Made by a program: the position numbers and the translations under genes. Under the pieces are notes generated by a model. The model did no database searches. It was not told the origin of the DNA and saw nothing but the letters and a program-made list of their open reading frames with translations. A DNA stretch of 64,000 bases from an uncultured Exiguobacterium sp. (GTDB lineage: Bacteria > Bacillota > Bacilli > Exiguobacteriales > Exiguobacteriaceae), in assembly GCA_913775715.1 (NCBI GenBank), contig CAJYMC010000007.1, positions 1,426,001-1,490,000 of the forward strand. The letters are read 5' to 3'. This document shows, one piece after another, positions 1 to 64,000 of this stretch. How positions within the stretch are numbered: the first letter of the stretch is position 1; each line of letters opens with the position of its first letter.

Positions 1-242
1 TCAAGGAAGGTTGTAAGATCGAGTTATTCCTCAATCGACTTGACGGAGCGAATCGGATGACGCATCTCTCGTTACAAGAAGGACAACCACAATTAAAACA
101 TGTCCTGATGACGCTCTCAACGGTCTCGACACGGGATTCGTTCATCGCGACGCAACAGTTCGAACGTTATGTACTTCGCCGAAAACATATGAATAGTCAG
201 TTGATCCAGATCGGTAATGACCGGATCCTCGCTATTGGATGA
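1..242 (+). CDS. C-terminal fragment of an unrecognised protein (5' end outside window)
   Basis: The reading frame is open from the left edge (first full codon at base 3) to TGA at 240-242, so this is the last ~79 codons of a gene that begins upstream. I do not recognise the family. The tail is basic and soluble-looking, with no membrane segment. The next gene, a peptide-type ABC permease, starts 23 bases downstream on the same strand, so the two probably share an operon. It could be an accessory or substrate-binding component of that transporter, but nothing visible proves it. An ATG at 57 is in frame but internal, so it is not a start. Confidence 0.55.
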   Translation, partial: KEGCKIELFLNRLDGANRMTHLSLQEGQPQLKHVLMTLSTVSTRDSFIATQQFERYVLRRKHMNSQLIQIGNDRILAIG

Positions 243-265
243 CTTTAACGAAAGGAGACTCGTTC

Positions 266-1126
266 ATGACTTTTCTTGCTCGAAAATCACTACAACTCAT
301 CATCGCCTTTTTCGTTTTAATTGCAATTAGTGCGCTTCCATCACTTATCGTCCGTATGCATTTCGTTCCCGAGAGTTACTGGACTGGCTTACAGGAACAG
401 TTCCATCAACTCACCAAGCTGAATGAAATTACATACTATAACGTCACTGCAGAACGAGAAGATCAGCTACTCCCTGCCCTACAACCATTGATTCAGGAGA
501 CTCTGATTCTGTTTTTGACTTCGCTTGCCGTCTCATTTATGGTTGCGATTTTATACGTCTCTCTTTTTTATCGAAGTGGTAAATGGATGCGAACGTTCTT
601 GAGACAAATGAGTCGCACGCTCGAAATGGTTCCTGATTTATTTTGGGTCATCCTTTCTCAATCCCTTGTCATTTATCTCTTTAAAACGACTGGTTTTGAC
701 CGGATCGAGGTCGCCGGAACGTATGCTGACTCTATTCGTTTTCTACCGATTCTATGTCTAACTTTGACGACAGTCTTTTTCTTTATCAAATGGCTGACGA
801 CACAAATCTTAGATCAAGAGGAGTCCTTGTTCCTCGAACTCGCGCGTGCGAAGGGTCTTAAGAACAGCACACTTTTTTGGAAGCATTTGTTACCGACGAT
901 GTTCTATCGCTTTTACTTATTCTTTAGATCAAATATCATCACGGTGTTATCGAGTTTATTAATCATTGAATATACTTTCGAAGTACAAGGATTATTCCGC
1001 TTCGTCCTCTATAATTCACAAATGCCAATTCTGCTTGTTATTTTATTTTTAGTCTATCTTCCGATTTTCGTATTGGATCTCCTAGCAGAATGGCTTATTC
1101 CAAATGCATGGAAAGGAGAACTCTGA
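266..1126 (+). CDS. ABC transporter permease, DppB/OppB-like
   Basis: Integral membrane subunit of an ABC importer of the peptide/nickel class, 286 aa. About six hydrophobic segments are visible. The cytoplasmic EAA-type coupling loop is recognisable near residues 200-215 (ARAKGL...WKHLLP), which docks on the ATPase. I placed the start at ATG 266 because AAAGGAG lies at 251-257 just upstream; an in-frame ATG at 239 overlaps the previous stop and has no ribosome site. The stop TGA overlaps the ATG of the second permease by one base, so the pair is translationally coupled. No ATPase or binding protein is in the window; they should lie upstream or elsewhere. Substrate unknown. Confidence 0.8.
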   Translation: MTFLARKSLQLIIAFFVLIAISALPSLIVRMHFVPESYWTGLQEQFHQLTKLNEITYYNVTAEREDQLLPALQPLIQETLILFLTSLAVSFMVAILYVSLFYRSGKWMRTFLRQMSRTLEMVPDLFWVILSQSLVIYLFKTTGFDRIEVAGTYADSIRFLPILCLTLTTVFFFIKWLTTQILDQEESLFLELARAKGLKNSTLFWKHLLPTMFYRFYLFFRSNIITVLSSLLIIEYTFEVQGLFRFVLYNSQMPILLVILFLVYLPIFVLDLLAEWLIPNAWKGEL

Positions 1127-2154
1127 TGCGACGGACTCTTGTGCGTGATCCGATTTTTTGGATATGTATCATCATACTGACCAGTCTGCTTTTGATGAGT
1201 TTTGGAAACACGATTTTTCGAGATGGACAAGTGGATCGTATTTCAAATCGTTATGCTGATGATGGCACCTTCATTGCCACTTCTCCGCTAAAACCTTCAT
1301 TTGATCAATGGCTAGGAACCGATCGTTCAGGAAACGACTTATTCCAAATGATGGTCGAAGGGTTCAAATGGACTTTCGGTGTCTGCGCGTTCGTTGCGTT
1401 AGGACGCCTCATACTCGGACTGATGATTGGCATTCCATTAGCCTTTCGAGGAAAACGACTGCATGGTATCTTAAAAATCGTCATGGATGGATTTTTAGTA
1501 CTGCCTGTTTCGCTACTCGCCTTGATGCTTATGTTATCCTCTCTTATATTTCCTGAGATGTTGGCTGTTCCTTACCTTTCGGATCGATTAACGTTTGAAT
1601 TCACGATTTTGATCGTACTTGGTTTACCCTCACTCGTCCTCTATATCATTGGCGAGACGCGGCAAATTTTAACCCAAGAGTTCATGGTCGTGGCGTCAAC
1701 GCTCGGGGGTGGGACATGGCATCGTTTCCGTCGCCACCTCTGGCCTCATCTCGTTCCGACGTTATCCATCATCTTCATGCAACAATTCATTCAAACTTTG
1801 ATGCTCCTGGTGCAATTATCGCTATTCGGCATCTTCTTTTCGGGTACGGTCATCTTATACGAAGGCATCACTCCACTGATCTTCGAATGGGCATCCATGT
1901 TCGGATACTATTTCAACCAGTTTTCCGCTGTTTCTTGGATCAATCATATGTTTCTCGTTCCAACGATTGGTATCGCCTTGTTGATTTTCTTATGTAATCT
2001 ATTAACGAGTCGACTCGAACGCGCGTATCGTATTCGCCGTCACGATCAACCTGTTATAGAAGAGACATCGATTGTTCAAAACGAGGCAGCGGTCACATCA
2101 CTCGATGATCCATTCGTTCCCGTTCGCCATCACATCAATCAAGAAACTCGTTGA
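1126..2154 (+). CDS. ABC transporter permease, DppC/OppC-like
   Basis: Second permease subunit, 342 aa, partner of the preceding gene. It has an N-terminal membrane segment, then the family's GTDRSGNDLF-like element near residue 65 and a run of further membrane segments. An EAA-like loop (VASTLGGGTWHRFRRHLWPHL, quoted here in part) lies near residue 190. The start is ATG 1126, preceded by GAAAGGAG and overlapping the stop of the upstream permease. Its own stop codon (2152-2154) lies inside the -35 box of the promoter for the next gene. The substrate cannot be told from sequence; peptide, nickel and related solutes are all possible for the family. Confidence 0.8.
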   Translation: MRRTLVRDPIFWICIIILTSLLLMSFGNTIFRDGQVDRISNRYADDGTFIATSPLKPSFDQWLGTDRSGNDLFQMMVEGFKWTFGVCAFVALGRLILGLMIGIPLAFRGKRLHGILKIVMDGFLVLPVSLLALMLMLSSLIFPEMLAVPYLSDRLTFEFTILIVLGLPSLVLYIIGETRQILTQEFMVVASTLGGGTWHRFRRHLWPHLVPTLSIIFMQQFIQTLMLLVQLSLFGIFFSGTVILYEGITPLIFEWASMFGYYFNQFSAVSWINHMFLVPTIGIALLIFLCNLLTSRLERAYRIRRHDQPVIEETSIVQNEAAVTSLDDPFVPVRHHINQETR

Positions 2155-2179
2155 CAATCCATTTTTTTCCTCTTACACT
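2151..2179 (+). promoter_or_regulatory. sigma-A promoter of the MFS gene at 2269
   Basis: TTGACA (2151-2156), 17-base spacer and TACACT (2174-2179): a near-consensus housekeeping promoter. The -35 box overlaps the stop codon of the upstream permease. Transcription would start near 2186 and leave a leader of about 83 nt before the MFS start codon. Confidence 0.7.
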
Positions 2180-2196
2180 AGAAAAAAACATGAAAT

Positions 2197-2270
2197 GAGG
2201 GCGTCCAATGTAAGTCATTCTGAATTCTCACTCCTAACTAAATACGTACGATATGGAGGTCATTCAGAAT
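2197..2270 (+). promoter_or_regulatory. leader with start-stop mini-ORF and hairpin hiding the SD and start codon
   Basis: ATTCTGAAT (2217-2225) is the exact reverse complement of ATTCAGAAT (2262-2270), and CTCC (2231-2234) pairs with GGAG (2255-2258). The resulting hairpin covers the Shine-Dalgarno site and the first two bases of the MFS start codon at 2269. Just before it lies GAGG (2197-2200), followed after seven bases by ATG TAA (2208-2213), a one-codon ORF. The layout resembles translational attenuation. The pairing is seen in the sequence; the regulatory role is inference. Confidence 0.45.
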
Positions 2271-3441
2271 GAACCGTTTTACGCTTTTATTGGTCAGTCA
2301 ATGGATTGCGAATGCGGGAGATGCGCTCTATATCGTCTCCCTGATCGCAATGATCTATCAAACGACAGGGCAAGCGAGTCTCGCTGCTCTGTTTCCCGTT
2401 CTCGTCACAGCAGGCATGACAGGAAGCGGCTTCTTATTCGCCCACGTCGCTCAACGTGTTCCCCATGCCTCTTTGTTGTTCGGCAGTCAACTCCTTAAGA
2501 CGATTCTCTTAGGCATCATCTGGGGATTTGATTTACCACTGCCGCTCGTCCTCGCACTCGTTGGGTGTATCGCCTTCTTCGACGGATTTGCTCGTCCAAT
2601 CGAAAGTGCCTTCATCCCTCGACTGTGCCAGGATGTCCAAAAGGCTAACAGTCTCGTACAAGGTTCGAATCAAGTGATTCAGCTCATCATGTGGCCGCTC
2701 GGCGCCATTCTGGTCAGCTGGTTATCGCCTCTTTCCGTCTTGTCCGTCTCGGCGAGTCTGTTTTTAGGTGCCAGTCTCATCAGCTATCTGTTCTATCGAA
2801 GCGTCCGCTCTCTACCCGACCCTTCGATGGAAGGGGAAGACGTCTCCTTCCGGTCGAGTATTCGCTACACGCGAACGCATCCTTTCGCGAAAGCCAACAC
2901 GTATCTCGTCGGAATCGATGCGTTCGTCAGTACGGCGTGGATTTCTGCTTTGTTCCTCGTCTACATCGATACACATTTTCAGCTGTCGGAACGCTGGTGG
3001 GGCATTCTAAATGCCTTCTATCTGCTGAGTATGATCGCCGGTAGTTATATGATGTTACGTCGTCGTGGAACGCGTTCGTTGCTTTATCGCAGTATCGGCT
3101 TTTCGATTGCTGCTACCTTCTTGTTCGCTTTCGCTCCAATCGTCACACTTGCTGTGATCGCTTGTCTGTTCCAAGGCTTCGCAAGTCAAGTCCGGGCGAT
3201 CGAGTTGAATACGTTGTTGCAGACGACGACACCACTCGAACGGTTACCGTATGTCTATAGCGTGCAACAAACCGTGTATGCACTCTGCTTCTGTCTCGGT
3301 AGTCTGCTGTTCGGATGGCTTGCCGATGTGTTTGCGATCGAGATTGTCTATGCGCTCGCAGGAGTCCTCTCCTTGTTAATGTGGCAACCAGCTCGCCAGG
3401 TATTGGCACGTTCGTCTACAGAACAACGACACGTGTCGTAA
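2269..3441 (+). CDS. MFS transporter (MFS_3/MefA-type)
   Basis: Proton-coupled efflux-type permease of the major facilitator superfamily, 390 aa, with about twelve hydrophobic segments spread over the whole length. The N-terminal pattern (SQWIANAGDALYIVSL) resembles the MFS_3/enterobactin- and macrolide-exporter group, which usually exports small toxic molecules or siderophores. The start ATG 2269 follows GGAGG at 2255-2259. It is monocistronic: it has its own promoter, a hairpin-bearing leader, and a structured repeat immediately downstream, facing a convergent MFS gene. The substrate cannot be inferred. Confidence 0.75.
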   Translation: MNRFTLLLVSQWIANAGDALYIVSLIAMIYQTTGQASLAALFPVLVTAGMTGSGFLFAHVAQRVPHASLLFGSQLLKTILLGIIWGFDLPLPLVLALVGCIAFFDGFARPIESAFIPRLCQDVQKANSLVQGSNQVIQLIMWPLGAILVSWLSPLSVLSVSASLFLGASLISYLFYRSVRSLPDPSMEGEDVSFRSSIRYTRTHPFAKANTYLVGIDAFVSTAWISALFLVYIDTHFQLSERWWGILNAFYLLSMIAGSYMMLRRRGTRSLLYRSIGFSIAATFLFAFAPIVTLAVIACLFQGFASQVRAIELNTLLQTTTPLERLPYVYSVQQTVYALCFCLGSLLFGWLADVFAIEIVYALAGVLSLLMWQPARQVLARSSTEQRHVS

Positions 3442-3457
3442 TAAATGACAGTCAAAA

Positions 3458-3706
3458 GAGGCTGACTCAAAAAAAGAATGACGCGTCTTTTCACGCCCTT
3501 TCCTCAGGCGAGACACAAGCCAGTTTTCCTGCTTCGTTGAAGCAGGAAAGCGGGTCTTGTTCGTCTCTGACAGCGCATAAATGCGCTTGTTCCTGTAGGA
3601 GTGGCGTGTGACGCGTCATTCTTTTTGTTACGAGATAAGGATGGCAGATTATCATTCTGCCATCCTTATATTTGTAGAGGCTGACTTTTGAGTCAGCCCC
3701 TTTTTT
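3458..3706. repeat. dispersed structured repeat, copy A (inverted orientation)
   Basis: About 249 bp between two convergent genes. Reading leftwards it has the same order as copies B and C. The ends carry AGTCAGCC/GGCTGACT repeats. A 27-base hairpin with GGATGGCAGA arms lies at 3640-3666. A long outer stem, AGAATGACGCGTC, pairs with its complement and encloses nested arms, including a GCGCA/TGCGC hairpin and a TTTCCTGCTTC/GAAGCAGGAAA hairpin. The right end, GGCTGACTTTTGAGTCAGCC followed by T6, is also a good terminator for rightward transcription. There is no ORF or transposase inside. Confidence 0.85.
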
Positions 3707-3709
3707 GAT

Positions 3710-4771
3710 TCAGTTCTGACGCGTTCGCGTCACACTATACAACAGAAGCAACATAAGTGAGACGAGACCGAGCGCGGCATAGGTCATCTGAAGCGAAAAG
3801 ACACGTTCGACGAAGACGAATAGTATGCCGGTCCCAAATACGGATGCGCGTTCGATGACCGAGATCAGTGACGTAAACGTCGCGCGTCCGCTTTCTGGTG
3901 CTACTTCTTGAATAACTGTCGTCACATACGGCTCAGCCCAGCCATAACACAAGTACAATATACCGAGTAACCCGATACTGACGAGCGGAGAGGCAACCGA
4001 CAATCCGGTAAGACACACGATATAGATCACCGCCCATCCGACCGGTGACCGGAAGCGAGATAAGGACGCACCGATCGCCTGCATGATTTGGAATAACACG
4101 AAGACGAATCCGAAATGGACCATCGGTATCGTTTGATCCCGTAGATAGAGTTGCCAAAACTCATCGACGAAATCAATCGTCGCCCCGTATAACAAAACAA
4201 GACAAAGAATTCGGACGTAGACACGTCGAAACGACAAACCGTTAAACAATGTCTTCAACGAACTCGTCTCTACGTTTTGTTCTCGTGATGCTTCCTTTAA
4301 GAAAAACGTCAAGAAGACCGTTCCGAGGAGGACCAACCAAGATACTTGGTAATGCCAGATCAAGTCTACCGATTGTGCAGCGTAACTTCCGACAAGTGCC
4401 GCAAGTCCGGACGTTAACAAACCACCAATCGAGATCATTCGCCAGACCATCTCGAATCGCTCTTCTATTCTATGCATTCGCAATGTTTCGTAGACGTGGG
4501 CTTCAAGCGCTCCACTAAGTGCTGCGCCACCGATGCCGGCAAGGACCATCGCTAAGAGGAAGGCAGGTAATGAGTAGGCTTCAATCAACACCGTAAACGA
4601 TAACCACTCACATACGAAACCAGCTAGAATGAACGGCTTTCTACCCCACCGATCGGACAACAAACCGAACGGGACCTCGCCAATCAACATGACCCAAGCA
4701 AAGACGATTTCTGCGATGACAACGTCGGCAATACTCATTCCCCGGTCTTCCCAGTAAAAGCGTTCAATCAC
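3710..4771 (-). CDS. MFS transporter, N-terminal coding region interrupted
   Basis: Leftward MFS permease. The motif-A signature GLLSDRWGRK lies at residues ~36-45 of the open part, although this loop normally follows TM2 at residue 60-70. The missing TM1 is encoded just upstream in the same frame (ILWVLIEASSSFIPAY), but a TAA at 4835-4837 separates it from the ATG at 4861, which has a good AAAGGAA site eight bases before it. The only canonical start after the stop is GTG 4771, giving 353 aa without TM1. This is either a recently inactivated gene, a frameshift from ATG 4847 (MALLSPTI...), or a sequencing error. Function otherwise: small-molecule efflux, substrate unknown. Confidence 0.65.
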   Translation of the reverse strand: MIERFYWEDRGMSIADVVIAEIVFAWVMLIGEVPFGLLSDRWGRKPFILAGFVCEWLSFTVLIEAYSLPAFLLAMVLAGIGGAALSGALEAHVYETLRMHRIEERFEMVWRMISIGGLLTSGLAALVGSYAAQSVDLIWHYQVSWLVLLGTVFLTFFLKEASREQNVETSSLKTLFNGLSFRRVYVRILCLVLLYGATIDFVDEFWQLYLRDQTIPMVHFGFVFVLFQIMQAIGASLSRFRSPVGWAVIYIVCLTGLSVASPLVSIGLLGILYLCYGWAEPYVTTVIQEVAPESGRATFTSLISVIERASVFGTGILFVFVERVFSLQMTYAALGLVSLMLLLLYSVTRTRQN

Positions 4772-4920
4772 ATAAGCTGGAATAAACGAACTACTGGCTT
4801 CGATCAGGACCCAAAGAATGAGTGATCGTCGGACTTAACAAGGCCATCTGCTTCGCCGCATCTCCTCACTTCCTTTCTGTTTGATAGTAATCCGTTCCCG
4901 TTTTACAAAGGAAACCAACA

Positions 4921-4957
4921 AAAAAACGCCCTTTGATTTAAAAATCAAAGAACGCTT
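4921..4957 (-). terminator. Rho-independent terminator after the sensor kinase
   Basis: On the minus strand the sequence reads CGTTCTTTGATTT, a short loop, then AAATCAAAGGGCG and T7. It ends transcription of the kinase gene that stops at 4964. Confidence 0.75.
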
Positions 4958-4963
4958 TTGACA

Positions 4964-7519
4964 TTAACAGTCCTCTGCCGATTCCGTGACCGGTACGATG
5001 TACTGGACGATCGGTAGTTCGACGATGAACGCGGACCCGACACCTTCCGTTGATTCGACATGAATCATCCCTTCGTGCGAACGAACGATTTCCTGACAAA
5101 TCGCAAGACCGAGACCGGTACCGCCGATTTTTCGACTATCCGAATTATCAACACGGTAGAACTTACTGAACAGTTGTGGTAGCGCGTGACGTGGAATGCC
5201 GATTCCTTCGTCTTCGATCTTCAACTGGACACGATCTTCGACTTGACGCATCGTAATCGTGATTTGACCACCATCCGGTGAATACTTGATTGCATTGTTG
5301 ATCAGGTTCGTGAACAGCTGACGCATTTTTTGTTCATCAGCATGAATCCGTCCCGTCGTCGTTTCTTCAAAATCAAGGACTAGCTCGTGATCTTTTGCCG
5401 AAGCCGTATGGAACTCGACCGTTTCCTGAATGACTTTCGTCAAATCAAGCGGTTTGAAGTCATACTGTTGCTGACTCGATTCCATGCGCTGAACATCGAG
5501 AAAGTCGTTGACGAGATTCGTCAACCGTTCAGTCTCCGCATGAATCGTCTCGAGATACCGTTGACGTTTTGATTCCTGAACGTCGCGCGCGAGCATCAAT
5601 TCCGTATAGCCATAAATCGAGGCAAGCGGTGTCCGCAACTCATGCGATACGGTCGAGACGAATTCCGATTTCATCCGGTCGATCGCCGTCTCTGCCGTCA
5701 CGTCACGTAAGACAAGCATCGTACCACGGAAACAACCACCGTAATGGATTTCCTCTGCATATAACGTGACGAATCGCTCCTCCTTGTTCAAGGACAACGC
5801 CAAGCTCTCCGTCGGAATTTCCTGACTGCAGACGTGATCCATGTAGGTTAAGAACGCCTCATGTTGATCGACCTGCACTGCCAACTCTTCGATTTTGACG
5901 TCGAGCGTCATCAATCCTTCCTCCGCCACTTGATCATGCGCCGGATGATGGAACAAAGCGAGCAATGGTTTATTGGCAAAGATCGTTTCCCCTTCGATAT
6001 AGATGACCGCTTCCCGAATCGAGTGGAGGAGTTTCGAGGTTTTTTCTCGTTCCCGTTCGACTTCTTCAAAGACACGCATCCGAAGCAGTGAGAGGGCCAA
6101 CTGACGGGAGAACGACCAGATTTCATTCGTCTGCTCTTCCTTGAAAGCATCCCGGTAACGGACGAGGTAAATGCTCGCAATCATCGTATTCGTCGCCGGA
6201 TCCATCACCGGTACGACGATCTCGTACATCGTGTATGGATACGGGAGCGGATGATGACTTGCGACTTGTTTCGTCGAGCGAACGGCACGTTTGTTTAAAC
6301 GTGCGCGTTCGAGTAATGACGTCGAAGCATGCAATAACTGGTGCTCTTGTTCCTTCGTCATCCCATACGAGACGAGATCCGTATAGCGGTCTTGCTCTAG
6401 GAAGACGATTGCTCCGAGCTCCGCATCGGTGATTGTGATCAATTTTTCGATGATCGCCGGATATGCCGTCAACGTTTCGCGAGACGCAAGTGTCTCCGTC
6501 AACTCATTGCGATAACGCAAATGGGTCTCATTGCGTAACGTGATGTCGAGTGCTTCTTCGAGTTCTTCCTGTTGCGATTGAAGTTCTTCTTGCTGGGCAA
6601 TTAATTCTTCCTGTTGACTTTGTAGTTCGTCGTTACTTGCGACGAGTTGATGTTTTTGCCCGGAAATGGCGGCTGCCATCTGGTTGAACGTCGTCGTCAA
6701 CTCACCAATCTCATCTTGACGATTCGTGATGACGATCGGTGTCGCATCCTCACCTTTAGCGAGTCGTCCACTTTCCCGGTTCAACTGACGCAACTGACGC
6801 GTCAAGCGGCGGACGAATGGTCGGACGAAAACGAGAGTAATCAATAAGAGGATTGCAATATTGACTGCTCCGAGAATTTGCGACGAGTTGACTTGTTTAC
6901 CAAGCCGCTCTTGCGCTGCCATCTCTTGATCGTTTAAGGAATTACGATATTTTGTGAAGACCGTCTCCATATCAACGATACTTGAACTCATATCAGCCGC
7001 ACTCTTCGTCTTGATGTTAAACTTCCGCTGTGGATCGAGTGCTTTTGATTTCGTGACCTTTCCGAGCGTTGGCATCTTCAAGAACGGTTCCGTCACTTTG
7101 CCGTCTTTTTTCGCCGCGACATAATTGACGAGGCTTGGCATGACGCGTTGGGTATACGCTGTATAGAGTTCCCGTGCGTCCGTTGCATACTGCCGTTCTT
7201 CTTTGAAGCGTGCATTGCGCTCGAACCATGTCGTTTGTTGATTGATACCATTTTTCTTTGCTTCGATTTCTTTTAACATCTCTTCGTCACCAAGCAAGAC
7301 GAAGCCACGCATCTCGTACTGCATGCTTTGCCATGATTCGTATAAATCCGTCGCCCGTGTCCGATGTTCGTTTAACATCTTTAATTCTTGGCGTGATTCA
7401 TCCACCTGTTGTTTCGTATATAGGTAGACACCACCTGTCGTTAGCAGCAGTGTCAGAAAAATCACATAAAACGCAGACATGATTTGCCGTCCAATCGTTC
7501 GATTCAGCCATGTTTTCAT
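4964..7519 (-). CDS. membrane sensor histidine kinase with HAMP, GAF and PAS-like region
   Basis: Two-component sensor of 851 aa. In order: TM1 (~residues 12-32), an extracytoplasmic helical domain of the CHASE3/four-helix kind (~33-213), TM2 (~214-234), HAMP (~235-290) and a Q/E-rich coiled coil (~290-335) of repeated LQSQQEEL units. These are followed by a GAF-like domain (~340-490) and a PAS-like segment (~500-610). HisKA carries the phospho-acceptor H626 (VSHELRTPL). The ATP-binding domain has an N-box (NLINNAIKYS, ~738), a G1 box (DEGIGIP) and a G2 box (GTGLGLAI, ~800). Every catalytic box is present. Start ATG 7519 follows AAAGGAG. No response regulator is adjacent, so it is an orphan kinase and its signal and partner are unknown. 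Confidence 0.85.
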   Translation of the reverse strand: MKTWLNRTIGRQIMSAFYVIFLTLLLTTGGVYLYTKQQVDESRQELKMLNEHRTRATDLYESWQSMQYEMRGFVLLGDEEMLKEIEAKKNGINQQTTWFERNARFKEERQYATDARELYTAYTQRVMPSLVNYVAAKKDGKVTEPFLKMPTLGKVTKSKALDPQRKFNIKTKSAADMSSSIVDMETVFTKYRNSLNDQEMAAQERLGKQVNSSQILGAVNIAILLLITLVFVRPFVRRLTRQLRQLNRESGRLAKGEDATPIVITNRQDEIGELTTTFNQMAAAISGQKHQLVASNDELQSQQEELIAQQEELQSQQEELEEALDITLRNETHLRYRNELTETLASRETLTAYPAIIEKLITITDAELGAIVFLEQDRYTDLVSYGMTKEQEHQLLHASTSLLERARLNKRAVRSTKQVASHHPLPYPYTMYEIVVPVMDPATNTMIASIYLVRYRDAFKEEQTNEIWSFSRQLALSLLRMRVFEEVEREREKTSKLLHSIREAVIYIEGETIFANKPLLALFHHPAHDQVAEEGLMTLDVKIEELAVQVDQHEAFLTYMDHVCSQEIPTESLALSLNKEERFVTLYAEEIHYGGCFRGTMLVLRDVTAETAIDRMKSEFVSTVSHELRTPLASIYGYTELMLARDVQESKRQRYLETIHAETERLTNLVNDFLDVQRMESSQQQYDFKPLDLTKVIQETVEFHTASAKDHELVLDFEETTTGRIHADEQKMRQLFTNLINNAIKYSPDGGQITITMRQVEDRVQLKIEDEGIGIPRHALPQLFSKFYRVDNSDSRKIGGTGLGLAICQEIVRSHEGMIHVESTEGVGSAFIVELPIVQYIVPVTESAEDC

Positions 7520-7702
7520 TAAAGAAATTCAACTCCTTTCCCTTTATTCTTCTCCAGCAATAAAGGTATTCCCGTCCATTCATTGTAAACTTTTTTCAAT
7601 CGATACACAGCATTCTGCTCAAAAAGATTTCAATTTCATACAACTTTAATCTAAATCGTTGTATATGACAATTAGATGTCACGATTCAACCGTTTTCAAC
7701 AA

Positions 7703-7727
7703 AAAAAGAGCCCCTCAGGACCCTTTT
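7703..7727 (-). terminator. weak Rho-independent terminator
   Basis: On the minus strand GGGTCC, TGAG, GGGCTC (with G-U pairs) is followed by T7, directly after the stop of the 150-aa gene at 7728. Confidence 0.5.
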
Positions 7728-8180
7728 TTAATGATGATGGTGATGGCTATGGCTATGACTCCGGACCGGCTGTTCGTCCGCTAAATGATCCGCATCCAAA
7801 ATGCCGAGCCGTAAGTATTGGGCGACGACTTGTTTTTTCGTCGTTTCGGAAATCTGATCTGTTCCTTGGACGAGCCTTAAGATGCCGGTCGCAATCCGAA
7901 ACGGTTCGAGATTCGTCTTTTCCACCGGAAAACTTGTCAACGTTTCTAAGTAAGCGACGTAATTCAGTGCATCCGATTCCGTTGGACTGACAAGACGCGC
8001 CGCATACTCGCGCAGTTGTTGCGTCAATGAATTCGTTGAGATTCCCTTTGAGGCTGCAGAGATGACTCCAAACAGAATGAACCCGATGATGAGAACAAAA
8101 AATCCGACCATGAAAATCGGCATGCCCGAGAAGAAGCCATCGCCTCCCAGTTCGCTTTCCATGAATGCTAGTGTGAACAT
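7728..8180 (-). CDS. small membrane-anchored protein with histidine-rich tail, unknown function
   Basis: 150 aa. There is one strong membrane segment at ~residues 20-43 (MPIMVGFF... region), a predicted helical cytoplasmic domain, and a C-terminal tail that alternates S and H and ends in five histidines. The tail is a plausible transition-metal ligand cluster, but no known metal-transport domain is present. I do not recognise the family. It stands alone between the kinase and the gene at 8252, with its own terminator. The frame choice is supported by the long hydrophobic stretch; a same-strand alternative frame over the region is basic and lacks protein-like features. Confidence 0.6.
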   Translation of the reverse strand: MFTLAFMESELGGDGFFSGMPIFMVGFFVLIIGFILFGVISAASKGISTNSLTQQLREYAARLVSPTESDALNYVAYLETLTSFPVEKTNLEPFRIATGILRLVQGTDQISETTKKQVVAQYLRLGILDADHLADEQPVRSHSHSHHHHH

Positions 8181-8251
8181 AGTGAACCCTCCAAATGAAT
8201 AGAATGATGACGATCACTTATCCTACGTCATCCTCTTCAAGAAAGTTTCAC

Positions 8252-8671
8252 CTAGTTAGGTAGTTTTTGTAAGTCAGCTTGGAACCAGTCTTCAACGAAG
8301 AAGCGTTCCGTCTCCGTCTCGATTTGATATGAATACAACACTTCGAAGTCGCCCTCCGTCAACATCGGTAACGTCAATTCGCGCACGAGTTGGCGTAACT
8401 CTTCCGTCAGCTCAGCTTCGTAGCGGATGAATCCATCTTCCCGGTGCTCGACTTCCGTCAAGTACGGAAGCAGGATGTGTTTGCCAAATGATTGTGGATC
8501 ATCGATCACTTCCGCTGTCACACCAAACAGTTCTTCTGCTTCTTCGACCAGTCCTTCTGCCGACTGTACCTCAATGTGGTCCGGAAACCAGACCGTCAAG
8601 CGGCGACCTTCCTGTAACAGTCGTTCAAAGACAGGACGAAACGTTTGATTTTGAATCAGTTCGTATTGCAT
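8252..8671 (-). CDS. hypothetical acidic protein coupled to topB
   Basis: 139 aa, soluble and acidic, with no recognised domain; it has alternating helical stretches rich in E and L. Its ATG overlaps the topB stop codon (TGATG at 8669-8673), so the two genes are translationally coupled and probably co-transcribed. Nothing in the sequence shows an enzymatic motif. A role linked to topoisomerase III is only suggested by this coupling. Confidence 0.65.
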   Translation of the reverse strand: MQYELIQNQTFRPVFERLLQEGRRLTVWFPDHIEVQSAEGLVEEAEELFGVTAEVIDDPQSFGKHILLPYLTEVEHREDGFIRYEAELTEELRQLVRELTLPMLTEGDFEVLYSYQIETETERFFVEDWFQADLQKLPN

Positions 8672-10803
8672 CAGTCTTCTCCTTTCGTGAATTCGAATTT
8701 TAATTGATCGCGTTCGAGATAAAGCATCGCCTTGAACTGACGCGCGTTCTTCTTCATCTCAAGTGGCTTTGTCTTTTGACCTGCGAGTACTTTTTTAACT
8801 TCCGTTTGTGTCAATTTGGCACCAAGGATCGTTTTCGGTAACGTAAAGCCACAGTTATTCTTCTGATAGCCGCTGCAGCCATAGAATTTCCCTCGATCAA
8901 GCACCGCTGATTGACACAGTGGGCACGGACCGACTGGACGATTCGTCGCACCTCGCGGAGACTTGCTTTTGACTTGCGTCGGATCAACAGCGAGTTGTTC
9001 GATTCGTTGTTTAGCATCAACGACGAGATGCTCTGATAATTTTTTTGCCTGTTCGATGAACTGGGCAGCCGATGCTTCCCCTTTCCCGATTTGCTCTAAT
9101 CGGCTTTCCCACTTCGCTGTCATCTCTGGTGAAGCAAGAATACTTCCTGTCACGGCATCGATCAAGATTCGACCTTTCGGCGTCGGATGGATCTCCTTTT
9201 TGACGAGTTTGATGTACTCTCGCCGTTTTAGTCCGTCGATGATCCCGGCACGGGTTGCTTCCGTCCCGAGTCCCTCGACTTCCTTCATGATCGCTTGTAG
9301 CTCATCTTCGAGTAATTTGCCAGCTGTTTTCATGCCGAGGATGAGTGTCCCTTCCGTATAGCGTTTCGGCGGCTCCGTTTGTTTCTCAAGCAGACGACAC
9401 CCTTTAATCGGCATCTCTTGTCCTTGTTCGACGGCTGGCAATTCGACTTCTTTTGACTCGATTTGTAAGACCTGTTTAAAACCCGGATCAATCGTCCGAC
9501 TGCCGCGTGTCAAAAAACGGTCCATCTCGCGTGTCGTCACGATTTCTGTCTTCTCCGAGACAGCGTCCGGTGCAAAGGCAGCAAGAAAACGGCGAACGAT
9601 TAAGTCGTAGACTTGTGCATCTCGTCCGGAGAGCTTCGCGACGGCACCCGCTTCTTCTGTTGGAATGATCGCATAGTGGTCGCTGACCTTCGCCGGATTA
9701 ACGTAACGTTTATCGTTAGCCGGATTGTTCGTCAGGACATCCTTGATTGGGCTATATTCCGCTTGCTTCAGTAACCGATCAAGAATGACCGGGAACTGTC
9801 CCGCTTCCTCTTTCGTCACGAAGGAGGAGTCCGTTCGCGGATAGCTGATCCAACCACGGATATAGAGTTTTTGGGCGATATCGAGCGTTTCTTTTGCACC
9901 GAGACCAAACCGTCGGCTCGCTTCTGTTTGTAAAAGTGACAAACTAAACCAAAACGGTGGTCGTTCCGTCTGCCGCTTTTTTTCGATTGATGCGACGATG
10001 CCGGTTCCTTTCGTCCGATCCACGATCGCTTGTGCCTGGTCCCGGTCACTCAGCTTCGTCTGTTTCTTCGCATTGATATATTTCCCTTTGTATCGCGTAA
10101 AATCCGCTTCGACTTCGTAGTATGTCTCCGGCTGGAAATTCTCGATCTGTTTTTCCCGTTCGACGATCAGTGCGAGTGTTGGTGTCTGGACCCGTCCGAG
10201 GGAAAAGACATCAGCGATGCCCTTCTTTTTCAACAATGTCGTATAGGCACGTGACGCATTCATCCCGATTAACCAATCGGCGCAAGCGCGACTCATCGCC
10301 TCGTGAAAAATGTTCTCCGTTTCCTTACCATCGAGCAGGTTCGCAAACCCATGGTCAACGGCTTGAGGCGTCAGACTCGAAATCCAGAGTCGTTGCAACG
10401 GTTTTGCGTTGTTCGCGAGACGTAAGATCAATCGGACGATTGCCTCTCCCTCTCGCTCGGCATCCGATGCTATAATGATGGAAGTCGTCGTCCGCTCATT
10501 CAATAATTTCTTGATGACCTGGTATGGTTTACTCTTGCCTTTTGCCAGTCGGTAATCAAATCGTTCCGGGATGATCGGCAGATGATCGTAGTTCCATCGT
10601 TTCCATTTGGCGTCATAATGCGCCGGCTCCTGCAGTTCACATAAGTGTCCGACTGCATAGGCGAGTTTTGCTCCTTGCGGAAACCGGTCACACGGCTTGA
10701 TTTCAATGTATCCGTCCCGCTTCACGGACGGATACGGTGCTGCCAGTTTTTCAGCTTGTTTTGGTTTTTCAGCAATGATCAATTGCACACGCTTCACCCT
10801 CAT
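8671..10803 (-). CDS. topB: DNA topoisomerase III
   Basis: Type IA topoisomerase, 710 aa, which nicks one DNA strand and passes another to decatenate and resolve replication intermediates. The TOPRIM domain at the N-terminus has the early acidic residue (IIAEKP) and the DAERE box at ~114-118. The catalytic tyrosine is Y321 in WISYPRTDS. Toward the C-terminus a zinc-ribbon-like CPLC...C element (~residues 630-660) precedes the end. Length matches the Firmicutes TopB family (~700-730). Start is ATG 10803, though a GTG seven codons in (start of QLIIAEKP) is equally possible. The start lies only 29 bases from the start of the divergent EamA gene. Confidence 0.93.
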   Translation of the reverse strand: MRVKRVQLIIAEKPKQAEKLAAPYPSVKRDGYIEIKPCDRFPQGAKLAYAVGHLCELQEPAHYDAKWKRWNYDHLPIIPERFDYRLAKGKSKPYQVIKKLLNERTTTSIIIASDAEREGEAIVRLILRLANNAKPLQRLWISSLTPQAVDHGFANLLDGKETENIFHEAMSRACADWLIGMNASRAYTTLLKKKGIADVFSLGRVQTPTLALIVEREKQIENFQPETYYEVEADFTRYKGKYINAKKQTKLSDRDQAQAIVDRTKGTGIVASIEKKRQTERPPFWFSLSLLQTEASRRFGLGAKETLDIAQKLYIRGWISYPRTDSSFVTKEEAGQFPVILDRLLKQAEYSPIKDVLTNNPANDKRYVNPAKVSDHYAIIPTEEAGAVAKLSGRDAQVYDLIVRRFLAAFAPDAVSEKTEIVTTREMDRFLTRGSRTIDPGFKQVLQIESKEVELPAVEQGQEMPIKGCRLLEKQTEPPKRYTEGTLILGMKTAGKLLEDELQAIMKEVEGLGTEATRAGIIDGLKRREYIKLVKKEIHPTPKGRILIDAVTGSILASPEMTAKWESRLEQIGKGEASAAQFIEQAKKLSEHLVVDAKQRIEQLAVDPTQVKSKSPRGATNRPVGPCPLCQSAVLDRGKFYGCSGYQKNNCGFTLPKTILGAKLTQTEVKKVLAGQKTKPLEMKKNARQFKAMLYLERDQLKFEFTKGED

Positions 10804-10832
10804 TTCCTTACTTCAGACATGTGGAGGTACCC

Positions 10833-11729
10833 ATGCCCTATTTTACGTTATTCATGGCTTTATTTTTTATTTCAACATCGGCAATCTTCGTCAAGTGGGC
10901 GGAGACCCCGATTGAGGCTGTCGCCTTTTACCGCATGTTGTTCTCGACCTTGTTGTTGCTCCCACTCATTCGATTGAAGGAACTGTTGCAACTCAGTTCG
11001 TCGACGATCCGGCATATGCTGTTAAGTGGCATTTTGCTCGCCGGTCATTTTTGGCTGTGGTTCCTCTCTCTTGATTATACGACAGTTGCGAGCTCGACGC
11101 TCTTCGTGACCGCGAGTCCGATTTTTGTCCTGGCCGGTAACGCGTTGTTCTTCAAACAACACCCATCGCGCAAGGCACTCCTGTTCGTTGCTGTCGCCTT
11201 GTTCGGTGGGGGTCTCGTCGCTTACGGAGATATCGCCGTCGGCATGCGTGCCTTAATCGGTGATGGTCTCGCCTTGCTGGCAACGATTCTCGTCGCTGGT
11301 TATTGGTTGCTCGGTCAACACGTTCGGACGAGTGTCTCGACGAACCTCTATTCGTTCGGTGTCTATGCCGTCGCGTCGCTCGTCTTGCTCTTGTTATCCT
11401 TGATTCAATCAACGAATCTCGTTGCTGCGTTTCAACAGGATTGGTGGTTGTATATTCTTCTTGCGGTCTTCCCGACGTTGCTCGGTCACAATCTGTTCAA
11501 CTGGGCCCTTGCTCGTGTCAGTGCCAGCATCGTCAGCATCACGATTCTTGGTGAAGCGGTCTGGGGTATGATTTTCGGATATTATCTGTTTGACGAGAAG
11601 TTGACATGGATTCAAATCACCGGTGCCGCTTTACTGTTAATCGGAATCGGATTGTTCCTTCGACGCAATGAACGGGATATTCGTGAACAACTCGCCCAGC
11701 GTGAGAGTGCCACTAGTCAATCCTCCTAA
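10833..11729 (+). CDS. EamA-family (DMT) transporter
   Basis: 298 aa with ten hydrophobic segments arranged as two repeats of five, the EamA/drug-metabolite architecture. The first repeat starts with the typical STSAIFVKW...AFYRML pattern, and the second ends with GEAVWGMIFGYYLFDE...GAALLLIGI. It probably exports a metabolite or amino acid; the substrate is unknown. ATG 10833 was preferred over the upstream GTG 10821 because GGAGG sits between them. It is divergent from topB with overlapping leaders. Copy B of the structured repeat follows within five bases of the stop. Confidence 0.85.
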   Translation: MPYFTLFMALFFISTSAIFVKWAETPIEAVAFYRMLFSTLLLLPLIRLKELLQLSSSTIRHMLLSGILLAGHFWLWFLSLDYTTVASSTLFVTASPIFVLAGNALFFKQHPSRKALLFVAVALFGGGLVAYGDIAVGMRALIGDGLALLATILVAGYWLLGQHVRTSVSTNLYSFGVYAVASLVLLLLSLIQSTNLVAAFQQDWWLYILLAVFPTLLGHNLFNWALARVSASIVSITILGEAVWGMIFGYYLFDEKLTWIQITGAALLLIGIGLFLRRNERDIREQLAQRESATSQSS

Positions 11730-11733
11730 TGAC

Positions 11734-11981
11734 AAAGGGCTGACTCAAAAGTCAGTCTCTACAAAGATAAGGGTGGCAGATCATCATTCTGCCACCCTTA
11801 TCTCGTAACAAAAAGAATGACGCGTCACACGCCACGCCTAAAGGAACAAGCGCATTTATGCGCTGTCAGAGACGAACAAGACCCGCGTTCCTGCCTCAAC
11901 GAAGCAGGAAAACGGACTTGTGTCTCGCCTGAGGAAAGGGCGTGAAAAGACGCGTCATTCTTTTTTTAAGTCAGCCCCTTT
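11734..11981. repeat. dispersed structured repeat, copy B
   Basis: About 248 bp, flanked by AAAGGGCTGACT at the left and AGTCAGCCCCTTT at the right. Contents in order: a small GACTCAAAAGTC hairpin; a 27-base hairpin GGGTGGCAGA-TCATCAT-TCTGCCACCC (11771-11797); and an outer stem AAAGAATGACGCGTC (left) with GACGCGTCATTCTTT (right). The outer stem encloses GCGCATTTATGCGC and a long GC-rich arm ending in CCTGCCTCAACGAAGCAGG. The copy sits between the 3' ends of two convergent genes and has no coding capacity. Its 7-nt loop is the reverse complement of the loops in copies A and C. Confidence 0.85.
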
Positions 11982-11982
11982 A

Positions 11983-13443
11983 TTACGATCGTGGATCATC
12001 AGGTCGAACTTTCGGTAAACGCCATGTCATCGCGAACGCGAGGATCGCACAAAGGACGCCACCGATGAAGACGTAACGTAATCCATGTGATAACGCGATT
12101 TCTGCCGCATATTGCACGTCCTGTCCGAACGTTTTTGCCGTACTCGATTGGAAAAATGGATCAATCGCGTACCCTGAGAGCGTGTCCGACGCTGAAAACG
12201 AACGAAGGATGGATAGGTTAAAGATCGTACCGAAGATCGCAACACCAAGCGTCTGCCCCGTCGTACTCAAGAACGAGTTGACGGCTGTCGCTGAGCCACG
12301 AAGTGACCAATCGACGGAAGTCTGCAAAACGACCATAAAGACGGGTTGCGAGAGACCAAAACCAATTCCGATCAGCGAAACGGCAAGATAGATGAAAACA
12401 TCACTTGATTCGCGCGTGATCAACGATAAAATCACTGTACCGACGATCAGCAATCCCATTCCGGTCATCGTCCGATACCGTGGCGAGGCAACACCAATCG
12501 TCCGTCCACCGATGATGGCGGTCAGCGTCCAAAAGAGCGAGAGTGGCATCAACATGAAACCAGCTTCAGTCGGACTCTTCCCGAGTACCCCTTGGGCAAA
12601 AATCGGAATATACGCTGACATCGAGACGAGCACCCAGGCGGAAAAGAAGACCGCTAAGTTGATTACGAGAATGACCGGATGGCGAATGACTGCTGGCGGT
12701 AAGAGTGGGTCGCTCGCCTTTTTCTCGACCCGATAAAACGTGAACAATAATACGAAACTAATGAAAAAGCTCGCTAGAATGATTGGCCGCAAGAACGTCT
12801 CCGACTCACTCCCCGACAATAAACCGTACAGAAACGCACTCATCCCGAGCGCAAACAATAAGGCACCCCGGTAATCGATTTTCCGCTCCGTTTCACGGAC
12901 TGTCTCTTTGTAGTAAACGACGATCATGAAGAACGACAATAACGCAAATGGTACGTTTAGTAAGAAAATATACCGCCACGAAAGCGATTCGACGAGGAAT
13001 CCACCGACAAGTGGTCCAGCGACACCCGAAATCCCCCACACGGCACTGAGCACTCCTTGGATTTTCCCTCGTTCCTCATATGTATACAAATCACCGATGA
13101 TCGTCATTGCAATCGGTAATACAGCTCCTGCCCCGATTCCTTGGACGGCACGGAAGACGATCAACATCTCCATCGATCGGGCAAGTCCACAGGCTAACGA
13201 AGCGACGGTGAAGACGCCGATTCCGAATAAGAGAACCCGTTTTCGACCATATAAATCTGCCATTTTACCGTAAATCGGTGTTGATACCGCCATGAACAAT
13301 AAGAATCCAGCGAAAATCCAACTGACTAATTTCGCCCCGTTTAATTCACTCGCCATGACGGGTGTTGCTGTTGCGACGATCGTCCCCTCGATCGCGGCTA
13401 AAAACGTCGCGAGCAACAAGGCGACGGTTACTTTTTTCCTCAT
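11983..13443 (-). CDS. MFS drug:H+ antiporter, DHA2 (EmrB/QacA) family
   Basis: 486 aa with fourteen hydrophobic segments, the DHA2 layout. The N-terminal LDTTIVNVA-like motif appears as AAIEGTIVATATPVM, motif A as GKMADLYGRKR (~residues 60-72), and motif C-like residues as GISGVAGPLVGGFL (~residue 145). It probably exports lipophilic toxins or drugs. ATG 13443 is spaced correctly from GAGGGGAAG, whereas the in-frame GTG 13452 is too close to it. The promoter upstream holds a perfect inverted repeat between -35 and -10, so a repressor, perhaps of the TetR or MarR family, probably controls it. No such regulator is adjacent. Confidence 0.85.
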   Translation of the reverse strand: MRKKVTVALLLATFLAAIEGTIVATATPVMASELNGAKLVSWIFAGFLLFMAVSTPIYGKMADLYGRKRVLLFGIGVFTVASLACGLARSMEMLIVFRAVQGIGAGAVLPIAMTIIGDLYTYEERGKIQGVLSAVWGISGVAGPLVGGFLVESLSWRYIFLLNVPFALLSFFMIVVYYKETVRETERKIDYRGALLFALGMSAFLYGLLSGSESETFLRPIILASFFISFVLLFTFYRVEKKASDPLLPPAVIRHPVILVINLAVFFSAWVLVSMSAYIPIFAQGVLGKSPTEAGFMLMPLSLFWTLTAIIGGRTIGVASPRYRTMTGMGLLIVGTVILSLITRESSDVFIYLAVSLIGIGFGLSQPVFMVVLQTSVDWSLRGSATAVNSFLSTTGQTLGVAIFGTIFNLSILRSFSASDTLSGYAIDPFFQSSTAKTFGQDVQYAAEIALSHGLRYVFIGGVLCAILAFAMTWRLPKVRPDDPRS

Positions 13444-13467
13444 TTGTTCCACTTCCCCTCTACTGTT

Positions 13468-13496
13468 CTATCATACTGGTTGGACCAGTGATAAGA
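13468..13496 (-). promoter_or_regulatory. promoter and operator of the DHA2 transporter gene
   Basis: On the minus strand a weak -35 (TTTCTT) is separated by 17 bases from TATGAT. The spacer holds ACTGGT-TGG-ACCAGT (13475-13489 on the plus strand), a perfect 6+6 inverted repeat. A palindrome in this position is typical of repressors of drug-efflux genes. The regulator is not in the window. Confidence 0.45.
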
Positions 13497-13588
13497 AAAG
13501 TAAATGCTTACGAAACAGGATTCGCGGGAACGGTATGGAATGGTATACACTAGACTCAGATTCACGATTTCGAATGGAGGAATGTCCT

Positions 13589-14404
13589 ATGTTACGAAAA
13601 ACGGCACTGATTACCGGTGCATCGGGTGGAATCGGACTAGATCTCGCTGTCCTCGCGGCGCGAGATGGCTTCGATTGTGTACTCGTTGCCCGCAATGAAA
13701 AAAAGTTGAAGGAACTGCAACAAGTCCTCGAAAAACGCTATCAGATCAAAGTCTATGTATTCGCTGCTGATTTATCACTAAGCGACAGCGTTGATCGTCT
13801 CGTGCAGTACTTAGAGGAACAAGAATTGACAGTCGATCTATTGTTCAATAACGCCGGCTTCGCCACGTCAGGACGCTTTGCGGAAATCGATCCAACAGAA
13901 GACATTAACTCGATCCAGGTCAACGTCGTCGCCTTGACGGATTTGACGAAACGTCTCTTACCAGGAATGGTTGAACGTGGCTTCGGACGCATCCTGAATG
14001 TCGCGTCGGTCGCTGCCTTCATGCCAGGACCATATATGAGTGTCTACTACGCGACAAAAGCGTACGTCCTCTCGTTCTCGGAAGCACTCGCAACGGAAGT
14101 CGACGGCTCGGGTGTCAGTGTGACCTGCCTCTGCCCGGGACCAACTGATACGAATTTCTTCGACCGGGCGAATATCACGCTACCGTTCAAGAGTATGCCA
14201 TCGCATCTCGTCGCCTTCGCTGGGTACCGCGGTATGCTCAAAGGGCGTCGCGTCGTTGTTCCGGGTGCGAGCAACCGCGCCATGGTGTCCTTGTCTCGTC
14301 TCTTACCACGCCGCCTCCTGACAGAAGTGACAGGTCGAATTCAAGATCCTGCTCGCCAGCAAGAATCGTCGACAGAAGAAGAACTCCTGTACGCGAATTC
14401 ATGA
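13589..14404 (+). CDS. short-chain dehydrogenase/reductase, DltE/YqjQ-type
   Basis: Classical SDR, 271 aa, NAD(P)H-dependent oxidoreductase acting in the cytoplasm. Cofactor motif TGASGGIG lies at residues ~8-15, NNAG at ~88-91, the catalytic Ser in the NVASVAAF segment (~140) and the YxxxK pair as YYATK (~154-158). The PGPTDTNFF element follows. The C-terminal ~50 residues form a basic tail typical of the YqjQ/DltE-like subgroup. Start ATG 13589 has GGAGG eight bases upstream; the open frame continues further upstream but without a ribosome site. Substrate unknown. Confidence 0.8.
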   Translation: MLRKTALITGASGGIGLDLAVLAARDGFDCVLVARNEKKLKELQQVLEKRYQIKVYVFAADLSLSDSVDRLVQYLEEQELTVDLLFNNAGFATSGRFAEIDPTEDINSIQVNVVALTDLTKRLLPGMVERGFGRILNVASVAAFMPGPYMSVYYATKAYVLSFSEALATEVDGSGVSVTCLCPGPTDTNFFDRANITLPFKSMPSHLVAFAGYRGMLKGRRVVVPGASNRAMVSLSRLLPRRLLTEVTGRIQDPARQQESSTEEELLYANS

Positions 14405-14443
14405 AAAAACGGAAGGACCAGATAGCTGGTTCTTCCGTTTTTG
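14404..14443. terminator. bidirectional Rho-independent terminator
   Basis: ACGGAAGGACCAG, loop ATAG, CTGGTTCTTCCGT, flanked by A-runs at the left and T-runs at the right. It serves the SDR gene and the leftward operon ending at 14447. Confidence 0.8.
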
Positions 14444-14446
14444 TAT

Positions 14447-14818
14447 TTATGCCTCATGATGACGAAAACGCCGCGTCGCATAACGTTTGACGCGGTCGAA
14501 CGTCGTCGTATAGCGATACAGATAACGAATGACGAGCGCACCCGTGATTGAGACGATATAGCCCGTCGATAAGACGAGTAACCAGGAGACAATCGCAAGG
14601 AACCATGAACTCTCGAACCGTAAATGTTGAAACAGTAATCCTTCTGACGAGGTAATCAACATGGCACTTGGGAAAATGGCGGCAGCAAGTAAGTAACAAG
14701 CAGCGTAACGTCCTCTAATCGTACCTTTCATCAACAAGATACTGCCAAACACTAAGCCGATGCTCGAGACGATGAGTAACATGACGACATAAGTAAGCGA
14801 AATCGATGAGCCCAGCAT
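14447..14818 (-). CDS. small four-helix membrane protein, unknown
   Basis: 123 aa with about four hydrophobic segments (residues ~10-30, 38-58, 70-100) and a strongly basic C-terminus (RVKRYATRRFRHHEA). No family recognised. It is 27 bases downstream of the ECF S-component gene on the same strand and last before a terminator, so it is probably the final gene of the rnz-ECF operon. It may simply be co-transcribed. Confidence 0.6.
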   Translation of the reverse strand: MLGSSISLTYVVMLLIVSSIGLVFGSILLMKGTIRGRYAACYLLAAAIFPSAMLITSSEGLLFQHLRFESSWFLAIVSWLLVLSTGYIVSITGALVIRYLYRYTTTFDRVKRYATRRFRHHEA

Positions 14819-14845
14819 ATGCCTTCCCTCCTGTTCCGTATGTTA

Positions 14846-15409
14846 CTATTCTGTACCCCTCTTTTCGTCGAATGAATGCAAAATTCGTAAAAAAATCGGA
14901 AACAATATCCAAATGAATATCGCGTTACTGATTCCATGAAGTAAATCAAACGTTCCCCCGGTCACAAGCAGGGTTAAGAAAGCCTGCCACGAAAATCCGG
15001 TTAATACTAAGAAACCGAGATTACTTACCCATCCGTATAAAAAACCAGCGAGGAATCCATATCCAGTCAATACGATTCGGGATCGAAGAAATGGAACGAA
15101 TCCTAGACTGGTAATCGTAGCATACGCCAGCGCCTGAAAGAGAACAAATGGACCGCTTCCGAGAAACAAACTCGTCAACACGACGACAAGCATCCCCGCG
15201 ATGGCACCGACGATAGGATGGACGAAGACGGCTACTAATAAGACAAGTGCCGTTGCTGGCTGGACATTCGGCAAACTGGAAAACAACAATCGTCCGACGA
15301 TTGCCGCTGCTGTGATGATAGCGATGAATCGTAATCGTTGATCTGTCATCGGCAGTTTTTCGAAGATGATCAAGAACAGACCCATAATCAAAATCGTTGC
15401 CACGATCAT
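14846..15409 (-). CDS. ECF transporter S component (substrate-binding membrane subunit)
   Basis: 187 aa with about six hydrophobic segments and the family pattern of an A/G-rich centre (GAIAGMLVVVLTSLFLG...FQALAYATI) and a conserved late segment (FLAGFLYGWVSNLGFLV). S components capture a vitamin and dock on the EcfT-EcfA module. Its start overlaps the upstream ATPase gene by four bases. The DUF4430 lipoprotein in the same operon makes cobalamin the most likely ligand (DUF4430 resembles the C-terminal domain of transcobalamin/intrinsic factor). No B12 riboswitch is visible, so the ligand is inference. Confidence 0.75.
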   Translation of the reverse strand: MIVATILIMGLFLIIFEKLPMTDQRLRFIAIITAAAIVGRLLFSSLPNVQPATALVLLVAVFVHPIVGAIAGMLVVVLTSLFLGSGPFVLFQALAYATITSLGFVPFLRSRIVLTGYGFLAGFLYGWVSNLGFLVLTGFSWQAFLTLLVTGGTFDLLHGISNAIFIWILFPIFLRILHSFDEKRGTE

Positions 15410-16359
15410 ACAAATAGCCGGCTTTCACGTAAAAATTGCTCCGTTGGTCCGTCAAACGCTACTTCTCCGTGCACAAGATAGATGATTCGATGCGCTGCTC
15501 GAATCAGAGTTGAGTCATGCGTCGCCATGACGATGAGCGTCGTCAAGTTCGTATTCCACGAATCGATGAAAGCCGTTCGTGCCTTGTCATCGAGACCCGC
15601 TGTCGGCTCATCAAAATAATAGCTGTCCTTGCTCCAATCGATATCGTCCAAGAGACGCTTCTTTTGCACAGCAAAACTACCACTTCGATCGTCTAGTGGT
15701 GCAAGCATCGGATGCGCTGGTACATAATGCGTCTCTCCTGCCCGTCTGACTTTTCCGTAAAGTGGTCGCTCGACGCCGAGTGCGAGCCGCAGTAACGTCG
15801 ATTTTCCACTACCATTCGCACCGACGATCGCAATCCGTTCGCCTTGGTGAAACGATAACTTTCCTGTCACGAGCGCATACCGTGTCTGCAGCGGGTAACG
15901 ATGTTGAACGTTTTCAATCCGGTTCAGGAGACGTCCGGTCGTTTCAGCCGATCCACTCATCAGCGAGAGGTCGGATTGGATCGTCATCGAACAGTGGATC
16001 TGGCAACTAAACCGTCGTTCGATTTCTTCAAGCAATCCCGTTAAACGCTTTCGCCTGACATGGTCAAGAAAGAGAAAAGGTTCCGACAAGAACAAGGTCT
16101 TTGGTGACGAAGACAACGCATGACCGAGTCCGACGAGCTGTTGTTCCCCAGCGGAAAGTTCACTCGACTCTGCTTCAAAAAAGGCTTCTAAGCCAAGCAA
16201 GGTCGCGAGTTCTCCAGCTCGGAACAAAGAAGCGGTCGCAAGCAGATCCCGGACACGTCCATGTAATAAGTGCTCTGGGGTCAAGACCGATTGATCATGT
16301 TCGATTGCCTGTTGGCGCAGTTGCTCTTCTCGATCGATCTCGGTATACATGATAGGCAT
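15406..16359 (-). CDS. ECF-type ABC ATPase, two half domains with split catalytic motifs
   Basis: 317 aa. The first half (~1-145) has a signature-like LSAGEQQ (~68) and a degenerate Walker B (KTLFLSEPF, Ser for Asp) but no Walker A. The second half has Walker A GANGSGKST (~180), Walker B SYYFDEPTAGLD (~250) and the H-loop MATHD (~275), but its signature region is short and degenerate (RSGSFAVQKKR). One composite ATP site could therefore form, from the Walker A of half two and the signature of half one. ATG 16359 is backed by GGGAGG eight bases upstream, so the N-terminus is not an annotation error. It overlaps the EcfT gene by 65 bases and energises the neighbouring S component. Confidence 0.75.
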   Translation of the reverse strand: MPIMYTEIDREEQLRQQAIEHDQSVLTPEHLLHGRVRDLLATASLFRAGELATLLGLEAFFEAESSELSAGEQQLVGLGHALSSSPKTLFLSEPFLFLDHVRRKRLTGLLEEIERRFSCQIHCSMTIQSDLSLMSGSAETTGRLLNRIENVQHRYPLQTRYALVTGKLSFHQGERIAIVGANGSGKSTLLRLALGVERPLYGKVRRAGETHYVPAHPMLAPLDDRSGSFAVQKKRLLDDIDWSKDSYYFDEPTAGLDDKARTAFIDSWNTNLTTLIVMATHDSTLIRAAHRIIYLVHGEVAFDGPTEQFLRESRLFV

Positions 16360-17035
16360 CCCGGATTCCTCCCTTTGTAACTAATAATGATATTGGTAGA
16401 AACAGTGCCGAAACGATTGCCCATGGTGTGAAACAAAGCAGTAGTCCCACTGTTAGTAATACTCCCGTCTGAACGTCCCGTCGCGCGATCCGTCGTAAAC
16501 GAGACGGTTCCGCTTCGATCGGGATGATATGATAAGCCGCCATCCGTTCCAGTCGAACGCCCAGCGACGTATCAGGATGACTCATCTTAACCTCCGGCCA
16601 AGTCCGTAAAAACGAGGGAATTAGCGCCAGGACCATACCCGTCAATCGCGTTAGTCGAGGAAGGAAACGAAACAACGGTCCCATCTGCTCAAGTCGAACT
16701 ATCGTGAAGATCCATTGACTTGAGGTGACGAATAATGTCACCTGAATCGTCGTTTCATATATCGCAAACGAATCAACGCTTGCACCATATAGGAGTGGTA
16801 CACACATCATAACGGCATACATGGCAGGAAGTAAGAGATATCGAAAAACAGTCCGCTCTTGAACGAATAAGAACAAGAGTAGATGATAGACGACGATGAT
16901 CGTTTGATCGTGTGTGAGAACGAACGGAATCGTGATCATCCCGATGAAAAAGAGAGCGACGTTCACTGGGTGAAGTCGCTCCCGTTCTGGTTTACTCAAA
17001 ATAAGCCATTGCATCTTTTTCAAACCGCCATTCAA
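16295..17035 (-). CDS. ECF transporter transmembrane component (EcfT-like)
   Basis: 246 aa. There are about five hydrophobic segments, then a cytoplasmic helical stretch (~residues 140-195) of the type that couples EcfT to the ATPase, then one more hydrophobic hairpin. It bridges the S component and the ATPase in vitamin uptake. The start is TTG 17035 with AAGGAG six bases before it; this start lies inside the end of the lipoprotein gene (44-base overlap). The 3' end overlaps the ATPase gene by 65 bases. The last ~20 residues are basic and unlike EcfT, which hints at an old deletion that joined the two genes. Confidence 0.7.
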   Translation of the reverse strand: MNGGLKKMQWLILSKPERERLHPVNVALFFIGMITIPFVLTHDQTIIVVYHLLLFLFVQERTVFRYLLLPAMYAVMMCVPLLYGASVDSFAIYETTIQVTLFVTSSQWIFTIVRLEQMGPLFRFLPRLTRLTGMVLALIPSFLRTWPEVKMSHPDTSLGVRLERMAAYHIIPIEAEPSRLRRIARRDVQTGVLLTVGLLLCFTPWAIVSALFLPISLLVTKGGIRDAYHVYRDRSRRATAPTGNRT

Positions 17036-17396
17036 GACGGTCTCCTTTTTTCAGTTCATAACTCCCAGCACCGACTTCGCCTGGTTTGCCGTTGACCCCG
17101 AAGACCCAGCCACTTCCTGCTCCAGCTGACTTTTCACGAATCCCATCGACTGCCGTGACATATGCCATCTCACCTTTACCTGTTTTGACGACATCAAGCG
17201 TCGTATCCTCAAGCGCATCCAGTGCTGTATCTTTTTTGTCCAAGCACACGTCTTTATCGAATAATGTCTTATCCTTGACGTGATCCACGACTGACACCTT
17301 CACTTCGGTCTCACAAGACGTTGCTTGTTGTTCCTCTTTTGTTTCTGTACAACCGGCAAGTAACACAATACTTGCAGCAAATAGCCATTTTTTCAT
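16992..17396 (-). CDS. DUF4430-domain lipoprotein
   Basis: 134 aa. The signal peptide ends in the lipobox LAGC (lipidated Cys ~16), followed by a linker and a DUF4430 domain. The domain hallmark is GAGSGWVFGVNGKPGEVGAG (~residues 92-111), followed by LKKGDRLEWRF. DUF4430 resembles the C-terminal domain of animal transcobalamin and intrinsic factor, which contacts the corrin ring. Anchored outside the membrane next to an ECF transporter, it could capture cobalamin for the S component. Gene spacing (four-base overlap upstream, 44-base overlap downstream) shows one operon. Confidence 0.8.
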   Translation of the reverse strand: MKKWLFAASIVLLAGCTETKEEQQATSCETEVKVSVVDHVKDKTLFDKDVCLDKKDTALDALEDTTLDVVKTGKGEMAYVTAVDGIREKSAGAGSGWVFGVNGKPGEVGAGSYELKKGDRLEWRFEKDAMAYFE

Positions 17397-18289
17397 CGTA
17401 CGACTCCTTTTCGCCTTGAGGTCTCAAAGCTGTAATTGTATAACAGAATGGTTTTGTCTCGTAGGGATTGACCGTCAGAACGGAGATAGGTCAGGCGAAT
17501 CGCATTCGCTAAGACATCATCTCCTGTATTGACATACGGAATTAGCTTCCCTTTGTCATCGATCAAAAAGACCGTTGCATCCTGCAAACTAAACGTTTCG
17601 TATAGCCCATCGAGATCCATCTCGATATAGGGGGTTTTGGAATCATGCAAAATCTCATGAATCGAGAGTTTTCGTAACGTCTCAAACGATTGGTTCGCAT
17701 CAATCAGTTTCTGATAATACGACGTCAATGATTTCGTTGCCAACTCTTCACGTGGTCGATAGGAAATCGTTCCGGTCAACTCTTGGTAACTGACATCATA
17801 ACGAATGAACCGTTTCGGAGTTTGGACGAGCATCTCAAACGACGCGTTCCTTAGATTCCCGCCCCGATCGAACATCAACTGACTTTGTTCCAATCGCAAT
17901 CCGTCTTCTCCGACACGGCGTTCGACTTGCGTGAGAAAGCGATCGAACGAATCATCCGTGATTGTCACGCGACCAATCTGTTGTGTCTCTTCCCGCAACA
18001 TCCCAGCATCAAACGGACCGAGAAAGAGTTGGAACAGGAAGAATAAGAACCCAAAGAGTGCCATGTACCGTTTATAACGCGAGTTCTTTTTCGGGTGCAG
18101 GACGATCAGGAAAATGATGATGCCGAGCGGTAACTGAATATCATAGACTGGAAACGACACGGCCCCGAGACACGCATAAAAAATGAACTTCATATACAAG
18201 TATGTTTCCTTTTCCGTCCGCCGTTCGAGTAAGAAAGCTAAGCCACTAGCAGCCAGTAAAAAGAGTGCCCATAGAATGAGAAAGTCCAT
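17393..18289 (-). CDS. membrane protein with large extramembrane domain, unknown
   Basis: 298 aa. About three to four hydrophobic segments lie in the first ~100 residues, then a ~190-residue mostly beta/alpha soluble domain without recognised motifs. It lies three bases after rnz and overlaps the DUF4430 lipoprotein by four bases, in the middle of the leftward operon. I do not recognise the family. Its position suggests a part in envelope or vitamin uptake, but this is only context. Confidence 0.65.
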   Translation of the reverse strand: MDFLILWALFLLAASGLAFLLERRTEKETYLYMKFIFYACLGAVSFPVYDIQLPLGIIIFLIVLHPKKNSRYKRYMALFGFLFFLFQLFLGPFDAGMLREETQQIGRVTITDDSFDRFLTQVERRVGEDGLRLEQSQLMFDRGGNLRNASFEMLVQTPKRFIRYDVSYQELTGTISYRPREELATKSLTSYYQKLIDANQSFETLRKLSIHEILHDSKTPYIEMDLDGLYETFSLQDATVFLIDDKGKLIPYVNTGDDVLANAIRLTYLRSDGQSLRDKTILLYNYSFETSRRKGVVR

Positions 18290-18292
18290 CGC

Positions 18293-19198
18293 CTATCCTT
18301 TGACCGGGACGACCCGGTGATCAAACATGAGATGGCTGTTCGCGAATACTTCTCGTGCCTCTTGTTCCAGTACTTCCTCTTGATCGACATAACGAGCGGA
18401 AACGTGCGTCAAGAGAAGCTTTTTCGCCTGAGCCGTATCCGCGATGACAGCTGCCTGACGGGCAGTCGAGTGACCGAAGCGTCCCGCATGTTCGACTTCT
18501 CGATCGGCGAACGTCGCTTCATGGACTAATACGTCGACATCTCGCGCCAGTTCGATGGACGCCGCGCATGGCATCGTATCACCAAGAACGGCAAGCTTGA
18601 CACCTGGTTTTGGTGATTCTAAAAAGTCAGACGATGGATAGATCGTGCCATTGAACTCGAACGTTTCTTCTAGAGTAATCCGGCGATAGAGCGGACCGGA
18701 AGGCACTCCTAGTTCCTGCAGTGCATCTACACGCAAAGCACCCCGCTCTTCTGGTCCTTCTAGTCGGTACCCGAACGCCGGGAAACGATGCTCAAGTGAG
18801 CGCGCCGTCACGCGGAATCCGTCCTGTTCATAGGTTTGACCGTCTTCGACTTCAACGATCCGGAGTGGATAACGTAGGTATGTTCCTGTGATGCGTAATG
18901 TCGCGTCCACCCATTCTTTGATCCCGGTCGGTCCATAGATCGTTAGCAGTGTCGTTCCTTCCAGCGCTGCTCTTGTACTAATGAATCCTGGTAACCCAAA
19001 GATATGATCCCCGTGTAAATGGGTAATGAAGATCGCGTTGACTTTCCGTGGTTTGATCGGACTGTGTAAGATTTGATGTTGCGTCGCCTCTCCACAATCG
19101 AACAACCAGGTCATTTTGGGGTGTAACAAGGCGATCGATGTGACGTTTCGTTGTTTCGACGGCATACCGGCTCCTGTCCCTAAAAAATAAAATTCCAT
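18293..19198 (-). CDS. rnz: ribonuclease Z
   Basis: Metallo-beta-lactamase-fold tRNA 3'-endonuclease, 301 aa, which removes 3' trailers from tRNA precursors lacking encoded CCA. The zinc-binding HxHxDH motif is at residues 60-65 (HLHGDH). Later ligands are seen in LEHRFPAFGYRLE (~140), VLGDTMP (~210) and LTHVSARY (~265). Full family length with the GTGAGMPSKQRNVTS N-terminus. B. subtilis rnz (yqjK) lies in the same neighbourhood as yqjA and yqjE, as here. It is the first gene of an operon leading into the ECF transporter. Confidence 0.93.
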   Translation of the reverse strand: MEFYFLGTGAGMPSKQRNVTSIALLHPKMTWLFDCGEATQHQILHSPIKPRKVNAIFITHLHGDHIFGLPGFISTRAALEGTTLLTIYGPTGIKEWVDATLRITGTYLRYPLRIVEVEDGQTYEQDGFRVTARSLEHRFPAFGYRLEGPEERGALRVDALQELGVPSGPLYRRITLEETFEFNGTIYPSSDFLESPKPGVKLAVLGDTMPCAASIELARDVDVLVHEATFADREVEHAGRFGHSTARQAAVIADTAQAKKLLLTHVSARYVDQEEVLEQEAREVFANSHLMFDHRVVPVKG

Positions 19199-19307
19199 CT
19201 TTTTCCCCTTTTCGTAAAATTAGCATTTTTTATACACAAAATACACCTTTCTTCTGTTGAAGCATGATAAACTGTACCTATTCAGATTTGGAAGGTGGTT
19301 TTTTTCC

Positions 19308-19487
19308 ATGACTAAGATTGAACGGACATATGCCCGCATCGTCCGGGAAGCCCGCAAACTGAACGAGAGTTATCGGCAAAAATACGGAAAGTCGATTCAA
19401 ATCGATGAAATCGCTTCGACCTTATTATGTACAGAAGAACTCGTTCTAGAGTCTATGGAATATGTGGATCGTCCTCAAGTAGTTTAA
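19308..19487 (+). CDS. 59-aa protein resembling sigma factor region 3
   Basis: 59 aa with the pattern ARKLNESYRQKYGKSIQIDE followed by IAS...TEELVLESMEYV. It resembles the helix-turn-helix of sigma-70 region 3 (in SigA: [23 protein letters not shown]). Regions 2 and 4 are absent, so it cannot act as a full sigma factor; it could be a modulator of RNA polymerase or a remnant. Start ATG 19308 follows GGAAGGTGG. The frame is open further upstream, but that part is not preceded by a ribosome site. It is monocistronic, with a strong terminator just downstream. Confidence 0.65.
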   Translation: MTKIERTYARIVREARKLNESYRQKYGKSIQIDEIASTLLCTEELVLESMEYVDRPQVV

Positions 19488-19499
19488 TCGTACAATGAT

Positions 19500-19538
19500 A
19501 AAGAGTGTACCGCAATGTTGCGATACACTCTTTTTGTG
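19500..19538. terminator. Rho-independent terminator
   Basis: AAAGAGTGTA, then an inner CGCAA/TTGCG arm, then TACACTCTTT followed by T's. It lies between two convergent genes (ends 19487 and 19549). Confidence 0.8.
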
Positions 19539-19548
19539 TTTCATCAGC

Positions 19549-20673
19549 TTATTTGTTCGTGATGTAATCGACTAGCGTCACGCAAAGTTCCGCTGTTTTG
19601 ACGAGTTCTTCAATCGGCATCTTCTCATTCGTCGTGTGGATATCTTCATACCCGACAGCTAAATTAACCGTTGGGATACCAAAACCAGCAATGACGTTGG
19701 CATCTGATCCACCACCAGAATGTAAGAGGCGTGGCGTGCGTCCGAGTTGTGTGATCGCTGCTTTTGCGACTTCGACGACTTGATCTCCATCTTCGAATTT
19801 GAATCCTGGGTACATGACTTTGACTTCGACTTCGGCACGACCACCGAGTTCTGCCGCTGCTTCTTCGAACGCTGCTTTCATCTTCTCAGTCTGCGCTTCC
19901 ATCTTCGGAGCGACGAGCGACCGTGCTTCCGCGAAGATTTCGACATAATCACAAACGATGTTCGTTGACGGACCACCACCGCTGAACCGTCCGATGTTCG
20001 CTGTCGTCTCTTCATCAATTCGACCGAGCGGCATCTTCGCGATCGCTTTCGAAGCAATCGTAATCGCCGAGACACCTTTTTCCGGTGCGACACCAGCGTG
20101 CGCTGTTTTCCCGAAAATCTTTGCATTGACTTTTGCTTGAGTTGGAGCCGCCGTAATGATGTCTCCAACTTTTCCATCTGAATCGAGTGCAAAACCGTAA
20201 TCAGCATCGATTTTTGATGGGTCAAGAACCATCGCACCGACGAGTCCAGATTCTTCACCGACTGTGATGACGAACTGAATTTTCCCGTGAGGTTGTTTCG
20301 TTTCATTCAATACATGCACGAGTTCGATCAGAGAGGCGAGACCTGTTTTATCATCTGCTCCAAGAATCGTCGTGCCGTCCGTCTTGACATAACCGTCCTC
20401 GATGATTGGTTTAATGCCTTGACCCGGGAATACTGTATCCATATGGGAAGTGAAATAAATTTTATCGACGCCGTCTTTTGTTGCCGGAAGCGTGACAATT
20501 AAATTGTTCCCTTTATGTTCCGTCTTAGACGAAGCGTCATCCTCAAACACGTCACATCCGAGATCCTCGAACGTTTTTTTCAAATGAGCACAAATTCGTG
20601 CTTCCTCTTTTGATTCCGAATCGATCTGGACAAGCTCTAAAAACGTATCCAATACGCGTTGTTCATTGACCAT
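19549..20673 (-). CDS. M20/M42-type metallopeptidase, PepT-like (YqjE family)
   Basis: 374 aa, zinc-dependent tripeptidase-like hydrolase of the cytoplasm. Metal ligands and catalytic residues appear as SHMDTVFPG (~residues 75-83), GADDKTGLA (~104-112), GEESGLVG (~138-145) and GGGSDANV (~320-327), with HAGVAP in the dimerisation domain. Family length is normal. It is close to B. subtilis YqjE, which also lies near yqjA. Start ATG 20673 is preceded by GAGG. The promoter is on the minus strand just upstream (TATACT near 20723). Confidence 0.85.
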   Translation of the reverse strand: MVNEQRVLDTFLELVQIDSESKEEARICAHLKKTFEDLGCDVFEDDASSKTEHKGNNLIVTLPATKDGVDKIYFTSHMDTVFPGQGIKPIIEDGYVKTDGTTILGADDKTGLASLIELVHVLNETKQPHGKIQFVITVGEESGLVGAMVLDPSKIDADYGFALDSDGKVGDIITAAPTQAKVNAKIFGKTAHAGVAPEKGVSAITIASKAIAKMPLGRIDEETTANIGRFSGGGPSTNIVCDYVEIFAEARSLVAPKMEAQTEKMKAAFEEAAAELGGRAEVEVKVMYPGFKFEDGDQVVEVAKAAITQLGRTPRLLHSGGGSDANVIAGFGIPTVNLAVGYEDIHTTNEKMPIEELVKTAELCVTLVDYITNK

Positions 20674-20741
20674 GACAAAAACCTCCTCTAAATATGTTTC
20701 AATCCACTAGCGCTTTTTTAGTATACCATCCCGATCGTCAT

Positions 20742-20770
20742 TTGCACTTCTGAAAGGTTGTTTGTACAAT
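20742..20770 (+). promoter_or_regulatory. sigma-A promoter of prli42
   Basis: TTGCAC (20742-20747), 17-base spacer and TACAAT (20765-20770), 40 bases ahead of the small gene's start. Confidence 0.65.
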
Positions 20771-20810
20771 GGCAGTAATCAGTCGATACAAGAGAGGAGT
20801 CAATGACGAT

Positions 20811-20918
20811 ATGGCAAAACCATCAAAACAACAACGCATCATCAAATGGACGACGATCGGGATTTTAGCGATCTTCCTGCTTGGTACGTTCGCTTCAACG
20901 ATGTTTTATTTCTTTTGA
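20811..20918 (+). CDS. prli42: stressosome-associated membrane miniprotein Prli42-like
   Basis: 35 aa: a basic head (AKPSKQQRIIKW) followed by one membrane helix (TTIGILAIFLLGTFASTMF). In Listeria, Prli42 anchors the stressosome to the membrane and links stress sensing to SigB; the homologous tiny genes in Bacillales lie near yqjA/yqjE-type genes, as here. GAGAGGAG precedes the ATG. Its last 13 bases overlap the 3' end of the convergent yqjA gene. The call rests on size, topology and neighbourhood; sequence identity over 35 residues cannot be proved by eye. Confidence 0.7.
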   Translation: MAKPSKQQRIIKWTTIGILAIFLLGTFASTMFYFF

Positions 20919-21859
20919 TTGACGTAGCGTTGTTTTAAACGTAAATATTGCTCCGCTTCTTGTAGCATGTGCAGCAAGGCAGAGCGGACCTCGAACTCTT
21001 CCCGCGTGACGGGTAAGGCAGAGGCACGAAAACGTGTCAATAATGCCTCTAGTTCTGAAATGTACACCATTGCGTCGGCTTCAGGTCGGACATTGTCACC
21101 AATCGTCCGAAAGAAGGCGGCGACTTTTTTTCCTTCTTCGACGACGAGGACCAGTTCCTCCGCATGATGGACGATACCGCGCAAAAGCTCGAATTGTTGT
21201 TCACGCATCCGGAAGTAGGCATAATCTTCATCATCGTTCCGACGACCAATCGCATTCCCCATCCGTTTCAAAGCGGCATCCTTTCCTTCGTGTAACAGAC
21301 GTTCTGTCTCGTTTAATGTCAACGCATGATGATTGACCCGCCCTGTCTCGATCGCAGCGGCGACTTCATAGAATAAGGACGCAATCCGTTGATCAATCTT
21401 TTCTCGTCGGTCGTCAATCAACAGATCGAGACTTGGCATGTACATGTTGACAAGCAATCCGACACCGACACCAATTCCGAGCAATAAGGATTCATTTAAC
21501 AGGATGTGCGCGTTGAGCTGACGTTCCGTATACAAATGTGTCAGAATGACGACACTCGTGATGAAACCGTCCTGAAGTCGGAGGCGTTGAACGAATGGAA
21601 GGAATAAAATGAAATAGATCAATAACGTCACCGGACGATAGCCGATGATCTCGAATAGAATGAATCCGAGCACGATAGCAAGTAATGATGCCATGATGCG
21701 TTCGTAAGAAGACCGGAACGTCTTCTTTCGTGTCGATTGAATACTTAAGATGGCGATGATGGCTGCGAAAACGTAATAATCGAGCTTGAGCTGTTCTGCG
21801 ATCCACATCGCGAGCGCAGCAGCGACCGCTGTCTTCAACGTGCGATAACCGATTTGCAA
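20906..21859 (-). CDS. aromatic acid exporter family protein (YqjA-type, FUSC)
   Basis: 317 aa. Five to six hydrophobic segments fill residues ~1-140 (IGYRTLKTAVAAALAMWIAE start and AAIIAILSIQSTRKKT loop typical of ArAE_1), followed by a ~170-residue helical cytoplasmic domain. Members are proposed to export aromatic carboxylates. I chose TTG 21859 because the near-perfect ribosome site AAAGGGGGTGA ends five bases before it; GTG 21868 is inside that site. The 3' end overlaps the convergent prli42 gene. Confidence 0.8.
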   Translation of the reverse strand: MQIGYRTLKTAVAAALAMWIAEQLKLDYYVFAAIIAILSIQSTRKKTFRSSYERIMASLLAIVLGFILFEIIGYRPVTLLIYFILFLPFVQRLRLQDGFITSVVILTHLYTERQLNAHILLNESLLLGIGVGVGLLVNMYMPSLDLLIDDRREKIDQRIASLFYEVAAAIETGRVNHHALTLNETERLLHEGKDAALKRMGNAIGRRNDDEDYAYFRMREQQFELLRGIVHHAEELVLVVEEGKKVAAFFRTIGDNVRPEADAMVYISELEALLTRFRASALPVTREEFEVRSALLHMLQEAEQYLRLKQRYVNQKK

Positions 21860-21944
21860 CAGGTTCACCCCCTTTTGTTTTTCTTTGTTAGACTACCTAC
21901 GTTGGACACGAATGTCCATTGCTATTTAAAGGACGTGATTTACT

Positions 21945-23021
21945 TTGACGACACGCACCATCCGCCCCGGTCGCCCCGTGCGCCGGACCGGTTCGATAAA
22001 AGGATTACTTTTTTTCTTCCTCATCGGAGTACTCTTGTTCTTTTGGCTCCGCGAGGAACCGAAGACCGTCTTAACCCCAAAAGCGCCTTATTCTGCTGAG
22101 CGCTATGAGAAAGGTAAAATCAACGAGCAAGACTTCCAGACGTTCACTGAAGCGAAGGCATACGCGGGTCAGCGTGGTGCGGTGAAACGTTCATCGGACG
22201 ACCGTTACGTCTACCTTGGTGGACCAGGTACTGGGATCGTCGACGATCGTGGTATCCTGTCGATTCATCGTAACGCCGACTTAAAGAAACGGCTCACGTA
22301 TGTCGCTTCCGGTACACGTGTCCAGTTGCTTGAATTCGGGGAACAGACAAGTCGTGTCAGCGTCGCCGGCGTGACAGGTCATGTCCCAACGGACCGCCTA
22401 CGTCCGTTCCCGGCAGAACGTGTCTCGGATGCGTCGTACTATCAGACGAAAGGTGGTCGTCTCCTTCACTACATCGTTGCGGACAACGGACTTGGTGGAC
22501 TGATCGTTGCCGGCGAAGCGACGAAAACGACTCCTCGGACGAGCAAATATGTCGAATCGAAGACATTAACACGTGATTTGACGAAACCGACGCGACTCAG
22601 TGCGAAACAACTCGATGCGTTCATCAAGGAGCAAGCTCCGGACAGCCCCTTGATCGGTAAAGGAAAGGTCTTTAAGTCCGTGGAAAAGAAATACCGTGTC
22701 AATGCGGCTTATCTGCTTGCACATGCGATTCATGAATCCGATTATGGACGGTCTGAGATTGCCCGCGAGAAAAATAACTTGTTCGGCGTAAATGCGACCG
22801 ATTCTGCACCGGGAGAAGATGCAACCGTCTATAAATCCTTGACGGACTCGATCGAGCAAACCGGTCGATTCATCGCAAAGGATTATCTCGATCGGGATGG
22901 ACGTTATTACCGTGGCGCGTACCTTGGGAACAAACAAAAAGGCATGAACGTCTTTTACGCGTCAGACCCATTCTGGAGCGAAAAAATCGCTGGTATCATG
23001 GTGAAAATGAACGCTTTCTAA
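21945..23021 (+). CDS. secreted or membrane-anchored N-acetylglucosaminidase (LytG-like)
   Basis: 358 aa. Basic N-terminus, one membrane segment (~residues 20-36, GLLFFFLIGVLLFFWL), an SH3-like region (~115-150), then a glucosaminidase domain (~205-355) with the catalytic-Glu segment YLLAHAIHESDYGRSEIA and FGVNA. It cleaves GlcNAc-MurNAc bonds in peptidoglycan. The start is TTG 21945 behind AAAGGA. The upstream gap holds a 6+6 inverted repeat (TGGACA/TGTCCA, 21903-21918), of unknown meaning. It is divergent from yqjA and followed at once by ppaC. Confidence 0.8.
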   Translation: MTTRTIRPGRPVRRTGSIKGLLFFFLIGVLLFFWLREEPKTVLTPKAPYSAERYEKGKINEQDFQTFTEAKAYAGQRGAVKRSSDDRYVYLGGPGTGIVDDRGILSIHRNADLKKRLTYVASGTRVQLLEFGEQTSRVSVAGVTGHVPTDRLRPFPAERVSDASYYQTKGGRLLHYIVADNGLGGLIVAGEATKTTPRTSKYVESKTLTRDLTKPTRLSAKQLDAFIKEQAPDSPLIGKGKVFKSVEKKYRVNAAYLLAHAIHESDYGRSEIAREKNNLFGVNATDSAPGEDATVYKSLTDSIEQTGRFIAKDYLDRDGRYYRGAYLGNKQKGMNVFYASDPFWSEKIAGIMVKMNAF

Positions 23022-23078
23022 ATCCGAGATATGATACACTATAGGGCGAGACAACAATCATTGAGGAGTGAACACGTC

Positions 23079-24014
23079 ATGGAAAAAGTTTTAGTATTTG
23101 GTCACAAGAATCCTGATACCGATACGATCACATCGGCAATCGCTTATGCAGAATTAAAGAAAGCACTCGGTGTCAATGCTGAAGCCATCCGCCTTGGTGA
23201 AATGAATGATGAAACGTTATTCGCACTCGATACGTTCAAAGTTTCAGCACCACGTCTCGTGACAGAAGTCGCGACGGAAGCATCACACGTCATTTTAGTC
23301 GACCACAACGAACGTCAACAAAGTGCGAACGATATCGATGCGGTTACGGTAACAGAAGTCATCGACCATCACCGGATCGCAAACTTTGAGACATCAGATC
23401 CTGTTTACTACCGGGCAGAACCAGTCGGCTGTACAGCAACGATCCTGAACAAGCTCTACAAAGAGCATGGTGTTGCCATCAAACCAGAAATCGCTGGGTT
23501 GATGTTATCAGCGATCATTTCTGACTCGCTTCTGTTCAAATCGCCGACTTGCACGGAGCAAGATATCATCGCAGCGCGTGAACTCGCAGAAATCGCTGGT
23601 GTCGATGCGAACGTCTACGGTCTTGAGATGCTCAAAGCTGGAGCGGATCTCTCGAAGAGAACGGTTCCTGAATTGATCTCACTTGATGCAAAAGAATTCA
23701 CGATGGGAACACTCAAAGTCGAAATCGCTCAAGTCAACACGGTCGATACAGCAGAAGTCTTGCTTCGCCAAGAAGAACTTGAAACAGCAATCAACGAAGT
23801 CATCCTTGCAAAAGGTCTTGATCTATTCGTCTTCATCGTCACGGATATCTTGACGAACAACTCAGTTGGACTCGTCCTTGGGAAAGAAGCAAATCTCGTC
23901 GAGCGTGCTTACGGTCTTGAAGCGACGAACAACCTTGTTTACCTCGAAGGTGTCGTTTCACGTAAGAAACAAGTTGTTCCTGTCTTAACAGATACAGCTC
24001 TTGCAACACAATAA
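23079..24014 (+). CDS. ppaC: manganese-dependent inorganic pyrophosphatase
   Basis: 311 aa DHH-family enzyme that hydrolyses PPi and pulls biosynthetic reactions forward in the cytoplasm. N-terminal GHKNPDTDT binds Mn, VDHNE and the DHH triad VIDHH follow (~residues 76 and 97), and the C-terminal substrate domain carries the SRKKQ loop near the end. Length is right for family II pyrophosphatases (~310). ATG 23079 has GAGGAGTGA upstream. A strong terminator follows. Confidence 0.95.
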
Positions 24015-24020
24015 GTTAGA

Positions 24021-24048
24021 AAAAGAAGGAGTTCGCTCCTTCTTTTTT
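24021..24048 (+). terminator. Rho-independent terminator of ppaC
   Basis: AAGAAGGAG, loop TTCG, CTCCTTCTT, then T's. Confidence 0.85.
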
Positions 24049-24060
24049 GAATACAGAATA

Positions 24061-24078
24061 TGAATGGTTGTTCATTCA
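24061..24078 (+). promoter_or_regulatory. FadR-type operator upstream of fadH
   Basis: TGAATGGTTGTTCATTCA is an 18-base imperfect palindrome that matches the B. subtilis FadR (YsiA, TetR family) consensus TGAATGAMTANTCATTCA at both arms. It lies 21 bases before the fadH start, where a bound repressor would block transcription until long-chain acyl-CoA releases it. Confidence 0.65.
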
Positions 24079-24099
24079 TTACATAAAGGAGGAATCAAT

Positions 24100-24864
24100 A
24101 TGACACAAACGATCATGGTGACGGGTGGAACGAACGGAATGGGGAAAGCGATGGCGCTCGCCTTAAAGGAAGCCGGTTGGAATGTCGTCGTTACAGGACG
24201 CGACGCGGAACGCTTGCGACTGATGGATGAAGCACTAGGACAGATTCAAGGCGAACATCTGACGATTCAGATGGATGTCCGTGACGCGGATGCTTGTCTA
24301 GCAGCAGTCAATCAAGCACGCGAACGGTTCGGTCGTCTCGAAGCATTGATCAACAATGCTGCCGGGAATTTCATCTGCCCGACCGACGAGTTATCACCAA
24401 ATGGATGGAAGACGGTCATCGATATCGTCCTCAACGGGACATTCAACTGCTGTCACGCTCTGGTCAAAGGATGGCAGGAAGATCAAGTCGTCGGTGGACA
24501 AATCGTCAACATCGTTGCGTCTTATGCGTGGCAGGCCGGCGCTGGTGTCGCTCCGAGCGCCGCTGCGAAAGCCGGTGTCCTGAACTTGACGCGGACGCTT
24601 GCCGTCGAATGGGGCTATAAATATCAAGCCCGTGTCAACGCAATCAGTCCAGGACCGATCGAACGGACAGGTGGTGCTGACAAACTCGCATTATCACCAG
24701 AACACGCGGAACGAATTCGCCGCAACGTTCCACTCGGTCGATTCGGGACACCGGAAGAGATCGCAACACTTGCAACGTGGATGGTGTCAGATCAAGCCCG
24801 CTACTTGAACGGAGAATGTATCGCTCTTGACGGTGGACATTGGTTAAATAAACAACCGTTCTAA
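24100..24864 (+). CDS. fadH: 2,4-dienoyl-CoA reductase (SDR family)
   Basis: 254 aa, NADPH-dependent SDR that reduces dienoyl-CoA during beta-oxidation of unsaturated fatty acids. Cofactor motif TGGTNGMG at ~8-15 and NNAAGNF at ~84-90 are typical of the DECR group. The usual YxxxK tyrosine is replaced in the SAAAKAGV segment, also as in DECR, and SPGPIERTGGADKL with a C-terminal LDGGHWL follows. Start ATG 24100 has AAAGGAGG upstream. The FadR operator just before it supports the fatty-acid role. Monocistronic; a degenerate structured repeat follows. Confidence 0.85.
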   Translation: MTQTIMVTGGTNGMGKAMALALKEAGWNVVVTGRDAERLRLMDEALGQIQGEHLTIQMDVRDADACLAAVNQARERFGRLEALINNAAGNFICPTDELSPNGWKTVIDIVLNGTFNCCHALVKGWQEDQVVGGQIVNIVASYAWQAGAGVAPSAAAKAGVLNLTRTLAVEWGYKYQARVNAISPGPIERTGGADKLALSPEHAERIRRNVPLGRFGTPEEIATLATWMVSDQARYLNGECIALDGGHWLNKQPF

Positions 24865-24875
24865 TGATTGAGATT

Positions 24876-25006
24876 CAATGACTCAAGAAATCGGTCTCCA
24901 CAAAGATAAGAATGATGCGTTTCACGCCACTCCTACAGGATCTTGTATCTCGCCTGAGGAAAGGGGGTGAAAAGACGCGTCATTCTTTTTTTAAGTCAGC
25001 CTCTTG
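24876..25006. repeat. dispersed structured repeat, copy D (internally deleted)
   Basis: About 131 bp. It keeps the left end (ATGACTCAAG), the outer stem (AAGAATGATGCGT... / GACGCGTCATTCTT) and the segments CGCCACTCCTACAGGA and CTCGCCTGAGGAAAGG found in A-C. It lacks the GGGTGGCAGA hairpin and the central GC-rich arm. It lies between two genes of the same direction rather than convergent ones. It looks like a deletion derivative. Confidence 0.7.
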
Positions 25007-25092
25007 CATGCGTCGCGAACTATTTTTATTTCTTTTCGCTATGTTTATGAATTATCTAGAACAGGTAGAAAGGACAAGAAGGAGGCGATCGT

Positions 25093-25806
25093 ATGTGGGA
25101 AGCGTTCGGTTGGGGAGCGCTAGCAGGTGGTGCCGTTGTCATCGGTGCCCTGTTCGGATTGTACTTACCATTAAAACAACGCCTGATCGGTTACATCATG
25201 TCGTTTGGGACCGGGATCTTGATTGGAGCAGCGACGTTCGAGTTACTCGATGAAGCATTAAAGAAGTCAACGACACTCGTCGTCGCAATCTCTTTCATCG
25301 TCGGAGCACTCGTCTTTACGGGATTCGACCTATTCGTTTCGTCACGCGGCGCGAGTAAACGGAAACGCTCGTCTGGTGGGAACGAAGGCACGGGTACCGC
25401 GATTTTCTTCGGGACGATTCTTGATGCGATCCCGGAATCAATCATGATCGGTGCCAGTCTGTTATCCGGAAATGTCAGCGCGGCACTCGTCGCGGCGATT
25501 TTCGTCAGCAACATCCCGGAAGGCTTATCGAGTACGACCGGTTTGCGAAAAGATGGCTTTTCGAAGAACAAAGTACTACTGATGTGGGGAGTCGTCTGGT
25601 TAATCTCCGCCCTTGCTTCTCTCGCCGGCTACACAATTCTCGCAGAACTCCCGGACATGCAATTCGCCATGATCGGTGGCTTCGCAAGCGGTGGGATCAT
25701 TGCGATGCTCGCTTCGACGATGATGCCGGAAGCCCACGAGGAAGGTGGTGCGATCGTTGGTCTGTTCGCAGCACTTGGGTTAATTACTGCCATCATCCTT
25801 AGTTAA
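25093..25806 (+). CDS. ZIP-family divalent metal transporter
   Basis: 237 aa with about eight hydrophobic segments and a basic loop (~residues 85-97, SRGASKRKRSS) between the third and fourth. The metal-site helices are recognisable: DAIPESIMIGASL (~113-125) and SNIPEGLSSTTGL (~141-153). ZIP proteins bring Zn or other divalent metals into the cytosol. GAAGGAGG precedes ATG 25093. Monocistronic with its own terminator. Confidence 0.85.
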   Translation: MWEAFGWGALAGGAVVIGALFGLYLPLKQRLIGYIMSFGTGILIGAATFELLDEALKKSTTLVVAISFIVGALVFTGFDLFVSSRGASKRKRSSGGNEGTGTAIFFGTILDAIPESIMIGASLLSGNVSAALVAAIFVSNIPEGLSSTTGLRKDGFSKNKVLLMWGVVWLISALASLAGYTILAELPDMQFAMIGGFASGGIIAMLASTMMPEAHEEGGAIVGLFAALGLITAIILS

Positions 25807-25814
25807 ATACAACA

Positions 25815-25860
25815 TAAGGCGCGTTGTCTGGAAAATGAACCGGACAACGCGCCTTATGTG
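25815..25860 (+). terminator. terminator hairpin
   Basis: AAGGCGCGTTGTC...GACAACGCGCCTT, a 13-bp GC-rich stem, followed by a short T-rich tract. It lies between convergent genes. Confidence 0.65.
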
Positions 25861-25871
25861 TTTAAAACGAT

Positions 25872-26495
25872 TTACATATCACCTATTTCTCCCGTTGCAC
25901 CATCCCATTCCTGCTTAAAACGATTAACGAACTCTTCCATGTAGCGATGTCGCTCCTCCGCTAAATGAAGTGCTGTTTTCGTATTCATTAAATCTTTAAG
26001 TCGAAATAACTTTTCTTCAAAATGATTCAGGGCACTCGTCTCTCCCGTTCGGTCACCCGGTTCTCGTGGTGCTAGTCCAGGTACATGCATCGGCTCCCCG
26101 AACCGACCAGCGAACTGAAAGGTGCGCGCAATCCCAATTGCACCGATGGCATCGAGTCGATCAGCATCTTGAACGACTTGCCCTTCGATCGTTTGCATCG
26201 GTGGGCGTGTACCATCTTTATAGGACAGGCTCGTGATGATATCTAGAACCTGTTCCTGTTCTTCTTCCGTCACCTTTCCTTGCAAAAATGTTGCGACCGT
26301 CTCTGCCGTTCCTCCGAGTTTACTATCTGCTACATCATGAAGTAAGGCCGCTAGTTCGATGATTTTGACGTTCCCGCCTTCTTGTTTTGCAATATGTAAC
26401 GCTAAACGACGAACCCGTTCGATGTGGGCATAATCATGACCTGAAAAGTCCGTCGCATGAAACGACCGGACAAAGATTTCCGTTTCTTGAATCAT
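25872..26495 (-). CDS. HD-domain phosphohydrolase
   Basis: 207 aa metal-dependent HD superfamily enzyme of the YedJ-like type. Motifs: HDYAHIERV (~residue 19), the HD pair in ALLHDVADSKLGG (~50-62) and VQDADRLDAIGAIGIART (~105-122). The natural substrate is unknown; relatives act on nucleotides or phosphate esters. I chose ATG 26495, which overlaps the stop of the upstream acetyltransferase gene (TAATG) and has GGAGGG seven bases before it; the frame is open further upstream. Confidence 0.8.
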   Translation of the reverse strand: MIQETEIFVRSFHATDFSGHDYAHIERVRRLALHIAKQEGGNVKIIELAALLHDVADSKLGGTAETVATFLQGKVTEEEQEQVLDIITSLSYKDGTRPPMQTIEGQVVQDADRLDAIGAIGIARTFQFAGRFGEPMHVPGLAPREPGDRTGETSALNHFEEKLFRLKDLMNTKTALHLAEERHRYMEEFVNRFKQEWDGATGEIGDM

Positions 26496-27028
26496 TAGCG
26501 ATCCCTCCATTCTGGTTCAAGTAATCCGTACAGTAACATATCATGCCGCTCTCCATCTCGTCGTAAAAAGGCACGGTATCTACCTTCCTGAACGAATCCA
26601 AGGCGTTCGTACAACTTAACCGCACGTGTATTATACTCAAAGACCGTCAATTGAATCCGGTACAGGTTCAGCTCTAAGAAGGCGTACTCTAGTATCGTCT
26701 GTAGCGCATCCGTCGCATATCCTTGCCCTTCACAATCCGGATCGATGCCGATCATCAGCCATGCTGTTCCGTGTGTCGGTAATATATCTTCTAATGCGAC
26801 GACCCCGATCATCCGTTCATCTTCAAAACTGCGAATGGCAAAGCGGAACGTCTCCGGTGCATCCGTCGCCATCATCTGTTCAATCTTTTCTTTCGATAAG
26901 TGACGGTATGGCGTCGCACTAAAATGGCGGGCAAACGTTACATCGTCAAGTAGTCGTTGCATCACTTCGGTATCTTCTGATTGAAAACGCGTCAGACGAG
27001 TATGATGACCTTCCAGTAGTTTTTTCAA
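26495..27028 (-). CDS. GNAT acetyltransferase, RimJ/RimL-like
   Basis: 177 aa. Acetyl-CoA-dependent N-acetyltransferase fold: DPDCEGQGYATDAL (~residues 94-107, the pyrophosphate-binding Q/RxxGxA loop) and a C-terminal LYERLGFVQEGRYR segment. The family acetylates protein N-termini or small amines; the substrate is unknown. It forms a two-gene operon with the HD hydrolase (one-base overlap). Confidence 0.8.
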   Translation of the reverse strand: MKKLLEGHHTRLTRFQSEDTEVMQRLLDDVTFARHFSATPYRHLSKEKIEQMMATDAPETFRFAIRSFEDERMIGVVALEDILPTHGTAWLMIGIDPDCEGQGYATDALQTILEYAFLELNLYRIQLTVFEYNTRAVKLYERLGFVQEGRYRAFLRRDGERHDMLLYGLLEPEWRDR

Positions 27029-27051
27029 TTTTATCCCCCTCTCTACTAAAA

Positions 27052-27087
27052 ACCGAAAAACGCTAACCCTTTTTCAGAGTTAGCGTA
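27052..27087 (-). terminator. Rho-independent terminator of the amino-acid ABC operon
   Basis: On the minus strand ACGCTAACTCT, loop, AGGGTTAGCGT, then T5. It lies seven bases after the ATPase stop. Confidence 0.75.
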
Positions 27088-27093
27088 CTGTGC

Positions 27094-27825
27094 TCATAAA
27101 ACTTTTTCGAGGAATTTTTTCGCCCGGTCCGTTTTCGGATTATCGAAGAGCTCAACCGGTGAACCTTCTTCCATCAAAATGCCTTCATCAAGGAACAGGA
27201 CACGATCTGCGACCTCTTTAGCGAAGCCCATCTCGTGTGTGACGATGACCATCGTCATCCCACTTTCCGCCAGCTGCTTCATGACATCAAGTACTTCGTT
27301 GACCATCTCTGGGTCAAGCGCAGACGTTGGTTCATCGAACAACATGACGTTCGGTTCCATCGCAAGGGCGCGTGCGATCGCGACCCGTTGTTTTTGTCCA
27401 CCTGACAACTGGTTCGGATAATTATCGCGTTTTTCCGCTAGACCGACACGTTCCAGTAACGTCTCCGCCCGTTTAATCGCTTCGTCTTTTGAGATACCGA
27501 GGACGTTGATCGGTGCGTACGTCAAGTTATCAAGAACCGACTTATGCGGGAACAAGTTGAACTGTTGGAACACCATGCCGATGTTCTGACGTGCTTTTGA
27601 GATATTTGCTTTTGGTTTCGTTAATTCGAAACCATCAACAATGATCGTTCCACTCGTTGGTTGCTCAAGTAAGTTGATACACCGTAAAAATGTTGATTTA
27701 CCAGACCCCGACGGTCCGATGACAGCGACGACTTCACCGCGTGTAACCGTCGTCGAGATACCTTTTAATACTTCTAATTTTCCGAACTGCTTATGCAAAT
27801 CGGTGACTTGGATCATAGGTTCCAT
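27094..27825 (-). CDS. polar amino-acid ABC transporter ATPase (ArtR/GlnQ-like)
   Basis: 243 aa. Walker [11 protein letters not shown]-loop [11 protein letters not shown], signature [15 protein letters not shown] and Walker [15 protein letters not shown], with H-loop VIVTHEMGF, are all intact. It drives uptake with the permease and binding protein encoded just upstream. ATG 27825 was chosen (GAGTGGG seven bases before); it overlaps the permease stop. Neighbourhood with brxB (yqiW) and yqjA-like genes matches B. subtilis artPQR (yqiXYZ), an arginine transporter. Confidence 0.88.
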
Positions 27826-27829
27826 CTGA

Positions 27830-28486
27830 TTACCCACTCTTTCTCATAGCTTTTTCGACTTGTTGGCCTATCAAGCTCAATCCCATGACAAGAACAAAAT
27901 ATACGAATCCGGCAAACAATAACGGTTCGAAATAAATCGCCTTTTCTCCTCCGACAATTTGCGCGCGGCGCATGACGTCGAGCACGCCGACCGTCGAGAC
28001 GAGCGCCGACTCCTTCGTCAACGTGATCAATTCGTTCATGATCGCTGGAAGGATGTTTTTAAAGGCTTGCGGTAAAATGATCGAACGGAGTTGTTTGAAA
28101 TACGAAATACCGAGCGCGTCCGCTGCTTCCCATTGCCCGCGATCAACAGCCTGAATCCCTGCCCGGATGATTTCCGAGATATACGCTCCAGAGTTTAGGG
28201 AGAAGGCGATGATTGCTGATTGATATCCTGTCGTGACATATCCTGTCAACTGCGGTAATCCGAAATGGACGATCGCGAGTTGCAGGATCAATGGCGTTCC
28301 CCGGAAAATCGCTGTGTACGCATGACCGATGAAACGGAGGATTCGACTCTTCGTGATTTTCAGTGCCGCGACGACGATTCCGATCAACATCCCGGCAATG
28401 GCTGCGACGATGACGACTTGGAAGAGGACCGGAATGCCCTCGAGAATATATGGAATTGAATCTTGAATCTTTGTAAAGTCTATCAT
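27830..28486 (-). CDS. polar amino-acid ABC transporter permease (ArtQ-like)
   Basis: 218 aa with about five hydrophobic segments. The HisM/GlnP-type features are [19 protein letters not shown] near residue 60 and the coupling loop [20 protein letters not shown] near 135. ATG 28486 is preceded by AGGAG; an upstream in-frame extension lacks a ribosome site. Middle gene of the three-gene amino-acid uptake operon. Confidence 0.88.
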
Positions 28487-28546
28487 AATCAATCTCCTAA
28501 CGTCGCACAAAAGGGATGAGGTTACCCCCACCCCCATGCACTTGAC

Positions 28547-29320
28547 TTATTTTGCTTCTTTTTGGAACCATTCTTCTGCTAATTTATCGATTTCACCACT
28601 GTCGATCATCTTCTTCAGCTCTTTGTTGAAATCGTCACGCATCTTATCCCCTTTTTTGAAGGCGATCGCTGAACCAGCTGGACCATCTTCTTTGATCTGA
28701 TACGTTTTCAATGATGCATCTTGATCCATATATTTGACGGCAACTGCATCCTCGATGATGAGGGCATCAATCCGACCTGTATTCAATTCTTGAATGATTT
28801 CTGGAATCTTGTTCAATGGAACCGTTTCACTGTCCTTGTAGCGATCTTTCGCGAGTCCCTCTTGGATCGAACCAAGCTGGACACCGATTTTCTTACCTTT
28901 TAGTTCATCTTCTGAACTGATCGCTTTATCCTTCGTCATGACCAAGTTTTTCGATTCGAAGTAAATATCCGTGAAGTCAGCGTTTTTCTTCCGCTCTTCC
29001 GTCGGTGTCATGCCCGCCATGACGAAATCGACACGACCTGAGCTGAGGGCACCAAGTAAGCTACCAAATTCCATATCTTCGATTTTTAGTGTATACCCAA
29101 GATTTTTCGTGACTTCTTTGGCGATCGCAACATCGAAGCCGACGATGTCCTCTCCTTTTTTCGTATCGATGTATTCAAATGGGAAGTAATCCGCTGACGT
29201 TCCCATCGTCAATACTTTATCGCTTTTGCTTGATCCACCTGTTGATTCTTCCGACGCGCCACATGCTGCCATCGTGACTGCCAGAATGCCTGCCATTGCC
29301 GTTGCTAATAATTTTTTCAT
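28547..29320 (-). CDS. amino-acid ABC transporter substrate-binding lipoprotein (ArtP-like)
   Basis: 257 aa. The signal peptide ends in a lipobox with Cys ~20 (VTMAACG), then a serine-rich linker and an SBP_bac_3 domain starting VLTMGTSADYFPFEY. The ligand-site segments GFDVAIAKEV, DFVMAGMTPTEERK and GVQLGSIQE are present. It delivers a polar amino acid to the permease. Synteny with yqiW and an ArgR-like box upstream favour arginine, but the ligand is not proven. ATG 29320 follows AAGGGGAAAA. First gene of the operon. Confidence 0.85.
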   Translation of the reverse strand: MKKLLATAMAGILAVTMAACGASEESTGGSSKSDKVLTMGTSADYFPFEYIDTKKGEDIVGFDVAIAKEVTKNLGYTLKIEDMEFGSLLGALSSGRVDFVMAGMTPTEERKKNADFTDIYFESKNLVMTKDKAISSEDELKGKKIGVQLGSIQEGLAKDRYKDSETVPLNKIPEIIQELNTGRIDALIIEDAVAVKYMDQDASLKTYQIKEDGPAGSAIAFKKGDKMRDDFNKELKKMIDSGEIDKLAEEWFQKEAK

Positions 29321-29432
29321 TCGAGTTTTCCCCTTCCAACGCTCAATTGTCAGAACTTTAACAATAGTATGACTTATGTGTATGTCCAATTCAATACCGA
29401 AAAGCCTGACCTGTTCTATTGCTTTTAGGATA

Positions 29433-29490
29433 TACGAATATTTATTCACTGTAAAGCATAAATATATAAATTTTTTTGACTTTCTATTCA
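29433..29490 (-). promoter_or_regulatory. candidate ArgR/AhrC boxes upstream of the amino-acid ABC operon
   Basis: On the minus strand TGAATAAATATTCG (within 29433-29450) matches the ARG-box core TGAATWWWWATTCA at 13 of 14 positions. A weaker half-like copy, TGAATAGAAAGTCA, lies at 29477-29490. Tandem boxes upstream of an arginine-type transporter are what AhrC control would look like. Prediction by eye. Confidence 0.4.
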
Positions 29491-29523
29491 TAAATCATGC
29501 ATAAATGACTTTTTATACAATTT

Positions 29524-29537
29524 TGCAAACGCTTTCA
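29524..29537 (+). promoter_or_regulatory. candidate cre (CcpA) site
   Basis: TGCAAACGCTTTCA matches the cre consensus TGWAARCGNTWNCA at 13 of 14 positions. It lies ~200 bases upstream of the amino-acid binding-protein gene, in an AT-rich gap (29321-29607) that holds no ORF. Confidence 0.35.
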
Positions 29538-29574
29538 ATATTGAAATTTATTATGCTAATCTTATGAATACACA

Positions 29575-29605
29575 AAAAAAGACCCCTTTATCAGGAGCCT
29601 TCTTT
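29575..29605 (-). terminator. Rho-independent terminator of brxB
   Basis: Minus strand AGGCTCC, loop TGATAAA, GGGGTCT (with G-U pairs), then T7. It follows the brxB stop at 29608. Confidence 0.6.
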
Positions 29606-29607
29606 GC

Positions 29608-30033
29608 TTATGCGTAGATTTCAATCAATGATTCAAGTTTGTCGACGACCTCTTCTGCCGTGAACGATTCGATGTCGAACCGCTCGACCATCGAGAGGAT
29701 GTTTCCATCTTGCATTAATGCAAATGATGGAGATGAAGGTGGATAACCTTCGAAGTATTCACGCGCACGGTCTGTCGCTTCACGATCTTGACCAGCAAAT
29801 ACCGTAACGAAATGATCGGGCTTGATGCCCTCTTTCCGATTAACGTACGCTGCAGCAGGACGGGCGATCCCGCCAGCACATCCACATACTGAATTGACAA
29901 GGACAAGTGTTAGCCCTTCGCGTTTCATTGCTTCATCCACGCTCTCTGGCGTCGTTAATTCTTCAAATCCAGCAGCTTGCGCTTCTTTGCGGGCTGTTTG
30001 GACGACATCTTCAAAATACATTTGGAAATCCAT
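29608..30033 (-). CDS. brxB: bacilliredoxin, BrxA/BrxB family (YqiW-like)
   Basis: 141 aa thioredoxin-fold protein with the CGC active site at residues 50-52 (NSVCGCAGG), the family signature. Bacilliredoxins remove bacillithiol from S-bacillithiolated proteins during recovery from oxidative stress. Its position next to the yqiXYZ-like operon matches B. subtilis brxB (yqiW). Start ATG 30033 has AAAGGAGG upstream. It lies 30 bases from the methyltransferase gene on the same strand and may be co-transcribed with it. Confidence 0.88.
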
Positions 30034-30063
30034 CGTATTGCCTCCTTTGATTCGTTCTCCTTC

Positions 30064-31248
30064 TTATTGTACGAGTTTCGATGAAATCTGTCCAAGTCTG
30101 CCGCTTAATTCAGTTTCTAAAAATGGTCGGGCATGCAACAAATCACGAAAAGCGATGTAGCGGTCGATTTTTGCTTCCGTTGGTCGCTTGTTTTGTTTGT
30201 ATGCCCGAATCAAGATGTTCTTCGGTGTGTGCTCAAGATCGATGAATTCGAGCAACTGCGCTTCATATCCGACGAGCGTTAGCAACTCGGCACGAATCGA
30301 GTCTGTCGCCAGTGACGCGAATTTTTCTTTGATCAGTCCGTGCTGGAGCATGACATCGAGTGGCGAACAGTCCAGTTGACGGTTCAATTCCTTTTGACAG
30401 CACGGTACGCTCAGGATGACCGATGCATTCCAGTCAACAGCTCGCGCGAGTGCGACGTCGGTTGCGACATCACAAGCGTGAAGTGTCACCATCAGGTCGA
30501 CTTCCGTCTCCTCTGTGTAATCATGAACGTCCCCGACGCGAAATGTCAGATCGGTATAATCCAAATCACGCGCAATTTGCGTACATTCTTCGATGACTTC
30601 TTTCTTTAAATCAAGACCTGTCACTTCGAGGTCAAATCCTTTGACGACTTTTAGATAATGATAGAGAGCGAACGTCAAATACGACTTCCCGCAGCCAAAG
30701 TCCAAGATCCGGAGTTTTTTTCCTTTTGGTAAGGCAGCGATGCTATCCTCGACGAATTCAAGAAATCGATTGATTTGTTTAAACTTATCGTACTTCTGTT
30801 TTTTGACCTGACCCGCTTCCGTCATGACGCCCAAACGAATCAGAAACGGAACCGGTACACCGTCTTCTAATAGATAGGTTTTTTTGCGGTCATGCGACAA
30901 GAGAGCTTTCATCGGTTCCTTTTTGGATGTCTTGAGCGCGACTTTCATCTTTTTCGAGAGCTGGAATTGCCATTCGTCTTCTTCAAAACGGAATAAGAAT
31001 TGGCGGAATTCCGTGAACCAGTCATCAAGTCGCCCGACGAAATCGTCCATTAAAATATTTTCATGCTTCATAACGCGTTCAAATTGAAACTCAACCTGCA
31101 TCATCACCGTATCTCTTAATAGAATCGGTTTTACCTTGATTCGTCGGAGATCATTTGATTTTTGACGCGGATTACTTATCGTTGCATGGATCAGTGTTCC
31201 TTGCGTGATTTGCGAGGCAAGACCCGCTTTTAATTCATGTAGTTCCAC
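30064..31248 (-). CDS. class I SAM-dependent methyltransferase
   Basis: 394 aa. An N-terminal ~170-residue domain of unknown role precedes a Rossmann methyltransferase domain: motif I RILDFGCGKSYLTFAL, the acidic residue VTGLDLK, VGDVHDY and an LHACDVATDVAL motif with a later SVPCCQKELN. The last pattern is characteristic of the methyltransferase_32 group, whose substrate is uncertain. I chose GTG 31248, with GGACGGGA upstream, since it leaves a 111-base divergent promoter gap to spo0M; the open frame otherwise runs to 31335. Confidence 0.75.
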   Translation of the reverse strand: MELHELKAGLASQITQGTLIHATISNPRQKSNDLRRIKVKPILLRDTVMMQVEFQFERVMKHENILMDDFVGRLDDWFTEFRQFLFRFEEDEWQFQLSKKMKVALKTSKKEPMKALLSHDRKKTYLLEDGVPVPFLIRLGVMTEAGQVKKQKYDKFKQINRFLEFVEDSIAALPKGKKLRILDFGCGKSYLTFALYHYLKVVKGFDLEVTGLDLKKEVIEECTQIARDLDYTDLTFRVGDVHDYTEETEVDLMVTLHACDVATDVALARAVDWNASVILSVPCCQKELNRQLDCSPLDVMLQHGLIKEKFASLATDSIRAELLTLVGYEAQLLEFIDLEHTPKNILIRAYKQNKRPTEAKIDRYIAFRDLLHARPFLETELSGRLGQISSKLVQ

Positions 31249-31359
31249 TAGTCGTCCCGTCCTTTTCTGATGTTCTTTCGAAACTGTAGCAAATTCGTAC
31301 CTGTTCGACAAGTTTACACGCTTCATCATTCGCACGTAATCAATAAGGAGGAATTCATC

Positions 31360-32133
31360 ATGTTCAAAAAAATTCTCTCACAAATCGGAATCGGTGCAGC
31401 AACGGTCGATACACGCTTGACGGATGATCGCTGTGAACCAGGCGGTCAAATCCATGGTGTCGTCCATATCAAAGGTGGAAACGTCGATCAAGAAATTGAC
31501 CGGATTTACCTTGAATTCAACACGCAGTACAAACAAGAAGTCAATGATAGCACGACGTTTACGACCTTCACGCTCGACCGGTTTGCCTTAAATGAAGCGA
31601 AGTTCACGATCGAAGCGGGTGTCGAGCGGGAAATTCCATTCACTCTACGTGTTCCACTGAATACGCCACTCTCCGTCAGCCAATCGAAATCGTGGATCGA
31701 AACGGGTCTCGACATCGCCCAAGCCGTTGATCCATCTGACCGTGACGCCGTCATCGTCGAAGCAAACCGCTACCAAGCAACAGTCTTAGATGCGATGGAG
31801 TCACTTGGCTTCCGATTGAAAAAAGCCGACACGGAAAAATTACCTGGACGATTCCGGAAAGATTTACCGATTGCTCAGGAGCTTGAGTATTCAGCACGCA
31901 ATACACATTACGCTCATAAACTGGATGAGATCGAAATCATCATGCTTCAAGACGGATCTGGGATTGATTTAATCGTCCAAGTCGACCGTCGTGCGCACAG
32001 TCTCGGATCATTGTTTAGTGAAATGGCTGGTGCGGACGAGTCGATGATCAAACTGCGTCTTTCGAATAGTGAACTACAGGATAAGTCGTTCGTCGAACGC
32101 CAGCTGACAAGCATCGTGGAGCGCTATAGCTGA
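31360..32133 (+). CDS. spo0M: sporulation-control protein Spo0M-like (arrestin fold)
   Basis: 257 aa. The N-terminal LSQIGIGAATVDTRL and a PGGQIHGVVHIKGG segment with beta-rich arrestin-like composition are typical of the Spo0M (YgaI) family. In B. subtilis the protein influences sporulation onset and cell division; here it occurs beside no sporulation gene. ATG 31360 has AAGGAGG upstream. It is divergent from the methyltransferase and followed by a clear terminator. Confidence 0.8.
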   Translation: MFKKILSQIGIGAATVDTRLTDDRCEPGGQIHGVVHIKGGNVDQEIDRIYLEFNTQYKQEVNDSTTFTTFTLDRFALNEAKFTIEAGVEREIPFTLRVPLNTPLSVSQSKSWIETGLDIAQAVDPSDRDAVIVEANRYQATVLDAMESLGFRLKKADTEKLPGRFRKDLPIAQELEYSARNTHYAHKLDEIEIIMLQDGSGIDLIVQVDRRAHSLGSLFSEMAGADESMIKLRLSNSELQDKSFVERQLTSIVERYS

Positions 32134-32147
32134 TCATTCGAAATTAC

Positions 32148-32186
32148 TTGAAAGTGATTCCTCTTCAGGAGGGAATCACTTTTTTT
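32148..32186 (+). terminator. Rho-independent terminator of spo0M
   Basis: AAAGTGATTCC, loop, GGAATCACTTT, then T5. Confidence 0.85.
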
Positions 32187-32233
32187 CATTCAAGTCAGTC
32201 TACCTAAAAATAACTTTGAAATTTATTTCAATT

Positions 32234-32285
32234 TGAAATCGTTTGCAAATAAAATATTGTTTTAAAATAACCCCCTTGCTATACT
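32234..32285 (+). promoter_or_regulatory. promoter with upstream cre-like site for the GH3 gene
   Basis: TTGTTT (32257-32262), 17-base spacer and TATACT (32280-32285). Immediately upstream TGAAATCGTTTGCA (32234-32247) matches the cre consensus at 13 of 14 positions on the minus strand. The position just upstream of -35 leaves open whether CcpA would activate or repress. Confidence 0.5.
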
Positions 32286-32338
32286 GTCCGTATTGAAAAG
32301 AATTACAGTCACGGTTTGACTAAAGGAGGACATACATC

Positions 32339-34255
32339 ATGAAAAAAATCGGACAGTTCACGTTAACAGCAGGACTCGCAACATTACTTATCTCAAGTAG
32401 TTTGCCTGTCATGGCAGAGGCAGGGTCTTCAGCCGATCGGATCAGTCAAAAAATCGACACGATGACACTCGAACAAAAAATCGGGCAAATGATCATGCCC
32501 GATTTCCGGCAGTGGAATGGTAGCAATCATACGTCGCTTGCTCCAGAAGTCGCGAACATCATCGACCGCTATGATTTAGGTGGCGTCATCTTGTTTGCTG
32601 AAAACGTCAGCGAAACCGAACAGACGACGAAACTCGTTCATGATATGCAAGAAGTCGTCAAACAAGACGACAGCAACGATATTCCGCTTTTCGTCACGAT
32701 CGACCAAGAAGGTGGCATCGTCACTCGGCTCGGAACAGGAACGAACTTACCTGGCAATATGGCTTTAGGCGCGACTCGAAGCAGTGCATATGCGAATGAT
32801 GCCGGTCATATCATCGGTTCCGAACTGCATGCACTTGGTATCAATGTCAACTTCGGTCCGGATCTTGATGTCAACAGCAACCCTGGAAATCCCGTCATCG
32901 GTGTCCGCTCGTTCTCGAGTGATCCGGCGCTCGTCGGCACGCTCGGTTCTGCTTTGATGAAGGGGATTCAGGATGAAGGCGTCGCAGCGACCGCCAAACA
33001 CTTCCCTGGTCACGGCGATACAGCGACCGATTCCCACTATGGCTTGCCCGTCGTCGACCGCTCCTTGCAGGAGCTGGAACAAGTCGAGCTCGTCCCGTTC
33101 AAGCGAGCCATCGCTGAAGACATCGATATGGTCATGACGGGACATATCGGAATGCCGCAAATCGAACCCGAAGTCGTCACGTCGAAAAACGGTACCTTCC
33201 CGTTACCTGCGACGTTATCGGATGACGTCATCACGGGCGTACTGCGCGAAAAGCTCGGCTACGATGGCATCGTCATCACGGACGCGTTGAACATGCAGGC
33301 GATCGCTGATAACTTTACAGAATCAGAAGCCGTCTTGAAGACGTTTGACGCCGGAGTCGACATCGCGCTCATGCCGACGATCCTCCGTTCCGAGCAAGAT
33401 GTCGAAAAGCTCGACCAGATTTTTAAAGACGTGATCGCAGCGGTCAAAGATGGTCGCCTTTCAGAGAAACGAATTGATCAATCGGTCGAGCGGATTCTGA
33501 CGCTGAAGGCAGAACGCGGAATATGGAACGGTACGACTGATTCGACATCCCTAGCTGAAAAAATCGCGCAAGCGAACCAAATCGTCGGCAGTCCCGAGCA
33601 TAAAGCAAAAGAACGCGCGATGACGGAAGCCGCGGTCACACTCGTGAAAAATGATCAGCGGACGTTACCATTCAAACCGAAAAAGAATGCCAACGTTCTT
33701 GTGATCGCTCCGGCGGCGGATCAGACGGACAGCATGAAAAAGACGATCGCTTCCTTACCGAAGAACCGGAACTGGCACGTGACGACAGCGAATTACTCGG
33801 CTACTACGCTACCGATCGACCAAAACCCGACATTACGGGCGCAACTCGATGCAGCAGATTACATCATCGTCGGCTCCAACGTCAACACGAGTGCTAAACT
33901 ACTCCCTACTGCACCAGAACAAGCCATTCCGGCTTCGATCTTCCGCTATGCGAAACAAACGGATACACCATCCGTCCTGCTCAGTCTCCGTAACCCATAC
34001 GATGTCGCTGTTCAACCGGACGCACCGGCACATGTCCTCGTCTATGGCTTCAAAGGCGACCCGAACGGTCCAGACTCCGAAGCAGGCAATCTGAAATCAG
34101 CGGGACCGAACCTGCCTGCAGGTATCCGAGCAATCTTCGGAACGTTCAAACCGCAAGGCACTTTACCGGTTGATGTGCCGGTCTTTCAGAACGGTGTCTT
34201 TACCGACAAACTGCATCTCGAATTCGGTGACGGCTTTAAAAACTGGAAAAAATGA
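32339..34255 (+). CDS. secreted beta-N-acetylhexosaminidase, glycoside hydrolase family 3 (NagZ-like)
   Basis: 638 aa. Signal peptide (residues ~1-26, cleaved near VMAEAG), then the GH3 N-terminal barrel: DQEGGIVTRL (~122), the KHFPGHGDT loop (~219) with the NagZ-type D-x-H catalytic element (TDSHYGLP), and the nucleophile Asp in ITDALNM (~317). A C-terminal alpha/beta domain covers ~430-635. It removes N-acetylglucosamine from muropeptides during wall recycling, as B. subtilis NagZ (YbbD) does. ATG 32339 follows AAAGGAGG. Monocistronic. Confidence 0.88.
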   Translation: MKKIGQFTLTAGLATLLISSSLPVMAEAGSSADRISQKIDTMTLEQKIGQMIMPDFRQWNGSNHTSLAPEVANIIDRYDLGGVILFAENVSETEQTTKLVHDMQEVVKQDDSNDIPLFVTIDQEGGIVTRLGTGTNLPGNMALGATRSSAYANDAGHIIGSELHALGINVNFGPDLDVNSNPGNPVIGVRSFSSDPALVGTLGSALMKGIQDEGVAATAKHFPGHGDTATDSHYGLPVVDRSLQELEQVELVPFKRAIAEDIDMVMTGHIGMPQIEPEVVTSKNGTFPLPATLSDDVITGVLREKLGYDGIVITDALNMQAIADNFTESEAVLKTFDAGVDIALMPTILRSEQDVEKLDQIFKDVIAAVKDGRLSEKRIDQSVERILTLKAERGIWNGTTDSTSLAEKIAQANQIVGSPEHKAKERAMTEAAVTLVKNDQRTLPFKPKKNANVLVIAPAADQTDSMKKTIASLPKNRNWHVTTANYSATTLPIDQNPTLRAQLDAADYIIVGSNVNTSAKLLPTAPEQAIPASIFRYAKQTDTPSVLLSLRNPYDVAVQPDAPAHVLVYGFKGDPNGPDSEAGNLKSAGPNLPAGIRAIFGTFKPQGTLPVDVPVFQNGVFTDKLHLEFGDGFKNWKK

Positions 34256-34265
34256 TGACGTGATA

Positions 34266-34308
34266 CACCAAAAGACCGAAGCTCCTTAAAGGATGCCTCG
34301 GTCTTTTA
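34266..34308. terminator. bidirectional terminator
   Basis: AAAAGACCGA...TCGGTCTTTT stem between two convergent genes. The stop codon of the leftward 98-aa gene lies inside the hairpin. Confidence 0.75.
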
Positions 34309-34582
34309 ATGATTGATACGGATATTCAGCTTCTTCTTTCGCACGATGGTAGACGCGGTATAACCAATAAGTCAGTAGTGCATAGACGACGATGACAAGA
34401 ACAGCAGAAATGTAACTCCCCATGCTATACGCTACCTTAAAGTTACGTGTCGAAGCGGATATACCGGATAACACGATTAATATCGGAATGATGTATCCAA
34501 TAAATCTTACTTTGACTTTACCAAGCATTCGTTGTACAGCATATGCTGCACTGATTACAAGTGCAATCACGATGATTTCCAT
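34286..34582 (-). CDS. small membrane protein, unknown
   Basis: 98 aa with three hydrophobic segments and a charged C-terminal tail (YHRAKEEAEYPYQSLKDRGIL region). No family recognised. ATG 34582 was chosen because GGGATTGG lies just upstream; the frame is open by six codons more. Monocistronic between the GH3 gene and tenA. Confidence 0.55.
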   Translation of the reverse strand: MEIIVIALVISAAYAVQRMLGKVKVRFIGYIIPILIVLSGISASTRNFKVAYSMGSYISAVLVIVVYALLTYWLYRVYHRAKEEAEYPYQSLKDRGIL

Positions 34583-34633
34583 TCCAATCCCTACTCTCAC
34601 TAAATGGTATTCCTAATTCTACCATCTAGCGAT

Positions 34634-35329
34634 TCAAGAAGATACCGCTCGTGCTGGAATCGTTTCGTAAACTGACGCAAACGTCTCTTCCGTCCACCCC
34701 ATGTGCCAGAAGAGTAACTCATAGTAACAACTCGTCACGAAATGACGTTTCATCCGCTCGCGTTCCGTCGGGCTTGCTTGCTCCGCTAGCGCATCAAGCC
34801 GTGCAATCTGTTCAAAGACGACCTTTTCAAACCATTCCGAGCTGTACGTGTCGATCCATTGCTGATAGATTTTTTCTTCCGGTGTACACGTCAGTAATTG
34901 CTGTCCGACTTCATAATACAACCAGTAACATGGCAAGATGGCAGCAATCGTCTCACCGAGCGTTCCTTCACTCGCATGATGCATGTGGGATACATACGCA
35001 TATGCTGTCGGTGCCGGTTCAAATGCTTCAAGGTCTGCTGCCGTAATACCGAGCGGCTCAAAAAATGATTGATGTAAGCTCAGCTCTGCCTCATAAGTCG
35101 AAGTCGCATGTTCGGCAAGTGTCGCGATCGTCGCGAAGTCGTCTGCTTTTGACGCTGCCTTCGCTTGAATCTTCGCAAAGTGTTTTAAGTAATAGGCATC
35201 CTGCATGACGTAATGCCGAAATTTCGAGAGTGGTAACGTCCCCTCTCCGATTCCTTGAACGAATGGGTGCGTAAAACTACTGTCCCAATACGCTTGTGCC
35301 GCTTGTTTGATTTCTTGTGTGAATGTCAT
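34634..35329 (-). CDS. tenA: thiaminase II / aminopyrimidine aminohydrolase
   Basis: 231 aa all-helical TenA fold. It hydrolyses amino-HMP from degraded thiamin to HMP, salvaging the pyrimidine. Family landmarks: FRHYVMQDAYYL (~residues 37-48, with the active-site Asp/Tyr), a mid-protein ILPCYWLYYEVG (the catalytic Cys region ~135) and a late YELLFWHMGW (catalytic Glu ~205). Start ATG 35329 has GAGGAGGAT upstream. It is controlled by the TPP riboswitch directly ahead and is the only thiamin gene in the window. Confidence 0.92.
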   Translation of the reverse strand: MTFTQEIKQAAQAYWDSSFTHPFVQGIGEGTLPLSKFRHYVMQDAYYLKHFAKIQAKAASKADDFATIATLAEHATSTYEAELSLHQSFFEPLGITAADLEAFEPAPTAYAYVSHMHHASEGTLGETIAAILPCYWLYYEVGQQLLTCTPEEKIYQQWIDTYSSEWFEKVVFEQIARLDALAEQASPTERERMKRHFVTSCYYELLFWHMGWTEETFASVYETIPARAVSS

Positions 35330-35359
35330 GATCTCATCCTCCTCGTTTAGTATGAAACG

Positions 35360-35391
35360 AAAAAACACCACCCCGAAACACACGGGCATGG
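35360..35391 (-). terminator. intrinsic terminator of the TPP riboswitch expression platform
   Basis: Minus strand CCATGCCCG, loop TGTGTTT, CGGGGTGG (one bulged G), then TGTTTTTTC. It lies between the aptamer and the tenA start, so ligand binding would favour early termination. Confidence 0.65.
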
Positions 35392-35412
35392 CGCAAGAAG
35401 AACAAGACTTGA

Positions 35413-35504
35413 CGCCACTTCCCTCCGTAAGTACGAACTTAATCAGGTTCAAAGGGTCCGAACGTCTTCGTTCGTCTCAGTCAGCCTACTGACTCCCCTA
35501 GTGG
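35413..35504 (-). promoter_or_regulatory. TPP riboswitch (THI element)
   Basis: On the minus strand the conserved order ACTAGGGGAG, then CTGAGA, then ACCCTTTGAACCTGAT and finally CGGAGGGAAGTGG is present. This is the hallmark of the thiamin pyrophosphate aptamer. A terminator and then tenA follow, so high TPP should switch tenA off. Confidence 0.93.
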
Positions 35505-35524
35505 TCATTATTCGATTCCCATCC

Positions 35525-35552
35525 ACTATAGCATGCTGAAAACGGAAGTCAA
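35525..35552 (-). promoter_or_regulatory. sigma-A promoter of the TPP riboswitch-tenA unit
   Basis: Minus strand TTGACT (35552-35547), 16-base spacer and TATAGT (35530-35525), about 20 bases ahead of the aptamer. Confidence 0.65.
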
Positions 35553-35642
35553 GTTGTCCTCTTTTCGCTATACTATGGAGTGTCAGAAGACGGATACCAT
35601 CTCCATCTGCAGACCGATTCCGAACAGACATCGTTCCCGTAC

Positions 35643-35669
35643 ACTAAATTTAGTACCTGATACTATAAT
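35643..35669 (+). promoter_or_regulatory. promoter region with perfect palindrome, DUF1002 gene
   Basis: TATAAT at 35664-35669 is preceded by the 12-base perfect palindrome ACTAAATTTAGT (35643-35654), placed where a -35 to -10 spacer begins. No strong -35 is seen, so the palindrome may bind a regulator. Confidence 0.35.
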
Positions 35670-35702
35670 TCATTCTGTTACTTACAATTGGAGGATTTTA
35701 TT

Positions 35703-36584
35703 ATGCATACACCAACAAAAATCATGGCATCAGCCATTATCGCTTCTGCTCTATTACTTCCGACAGCCGCATCCGCCGAACAAGTCGTCGATAAGACAAT
35801 CGTCACACTCGGGGAGTCGCTCGGCGCAAAGGATAAAGCATGGGTGCTTTCACGTCTTAATGCACCGGAAGGGATCACACCGATCATCGCAACCTCTGCT
35901 GACGAGGAAAAATATCTCGGGAAAAACATCCCACAGTCGCAAAAAGGTGGCAACATGTATTCCTCGGCTAAAATCGAACTGACGGAAAAAGGAGATGGGC
36001 TCTCCGTCTCGACGGAGAACATCACGTGGGTGACAAAGGATATGTATCTCAACGCTCTCGTCACAGCGGGTGTCAAAGATGCCGACATCACGATCACTTC
36101 TCCCTACAAGGTGACCGGGACTTCAGCTCTGACAGGAATCATGAAAGCGTACGATCAGACTTCTACTGAAACCGGGATTAAGTTAAGTGACGAACGCAAG
36201 GATCTAGCACAGCAAGAATTATCAGTCACATCAGACGTCGGGAAAACGGTCGGCACGGATAAGGTCGCTGACTTGATGAATGAGATCAAGGCTGAGATCG
36301 CCAATCAAAAACCGGAAACCAAAGTCGAGATCGAAAACCTGATCGTCCAAGTCATTCAAAATAACAATATCCAGTTGTCTGACGCACAAATGGACCGGTT
36401 GACGAATCTATTCAATCAAATGGAGCAAGCGAACATCAACTGGGGACAAATCGAAAGTGGACTAAAAAATGCGGGACAAGATATCCATGCCTTCGCAACT
36501 TCAGAAGAAACGAAAGGGTTTTTTGCTAAACTATTCGATGGACTTAGTGACTTCTTCAGTTCAATCGCGGGTGTGTTCAAATAA
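35703..36584 (+). CDS. secreted DUF1002 family protein (YpuA-like)
   Basis: 293 aa. Signal peptide (~1-25, cleaved near ASAEQ), then the DUF1002 body starting VTLGESLGAKDKAWVLSRL. The C-terminal half is helical and ends in a phenylalanine-rich segment (LFDGLSDFFSSIAGVF). The function of DUF1002 proteins is unknown; they are exported envelope proteins. ATG 35703 follows TTGGAGG. The promoter with a 12-base palindrome lies 40 bases upstream. Confidence 0.8.
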   Translation: MHTPTKIMASAIIASALLLPTAASAEQVVDKTIVTLGESLGAKDKAWVLSRLNAPEGITPIIATSADEEKYLGKNIPQSQKGGNMYSSAKIELTEKGDGLSVSTENITWVTKDMYLNALVTAGVKDADITITSPYKVTGTSALTGIMKAYDQTSTETGIKLSDERKDLAQQELSVTSDVGKTVGTDKVADLMNEIKAEIANQKPETKVEIENLIVQVIQNNNIQLSDAQMDRLTNLFNQMEQANINWGQIESGLKNAGQDIHAFATSEETKGFFAKLFDGLSDFFSSIAGVFK

Positions 36585-36653
36585 TTCAGACTTCCGTAAC
36601 TGACAAAAAAATAGTAAACTAAATGTATCTGAAACGAAAGGTGGTGTGAAAAG

Positions 36654-36734
36654 ATGGACTTTGCCGCGTGCAAACACTGGTTGATGGAACAATTGTATCT
36701 GTTGCGCGCGATTTTTCATGGAATGGCGTTCTAA
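36654..36734 (+). CDS. leader peptide upstream of the ABC-F gene
   Basis: 26-codon ORF (begins MDFAACKHWL, ends IFHGMAF) with a strong ribosome site AAAGGTGGTGTGA before its ATG. Downstream come a short GGCA/TGCC hairpin with T6, and then a strong terminator 27 bases before the ABC-F start. ABC-F resistance genes are often switched on when an antibiotic stalls ribosomes on such a leader, which prevents terminator formation. The ORF and terminator are seen; the induction mechanism is inferred. Confidence 0.5.
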   Translation: MDFAACKHWLMEQLYLLRAIFHGMAF

Positions 36735-36803
36735 GGCACCCGTCTGCCCTTTTTTAGAACTTCATGATTGAAAAATACAGCAAAGCGCATCTTTCACACG
36801 TTA

Positions 36804-36834
36804 GGGAGAGTGCTGTTTGCGCTCTCCTTTTTTT
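36804..36834 (+). terminator. attenuator terminator ahead of the ABC-F gene
   Basis: GGAGAGTGC, loop TGTTT, GCGCTCTCC (9 bp), then T7. It lies 27 bases before the ABC-F ATG, so most transcripts would stop before the gene. GCGCATC (36785 region) and GATGCGC just after the terminator can also pair around it. Confidence 0.75.
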
Positions 36835-36860
36835 GATGCGCGCGAAAGGATCAACTGATT

Positions 36861-38717
36861 ATGATGATTTGCGACATTCAACACCTGACCAAACAATTCG
36901 GAGGCGAGACAATTTTAACGGATGTTTCCCTCTTCTTAAACGAACACGACCGTGTCGGTCTGATTGGACGAAACGGGAGTGGTAAAACGACATTACTCCG
37001 CTTGCTTGCTCGCCTTGAGCAACCGGACGGTGGTGTCATCTATCAAAAGAGCGGTTTGACGATCGGCTATTTGGAACAACTTCCTGTATATAGTGAGACG
37101 ATGACCGGACTCGACGTCCTTTGGACAGCGTTTGAAGACATCCTCGCGATCCGTTCTCGGATGCAACAGTTGGAGCAAATGATGGCGACAGCACCAGAGA
37201 ATCTTGATATGTTACTCGCGCGATATGCGGAAGCGACGAATGCGTTCGAACAAAAGGATGGTTATCTACTCGACTCGAAAATCGAGCGCATGGTGAACGG
37301 GTTACACCTTCGTCCGTTACTCACGCGTCCTTTCCACCAGTTGAGCGGTGGTGAACAGACAAAGATTTGTCTTGGTCGCATGTTACTCATGGAGCCAAAT
37401 CTGCTCATTCTTGATGAACCGACGAACCATCTCGATTTAGCTGCCGTTGAATGGCTGGAGCAGTTCTTACGGGACTATACAGGGACCATCCTGCTCGTCT
37501 CTCACGACCGGGTCTTCTTAGACGCCGTCGTCACCTCGATCGTTGAACTCGAAGACGGTGAACTGACAGCCTATATAGGGAACTACAGCGCGTTCGTCGT
37601 CGAACGAGAACGTCGCTTGATGGAACAGTTCCACGCCTACCAAGAGCAACAGAAAAAAATAAAGAAAATGAAGGAAGCGATTCGTCGACTCCGGCAATGG
37701 GCAAACGAAGCATCTCCACCGAGTGAGAAATTATTCCGCAAAGCGAAATCGATGGAGCGGGCACTCGAGCGGATCGAACGGATTAAACGACCACAACTCG
37801 AAGCCAAAACCGCTGACGTCTCCTTCTCTTCCACTGATCACTCGAGCCAAGTCGTCTTTCGTGCTGAAGAACTCTCGTTCGCTTACGGAACCCGTCCTAT
37901 TTTTGATACCGTCTCGTTCGAAATCATGGCACAGGATCGGATCGCGATCGTCGGAACGAACGGGAGCGGAAAATCGACGTTGCTCTCACTGCTGCTTGAC
38001 GAATTATCACCAGACGCAGGCACACTCACGCGTGGACCATCGAATCGGATCGGTTACCTGTCCCAGCATGCCCATTTCGAAGAGGACGCGCGGTTAATCG
38101 ACTGGTTTAGAGACCGGATTGCCGTTCCGGAAGCGGAAGCCCGCCATATCCTTGCACGGTTTCTGTTCTTTGGACCAACTGTCTTCCGGTCTATTTTTTC
38201 ACTGAGCGGAGGCGAACGTGTGCGATTGCAGCTCGCCGTCCTCGTTCATTCGTCGATTAACGTCTTGATTCTCGATGAGCCGACGAATCATTTAGATATT
38301 GAATCAAGAGAGACACTGGAAGAAGCACTCGAGAATTTTTCTGGTACAATGATCGCTGTCTCACACGACCGTTATTTCTTGAATCGTCTTTTCTCGAGAA
38401 TCATTTGGCTTGACCACCAAATTACTTCGTATGCTGGAAGCTATGCTTACGCAGTGGAGAAACGACAAGCCGTTCGTGCCACACCACCTCAAATAAATTA
38501 TGAGAAGAAATCGAGTATTTCAAAGCGTTCGAATACGCCTTCGAAAGAACAGTCCATCGAACAACAAATTGAAGAGCTAGAATTTCAAGTCATGCACCTT
38601 GATGCCATTCTCTCTCATGTATCCGAGGAAGAAGAATGGATGACGGTCGAGATGAAAAAAGAAGCATTGTTACAAAAAATTGAAGGTTTGTATGAGCGCT
38701 TAATTCTAGAAACTTGA
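36861..38717 (+). CDS. ABC-F family ribosomal protection protein
   Basis: 618 aa, soluble twin ATPase without membrane segments. Domain 1: Walker A GRNGSGKTT (~34), signature LSGGEQTK, Walker B LLILDEPTNHLD. A long charged interdomain linker (~245-315, IRRLRQWANEASPPSEKLF region) reaches the peptidyl-transferase centre in this family. Domain 2: GTNGSGKST, LSGGERVRLQL, VLILDEPTNHLD. A coiled-coil tail (~565-615) closes it. Such proteins displace ribosome-targeting antibiotics or rescue ribosomes. Preceded by a leader ORF and attenuator. Drug class unknown. Confidence 0.85.
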   Translation: MMICDIQHLTKQFGGETILTDVSLFLNEHDRVGLIGRNGSGKTTLLRLLARLEQPDGGVIYQKSGLTIGYLEQLPVYSETMTGLDVLWTAFEDILAIRSRMQQLEQMMATAPENLDMLLARYAEATNAFEQKDGYLLDSKIERMVNGLHLRPLLTRPFHQLSGGEQTKICLGRMLLMEPNLLILDEPTNHLDLAAVEWLEQFLRDYTGTILLVSHDRVFLDAVVTSIVELEDGELTAYIGNYSAFVVERERRLMEQFHAYQEQQKKIKKMKEAIRRLRQWANEASPPSEKLFRKAKSMERALERIERIKRPQLEAKTADVSFSSTDHSSQVVFRAEELSFAYGTRPIFDTVSFEIMAQDRIAIVGTNGSGKSTLLSLLLDELSPDAGTLTRGPSNRIGYLSQHAHFEEDARLIDWFRDRIAVPEAEARHILARFLFFGPTVFRSIFSLSGGERVRLQLAVLVHSSINVLILDEPTNHLDIESRETLEEALENFSGTMIAVSHDRYFLNRLFSRIIWLDHQITSYAGSYAYAVEKRQAVRATPPQINYEKKSSISKRSNTPSKEQSIEQQIEELEFQVMHLDAILSHVSEEEEWMTVEMKKEALLQKIEGLYERLILET

Positions 38718-38732
38718 ACTAACATGATTAGT

Positions 38733-38776
38733 CCTCCTTTGACTTGGGAAAATAGGAACAGATACGTCAAAGGAGG
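38733..38776 (+). promoter_or_regulatory. SD-sequestering hairpin before the lipid kinase gene
   Basis: CCTCCTTTGAC (38733-38743) and GTCAAAGGAGG (38766-38776) form a perfect 11-bp stem with a 22-base loop. The right arm is the whole ribosome-binding site of the gene starting at TTG 38785. No T-run follows, so it is not a terminator. It should limit translation unless opened by heat, a ligand or a protein. Confidence 0.6.
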
Positions 38777-38784
38777 AATTCATC

Positions 38785-39678
38785 TTGTCTCAAGCCATGT
38801 TGATTATCAACCCGTCTTCTGGAAAAGAACTCGGAAAAAAACACGCGACGCTCGCTGAAGAGACGCTTGCTACTCGTTTTGAAACCGTCGACGTCCGGTT
38901 CACGGAAAAAGAACTCGATGCGACGGAATTCGCACGTCATGCCGCTCAGTCTAATTACGACGCTGTCATCGCCATGGGTGGTGATGGAACAGTTAATGAA
39001 GTCATCACCGGGATCGCAGAGCAACCGCATCGCCCGACACTCGGGATCGTGCCGCTCGGAACGGTCAATGACTTATCACGCGCTTTACACATCCCGACGG
39101 ATCCCGAAGAAGCGATCCAGATTCTAGCTGATGCCCCTGCCCGACCGCTCGATATCGGTAAATATGATGACCATTACTTCATGAACGTCATTGCGGTTGG
39201 TCTGATTGCGGAAGCCGTTGAAGAAGTGAGCGTTGAACAGAAAACGTCACTTGGATCGGTCGCTTATTTCATTGAAGGTTTGAAAGCTTTTAAGGATCAT
39301 AGTCCTTATCCAATCGAAATCAACTCTGCCGAAAAACAATTTGATGGAGAAGCTCACTTGTTAATCATCGCCTTGACGAATTCCGTCGGAGGATTCGAAT
39401 CGTTTGCGGAAGATGCGAAGGTCGATGATGGGTTGTTGCACGGTTTCATCATTACGAAGCTCGGATTCTTCGATGCACTTCAAGCATTACCTAAACTCAT
39501 CACGGGAGGCTTATCAAAGGCTGATCAAATCGAACACTTCACGACGACCCGTGTCGAGATTCGTTCAAAAGAAGAGTTACCAATCAATGCCGATGGAGAC
39601 ACAGCCGGTCATGTTCCCGTGACGGTTGAGGTACTGCCTCAACATCTCACTGTATATTCACCATCCTCCACTGACTAA
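38785..39678 (+). CDS. diacylglycerol kinase family lipid kinase (BmrU/DgkB-like)
   Basis: 297 aa. Soluble lipid kinase fold: nucleotide loop NPSSGKELGKK (~9-19), GGDGTVNEVITG (~71-82) and PLGTVNDLSRAL (~95-106). It phosphorylates diacylglycerol or a related lipid for phospholipid turnover. The start is TTG 38785, eight bases after AAAGGAGG, and that ribosome site is buried in a perfect hairpin. B. subtilis bmrU lies near yqiW, as this gene broadly does. Monocistronic with its own terminator. Confidence 0.85.
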   Translation: MSQAMLIINPSSGKELGKKHATLAEETLATRFETVDVRFTEKELDATEFARHAAQSNYDAVIAMGGDGTVNEVITGIAEQPHRPTLGIVPLGTVNDLSRALHIPTDPEEAIQILADAPARPLDIGKYDDHYFMNVIAVGLIAEAVEEVSVEQKTSLGSVAYFIEGLKAFKDHSPYPIEINSAEKQFDGEAHLLIIALTNSVGGFESFAEDAKVDDGLLHGFIITKLGFFDALQALPKLITGGLSKADQIEHFTTTRVEIRSKEELPINADGDTAGHVPVTVEVLPQHLTVYSPSSTD

Positions 39679-39690
39679 CGTTATATGATC

Positions 39691-39729
39691 AAAAAAAAGG
39701 AACCGACGCTTTGTCGGTTTCTTTTTTTA
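39691..39729 (+). terminator. Rho-independent terminator
   Basis: AAAGGAACCGAC, loop GCTTT, GTCGGTTTCTTT, then T's. Confidence 0.85.
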
Positions 39730-39806
39730 CTTAAAAATCCATTACAATATATGTTAATAATGCGTAATTTTGAAATACATTTGAAATATTTCTGTGTTAT
39801 TGACGA

Positions 39807-39815
39807 TGCTATAAT
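39807..39815 (+). promoter_or_regulatory. extended -10 promoter of the M23 peptidase gene
   Basis: TGCTATAAT is a perfect extended -10 element. The -35 is poor. It leaves a leader of about 100 nt before ATG 39925; that AT-rich leader shows no riboswitch I recognise. Confidence 0.5.
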
Positions 39816-39924
39816 CATCTCAGGCGAAAAAACATCCCCTAAAATAAATAAATATACATAAAATCTTACAATTTTGTAATGATCCGTTCTGTCGCTTCAG
39901 ATTTTTAAGGAGGAAATACACTCA

Positions 39925-40641
39925 ATGAAACGTTTACTTACAACAATGACAATGACAGCTTTGGTAGTTTCAGGTTTTGCAACAACGAGTGCTTCAAAAG
40001 TTGAAGCTGCAACGACATATAAGGTAAAGGTCACAGCCGACGGACTTCGTGTCCGGACAGGTCCATCAACGGCTTATAAAATCGTCGGTAGCGTCAATAC
40101 AGGACAGACATTCAATTATCTTGGTGTTTCTGGTTCATGGACAAAAATTTCATACGGCGGTGCATCACGCTATGTTTCTTCTACATATGTAAAAAAATAC
40201 AGTACGACGACTTCATCAAAAGCAACGACTGGTTTCTCGCGTCCAGCTAGCGGTCCGATCACACAAGGATACGGTGCGGCGAGTGGTGTTTATGGTTACA
40301 CGTTCCACAATGGCATCGATATCGGTGCTCCGACGGGCACACCAATCTATGCTTCAGCTGCTGGAAAGGTCATCACATCTCGTTACTATGGTGCATACGG
40401 TAATCATGTCATGATGACACATACGGTCAACGGTATCCAGTACACGACGGTCTACGCACATATGAACAGCCGAGCTGTTTCTGTTGGACAAACGATTGCT
40501 AAAGGAACAAAAATTGGTACAGTCGGGGCGACAGGAAATGCATTCGGTGCCCACTTACATTTTGAAATGCACCGTGGTTCTTACATCTATAGTGGTACAT
40601 CGGCTGCAAACAGCGTCAATCCACTCAATTATTTCAACTAA
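39925..40641 (+). CDS. secreted SH3b and M23 metallopeptidase (peptidoglycan endopeptidase)
   Basis: 238 aa. Signal peptide (~1-29, cleaved near VEAATT), bacterial SH3 domain (~32-92, with GLRVRTGPSTAYKIVG), S/T linker, then an M23 LytM domain (~108-238). Zinc ligands are visible: HNGIDIGAP (His and Asp) and AHLHFEMH (HxH). It cuts peptide cross-links in the cell wall for growth or separation. ATG 39925 follows AAGGAGG. Monocistronic, with a strong terminator. Confidence 0.9.
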   Translation: MKRLLTTMTMTALVVSGFATTSASKVEAATTYKVKVTADGLRVRTGPSTAYKIVGSVNTGQTFNYLGVSGSWTKISYGGASRYVSSTYVKKYSTTTSSKATTGFSRPASGPITQGYGAASGVYGYTFHNGIDIGAPTGTPIYASAAGKVITSRYYGAYGNHVMMTHTVNGIQYTTVYAHMNSRAVSVGQTIAKGTKIGTVGATGNAFGAHLHFEMHRGSYIYSGTSAANSVNPLNYFN

Positions 40642-40648
40642 GCTTCAT

Positions 40649-40685
40649 TCACCGGACTTCTCCTCACGAGAAGTCCGGTTTTTTG
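40649..40685 (+). terminator. Rho-independent terminator
   Basis: ACCGGACTTCTC, loop, GAGAAGTCCGGT, then T's. Confidence 0.85.
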
Positions 40686-40757
40686 TTTCAGATGAAATCT
40701 CCTGATAGGAGTGGTACGGTATATTCAAGGCTCTCATCCATATAGGAGGCGAATCAC

Positions 40758-42731
40758 ATGAAAAGAACTATTCCCCTGATGCTATCGGCATCTTTCGGCG
40801 TGACGCTGCTTGCCGGTTGTCAAGATCAGCCTACACCTGAAGAACGGCTTGATGCCTACATCAAACTTTGGGAAAAACAAGATTACGATAAAATGTATAC
40901 GTACGCGAGTGCAGCTACTAAAAAAGAATACGGTAAAAAAGAATTCATCAAGCGGACGAAACAGTTGTCGAAATCGCTTAATATCCAAAAGTTATCCGTC
41001 GAACGAAAGAAAGCGAAAGAAGCAACGGATGACGAAAAAGCGTCCCTTCTTGTTCGAATTTCTTTTGATACGGTTGCAGGAGCCGTTGCTTATGATAAAC
41101 AAGTCCCGCTGACATTCGAAAAACAAGGGGAAACGGAAAACTGGTTCATCGACTGGGACTCTTCTTTCATCCTAAAAGACTTTAAAAAAGAAGATAAGGT
41201 TCAGTTAGAAACCGTTGAAGGCAAACGTGGTGATTTACTCGACGCGAACAATAAACCGCTCGCGACCTCTGGAAAAGGATATGCTGTCGGTGCAACTGCA
41301 GGACAACTTAAAGATGTCGCACAAGTTGCCGAGTTGCTCGACCGTCCTACCTCATCGGTCGAAGATTCCTTAAAAGCAAGTTGGGTCAAGGACGGACAAT
41401 TCGTTCCGCTTAAAACACTAGTCGATGAAACGACGGTATCGAAATTGCGTGACATTCCTGGAATCAGCGTCAAAGAGACGGAAGTCCGGACATATCCACT
41501 CGGTAAGGCCGCTTCACACTTGATCGGTTATATCGGTTCGGCGACAGCAGACGAGATTAAAGAATCAAAAAATAAAATCCAAGCTGGCGAACAAGTCGGG
41601 AAACGGGGTCTTGAACAAGTCCTTGATGATCGGTTACGCGGTAAAGCCGGTGCGAAGATCGCACTTCAGAAGAAAGACGGATCAAGCGTTACTGTCGCTG
41701 AAACGAAACCGACGGATGGTGAGGATATCCCGTTGACGATTGATGCTACGCTCCAAAAAAAGACATATGACACGATGAAAGAAGATCCAGGAACGGCATC
41801 GGCAATCGATCCGCGGACCGGTGAGACGCGTGTCTTACTCAGCTCCCCGGGCTTTGATCCTTCTGAATTCATGTCGGGCATCTCACAAGTACGACTTGAT
41901 GAACTGACGCAGGACCCAGATCAACCGTTGTTGAACCGATTCACGAGTGCCTTCGCACCTGGTTCGACACAAAAACCATTGACGGCCGCCGTTGGCTTAA
42001 AGAGTGGAACACTCGACCCGGAAAAAGCCTATACGATCAATGGACTGAAAAATAAGATCGATGGTTTTAACGTCACGCGGATTCACGAGACACCAGCACC
42101 CGTTAATCTGCACAATGCGCTCGTTTATTCAGATAACATCTATTTCGCCCGTTCTACACTCGAACAGGTCGGAACGAAAGCGTTCACGTCTGGTCTTGAA
42201 GCACTCGGCTACGGAGAGAAGCTACCGTTTACGTATCCGTTACGCGCTTCCCAAATCTCAAACGACGGGACGATTGCTTCAGATGGACAGCTGATGGATA
42301 CGTCCTACGGACAAGGACAGATGCTGACGAACATCCTCCATCTAGCGTCGATGTATGAAATTTTCTTGACCGATGGAACAATCTATCGTCCGACTCTTTT
42401 ACAAGAGGAAAAAACGAAGCAAGTCTTCAAAAAAGATCTACTAGATGCGAAAGACGCGAAGATGATTCGCGATGATCTCTATGACGTCGTTCATAACGGC
42501 TATACACTCCCGGCTGACATCAAGGAAGTCGATGTTGCCGGTAAGACCGGTACGGCAGAATTGAAAAAAGCAGGTGAAACCGATGGAAAAGAGAATGGCT
42601 TCTTTGTCGGTTACGATAACGACAAAAAAGATCTTCTTGTTGCCATCATGATCGAATCGGTCGAAAAAGAAGATCGCGGCAGTCCGTATGTATCGGGACT
42701 CGTCGCCGAAGTACTCAAACAAAATCGGTGA
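40758..42731 (+). CDS. class B penicillin-binding lipoprotein (PBP3/MecA-type)
   Basis: 657 aa. Lipoprotein signal with lipobox LLAGC (Cys21), an NTF2-like MecA N-terminal domain (~25-140), a dimerisation domain (~145-330) and a transpeptidase domain (~350-657). Its catalytic boxes are SxxK as STQK, SxN as SDN and KTG as GKTGTAE. It cross-links peptidoglycan; relatives such as B. subtilis PbpC have low beta-lactam affinity. ATG 40758 follows TAGGAGG. An acetyltransferase gene starts 16 bases later on the same strand. Confidence 0.88.
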   Translation: MKRTIPLMLSASFGVTLLAGCQDQPTPEERLDAYIKLWEKQDYDKMYTYASAATKKEYGKKEFIKRTKQLSKSLNIQKLSVERKKAKEATDDEKASLLVRISFDTVAGAVAYDKQVPLTFEKQGETENWFIDWDSSFILKDFKKEDKVQLETVEGKRGDLLDANNKPLATSGKGYAVGATAGQLKDVAQVAELLDRPTSSVEDSLKASWVKDGQFVPLKTLVDETTVSKLRDIPGISVKETEVRTYPLGKAASHLIGYIGSATADEIKESKNKIQAGEQVGKRGLEQVLDDRLRGKAGAKIALQKKDGSSVTVAETKPTDGEDIPLTIDATLQKKTYDTMKEDPGTASAIDPRTGETRVLLSSPGFDPSEFMSGISQVRLDELTQDPDQPLLNRFTSAFAPGSTQKPLTAAVGLKSGTLDPEKAYTINGLKNKIDGFNVTRIHETPAPVNLHNALVYSDNIYFARSTLEQVGTKAFTSGLEALGYGEKLPFTYPLRASQISNDGTIASDGQLMDTSYGQGQMLTNILHLASMYEIFLTDGTIYRPTLLQEEKTKQVFKKDLLDAKDAKMIRDDLYDVVHNGYTLPADIKEVDVAGKTGTAELKKAGETDGKENGFFVGYDNDKKDLLVAIMIESVEKEDRGSPYVSGLVAEVLKQNR

Positions 42732-42747
42732 TTGGAGTGATTGTTTG

Positions 42748-43218
42748 ATGATCCGCACTAGCCGTACTTCAGACCTCTCTGCCCTGCTTTTCTTGACGGC
42801 AGAGACGTTCGAGCATCATAAGCGGTTATCACCACATTTTCATCCAGATGTTTTGACGCCTTACACACTGGAGTCCTTAGGACAAATGCTCGATTCAGAA
42901 CAACACCTCTGTCTGACGTCGCTCGACGGAGACGACATCACCGGTTACTTGTTTGGTAAATGGACGGCACCAGCACCTGACCGGTTCAAGCCCGTTCGGA
43001 TCCTGAACGTCACCGACGTTGGTGTCACCTTTTCCCATCGTTCATCGGGAATTGGTCGCCAGTTGATGCAGGCGGCGGAAGAATTCGCACTCGAGCGAGG
43101 TATTGATGCTGTTCGCTTAAACGTTTGGGCGGTCAATAACCGTGCCGCCATGTTTTATGAGGAACTTGGATTCGAACCGCTGTATACGAACTTGCAGAAG
43201 TCGCTCATTCAACAGTGA
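42748..43218 (+). CDS. GNAT family acetyltransferase
   Basis: 156 aa. The acetyl-CoA site HRSSGIGRQLMQAAEEF (~97-113) and the closing MFYEELGFEPLYTNLQK are typical. Substrate unknown. ATG 42748 has GGAGTGA upstream; the frame is open further back into the PBP gene. It is probably co-transcribed with the PBP and ends 13 bases before copy C of the structured repeat. Confidence 0.8.
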   Translation: MIRTSRTSDLSALLFLTAETFEHHKRLSPHFHPDVLTPYTLESLGQMLDSEQHLCLTSLDGDDITGYLFGKWTAPAPDRFKPVRILNVTDVGVTFSHRSSGIGRQLMQAAEEFALERGIDAVRLNVWAVNNRAAMFYEELGFEPLYTNLQKSLIQQ

Positions 43219-43230
43219 CAGCTATACGAA

Positions 43231-43460
43231 AAAGGGACTGACTCAAAAGTCAATCTCCATAAAACAAGGGTGGCAGAATGATGATCTGCCACCCTTTTCT
43301 CGTAAAAAATGACGCGTCATACGCCACTCCTACAGGAAAAGCACATTTATGCGCTTCAGAGACAAACAAGACCCGTTTCCCTGCTATTCAAGCAGGAAAA
43401 CGGGCTTGTGTCTCGTCTGAGGAAAGGGCGTAAAAAGACGCGTCATTCTTTTTCCTTTTT
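43231..43460. repeat. dispersed structured repeat, copy C
   Basis: About 230 bp between convergent genes. Left end AAAGGGACTGACT, hairpin GGGTGGCAGA-ATGATGA-TCTGCCACCC (43269-43295), outer stem AAAAATGACGCGTC/GACGCGTCATTCTTT, and inner arms as in A and B. The right terminal repeat is lost (ends in CTTTTTCC). The loop orientation matches copy A, not copy B. Confidence 0.85.
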
Positions 43461-43461
43461 A

Positions 43462-44247
43462 TTAATGCGACGGCGTCGCCGCAAGACGTGCTGCCATCAA
43501 CTGTTGAATCGTTTCTCGATCGTTCTGATGGAGTAGGTCGACGATCTTACTGCCAACGATGACACCCGAGACCGGGCGGCTCAATTGTTTGACATGTTCC
43601 GGTGTACTGATCCCGAACCCGGCAAGGACTGGTACTGGACTATTTGCTGCGACGTTCGCTAAGTGGTCTTCAAGCGCCGTATCAAACGTCGTCTGTCCGC
43701 CTGTCGTTCCGTTGACCGTGACCGCATAAAGGAATCCTTCGCTTTTATCGGCAATCTTTTGGATTCGCTCCATCGGACTCGTCAAGGAGACGAGCTGGAC
43801 GAGCGCGATGTCTGACTTGTCTTCTTGTTCAAAGAACTGTTCGCTCTGCTCAAGTGGTAGATCAGGAATGATCAGTCCGTCGACTCCGACTTCGCGACAT
43901 GTCGCTAGAAATGCTGTTAATCCGTATCGGAAAATCGGATTCAAGTACGTCATCAAAACGACCGGAACATCGACAGTCTGACGAGCAACGCGAACTGCCT
44001 CGAGGACATCCTTCAGTCCAACGTTCGCTTCTAGCGCCCGGAGTCCCGCTTCTTGAATAACCGGACCATCAGCGACGGGATCCGAAAATGGAACGCCGAC
44101 TTCAATCGCTGTCGCTCCGGATTCAGCGAGAAACGACAGGATCTCCGGGAGTTGATCGATTCCTCCATCTCCCCCCATGACGTACGGAATAAATGCTTTC
44201 TCTCCTTTGCTCGTAACGGTACGAATGGCTGTTTCTAATCGCATCAT
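43462..44247 (-). CDS. trpA: tryptophan synthase alpha subunit
   Basis: 261 aa TIM barrel that splits indole-3-glycerol phosphate to indole. Catalytic Glu lies in [16 protein letters not shown] (~48) and Asp just after, with the phosphate-binding GFGIS (~208). Last gene of the trp operon, with a four-base overlap with trpB. Full length. Confidence 0.95.
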
Positions 44248-45440
44248 GCTTCCCCCTTTAGTGCGTTTCTGACAGTAACAACGTCTTTGTCGCCACGTCC
44301 TGATAAGCAGATGACGAGAATCTCTTCCTTGTCCATCTCTGCCGCGAGTTGAGTCGCGTAGGCAATCGCGTGTGCCGACTCAAGTGCCGGAATGATTCCC
44401 TCCTTACGGCTCAACAACTGAAGTGCTTCCAGTGCTTGTTCATCGGTCACGGCTTCATACTGAACACGACCGATATCTTTTAGCAAGCTATGCTCCGGAC
44501 CGACGCCCGGATAATCGAGTCCAGCTGAGATCGAGTGCGCTTCCTGTACTTGACCATGTGCATCCTGTAAGAGATACATCATCGAGCCGTGCAAGACACC
44601 GACCTCTCCTTTTGTCATCGTCGCTGCGTGTTTTTCTGTGTCGATTCCGCTGCCCGCTGCTTCGATTCCGTATAATTTTACATCTGTATCATCGATGAAC
44701 GGATGGAACATCCCGATCGCGTTACTGCCGCCGCCGACACAAGCGACGATCGCCTCTGGCAGACGCCCCTCTTTTTCAATGATTTGACGTCGTGTCTCTT
44801 TTCCAATGACCGCTTGGAAATCACGCACGAGTTGTGGGAATGGGTGTGGTCCGAGAACAGAACCCATCAAGTAATGCGTGTCTTCGACATGTTTGACCCA
44901 GTAACGGAGTGCTTCATTGACGGCATCTTTGAGTGTCCGACTGCCTTGTGTGACCGGGATGACGGTTGCTCCGAGTAACTCCATCCGGAAGACATTCAAC
45001 TCTTGACGACGGACGTCCTCTTCGCCCATGAAGATGACACACTCGAGATCGAGCAAGGCACAGACCGTCGCAGTCGCGACACCGTGTTGTCCTGCCCCTG
45101 TCTCAGCAACGATTTTCCGTTTCCCCATCCGTTCAGCCAGTAACGCTTGACCGATCGTATTGTTGATTTTATGGGCACCGGTATGGTTCAAGTCTTCTCG
45201 TTTCAAATAGATCTTTGCGCCACCAATCGTTTGCGTCAAATGTTCGGCAAAATAAAGTGGTGTTTCACGTCCAACGTATTCTTTCAGCAATTCGTCCATC
45301 CGTGCTTGAAACGCTGGATCTTCTTTTACGGTTGCGTATGCTTCTTCGAGTTCGATTACCGCGTGCATCAATGTTTCCGGAATGTAGCGTCCTCCGTATT
45401 TACCGTATTGTCCGAGTGTATCCGGTTGTGCGTAGCTCAT
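44244..45440 (-). CDS. trpB: tryptophan synthase beta subunit
   Basis: 398 aa PLP enzyme joining indole and serine. PLP lysine in HKINN (~residue 88), GGGSNAIG phosphate loop (~230) and SGRGDKD near the C-terminus are all present. ATG overlaps the trpF stop (ATGA). Full length. Confidence 0.96.
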
Positions 45441-46006
45441 GCTTCTCTCTCCTTTACGGCATCTGCGAATGCCTGCATTTTGATGGGATCTTTCCGTCCG
45501 TCCGTCTCGATGCCACTTGAGACATCAACGGCGAACGGGTGATATCGTTTGATTGCTTCTCTTACGTTTCCTGCTGTCAAGCCACCGGCAATGAATAGTG
45601 GACGATCGGCTTGAATGTCTCGTGACCAGTCGAATGTCTCGCCACTTCCAGCAACCGGTGCGTCGACGAGCAAATACTCCGTCTGTTGCTCTACTTCTGC
45701 GATGTCCGTCACGGGAATCGCTTGAATGATCGGAACCGGTAGCTTGCCGTCCGGGATCGTCCCATGAATTTGGACGAGATCTAGCTCGACTTGCTCGACG
45801 GCGTCGGTCACCTGCTGATAGGTCGGGGAGACGAAAACGCCGACGACCTGGACCGTACTCGGAATGTCGCGTCTAAGACGTGCTGCCTCTGCCAGCGTGA
45901 CCTGTCGTTTACTTTTAGCAAAGACGAAGCCGATGTAGTCCGCTAAGCGAACTGCCGCTTCGACATGTTCTCTTTCCCGGAGACCACAGAACTTAATCCG
46001 TGTCAT
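45437..46006 (-). CDS. trpF: phosphoribosylanthranilate isomerase
   Basis: 189 aa, slightly shorter than the usual ~200-210. KFCGLR at the N-terminus holds the catalytic Cys, and [11 protein letters not shown] and AVDVSSGIE hold the catalytic Asp and phosphate site. Four-base overlaps on both sides. Confidence 0.93.
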
Positions 46007-46770
46007 ACGCGAACGCCACTCACTTCTCGGATGAAGACTTGTGGATCGTCTGCCCGCATCAATGTCTCACCGACGAGGATCCCGTCTGCACCGGCAGCAT
46101 GTAACAACTGTGCTTCCTCGACCGTCTTGATGCCACTCTCACTGATGTACCGGACGTCTGGTTGTTTCTGTTCGAGTAATCCGATCGATGTCTGTAAATC
46201 GACTTCGAACTTCTTCAAGTTGCGGTTGTTGATGCCGATGATTTGCGCACCGATCGCCTCTGCCCGGCGTAATTCCTCTTCGTCATGGACTTCGACTAAG
46301 ACCTCAAGCCCTTCCGCATAAGCATATGCATATAAGTCAGCAAGTGTCTCCTGCTCGAGAGCAGCGACGATCAAGAGAATCAACCGTGCCCCGTGTGCTT
46401 TAGCACGATCGATCTGAATCCGGTCGATGATGAAATCCTTACAGAGGACGGGGATGTCGACTGCTGCAGCGACTGCCGCTAAATCGTCCATCGATCCTTT
46501 GAAGTACGTCTCGTCCGTCAAGACGGAAATGACGGTCGCCCCACTCGCTTCATATTGTTTTGCCTGAGCGATGACGTCGACGTCGAGTGCGATTGCCCCT
46601 TTCGATGGCGACGCTCGTTTGATTTCCGCGATGACGGATAAATCCGCTCCCGCTAGTCGTTGCTTAATCGACGGCTTCAATGCCTCTCGATCAATTCGTT
46701 CGACCCCGTTTAATTTTAATTGCAGGACTTCTACTCGTTTCGTTTCGATGATGCGATCTAAGATATTCAT
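46003..46770 (-). CDS. trpC: indole-3-glycerol phosphate synthase
   Basis: 255 aa TIM barrel. [10 protein letters not shown] (~residues 48-57), VLCKDFI (~108), the E in [11 protein letters not shown] and SESGI near the end are family landmarks. Four-base overlaps with trpD and trpF. Confidence 0.95.
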
Positions 46771-47783
46771 CCGATTGCTTCCTCCCGTGTCATTTGTCGT
46801 AATTGGTTCAATCGTTCCATCGCTCGTCCTGAATCGATGCTATCTGCTGCTAAGGCAATTCCTTCTTGAATCGTCTTCGCTCGATTTGCTGCAAAGAGGG
46901 CAATTCCGGCATTGAGTAGGACCGTGTCGCGATAAGCACCATGCTCACCACCCAGGACTTGCAGTAAAATCGTCGCATTTTCTTGTGCACTACCTCCACG
47001 GATCGCTTCAAGCGGTGCGGTCTTTAGTCCGACTTCCTCCGGGTGAAGACTGAAGCGGATCAGCTCACCTTCGTCGAGTAAGACGAGTTGGTTCGTTCCG
47101 GCAAGGGATGCTTCATCCATTCCATTCGCACCATGCAAGACGATTGCCCGCTTCCGACCGAGTCGATGTAAAGTCAACGCCATCGTCTCGAGCATATCCT
47201 CCCGGTAAATTCCTAATAGTTGTGTCTTGAGTGGGACCGGATTCGTCAACGGACCGATCAAGTTAAAGATCGTTGGAATCCGCAGATCGCGTCGGACCTT
47301 CATGATTTGCTTGACGCGTGGGTGCATCCGTTGCGCAAACAAGAAGGCGATTCCGTTCGACTCGAGCTGTTCTGCTAAACGTTCTGGTGTCGCATCAAGT
47401 GAAACCCCGAGTGCTTCGAGCACATCAGCGCTGCCCGTTTTACTCGAGACACTCCGATTTCCGTGCTTCGCGACTTTCATGCCGGCACCGGCTAGGACGA
47501 AGGCGGCTGTCGTACTGATGTTGAACGATTGTGAGCCGTCGCCTCCCGTGCCGCAGTTATCCATGAAATCGCCGGTGACCGGAATGTCGAGGGCGACCTC
47601 GCGCATGATTGAAGCGAGACCGGCTAGTTCTTCTGCAGTCTCCCCTTTTGCTTTCAAGGCGACGAGAAAAGCGGCAATTTCGCTATCGGTCACGTCTTCT
47701 GCAAACAGTTCGCGTGCTGCCTGTTGCATCTCTTCATATCGTAAATGTTTTGCTTCTGCTAATTTCAATAACGTCTCTTTCAT
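46767..47783 (-). CDS. trpD: anthranilate phosphoribosyltransferase
   Basis: 338 aa. [15 protein letters not shown] (PRPP site, ~79-93), [18 protein letters not shown] and the [11 protein letters not shown] segment are intact. It overlaps trpC by four bases and starts six bases after trpG. Confidence 0.95.
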
Positions 47784-47789
47784 CGTTCG

Positions 47790-48362
47790 TCACTCCTTTG
47801 TCAATTCAATGAATCGTTTAATCATCTGCTGTCCTTGTGGTGTTCCGACGGATTCAGGATGGAACTGGATTCCGAAAGTCGGATGCGTTCGGTGCTCGAG
47901 TGCCATGATCGTCCGGTCATCCGTTTCTGCTGTGATGACGAGCTCCGTCGGTAAGTCGTTTCGAGCGACGATTAGCGAATGATAGCGCATAACCTCTAAC
48001 GTTCCTGTCATTTCGTCGAAGAGTTGTCCCGATTGTCGGATCATCGATGTCTTCCCATGCATGATGACCGGCGCTTCGACGACATGTCCTCCGAATGCTT
48101 CGCCGATTGCCTGATGTCCGAGACAGACACCGAGAATCGGTACTTGACCCGAGAATTGTCGAATCAGATCGATACAGATGCCAGCGTCAGCCGGGCGACC
48201 GGGACCGGGCGAGAGGATGATGCCGTCAGGTTTCATCTCGCGTAGTTCTTCGATGCTGACCGCATCGTTTCGAATGACGTAAACGTCCGTATAAACGGAT
48301 GCGTATTGGTATAGGTTATAGGTAAAAGAATCATAATTATCAATTAGGACGATCATTTCCAA
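47790..48362 (-). CDS. trpG: anthranilate synthase glutamine amidotransferase subunit
   Basis: 190 aa class I amidotransferase. Catalytic Cys in GVCLGHQAIGE (~residue 80), and His-Glu in GIQFHPES (~172). It feeds ammonia to TrpE. In B. subtilis trpG sits in the folate operon, whereas here it is inside the trp operon; it might also serve PabB. Its start overlaps the trpE stop by ten bases. Confidence 0.93.
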   Translation of the reverse strand: MEMIVLIDNYDSFTYNLYQYASVYTDVYVIRNDAVSIEELREMKPDGIILSPGPGRPADAGICIDLIRQFSGQVPILGVCLGHQAIGEAFGGHVVEAPVIMHGKTSMIRQSGQLFDEMTGTLEVMRYHSLIVARNDLPTELVITAETDDRTIMALEHRTHPTFGIQFHPESVGTPQGQQMIKRFIELTKE

Positions 48363-49747
48363 ACCTCCAGTAGTGATTTCGCTTTGTGTAACGTCTCCTG
48401 GTACTCGAGGCGTGGAATCGAATCGTAGACGATACCAGCCCCTGCTTGAACAGAAGCGACACCATCCTTAATCACCATCGTCCGGATAGCGAGGGCGAAA
48501 TCCATATTCCCCCGAACATCGAAATAGCCGACCGCCCCGGCATATACTTCTCGTTTCACCTGTTCGTACTGGTCAATCAACTGCATCGCTCGGATTTTCG
48601 GAGCTCCCGTGACCGTCCCAGCCGGTAGACAAGAGACGAGTGCATCTGCGCCGGTCTTTCCGTCTGCTAACGTTCCTTCAACGACAGAAACGAGGTGCAT
48701 GACGTTCTTGAAGCGCTCGATTTGCATGAATCGCGTCACCTCGACGGTACCAATCTGACAAATCCGACCGAGGTCGTTGCGTCCGAGATCGACAAGCATC
48801 CGGTGCTCGGCCTGTTCCTTTTCATCGTGAAGTAACTCCTCTGCCAGTCGTTCGTCCTCCTCTTTCGTCTTACCCCGGCGGCGTGTGCCGGCAATCGGAT
48901 TCGTCGTCACGCGATTCCCTTTGACTTGGACCAAACTTTCCGGGGAAGCTCCGAGTACGATCGCTTCACCTAAGTCGATATAGAAGAGATAAGGGCTTGG
49001 ATTGTCCTTGCGGAGCTTCCGGTAAAACTGGAACGGGTCACCTGAGAACGTCGCATCGAGGCGTTGTGAGAGCACGAGCTGGAAGACGTCGCCTTGGCGG
49101 ATATGTCTCTTTGCTTGTTCGACGAGTCCTTCAAACGTCTCTTGATCCATCAACGGTTCGTAGACGACATCCCGGAGAGGACGCTCGATATCCGTTCGCT
49201 CCCGTGGTTGCTCAAGTTGTGCTTTTCGTTCTGCTAGACGTTGACGTAATTCATCACGATCAGTGATGCCACCGAGCGACGTCTGAATCAAATGGACACG
49301 ATGTTCGAGATGATCGAACAGGATGATTTGGTCATATACGGCGAGTAGCGCGTCCGGTAGTTGGCGCGTTCGCTCTGGAACCGCTCCGAGTGTTTCATAG
49401 GCGCGCATCATGTCGTAACCGACATATCCGATCCCACCCGCTAAAAACGGCAGTTCCTCTTCGACGCCACCTCGGAGGATCATCTGTTGCATCAGCCGTA
49501 CCGGATCACTCGTTTCCTGCGTCAATTGACCTGTCGTCAATTGTTCCCGTGTCACGGTTTGTCCCTCTGCCCGAATCATCTCCACCGGATCGACACCGAT
49601 GATCGAATACCGTCCTTGATCCGTATGCGCGGAACTTTCAAGCAAACACTTCTGTGTTCCGCTCAGTTGTTGAAAAATCATGATCGGCGTCATCTCGTCG
49701 CCGTTTAGTTCAAGTTGTTCGATGATAAGTGTGTCTGTCTGAAGCAT
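48353..49747 (-). CDS. trpE: anthranilate synthase component I
   Basis: 464 aa. Feedback-site LLESSAHTDQGRYSIIG near residue 32, GGIGYVGYD (~103), IAGTRRRGKT (~285), AGTVTGAPKIRAM (~382) and AGAGIVYDS near the end are the chorismate-binding landmarks. I chose ATG 49747 (AGGAGG upstream), 18 bases after the first T-box terminator; the frame is open further upstream through the leader but that is not coding. First gene of trpEGDCFBA. Confidence 0.95.
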   Translation of the reverse strand: MLQTDTLIIEQLELNGDEMTPIMIFQQLSGTQKCLLESSAHTDQGRYSIIGVDPVEMIRAEGQTVTREQLTTGQLTQETSDPVRLMQQMILRGGVEEELPFLAGGIGYVGYDMMRAYETLGAVPERTRQLPDALLAVYDQIILFDHLEHRVHLIQTSLGGITDRDELRQRLAERKAQLEQPRERTDIERPLRDVVYEPLMDQETFEGLVEQAKRHIRQGDVFQLVLSQRLDATFSGDPFQFYRKLRKDNPSPYLFYIDLGEAIVLGASPESLVQVKGNRVTTNPIAGTRRRGKTKEEDERLAEELLHDEKEQAEHRMLVDLGRNDLGRICQIGTVEVTRFMQIERFKNVMHLVSVVEGTLADGKTGADALVSCLPAGTVTGAPKIRAMQLIDQYEQVKREVYAGAVGYFDVRGNMDFALAIRTMVIKDGVASVQAGAGIVYDSIPRLEYQETLHKAKSLLEVWK

Positions 49748-49764
49748 CCCTGTTCGCCTCCTGG

Positions 49765-50040
49765 AATATAAAAAAATCCTCCACACAGCGTATGCTGTAT
49801 GGAGGACGATTATCTCGCGGTGCCACCTCTCGATTGGAACGGTTCGACCGCTCCCACTCTGTCTGATGCGTCTAAAAAGAAGAGACATCATAGCCTACGA
49901 TAACGGGGGCATCCGTCGCGACCTACTTCTTCGTTCAGCCACGCTCTCATGAGACCATTCACGAAACCTCGCCGTACGGAAGTCGCACCATTCTTCCGCT
50001 CTCTGAAACGCCGATGTTGTCTCGCTACTTAACTCACTCT
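49765..50040 (-). promoter_or_regulatory. T-box leader 1 (proximal) of the trp operon
   Basis: On the minus strand: AGAGAG bulge and GGTGCGA in stem I, CCCGTTATCG in stem II, T-box AGGTGGCACCGCG (49828-49816), then the terminator CCTCCATACAGC/GCTGTGTGGAGG with T7 just before trpE. A TGG triplet (49941-49939) lies on the 3' side of stem I and is a candidate Trp specifier. Uncharged tRNA pairing should prevent termination. Confidence 0.9.
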
Positions 50041-50054
50041 ACGATTTGTTTGAT

Positions 50055-50361
50055 TCGATTGTATACGAAAAGGGTCTTCTCGCCCATTCATGTAGAACAT
50101 GAAGGACGGGAAGACCCGCGGTACCACCTTCGTTGACGATGCTGACACCGTCCCCTTTGAAACGAACCGGACCGTTGTCCTGATTCGTCGACCCCGATAA
50201 CGGGAGGAACCCGTCAGAGCCTACTACCCATTGAAGGGATTCGGTCTGAAGCTCAGAAGGCCATTCGCTTGTTGCCCGATACTGATTCGCACCACCCATC
50301 AGCTCTCTTGAATCGTTTCACAAGTTACTTCTCTTCGTCTTTGCTATCGTGTGTTGAATTG
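50055..50361 (-). promoter_or_regulatory. T-box leader 2 (distal) of the trp operon
   Basis: A second complete T-box in series: AGAGAG bulge, GGTGGTGCGA, stem II CCCGTTATCGGG, T-box AAGGTGGTACCGCGG (50130-50116), then the terminator GGGTCTTCCCGTC...GGCGAGAAGACCC with T4. A TGG (50230-50228) lies on the 3' side of stem I; I am less sure that it is the specifier. Tandem T-boxes are known before trp operons in some Bacillus species. Confidence 0.88.
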
Positions 50362-50367
50362 ATTCTT

Positions 50368-50396
50368 ATATTACGATGCTTCTTCTTCCCTGTCAA
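50368..50396 (-). promoter_or_regulatory. sigma-A promoter of the trp operon
   Basis: Minus strand TTGACA (50396-50391), exact 17-base spacer, TAATAT (50373-50368). It starts 11 bases after the bkdB stop. No terminator lies between bkdB and this promoter. Confidence 0.75.
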
Positions 50397-50406
50397 CTGG
50401 AAAAAC

Positions 50407-51675
50407 TCAGTATAAGGAAAGTTGGTTTGGATCAATCGATTCGAGCGCTTGTTTGACAGCCTGTAGGAACTGTCCGGCTACGAGTCCATCGAGCACCCGG
50501 TGGTCGATCGACATACAGAGGTTGACCATATCGCGTGCTGCGAACATGCCGTTCACCCAAACTGGACGTTTGACGATTGATTCAACAGACAGAATTGCCG
50601 CTTGCGGGAAGTTGAGAATCGGTGCTGATTGGATCGAACCAAATGAGCCCGTATTGTTGACCGTAAACGTCCCGCCCTGCATCTCTGCAGATGACAACGT
50701 GCCTGCTTGTGCGCGTTTCCCGAAGTCATCGATCGCGCGTGCGATCCCCTTGATGCTTAATTCATCCGCATTCTTGACGACCGGTACGAACAGAGCGTCC
50801 TGCGTTGCGACAGCAAGTGATAGATTGATCGCTTTCTTTTGAATGATCTTATCTCCCGCCCATGTCGAGTTCATGATTGGATGTTTCTTCAATCCTTCGA
50901 CTGTTGCCTTCATGAAGAATGGTAAGAACGTCAATTTGACCCCTTCTTGTTTGAAGAACGCATCTTTATGACGATTACGTGCTTCGACCAAGTTCGTGAC
51001 ATCGACTTCGATCATCAACCAAGCATGTGGCGCTTCGTGTTTCGCGCGAACCATGTTCGAAGCGATCGCTTGACGCACACCGGCAGTCGGAATCTCGATG
51101 TCGCCCGTTTCCGTCGGTTGTGGTGCACTGACCGGACGTTTTGGTGCGGGTGGTGCTTCTGTCGGAGGCGCTACCGGAGCCGCTTTCGCTTCTGATTTTA
51201 GTTCAGTAGTTTGTGTTGTCGGGACTGATCCAGACTCGATCAGTTTCAAGAGATCTTTTCGGGTAATCCGGCCACCTGCTCCCGTACCCGTCACTTGTTC
51301 AAGATCAATACCGTGTTCCCCCGACAGCTTCAAGACCGCTGGTGAATAGCGTTTTTTCATCGACGTATCAGCATTCTTCGTCTCTTCGACAGCCGGCACT
51401 TCTTGTTCGGTCGCCGCGACTTCCGTTGATCCGCCGCTGACTTGCATCGTGACGATTGCGTCACCGACTTGCAACGTATCGCCTTCTTCTGCAAGCAATT
51501 TTTCAATCACACCATCAAATGAAGATGGGACTTCTGCCGTTACCTTATCGGTAATGACTTCTGCAATCGGATCATATTTTTTGACAGTATCGCCTGGTTT
51601 GACAAGCCACATCGAAATCGTTCCTTCAGTAACACTTTCCCCGAGTTGTGGCATCGTAAGTGTTTCAGTCTTCAT
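50407..51675 (-). CDS. bkdB: branched-chain alpha-keto acid dehydrogenase E2 (dihydrolipoyl acyltransferase)
   Basis: 422 aa. Lipoyl domain with the lipoyl-lysine in ITDKVTAEVP (~residue 44), E3/E1-binding domain (~110-145, YSPAVLKLS...GRITRKDLL), P/A/T-rich linkers, and a catalytic domain ending with the HxxxDG motif in DHRVLDG. It transfers branched acyl groups to CoA as the core of the BKD complex. Last gene of the operon. Confidence 0.94.
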   Translation of the reverse strand: MKTETLTMPQLGESVTEGTISMWLVKPGDTVKKYDPIAEVITDKVTAEVPSSFDGVIEKLLAEEGDTLQVGDAIVTMQVSGGSTEVAATEQEVPAVEETKNADTSMKKRYSPAVLKLSGEHGIDLEQVTGTGAGGRITRKDLLKLIESGSVPTTQTTELKSEAKAAPVAPPTEAPPAPKRPVSAPQPTETGDIEIPTAGVRQAIASNMVRAKHEAPHAWLMIEVDVTNLVEARNRHKDAFFKQEGVKLTFLPFFMKATVEGLKKHPIMNSTWAGDKIIQKKAINLSLAVATQDALFVPVVKNADELSIKGIARAIDDFGKRAQAGTLSSAEMQGGTFTVNNTGSFGSIQSAPILNFPQAAILSVESIVKRPVWVNGMFAARDMVNLCMSIDHRVLDGLVAGQFLQAVKQALESIDPNQLSLY

Positions 51676-51689
51676 CGGTCAGTTCCCCC

Positions 51690-52673
51690 TTAGTATGCGT
51701 GTAACGTCCGGATTTTATCTTCAATTTTCTCGCTTGAGATGTTGAAGAACTTCTCCATCGTCGGAGCGTATGGCATCGCTGGGACGTCTGGACCACAGAG
51801 TCGTTCGATTGGTGCATCGAGATCGAACAATGCTTCTTCTGCAATGATCGCCGACACTTCACTCATGACGCTACCTTCTTTATTGTCTTCCGTGACGAGC
51901 AAGACTTTCCCCGTCTTTTTCGCTGCTTCGACGACTGCTTCGCGGTCGATTGGATAGACGGTCCGCAAGTCAAGGATGTGGACATCGATTCCGTCTTTTT
52001 CAAGGCGTGTTGCTGCCTCAAGTGCCATATGGACACATAGCCCGTAAGTGATGATCGTCACGTCTTCGCCCTCTCGCTTGACGTCTGCTTTACCGATTTC
52101 GACCGTATAGTCGCCTTCAGGAACATCTCCTTTTAACAGACGATAGCCCCTCTTGTGCTCAAAGAACAAGACCGGATCATTCGAACGAATCGCTGCCTTT
52201 AGCAATCCTTTTGCGTCATATGGATTCGATGGGATGACGATTTTCAGACCTGGCGTCGAGTTGAACATCGCTTCGACCGACTGAGAATGATAAAGTGCCC
52301 CGTGAATACCGCCGCCGAACGGTGCGCGGATGACGATCGGACACGTCCAATCATTGTTCGAACGGTACCGAATCTTCGCTGCTTCACTGACGATTTGGTT
52401 GACTGCTGGCATGATGAAGTCAGCGAATTGCATTTCAGCAATCGGACGCATGCCGTACATCGCAGCTCCGATCCCGACACCGGCGATCGCACTCTCAGCG
52501 AGCGGTGCATCGATGACACGTTCTTCTCCGAATTGTTCGAGCAATCCTTGGGTCGCCCGGAAGACACCACCACGGACACCAACGTCTTCGCCGAGGATGA
52601 AGACGGACTCGTCGCGTTCCATCTCTTCTTTGATTGCACTATTGATCGCTTCGATTAAACTTAACGTCGTCAT
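51690..52673 (-). CDS. bkdAB: branched-chain keto acid dehydrogenase E1 beta
   Basis: 327 aa, the pyrimidine-side half of the TPP-dependent E1. ILGEDVGVRGGVFRAT near the start and APFGGGIHGALYHSQSVEA (~127) are typical. Its ATG overlaps the E1 alpha stop by four bases. It works with BkdAA to decarboxylate branched 2-keto acids. Confidence 0.94.
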   Translation of the reverse strand: MTTLSLIEAINSAIKEEMERDESVFILGEDVGVRGGVFRATQGLLEQFGEERVIDAPLAESAIAGVGIGAAMYGMRPIAEMQFADFIMPAVNQIVSEAAKIRYRSNNDWTCPIVIRAPFGGGIHGALYHSQSVEAMFNSTPGLKIVIPSNPYDAKGLLKAAIRSNDPVLFFEHKRGYRLLKGDVPEGDYTVEIGKADVKREGEDVTIITYGLCVHMALEAATRLEKDGIDVHILDLRTVYPIDREAVVEAAKKTGKVLLVTEDNKEGSVMSEVSAIIAEEALFDLDAPIERLCGPDVPAMPYAPTMEKFFNISSEKIEDKIRTLHAY

Positions 52674-53683
52674 TTCGTTTCCTCCTCGTCGTACACGTAA
52701 CGTAATGCATTTTCTGGCGCATCGTAAGCCGCTGCTTCCGCATAAGCCGTTGCTTCATCGACTTCTTTCTCCATCGCTTGTTCGATTTCAGTCGCTGACT
52801 CTTCCGTCAGGACGCCCATTTCGATCAGACGTGCCCGGAAGAGTTTGATGCCGTCACGTGCTTTTAAGGCATCGAGTTCTTCAGCAGAACGGTATGATTT
52901 ATCGTCATCATCGGATGAGTGTGGCACGAGGCGTTCGACTTCAACTTCGATCAAGGTCGGACCTTCTCCCCGTAATCCGCGTTCGCGTGCTTCCTTGACG
53001 ACTTTAAAGACAGCAAGTGGATCGATACCATCTACTGTATATCCTGGCATTCCGTAGCCGATTGCCCGGTCAGCGACGTGTTTTGCCGATAGCTGTTTAG
53101 AGAGAGGTGTCGAGATCGCGTATTTATTGTTTTCACAGAACAAGATGACCGGGAGCTTATGAATTCCGGCGAAGTTCGCCCCTTCATGGAAGTCTCCTTG
53201 GTTTGAAGAGCCCTCTCCGAACGAGACGTAAGCAACGAGTGGTTCCTTACGCATCTTCGCAGCAAGTGCGATCCCGACAGCATGTGGGACTTGTGTCGTA
53301 ACCGGACTTGAACCCGTGACGATATTCAAGGCACGTGAACCGTAGTGTCCTGGCATTTGACGACCACCTGAGTTCGGATCTTCTGCCTTTGCGAATGCCG
53401 ACAGCATGATATCGCGTGACGTTTGACCGAAGTGCAAGACGACACCTAAATCACGGTAATACGGCAAAATGTAGTCCGTTCCTTTTTCAAGGGCGAACGC
53501 CGCACCGACTTGAGCCGCTTCTTGTCCTTGACATGAGACGAGGAAGGGAATTTTACCCGCTCGGTTCAACTTCCACATCCGTTCGTCGATCTTCCGCGCA
53601 CGGACCATCGTTTCGAACATCTGAATCGCGTCCTGTTCCGTTAATCCGAGTTCTACTAATTCTTTGAATTCTATTTTTTCCAT
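52670..53683 (-). CDS. bkdAA: branched-chain keto acid dehydrogenase E1 alpha
   Basis: 337 aa. The TPP/Mg motif appears as FGEGSSNQGDFHEGANFAGI, with GEG in place of the usual GDG, followed by ILFCENN. PHSSDDD (~283) is the conserved loop. Start ATG 53683 follows GGAGGAAT; the frame is open upstream into the intergenic gap and lpdV 3' end. Confidence 0.94.
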   Translation of the reverse strand: MEKIEFKELVELGLTEQDAIQMFETMVRARKIDERMWKLNRAGKIPFLVSCQGQEAAQVGAAFALEKGTDYILPYYRDLGVVLHFGQTSRDIMLSAFAKAEDPNSGGRQMPGHYGSRALNIVTGSSPVTTQVPHAVGIALAAKMRKEPLVAYVSFGEGSSNQGDFHEGANFAGIHKLPVILFCENNKYAISTPLSKQLSAKHVADRAIGYGMPGYTVDGIDPLAVFKVVKEARERGLRGEGPTLIEVEVERLVPHSSDDDDKSYRSAEELDALKARDGIKLFRARLIEMGVLTEESATEIEQAMEKEVDEATAYAEAAAYDAPENALRYVYDEEETK

Positions 53684-53696
53684 CCGTAATTCCTCC

Positions 53697-55118
53697 TTAG
53701 GCGTGAACCGCAAGTCCGTCGACGGCAAGTGCTGCTTCTCCGAATGCTTCTGACAAGGCCGGGTGCGGATGCACGAGCTGTCCGACTTCCCATGCCGTTG
53801 CATTGAGTACGAGCGCTAATCCACCTTCACTGATCAGTTCCGTTGCTTTTGGTCCGACGATGTGAACACCGACGAGATCATCTGTCTTCGCATCGGAGAC
53901 GAGCTTGATGAATCCTGCTGCCTCTCCTTCGATCCGCGCTTTCCCTAATCCGTTGAACGAGAAGCTTCCGACCTTAACGTCCATTCCGGCACGTTTCGCT
54001 TCGTCTTCAGTCAAACCGACCGATGCCGCTTCCGGTACGCTGTAGATACAACGTGGTACGAACGCATACTCAAGTGGTGTCGTCGTTCCGTTTACGATCG
54101 CCTCGACCGCTTTGACACCTTCTGCTGACGCAACGTGCGCCAGTTGTAAGCGACCGATGACATCCCCGATCGCATAGATATGTTGATCCTTCGTTCGGAA
54201 ATGGTCATCTACTTGGATGAAGCCATTTTCGACGACGATATTCGTGTTTTCAATCCCGATGCCTTCGACGTTCGCCATTCGACCGATCGCGACAAGCAAT
54301 TTATCCGCTTCAAGCGTCGTTTGTTCTCCGTTACGGTCGATCGCGATCGAGACACCGTCTTCTGACATCCGGAACGTGTCACTTTGTGCAGCTGCACCGG
54401 TATGAATCTTGACGCCCCGTTTTTTCAATTGACGAGCGACTTCACGACTGACTGCCGCATCTTCCGTCGGTAAAATCCGGTCGCTGAATTCGACGACCGT
54501 TACTGCGACGTCAAAATCCGTCAACATCGATGCCCATTCGACACCGATGACGCCACCACCGATGATGACGATCGACTTTGGCAAATCTGCCATATCGAGT
54601 GCATCATCCGAGCTGAGGACATACTCTGAATCAAAAGCAAGTCCGTTCAATGGACGTGGACGCGACCCTGTCGCGACGATCAATTGACGCGGAAGGATCA
54701 ATTCACCTTCGCCTTCTTCCGGCTCGACGCTGATCGTTCCCGGCATTGGTGAGAAGATACTTGGTCCAAGAATCGAACCCCGACCATGAAAGACTTCAAT
54801 CTTTCCTTTTTTCATCAGGTGCTGAATACCTGCTTCTAGTCCATCCACGATTTCTTGTTTACGTTGTTTGACCTGTTCGAATCGTAAAAACGATTCCGGT
54901 ACGTCCACGCCATATGTAGCAGCGTGTTTGACCGTCTGATAGACTGCTGCTGATTTCAAAAAGGCTTTAGATGGGATGCAGCCACGATGTAAGCATGTCC
55001 CGCCTAATTTTCCTTGTTCCACGATTGCTACCGACTTCCCGGCTTGTGCCGCACGAATCGCGGCGACATATCCACCGGGTCCGCCACCTAGGACAACGAC
55101 GTCGAATTCTCTAGCCAT
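53697..55118 (-). CDS. lpdV: dihydrolipoamide dehydrogenase of the BKD complex
   Basis: 473 aa flavoprotein E3. FAD loop [11 protein letters not shown], redox-active disulphide in [13 protein letters not shown] (~41-53), NAD loop [12 protein letters not shown] (~178) and the C-terminal His-Glu in [10 protein letters not shown] are intact. It reoxidises lipoamide. ATG 55118 has GGAGG upstream and lies 31 bases inside the 3' end of buk. Confidence 0.95.
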
Positions 55119-56191
55119 GTTGGTTCGCCTCCATATTCCTTAACTTCTTCTTCCCCACGTAAGACACGCAACACTCCTTCTGCGAGCGCCTGCAACTCAT
55201 CTTCACCAGGACTACGTACGACTTGACCGAGGTGTGCGATACGCTCTTCGATCGCATGCGTCAATCGATCACTATAGGCAAGTCCGCCTGTTAGAATGAT
55301 CGCGTCGATCTGACCGAACAAGACGGCGCTTTGACCAGCAATCTCTTTTGCGATCCGGTATGCCATCGCGTCATATAACAACGCCGCTTTTTCGTCGCCT
55401 TCTTCAATCCGGCGCTCGATCTCGATCGCGTCAAACGTTCCCAGGTGCGCGACAAGTCCGCCTGACCCAACGACCAGACGCTTCATCTCTTCAAGTTTAT
55501 ACTTGGTACTATAACATAGTTCTACTAGTTGACCAACAGGTACCGATCCGCTGCGTTCTGGCGAAAACGGTCCTTCTCCATCGAGTCCGTTGTTGACGTC
55601 GATGACACGCCCCTCTTGGTGCACGCCTACCGTAATCCCGCCGCCCATGTGAGCGATGATCAGGCGCAATTCCTCATATGGACGTCCGATTTCCTTCGCA
55701 TACCGTTTCGCGACAGCTTTTTGATTTAATGCATGAAAAATACTCTTTCGTTCAAGTTCAGGTAAGCCTGTAATCCGCGCAATCGGCTCGAGTTCGTCAA
55801 CGACGACTGGATCAACGATAAATGATGGTATGTCGAGTGTGCGAGCAATCTCATCCGCGAGGAGTCCACCGAGGTTCGAGGCATGGACGCCAAAAATACC
55901 GCTGAGTAAGTCTTCTCGCATTTCCCGATTGACGGCGTACGTACCGCTGACGAGCGGCCGGAGTAGTCCTCCGCGTCCCACGACTGCAGTAAGCGCTTTC
56001 AAATCAATCTGCTCTTCAGCTAATACTTCGAGTAACACATGACGACGCATCTCCAGCTGTGCTGGAAGCGGTCCTCCGACCGCCTCCGCTGGATGGCGTA
56101 ACGTCTTTGTGAACACCTGGTTCGCTCCTTCAAAGATACCGATCTTCGTCGACGTCGAACCGGGATTGATCGTTAAAATACGTTCGCTCAT
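55088..56191 (-). CDS. buk: butyrate kinase (branched-chain fatty-acid kinase)
   Basis: 367 aa ASKHA-fold kinase. NPGSTSTK (~8-15) binds phosphate, and GGGITVG (~197) and ILTGGLAYS (~310) are the later nucleotide motifs. With Ptb it converts branched acyl-CoA to the acid with ATP gain, or the reverse. ATG 56191 follows GGAGGATATCC; it is 16 bases after bcd. Confidence 0.92.
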
Positions 56192-56207
56192 GGATATCCT
56201 CCTCTGA

Positions 56208-57332
56208 TCAGCCACGTGATCCTAGAATGTTTTTATCACGACGCAGGAATTGACTGCGGGCGCTACGCATCGTCGCGATGCGCTCTTCTGCCATTTTTTC
56301 AGCCGCCCGGTATGTCGGTAAGTGATCGCGTTTTGCGATTTCGAACACTTTCGTGACCGCATCATAAACGAGTTCGACTTTTTTCATGGCACGATCGCGG
56401 TTGTATCCGTCGAGTTCATCGGCAACGTTGATAACACCACCGGCATTGATGACGAAGTCTGGTACGTATAAAATATCGCGTTCTTCGAGCATGTCACCGT
56501 GACGGTCTTCTTTGAGTTGGTTATTTGCCGCACCGGCGATGATCTTGACTTTCAATTGTGGAATCGTCTCGTCGTTTAATGTCGCACCGAGGGCACATGG
56601 TGCAAAGATATCTGCTTCGACACTATAGATGTCTTCTGGTGCGACGATCAAGGCACCGAATGCTTCTTCTGCACGTTGAAGTGCTTCTTGGTTGATGTCC
56701 GTGACGATTAGCTTCGCCCCTTCTTCATGCAAATGACGGCATAGATTGAAGGCAACGTTACCGACACCTTGGATCGCAATCGTTTTTCCACCAAGTGAAT
56801 CTGTTCCGTACACTTCTTTTGCCGCAGCTTTCATCCCACGGTAGACACCGTATGCTGTAACCGGTGATGGGTTACCACTTGATCCGAATGCTGGGCTGAC
56901 ACCAGTAACGAAATCTGTCTCCATATGAATGTAATCCATGTCTGCAACTGTCGTATTGACATCTTCTGCTGTGATGTAACGACCGTTCAGTGACTGGACG
57001 TAACGTCCGAATGCCCGGAAGAGTGCTTCTGACTTTTGTGTCTTCGCATCGCCGATGATGACAGCTTTACCACCACCAAGGTTCAAACCAGCGGCTGCGT
57101 TCTTATACGTCATCCCTTTTGATAAACGAAGCGCATCAATCAATGCCTCTTCATCTGATGCATAGTTCCACATGCGAAGTCCACCGAGTGCCGGTCCGAG
57201 TGTCGTGTCATGAATCGCGATGATTGCTTTTAATCCTGATACTTTATCGTGGCAAAAAACGACTTGTTCGTAATCTTCCATCTCCATTGTTTCAAAGATG
57301 CTGAAGCGTGATTCTACGTTTGTTTCGACCAT
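56208..57332 (-). CDS. bcd: leucine dehydrogenase
   Basis: 374 aa. GGLRMW (~49), the catalytic lysine in GGGKAVI (~84), and the Rossmann segment [10 protein letters not shown] (~185) are present. It oxidatively deaminates Leu, Val and Ile to the keto acids used by the BKD complex. Located between ptb and buk as in B. subtilis. Confidence 0.95.
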
Positions 57333-57345
57333 TTTAAGTTCCTCC

Positions 57346-58266
57346 TCAGATTGTTTGTTTTACTTTTTTCGTCTGTTGAGCATTTAATAGCGCAAAGGCT
57401 AGTGAGTACATTTTTGCTTCTGCTGTATCGGCACGGCTTGTTAAGACGACCGGAGCCCGTGCTCCGACGAGAATCGCCGCAACCGAGGCATGTGCGAAAT
57501 ACATGAGTGATTTGTAGATGACGTTTCCGACTTCGATTTGCGGAACGACGAGTAAATCCGCCTGACCTGCTACATCTCCCGTCAATCCTTTTTGCTGGGC
57601 AGCGACGAGATTTACGGCATTGTCGAGTGCGAGTGGTCCGTCTACAAGGCAATCCTTGATTTGACCACGTCGGTTCATTTGCGTCAGCAGGGCGGCATCA
57701 ATCGTCGCCTGCATCGTTGGATTGACGACTTCGACAGCTGCTAAGACTGCGACTTTCGGTAAGCCGTATCCGAGAGCACGTAAGGCGGAGACACCGTTTT
57801 CGATGATCTTCACTTTGTCTTCGAGTGTCGGTTGGATATGAATCGCTGCATCGGTTAATCCGATCGCTGATTCACGCCCCGGTACTTCGAACAAGGCGAC
57901 ATGCGACAAGACATTCCCTGAACGCAAACCCGTTTCTTTGTTCAAGACAGCTTTCATGAACGTAGCTGTCGGAACAAGACCTTTCATCAAGACGCTCGCA
58001 TCCCCTTTGCGAACGGCATGAGCGGCACGTTCTGCCGCTTCTTGTGATGTAGAGGTATGTGTGATCACGAACTGTGACTCTCGTAATGCTCGTTTTTGAA
58101 TCATCTGCTGAATCCGTGTCGCATCCCCGAACAAATGAAAACGCGCTAAATCGTTCTCAATTGCTAATGCGACAGCATCCATCACTTCTTCGTCATCCGC
58201 AGCTGCAATCGCAACGACGGAATCTTCGAGTCGAGCTGCCTGCTCGACCATTTCACTGAATCTCAC
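57346..58266 (-). CDS. ptb: phosphate butyryltransferase
   Basis: 306 aa phosphotransacetylase-fold enzyme exchanging the CoA of (iso)butyryl-CoA for phosphate. Recognisable segments are [17 protein letters not shown] (~93) and [14 protein letters not shown] near the C-terminus. The start is GTG 58266, six bases after GGGGGG. First gene of the bkd operon, behind a sigma-54 promoter. Confidence 0.92.
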
Positions 58267-58303
58267 CGTATTCCCCCCTCACCTGTCATACATAAATAGT
58301 AAT

Positions 58304-58320
58304 AGCAATTTTCGTGCCAA
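58304..58320 (-). promoter_or_regulatory. sigma-54 (-24/-12) promoter of the bkd operon
   Basis: Minus strand TTGGCACGAAAATTGCT matches the -24/-12 consensus TGGCAC-N5-TTGCW at every fixed position, about 40 bases before the ptb start. It requires SigL and the activator BkdR. Confidence 0.88.
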
Positions 58321-58360
58321 TTCAAAAGAGACGGTAGGTTAAGCAAGAACGTCTTTAATT

Positions 58361-58399
58361 TTGCACGCTTTTGCATTTTTTGCAATATATTGCACGCAA
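58361..58399 (-). promoter_or_regulatory. upstream activating sequence for BkdR
   Basis: TTGCACGC occurs at 58361-58368 and again at 58390-58397, 29 bases apart, and the 14-base palindrome TGCAATATATTGCA lies at 58381-58394. The position, 60-90 bases upstream of the -12 element, is typical of sigma-54 activator sites. Confidence 0.6.
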
Positions 58400-58410
58400 A
58401 AATTTGCGCT

Positions 58411-60066
58411 TCACGAATAGATGTTAAATCGTTCCACTTTGTAATAAAGTGCCCGAAGTGAAATTCCAAGTTGTTTCGCTGCTTCTGTTTTGTTGCCATT
58501 AAAGGCAGTAAGCGCTTCCCGAATCAACCGCTCTTCGACGTGTGACATCTCATCCGATAAATGTTTGATTTCCTTTTTCTGTCTCGTCGTGACTTTCGTT
58601 GTTTGTGGCACGACAAGCTGGAGATGGCCTTTTCGTAAGACGGTTTCTGTTTTATCCGTAAAAATCAACGCACGTCCGATGACATTTTCAAGCTCGCGGA
58701 CATTTCCTTTCCACGGTTGTTTCTTCATTGCTTCAAGTACATCATCCGAGATCCGTCCAACCGATCGTCCATAACTTTGATTTAATTTGCGGAGTAAGTG
58801 TAAGGTTAACGGTGCGATATCATCCGGACGCTCACGTAGTGCCGGTATGTGTATCGGTAAACGATTGATCCGGTAATAGAGATCTTCTCGGAACTCATTC
58901 ATGATGATTTTTTGTTCGAGATTGGCATTCGTCGCCGCGATGATCCGGACATCAACCGGAATCGCCTTCGTGCCACCGACACGGACGACTTCATTTTCCT
59001 GTAACACCCGTAACAGTTTGGCTTGGACGTCGAGTGGCAATTCGCCGATCTCATCTAAGAATAGCGAACCTCCGTGTGCTTCTTCGAAATATCCCCGTTT
59101 CCCGCCGCGCCGCGCTCCTGAGAACGCGCCTTCCTCGTACCCGAATAGTTCACTTTCGAGTAACGTCGGTGCAATCGCCGCACAGTTGACGCGGACGAAT
59201 TGTTCATATTTGCGTTCGCTCGCTGCATGGATCGCATGCGCGAACAACTCTTTTCCGGTTCCCGATTCACCACGAATCAAGACGTTGACGGGCATTGTTG
59301 CCGCAAGCTTTGCTTGATCGACGACGAAGCGCATCGCTTCACTCTCGGCGATGATATCATCAAATGTATATTTGGCTTCAAGCGTCCGGATTTTTTGACG
59401 CGCTGCCTTTAATTCTTTTGCCAGTGCCTTCATTTCTGAGATATCCCGAATGACACCTACCGAACCTCGGACTTGTCCATCGACGATGACAGGTGCCGCG
59501 TTGACGATGATATCGCGTTGATCTTGCCCGATCTTCATCCGAACATCTCGAACGTTCTCGCCTGTGTTCAAGACTTTCAAATGAACAGACTCCTGCATTC
59601 CGATATCAGCACTAGCCGGTTTTCCGACGACATCTCGTTCTGTGAAACCGGTCATTCGCGTATATGCAGGATTGATCAGCATCGTCTGTCCATCTTGATC
59701 AGCGACTGAGATTGCCTCACTCGTACAATGAATGATCGCTTCGAGCATTTTTTCTTTTTCAGTCAGACGCTCGAGTAACACTCTGACGAATTCACCCGGT
59801 AAGACCGCCGCTCCCGGAAAATCATGAATCAATTGTTCGAGTACGCCATTTTCGCCCGTGGCGTCAATGATGAAATCGACGTTTTCTCCTTCGAATGCCG
59901 ACCAATTGGCTTCGATGCGGATGTCTGCACGCCGTGCAAGCGCCACCCCAGGCGCCTCCATGTTTGGATCGACAAGACCGATGACCGTTAATAATGGTGA
60001 ACGTTGAAATGCGTGCAGGACTTCTGTTCCCCCTTGACCAGCCCCGACGACGAGTAGATGATGCAT
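58411..60066 (-). CDS. bkdR: sigma-54-dependent transcriptional activator BkdR
   Basis: 551 aa. An N-terminal Rossmann-like segment (VVGAGQGGTEVL, then GLVDPN) covers ~1-110, then PAS (~112-230), AAA+ (~245-480) with Walker A GESGTGKE, the sigma-54 contact loop as GAFSGA (Ser for the usual Thr), and Walker B SLFLDEIGE. The Fis-type HTH ends the protein (KTEAAKQLGISLRALYYKV). It activates ptb-bcd-buk-lpdV-bkdAA-bkdAB-bkdB. The Rossmann part may sense a cofactor or ligand. ATG 60066 follows AAGGGGGAA. Confidence 0.92.
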   Translation of the reverse strand: MHHLLVVGAGQGGTEVLHAFQRSPLLTVIGLVDPNMEAPGVALARRADIRIEANWSAFEGENVDFIIDATGENGVLEQLIHDFPGAAVLPGEFVRVLLERLTEKEKMLEAIIHCTSEAISVADQDGQTMLINPAYTRMTGFTERDVVGKPASADIGMQESVHLKVLNTGENVRDVRMKIGQDQRDIIVNAAPVIVDGQVRGSVGVIRDISEMKALAKELKAARQKIRTLEAKYTFDDIIAESEAMRFVVDQAKLAATMPVNVLIRGESGTGKELFAHAIHAASERKYEQFVRVNCAAIAPTLLESELFGYEEGAFSGARRGGKRGYFEEAHGGSLFLDEIGELPLDVQAKLLRVLQENEVVRVGGTKAIPVDVRIIAATNANLEQKIIMNEFREDLYYRINRLPIHIPALRERPDDIAPLTLHLLRKLNQSYGRSVGRISDDVLEAMKKQPWKGNVRELENVIGRALIFTDKTETVLRKGHLQLVVPQTTKVTTRQKKEIKHLSDEMSHVEERLIREALTAFNGNKTEAAKQLGISLRALYYKVERFNIYS

Positions 60067-60188
60067 ATGAATTCCCCCTTTGAAACTGCTTACATTTCTA
60101 TCCTACTCGGAATAAAATAGGGAAGCAAACCCGATTCGCAGAACGGTCGATTTTTTGATACAATACGCTTGGAAAGGAGTGGCGTCCT

Positions 60189-60443
60189 ATGCGTATCATT
60201 GGTTTGCTCTCATTATTGATCCCCGGCATCGTCGGCGCAATCGGCATCAAGCTCATGCGCGACAGTGTCTTTCTAATTGCTCAAGTTCCATTTAAATACT
60301 TAGGCGATGCGGCTTACGTATATGTATTACAAGGTCTCGTCGGGTTGATTCTTGCGATGGGCGGCATTGGTTTTGTCGCAGGATATGTCTTTTATCGCGA
60401 CCGAAAACGTGGAAAAGTCTCTGACCGCTATCAAAAAAAATGA
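60189..60443 (+). CDS. oapA: DUF2627 membrane protein (YqzF; OLE-associated OapA family)
   Basis: 84 aa with two to three membrane helices (~4-22, ~44-68) and a basic C-terminal tail (YRDRKRGKVSDRYQKK). DUF2627 includes YqzF beside bkdR in B. subtilis and OapA, the membrane partner that anchors OLE RNA in Halalkalibacterium halodurans. ATG 60189 follows AAAGGAG. The gene faces a ~560-nt structured RNA on the other strand and shares its terminator. The symbol rests on the neighbouring RNA and family match. Confidence 0.75.
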   Translation: MRIIGLLSLLIPGIVGAIGIKLMRDSVFLIAQVPFKYLGDAAYVYVLQGLVGLILAMGGIGFVAGYVFYRDRKRGKVSDRYQKK

Positions 60444-60447
60444 ACAC

Positions 60448-61006
60448 AGAAAAAGGTCCCCATCTCTTGAACTCATTTCAAGCGCGGGACCTTTTACTCG
60501 TATAAAATTGGTTTCACTTACGGATGAACTCCTCTCATAGTTAGAACTATTCGTGTACTCCAAAACCTTAGGTGTTCCTCTTAATGAAGAGGTGGAAAGA
60601 AATCAGATCTGGCTATCGGGCTAACGATAGAATGGTATTTCAGTTCCATCATCTGACTGTACTCGGGACCTAGGTGGAGCGTAATGTCATCCGCTTGAAG
60701 CAGTCAAACATTCGGTTGCTAACAATCACTGCTAGACAACACTCCTTTTCACGAACTGTACTTTTCATTTTAGACGATCCGTTACCTTCCACTTTTCCCT
60801 AGCTTCGAAATCATGGAAGCTCCCATTCATTCGAGATTTCCCATCTAGAATGAACAAGATACCTTGGTACGACTTCTACCAAGAGAATGTCGTCCGGCAT
60901 TCTTGAGCCATTTACAGTTGGCGTTCTGAGATGATGTTCATCAACGGGATTTCCGGAGTCCTCGCCGACTCGACGTTCATCTGACGTCTTGCCAAATCAT
61001 TTGGTA
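60448..61006 (-). ncRNA. large structured non-coding RNA, probable OLE RNA
   Basis: A ~560-base stretch with no ORF on either strand, bounded by its own promoter (61012-61039) and terminator. On the minus strand it contains many short perfect hairpins: CCAAATGATTTGG, GACGTCAGATGAACGTC, GAGTCGGCGAGGACTC, CTTGGTA/TACCAAG, CTATCG/CGATAG and CCTCTTCATTAAGAGG. The terminator is GGTCCC with an inner CTTGAA/TTCAAG arm and GGGACC, then T5. OLE (ornate large extremophilic) RNA is ~600 nt and its hallmark neighbour is a DUF2627 protein, which lies directly beside it here. I could not compare it with the OLE model. Confidence 0.75.
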
Positions 61007-61011
61007 CCTTT

Positions 61012-61061
61012 ATTATAACAAACATTTCAGTTTATGCAATATTTATTTGTAAACGCTTTTA
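61012..61061 (-). promoter_or_regulatory. promoter of the large RNA with cre-like site upstream
   Basis: Minus strand TTGCAT (61039-61034), 16-base spacer, TATAAT (61017-61012). Directly upstream TGTAAACGCTTTTA (61048-61061, plus strand) matches the cre consensus at 13 of 14 positions and lies between this promoter and that of the rightward gene at 61119. Confidence 0.65.
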
Positions 61062-61118
61062 TATATTTTTAACTTTACGGTATGCTATAAGCAGATCGTA
61101 ATCGAAAGGAGATCTTTC

Positions 61119-61697
61119 ATGCGAAAAATCATCGTATTCGAGCATCTATCGTTAGACGGTGTCATTCAAGCACCGAGCGATAAGACAGAAGATCCAAGTA
61201 ACGGTTTTACCCATGGTGGTTGGACTACTTCGTTCCAACATACTGAGATCGGTCAGGTCATCCGTAAATGGATGCAAGAAGATTGCTCCCTGCTGCTCGG
61301 TCGCGCGACTTACGAGCAATGGTCGAGTTACTGGCCGCTCCATGCAGATATCTGGCCAGTTGCCGATCATGCCATGAAATATGTCGCCACGCGTCATACA
61401 CCACCTATTCTTTGGCAGCCGACGACATATTTGAATCAACCGACTTCTGAACTAGAGCTTTTGAAACAACAGAACGGACCACCGCTTCACGTCTGGGGTA
61501 GTAGTGAACTCGTTCATGCACTGTATCAAGCGGATCTGATTGATGAACTTCGATTGATCCACTATCCGGTCATCGTCGGTTCTGGTAAACGTCTATTTCC
61601 CGGCAACGGAATGACGCCACTCACTTGGAACGTCACAAAACGACATACGTTTGATAATGGCGTGTTGATCGCTTGCTACGAACGGGATCGGAACTAA
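61119..61697 (+). CDS. dihydrofolate reductase / RibD C-terminal-like protein
   Basis: 192 aa. FEHLSLDGVIQAPSD at the N-terminus, LLLGRATYEQW (~66-76) and GSGKRLFP (~158-165) are typical of the RibD_C/DHFR-like YwjB-YyaP group, which are NADPH-dependent reductases with unknown substrate. ATG 61119 follows AAAGGAG. Monocistronic, divergent from the large RNA, with a terminator shared with spo0A downstream. Confidence 0.85.
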   Translation: MRKIIVFEHLSLDGVIQAPSDKTEDPSNGFTHGGWTTSFQHTEIGQVIRKWMQEDCSLLLGRATYEQWSSYWPLHADIWPVADHAMKYVATRHTPPILWQPTTYLNQPTSELELLKQQNGPPLHVWGSSELVHALYQADLIDELRLIHYPVIVGSGKRLFPGNGMTPLTWNVTKRHTFDNGVLIACYERDRN

Positions 61698-61698
61698 A

Positions 61699-61733
61699 AA
61701 CACACCGCCTATCCATCAGACGGTGTGTTACCT
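61699..61733. terminator. terminator between convergent genes
   Basis: AACACACCG...CGGTGTGTT, a 9-bp stem with a 13-base loop, A-run at left and weak T-run at right. It serves the DHFR-like gene and spo0A. Confidence 0.65.
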
Positions 61734-62456
61734 TTAACCAGATTGTTCTTGATTCATATGACTCGAAACATACGAGATGAACTCCGAGTTCTTTGGACTT
61801 TTCTCTTGTTCGATTCGACCGTTGAAGAGCTCGTGCTGTTGCATCCCTTCGTTCCAAGCGGACTTGATGGCGTGACGCATCGCTCGTTCGACACGAGATG
61901 CTGTCGTTTGGTGTTTCTTCGCGATCGTCGGATAGAGTTCCTTTGTAATCAATCCAAGTAAATCTTCCCGTTCAAGCACCATTAAGACAGCGTCCTTTAA
62001 ATAGGTAAACCCTTTGATATGCGGAGCAATTCCCACTTCTCGCAGTGTCGTACCGACTCTTAAGTCAATCGTTTCGACGATCGGTGCTTGTCCTTGATGC
62101 GTCACGAGACGAATTTTTTGAACGAGCTGATCCATGCTGAACGGTTTAAGTAAGAAGTATGATGCTCCGAGGGTGACCGCTTGTTGTGAGACCTCATCCT
62201 TACCGAAGGCGCTCAACATGATGACAGCAGGATTCTTCTTTTTCTTCATCAACTCTTCAAGGACACCCAGCCCATCTAAATGAGGCATGATGATGTCGAG
62301 GAGCAATACATCCACTTCATGTTCTTTCATGCGTTCGAGACAACTCTCGCCGTTGTAGGCGACGCAAACGACTTCCATGTCTTCTTGCGCAGAGATATGT
62401 TGGCGAATCAGTTCGACCATTTCGCGATTATCATCTGCTATCCCGACTTTAATCAA
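61734..62456 (-). CDS. spo0A: response regulator Spo0A
   Basis: 240 aa, shorter than the ~265 of sporulating Bacillus because the hinge is reduced. Receiver with the acidic pair in IADDNRE, phospho-Asp D54 (LLLDIIMPHLDGLGVLEEL) and the K in FLLKPF (~106). The DNA-binding domain has APHIKGFTYLKDA, LYPTIAKK and the recognition helix TTASRVERAMRHAI. All functional residues I know are present. It starts four bases after recN; spoIVB, normally between recN and spo0A, is absent. Confidence 0.93.
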   Translation of the reverse strand: MIKVGIADDNREMVELIRQHISAQEDMEVVCVAYNGESCLERMKEHEVDVLLLDIIMPHLDGLGVLEELMKKKKNPAVIMLSAFGKDEVSQQAVTLGASYFLLKPFSMDQLVQKIRLVTHQGQAPIVETIDLRVGTTLREVGIAPHIKGFTYLKDAVLMVLEREDLLGLITKELYPTIAKKHQTTASRVERAMRHAIKSAWNEGMQQHELFNGRIEQEKSPKNSEFISYVSSHMNQEQSG

Positions 62457-62459
62457 TCC

Positions 62460-64000
62460 TTACACCCCATTTTTAAGCGATTCTTTCATCGTCTTCGCCT
62501 GATCCATCAATTCCTCGGCATGACGTAACGTCAAATCCGTCATATGCGCGCCGGAGATCATCCGTCCGAGTTCATTCCCTCGATCTGCTTGAGACAAGAC
62601 GTTGACTTGGGTCGTCGTACGATCCGTCTCCTCAATCTTCCGAATATAGAGATGTTGATCGGCCATCGAAGCGACTTGTGGTAAGTGCGTGATACATAGC
62701 ACTTGTCCGTCTACTGATAAACGATAGATCTTTTCAGCCATCGCTTGGGCGACACGACCCGAGACACCTGTATCGACTTCATCGAAGATAATCGAGGCGA
62801 CCCCGACCGAGCGCGAGAAAATCGACTTCAGTCCGAGCATGATACGGGATAATTCCCCACCCGATGCGACTTTTCCGAGCGACTTGAACGGCTCGCCCGC
62901 ATTCGTCATGATGAAGAACTCCACTTGGTCGATCCCGTTCTTGCGCAGCGTCGGCGTTTTTCCATCTTGAAGAAAACGAATCTCAAACCGCGCTTTCTCC
63001 ATGTAGAGCTCACGCAACTCCAGATGAATCGCTTCGCTTAATTGAACGGCCGCTTTTCGCCGTTGTTGCGAGAGACGACCACCAATCTCAAACAATTCGC
63101 CTTCGAGCTGTTCGACTTCGGCTTTTAAGCGCTCAATCCGTTCATCTCGATTCGTCATCGTATCAAGTTCAACTCGAATTTTCTCACCGTATGCAATGAC
63201 TTCCTCGATCGTCGCCCCGTATTTTCGTTTCAGTTGTTGGAAGACGGATAAACGTTGTTCAATCTCATCGAGACGATTGGAATCGAACTCAAGTGTTTCA
63301 AGTTGATCTCGAATCGCATACCCGACTTCTTCGAGTCCATAAAAAGCGCTTGCGATCGCGTCACTCTGCTGCGAAAACTGTTCGTCGATACTTGACGCTT
63401 GCTGTAGTTCACGCATCGCGTCTCCGACAGAGTCGATACCGCGCATCTCATCATGCAAAGCATCGTACGCTGTCTTCAGTGACGCATATAGCTTCTCGAA
63501 ATTCGCGAGACGATTCCGCTCGACAAGCAACTCATCTTCCTCATGCGCCCGAAGTTTTGCGCCTTCAATCTCTTCTGTCTGAAATGATAACAAATCAATC
63601 CGTTGTGCAAGTTCCTGCTCACTTTGCGCGAGCGATTGCAAAGCCGTCCGTTTTTCTTCATACGCTTGGTAACCGGACTGGTAGGCTTGAAGAAGCGGCG
63701 CAATTGCCTCTTGCGCGAAGTCATCGAGAATCGCTTGATGATACGTACTGTCCATTAAATGCTGATGTTCATGTTGCCCGTGCATATCGACAAGGACACG
63801 CCCGAACTCACGTAAGATCGTCAGTGTGACCAGCTTATTGTTGACGCGACAGACACTTTTCCCGGTCGCGAACAGATCACGTCGCAAGATGATCAATCCA
63901 TCTTCGATATCGATACCATACTCTTCTGCGAGATCATAGACGAGATGGTCGTCCTCAATCAGAAACAACCCCTCTAGTTCCGCCCGATCTTCCCCGTATC
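62460..64000 (-). CDS. recN: DNA repair protein RecN (N-terminal part outside window)
   Basis: SMC-like repair ATPase that acts early at double-strand breaks. About 513 codons of the C-terminal part are present; the frame continues to the right edge (YGEDRAELEG... at the first codons), so the Walker A region is missing from the window. Seen here: VDMHGQHEHQHLMD (~50 residues in), a long coiled coil, the ABC signature VASGGELSRIMLGL, Walker B SIIFDEVDTGVSG and the LCITHLPQVA H-loop. It precedes spo0A by three bases and is probably co-transcribed with it. Confidence 0.93.
   Translation of the reverse strand, partial: YGEDRAELEGLFLIEDDHLVYDLAEEYGIDIEDGLIILRRDLFATGKSVCRVNNKLVTLTILREFGRVLVDMHGQHEHQHLMDSTYHQAILDDFAQEAIAPLLQAYQSGYQAYEEKRTALQSLAQSEQELAQRIDLLSFQTEEIEGAKLRAHEEDELLVERNRLANFEKLYASLKTAYDALHDEMRGIDSVGDAMRELQQASSIDEQFSQQSDAIASAFYGLEEVGYAIRDQLETLEFDSNRLDEIEQRLSVFQQLKRKYGATIEEVIAYGEKIRVELDTMTNRDERIERLKAEVEQLEGELFEIGGRLSQQRRKAAVQLSEAIHLELRELYMEKARFEIRFLQDGKTPTLRKNGIDQVEFFIMTNAGEPFKSLGKVASGGELSRIMLGLKSIFSRSVGVASIIFDEVDTGVSGRVAQAMAEKIYRLSVDGQVLCITHLPQVASMADQHLYIRKIEETDRTTTQVNVLSQADRGNELGRMISGAHMTDLTLRHAEELMDQAKTMKESLKNGV

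Follow-up and report, generated by a model that had tools for sequence, protein, structure and literature searches.

A candidate new class of large structured noncoding RNA in the Exiguobacteriales, not recognisable as OLE RNA

The minus strand of the window (the whole 64,000-nucleotide stretch of Exiguobacterium DNA that was analysed) carries at 60447-61011, as aligned, a conserved structured RNA gene whose RNA would be about 556 nt long, with predicted ends near 61005 and 60450. From sequence comparison, we consider it very probable that this RNA represents a new class of large structured noncoding RNA that is not OLE and is known so far only from the Exiguobacteriales. Comparison supports an independent gene with its own predicted extended -10 promoter and terminator, a conserved minus-strand fold, invariant islands and one copy per genome, and we place it as a new class among the large ornate noncoding RNAs, a kind already known. 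The first-pass annotation of this DNA had placed here a large structured noncoding RNA on the minus strand with a promoter of its own, a proposal supported by the fold, the covariation and the conserved extended -10, and its coordinates for the feature were essentially right. The gene and its neighbours are as follows.

60447-61011, minus strand: structured noncoding RNA gene, found in 38 of 38 genomes with covariation; transcript predicted
60189-60443, plus strand: DUF2627 gene (PF11118, E 4e-26), a convergent neighbour only, found in this position in all 38 genomes
61119-61697, plus strand: RibD_C gene, on the other flank of the RNA region

Our sample of the order comprised 38 Exiguobacteriales genomes, 19 from the genus of the window and 19 from its sister genus. 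The DNA for the RNA was found in all 19 genomes of the window's genus at 74-100% identity, in six of them as two pieces owing to an insert, and the same element lies at the same place in all 19 genomes of the sister genus, whose loci were reached via DUF2627 (11 first, and 8 more fetched later). Mean identity is 88% within the window's genus, 90% within the sister genus and 58% between the two. Six genomes of the window's genus (G004, G013, G014, G015, G005 and G009) carry an array of units of about 10 bases, resembling AAGACCAAGC, between the 5' and 3' halves of the RNA; its copy number varies by genome, with AAGACC counted 8 to 18 times, which would bring the RNA to about 680-760 nt. A seventh genome, G018, has a short degenerate insert. 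The presence of such an array between the two halves points to a tolerant boundary there.

A model of the 5' domain (R1, 129 positions), which was the basis of the covariance-type search outside the order, gave one match per genome in all 38. Besides these 38 order members, it found only six weak matches in 398 genomes of the class (best E 0.001 per genome) and five in 398 genomes of the phylum, one genome (G051) being in both sets. The two best of these outsiders, G397 and G251, were examined and rejected, each match falling within a frame open from stop to stop. A search for 19 fixed bases around an invariant motif, matched exactly, gave 26 stretches in genome contigs, 24 of them from Exiguobacterium, and one viral contig; the matches in a Clostridia metagenome-assembled genome, in Thermoactinomyces vulgaris and in the viral contig were discarded as chance, four other conserved motifs being missing nearby. 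Neither the pattern scan nor the 5'-domain model, the latter run over 398 genomes of the class and 398 of the phylum, turned up a credible homologue outside the order, with the proviso that searches over more than 40 genomes ran with stricter filters, which distant relatives could escape. The plasmid and phage collections gave no match to the RNA. In Rfam 15 no family reached its gathering score in the region, and the sub-threshold matches were weak and unrelated in kind. In the open PMC literature no paper joined Exiguobacterium with 'OLE RNA' or 'candidate structured RNA', and among the matches listed none describes such an RNA in Exiguobacterium.

The same Rfam scan detected other RNA elements in the window. 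On the minus strand at 49799-50350 is a tandem pair of T-box leaders (124.6 and 116.4 bits), located upstream of frames that on reading resemble trpE, trpG and trpD; tandem T-boxes on trp operons are known. The aptamer of a TPP riboswitch (78.2 bits) lies at 35403-35509, also on the minus strand.

Folding of the minus strand was better than that of 100 of 100 shuffles (z -3.43), and the plus strand also folded better than all 100 (z -3.76), so that the call of strand needed other evidence. In each genus RNAalifold gives the minus strand the lower energy (-267 vs -231 and -250 vs -226), and G-U cells outnumber A-C cells by 292:26 and 250:8, a count biased by the prediction of the structures on the minus strand. 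These strand statistics and the extended -10 of all 38 genomes favour the minus strand.

Compensatory changes, as read from the alignments, support base pairing both within each genus and between the genera, and the covariation among Exiguobacterium homologues that had been put forward earlier as a check on the RNA was thus found. The per-genus alignments A1 and A2 hold all 19 sequences of each genus (18 distinct rows in A2). RNAalifold predicted 169 pairs for the sister genus, 15 of which show two-sided changes (shuffled mean 9.9, with 0 of 500 shuffles reaching the count, and at most 5 with slid partners), and 173 pairs for the window's genus, 23 of them with two-sided changes (shuffled mean 11.0, 0 of 500 reaching, slid partners at most 6). 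Since each of these structures was tested on the very alignment that had produced it, the cross-genus test matters more. On alignment A3 (20 of the 38 sequences, leaving out the six array-bearing genomes, G018 and near-duplicates), seven helices shared between the genera have two-sided changes in 14 of 35 pairs (shuffled mean 10.2, 1 of 500 reaching, 1-4 with slid partners); 98.7% of their cells are paired, and the covariation score is 0.374 vs at most 0.130 for slid partners. A second cross-genus test, on alignment A4 (21 of 38, in which three were kept of the six array-bearing genomes and G018), gave two-sided changes in 9 of 27 pairs (shuffled mean 5.2, 1 of 500 reaching, slid at most 2). 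The helices in both cross-genus tests were chosen by hand after viewing both genera, and the counts are of related sequences rather than of events, and the single divergence of the two genera accounts for many of them. In the sister-genus test and in both cross-genus tests, 'further pair types' were no more numerous than in shuffles.

The two genera do not share the whole fold. Several helices differ, such as a CUUGGUA/UACCAAG hairpin in the window's genus and a CGC/GCG hairpin in the sister genus, each of which faces a gap in the other, and the long 3'-domain helices can be matched between the genera only approximately, by where they lie. Most 3'-domain helices are nearly constant within a genus, and no covariation comes from them. 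A joint alignment of all 38 sequences gave a weaker model (-165 kcal/mol). The helices and motifs, in order along the RNA, are listed here.

60992-61004, minus strand: helix P1, CCAAA/UUUGG; 1 of 5 pairs two-sided between genera
60972-60988, minus strand: helix P2, GACGU/ACGUC, with loop CAGAUGA; 2 of 5 pairs two-sided between genera
60943-60966, minus strand: P3 hairpin with CCGG in its loop, the CCGG being invariant in A1 and A2
60929-60934, minus strand: invariant UCAUCU, complementary to AGAUGA in the P2 loop (60977-60982)
60907-60922, minus strand: helix P4, GCCA/UGGC; 2 of 4 pairs two-sided, a fifth pair that was tried failing in 10 of 21
60884-60903, minus strand: helix P5, AGAAUG/CAUUCU, with an ACGA in its loop conserved in most; 4 of 6 pairs two-sided, 100% of cells paired
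60786-60819, minus strand: helix P9, loop GAAGCUAG; inner part with 3 of 5 pairs two-sided between genera, 92% of cells paired
60735-60749, minus strand: invariant AAAAGGAGUGUUGUC with a Shine-Dalgarno-like core, in 38 of 38; no conserved frame seen after it
60513-60529, minus strand: 3' hairpin, UUCA/UGAA in the window's genus and AUCA/UGAU in the sister genus, after AGGAG or AGGGG; 1 of 4 pairs two-sided

The P3 stem is not the same in the two genera, but within each genus some of its pairs change on both sides (2 in the sister genus, 4 in the window's genus). Its loop CCGG is self-complementary, and we conjecture that it could form a kissing loop. A pseudoknot between UCAUCU and the AGAUGA of the P2 loop is possible from their complementarity; all six pairs are invariant in 21 sequences, and covariation speaks neither for nor against it. 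Two other pairings were put aside: an internal UUCUUUC-GAAAGGA pairing was dropped by hand, as it would cross another predicted helix, and the pairing UCAUCUC/GAGGUGA predicted by RNAalifold in the sister genus gave way to the covarying P5, though it stays an alternative in that genus. The motifs AAAAGGAGUGUUGUC, AGAUGA, UCAUCUC, UUCUUUC, UUCAUUAAGA and UCAUCCG are each present in all 38 sequences, and GAAGC(U/A)AG in 36 of them. The Shine-Dalgarno-like segments are notable in having no conserved long frame behind them.

No long frame lies between the DUF2627 and RibD_C genes. The longest frames across the RNA region, in 14 of the 38 sequences, are of 30-98 codons in sense and 34-108 codons in antisense and vary by genome, so that the earlier description of an ORF-free region of about 560 bases was nearly right: there are short frames only, and they differ among genomes. 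Translation could still be proposed for some short frame, which would make this a dual-function or coding transcript, and the best candidate is the following.

60494-60517, minus strand: seven-codon frame GTG-x-x-x-x-TAY-GAR-TAA near the 3' end of the RNA, behind an AGGAG-like motif, matched in 38 of 38

Its Tyr codon varies between TAT and TAC and its Glu codon is GAA or GAG in 37 of 38 genomes, as would suit a translated frame, and a one-base indel sits before the start codon. Against this, the frame has just seven codons, with no conserved longer frame (the short frame having been followed in 38 of 38 genomes and long ones in 14), it overlaps the 3' hairpin, and it admits non-synonymous changes (I/T, K/N, K/I and P/T, as well as E to T in G006). 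It would also leave 500 nt upstream unexplained, and we hold a coding role for this transcript to be decidedly improbable.

The predicted signals for transcription of the RNA are these.

61048-61061, minus strand: cre-like box (CcpA operator candidate), TAAAAGCGTTTACA, with one mismatch to TGWAANCGNTNWCA
61034-61039, minus strand: weak -35, TTGCAT, with a 16-nt spacer; compared with TTGACA, 3 mismatches in every one of the 19 genomes of the window's genus and 2 in 18 of 19 of the sister genus
61012-61020, minus strand: extended -10, TGTTATAAT; TGNTATAAT in 38 of 38
60450-60495, no strand assigned: terminator hairpin with U tract, from sequence and fold, conserved in both genera

All 38 genomes have a perfect TATAAT preceded by an extended TGn, in agreement with the minus-strand promoter proposed at the outset, though the -35 is poor. 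The terminator hairpin probably serves both the RNA on the minus strand and DUF2627 on the plus strand, and the earlier suggestion of a bidirectional terminator common to these convergent genes is consistent with its conservation in both genera (the search pattern missed G006, which was taken by hand). A simple generic scanner had neither the RNA promoter nor the terminator hairpin in its list, so both are drawn from sequence and conservation.

The cre-like site upstream was likewise recovered. Scored against TGWAANCGNTNWCA, which we take to be the cre consensus, the box has at most 2 mismatches in 28 of 38 genomes (19 of 19 in the sister genus, 9 of 19 in the window's genus), 3 in one further genome, and at least 4 in nine, all from the window's genus; matches with at most 2 mismatches occur in 2.9% of mononucleotide shuffles of the upstream stretch. 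The box overlaps the -35 in the sister genus and lies upstream of it in the window's genus. An operator that overlaps the -35 fits repression. From these matches, control by CcpA of the candidate cre-bearing RNA promoter is likely, but the nine genomes without the box indicate that carbon control is not universal. In place of the box, these nine have a segment containing AATATTC.

The position of the gene raises the question of whether the RNA is a cis element, either an extended 3' UTR belonging to spo0A or an antisense RNA reading into DUF2627. In 37 of 38 genomes spo0A precedes it on the same strand, and in all 38 it faces DUF2627, as such an element would. The RibD_C gene stands between spo0A and the RNA in just 9 of 38 genomes, and in genome G006 the RNA is present with no spo0A match within the fetched flank. 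Because the RNA is found despite the intervening RibD_C gene and in G006, it does not look like an appendage of spo0A. The extended -10 conserved in 38 of 38 genomes, the conserved terminator hairpin before DUF2627 and, by eye, a terminator-like hairpin after spo0A in several loci of the sister genus also oppose a cis element, making it a highly improbable account.

The same gene could instead be a base-pairing regulator of carbon-metabolism mRNAs, of the SR1/RoxS kind, acting via UUCUUUC or the Shine-Dalgarno-like motifs, with the rest of the fold providing stability. SR1 is a short RNA, unlike the RNA here, and was compared with it only through the Rfam scan; the present RNA is far longer and more elaborately paired than such small RNAs, and helices kept across a divide of 58% identity suggest that structure matters. 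On the other hand, the promoter has a CcpA-type box, UUCUUUC and AAAAGGAGUGUUGUC are present in 38 of 38 genomes, and SR1 of Bacillus subtilis, also from the Bacillota, is described in excerpts of PMC10898510 as glucose-repressed and partly coding. On balance, regulation by base pairing is somewhat unlikely as the action of this RNA.

The RNA is not recognisable as OLE, and no relation to OLE was found. The first-pass annotation had taken it for a probable OLE RNA, and the scan with the OLE covariance model that it proposed found nothing in the region with E set as high as 10. None of the 38 Exiguobacteriales genomes matched the model, and as a positive control 54 of 200 class genomes have OLE above the cut-off (gathering score 50 bits), each scoring 470-578 bits; given these scores, OLE is very well conserved. 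The same annotation had assigned DUF2627 to the family of OapA, which was wrong: the gene in the window matches only PF11118, and the OapA adjoining OLE in L026, the only OLE locus that was read closely, matches only CNNM, at 23.8 bits and under the cut-off of 28.4. Excerpts of PMC11332333 agree in describing OapA as CNNM-like. With the L026 OapA as query, no OapA was found in the 38 Exiguobacteriales genomes, a search that a very divergent OapA could escape, and the same query found it in all 10 of the OLE-bearing genomes tried, its gene following OLE immediately in nine.

The location differs as well. The OLE of L026 has an ispA-like gene on one side and OapA on the other. The gap between ispA and dxs in the window's genome, where OLE would be expected, is 118 nt, and the RNA lies beyond spo0A. 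Among the 200 class genomes, 35 have both OLE and DUF2627, 19 OLE only, 108 DUF2627 only and 38 neither (a weak OLE match in G139, at 22.9 bits and under the cut-off, was left out of this table). The two are on one contig in 24 of the 35, where they are about 10-50 kb apart and convergent with DUF2627 downstream in 24 of 24 cases. Since DUF2627 occurs without OLE in 108 of 200 genomes, or 10-50 kb away from it, adjacency to DUF2627 is no sign of an OLE partner, and the common neighbourhood of OLE and DUF2627 may explain why they had been associated. Outside the order, the gene facing DUF2627 is a GDPD gene, close behind it, in 7 of 7 loci checked (ten non-order loci were fetched from 143 class genomes with DUF2627, and seven of them checked).

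A very divergent OLE, beyond the reach of the Rfam model, might nevertheless be argued from the length (about 556 vs about 600 nt), the ornate fold and the related neighbourhood, with DUF2627 convergent to and downstream of OLE in the 24 same-contig cases, an ispA-like gene beside OLE in L026, and recN, dxs and ispA near the RNA in the window's genome. The silent model, set against the high scores of true OLE, the contrast in OapA (0 of 38 here vs 10 of 10 OLE genomes), the short ispA-dxs gap, and a comparison by eye in which the two RNAs have no common conserved motif beyond the six-base GCUAGG render it barely credible. The features that the RNA has in common with OLE (RF01071) are its large size, an ornate fold with invariant islands, its occurrence in Bacillota, the related neighbourhood and a possible link to carbon; being large, highly structured and conserved is common to other ornate RNAs and so is not diagnostic. 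OLE is further characterised by its localisation at the membrane and by its binding of OapA, OapB, OapC and bS21. Unlike OLE, it gives no model match, has no OapA that was found, lies at another site with other motifs, and has its own predicted promoter, with a cre-like box in most species.

GOLLD and ROOL are likewise large structured noncoding RNAs, and the possible self-complementary loop and the variable low-complexity array of some species of the window's genus resemble in kind a loop and the ROOL linker described in excerpts of PMC12286853. In contrast to these RNAs, the present one falls below every Rfam gathering score and occupies a fixed chromosomal locus with no phage or plasmid match. 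A replacement of 6S RNA (RF00013), which is also a structured regulatory RNA, was rejected, as RF00013 has no match in the region and an ordinary 6S RNA is present elsewhere in 38 of 38 genomes.

Returning to a new non-OLE class, we propose that, as long as a preferred sugar is available, CcpA would act through the cre-like box to repress the RNA, which in most species would then accumulate on poor carbon sources. A possible role, which we tentatively favour with rather less than even confidence, is that it serves in trans to scaffold a ribonucleoprotein or an RNA-only assembly. The invariant islands would then be protein or RNA contacts, possibly including contact with the translation machinery through the Shine-Dalgarno-like motifs, and the RNA would work like OLE without being related to it. 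Its adjacency to DUF2627 would reflect inherited gene order and the shared terminator. Excerpts of PMC10898510 report that H. halodurans lacking ole and oapA shows poor growth on most carbon sources other than glucose, and this gives a carbon role for a large RNA a precedent. A bolder analogy is that the Exiguobacteriales RNA does the job of OLE by convergence, as a sugar-depletion RNA that forms a homo-oligomer through its CCGG loop or a ribonucleoprotein, and tunes translation via its Shine-Dalgarno-like motifs; an anti-Shine-Dalgarno mimic and binding of bS21 are reported for OLE in excerpts of PMC12054373. We regard this as quite unlikely, and if true it would be a case of convergent evolution of large stress RNAs.

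Few bacterial RNAs are known to be this large and this elaborately conserved, and OLE, GOLLD and ROOL are mostly unexplained. A further class, to all appearances independent, that occurs in a stress-tolerant genus and is probably switched by carbon would offer a fresh system in which to study the function of large RNAs, and a new one in which to ask whether an unrelated RNA can fill the role of OLE.
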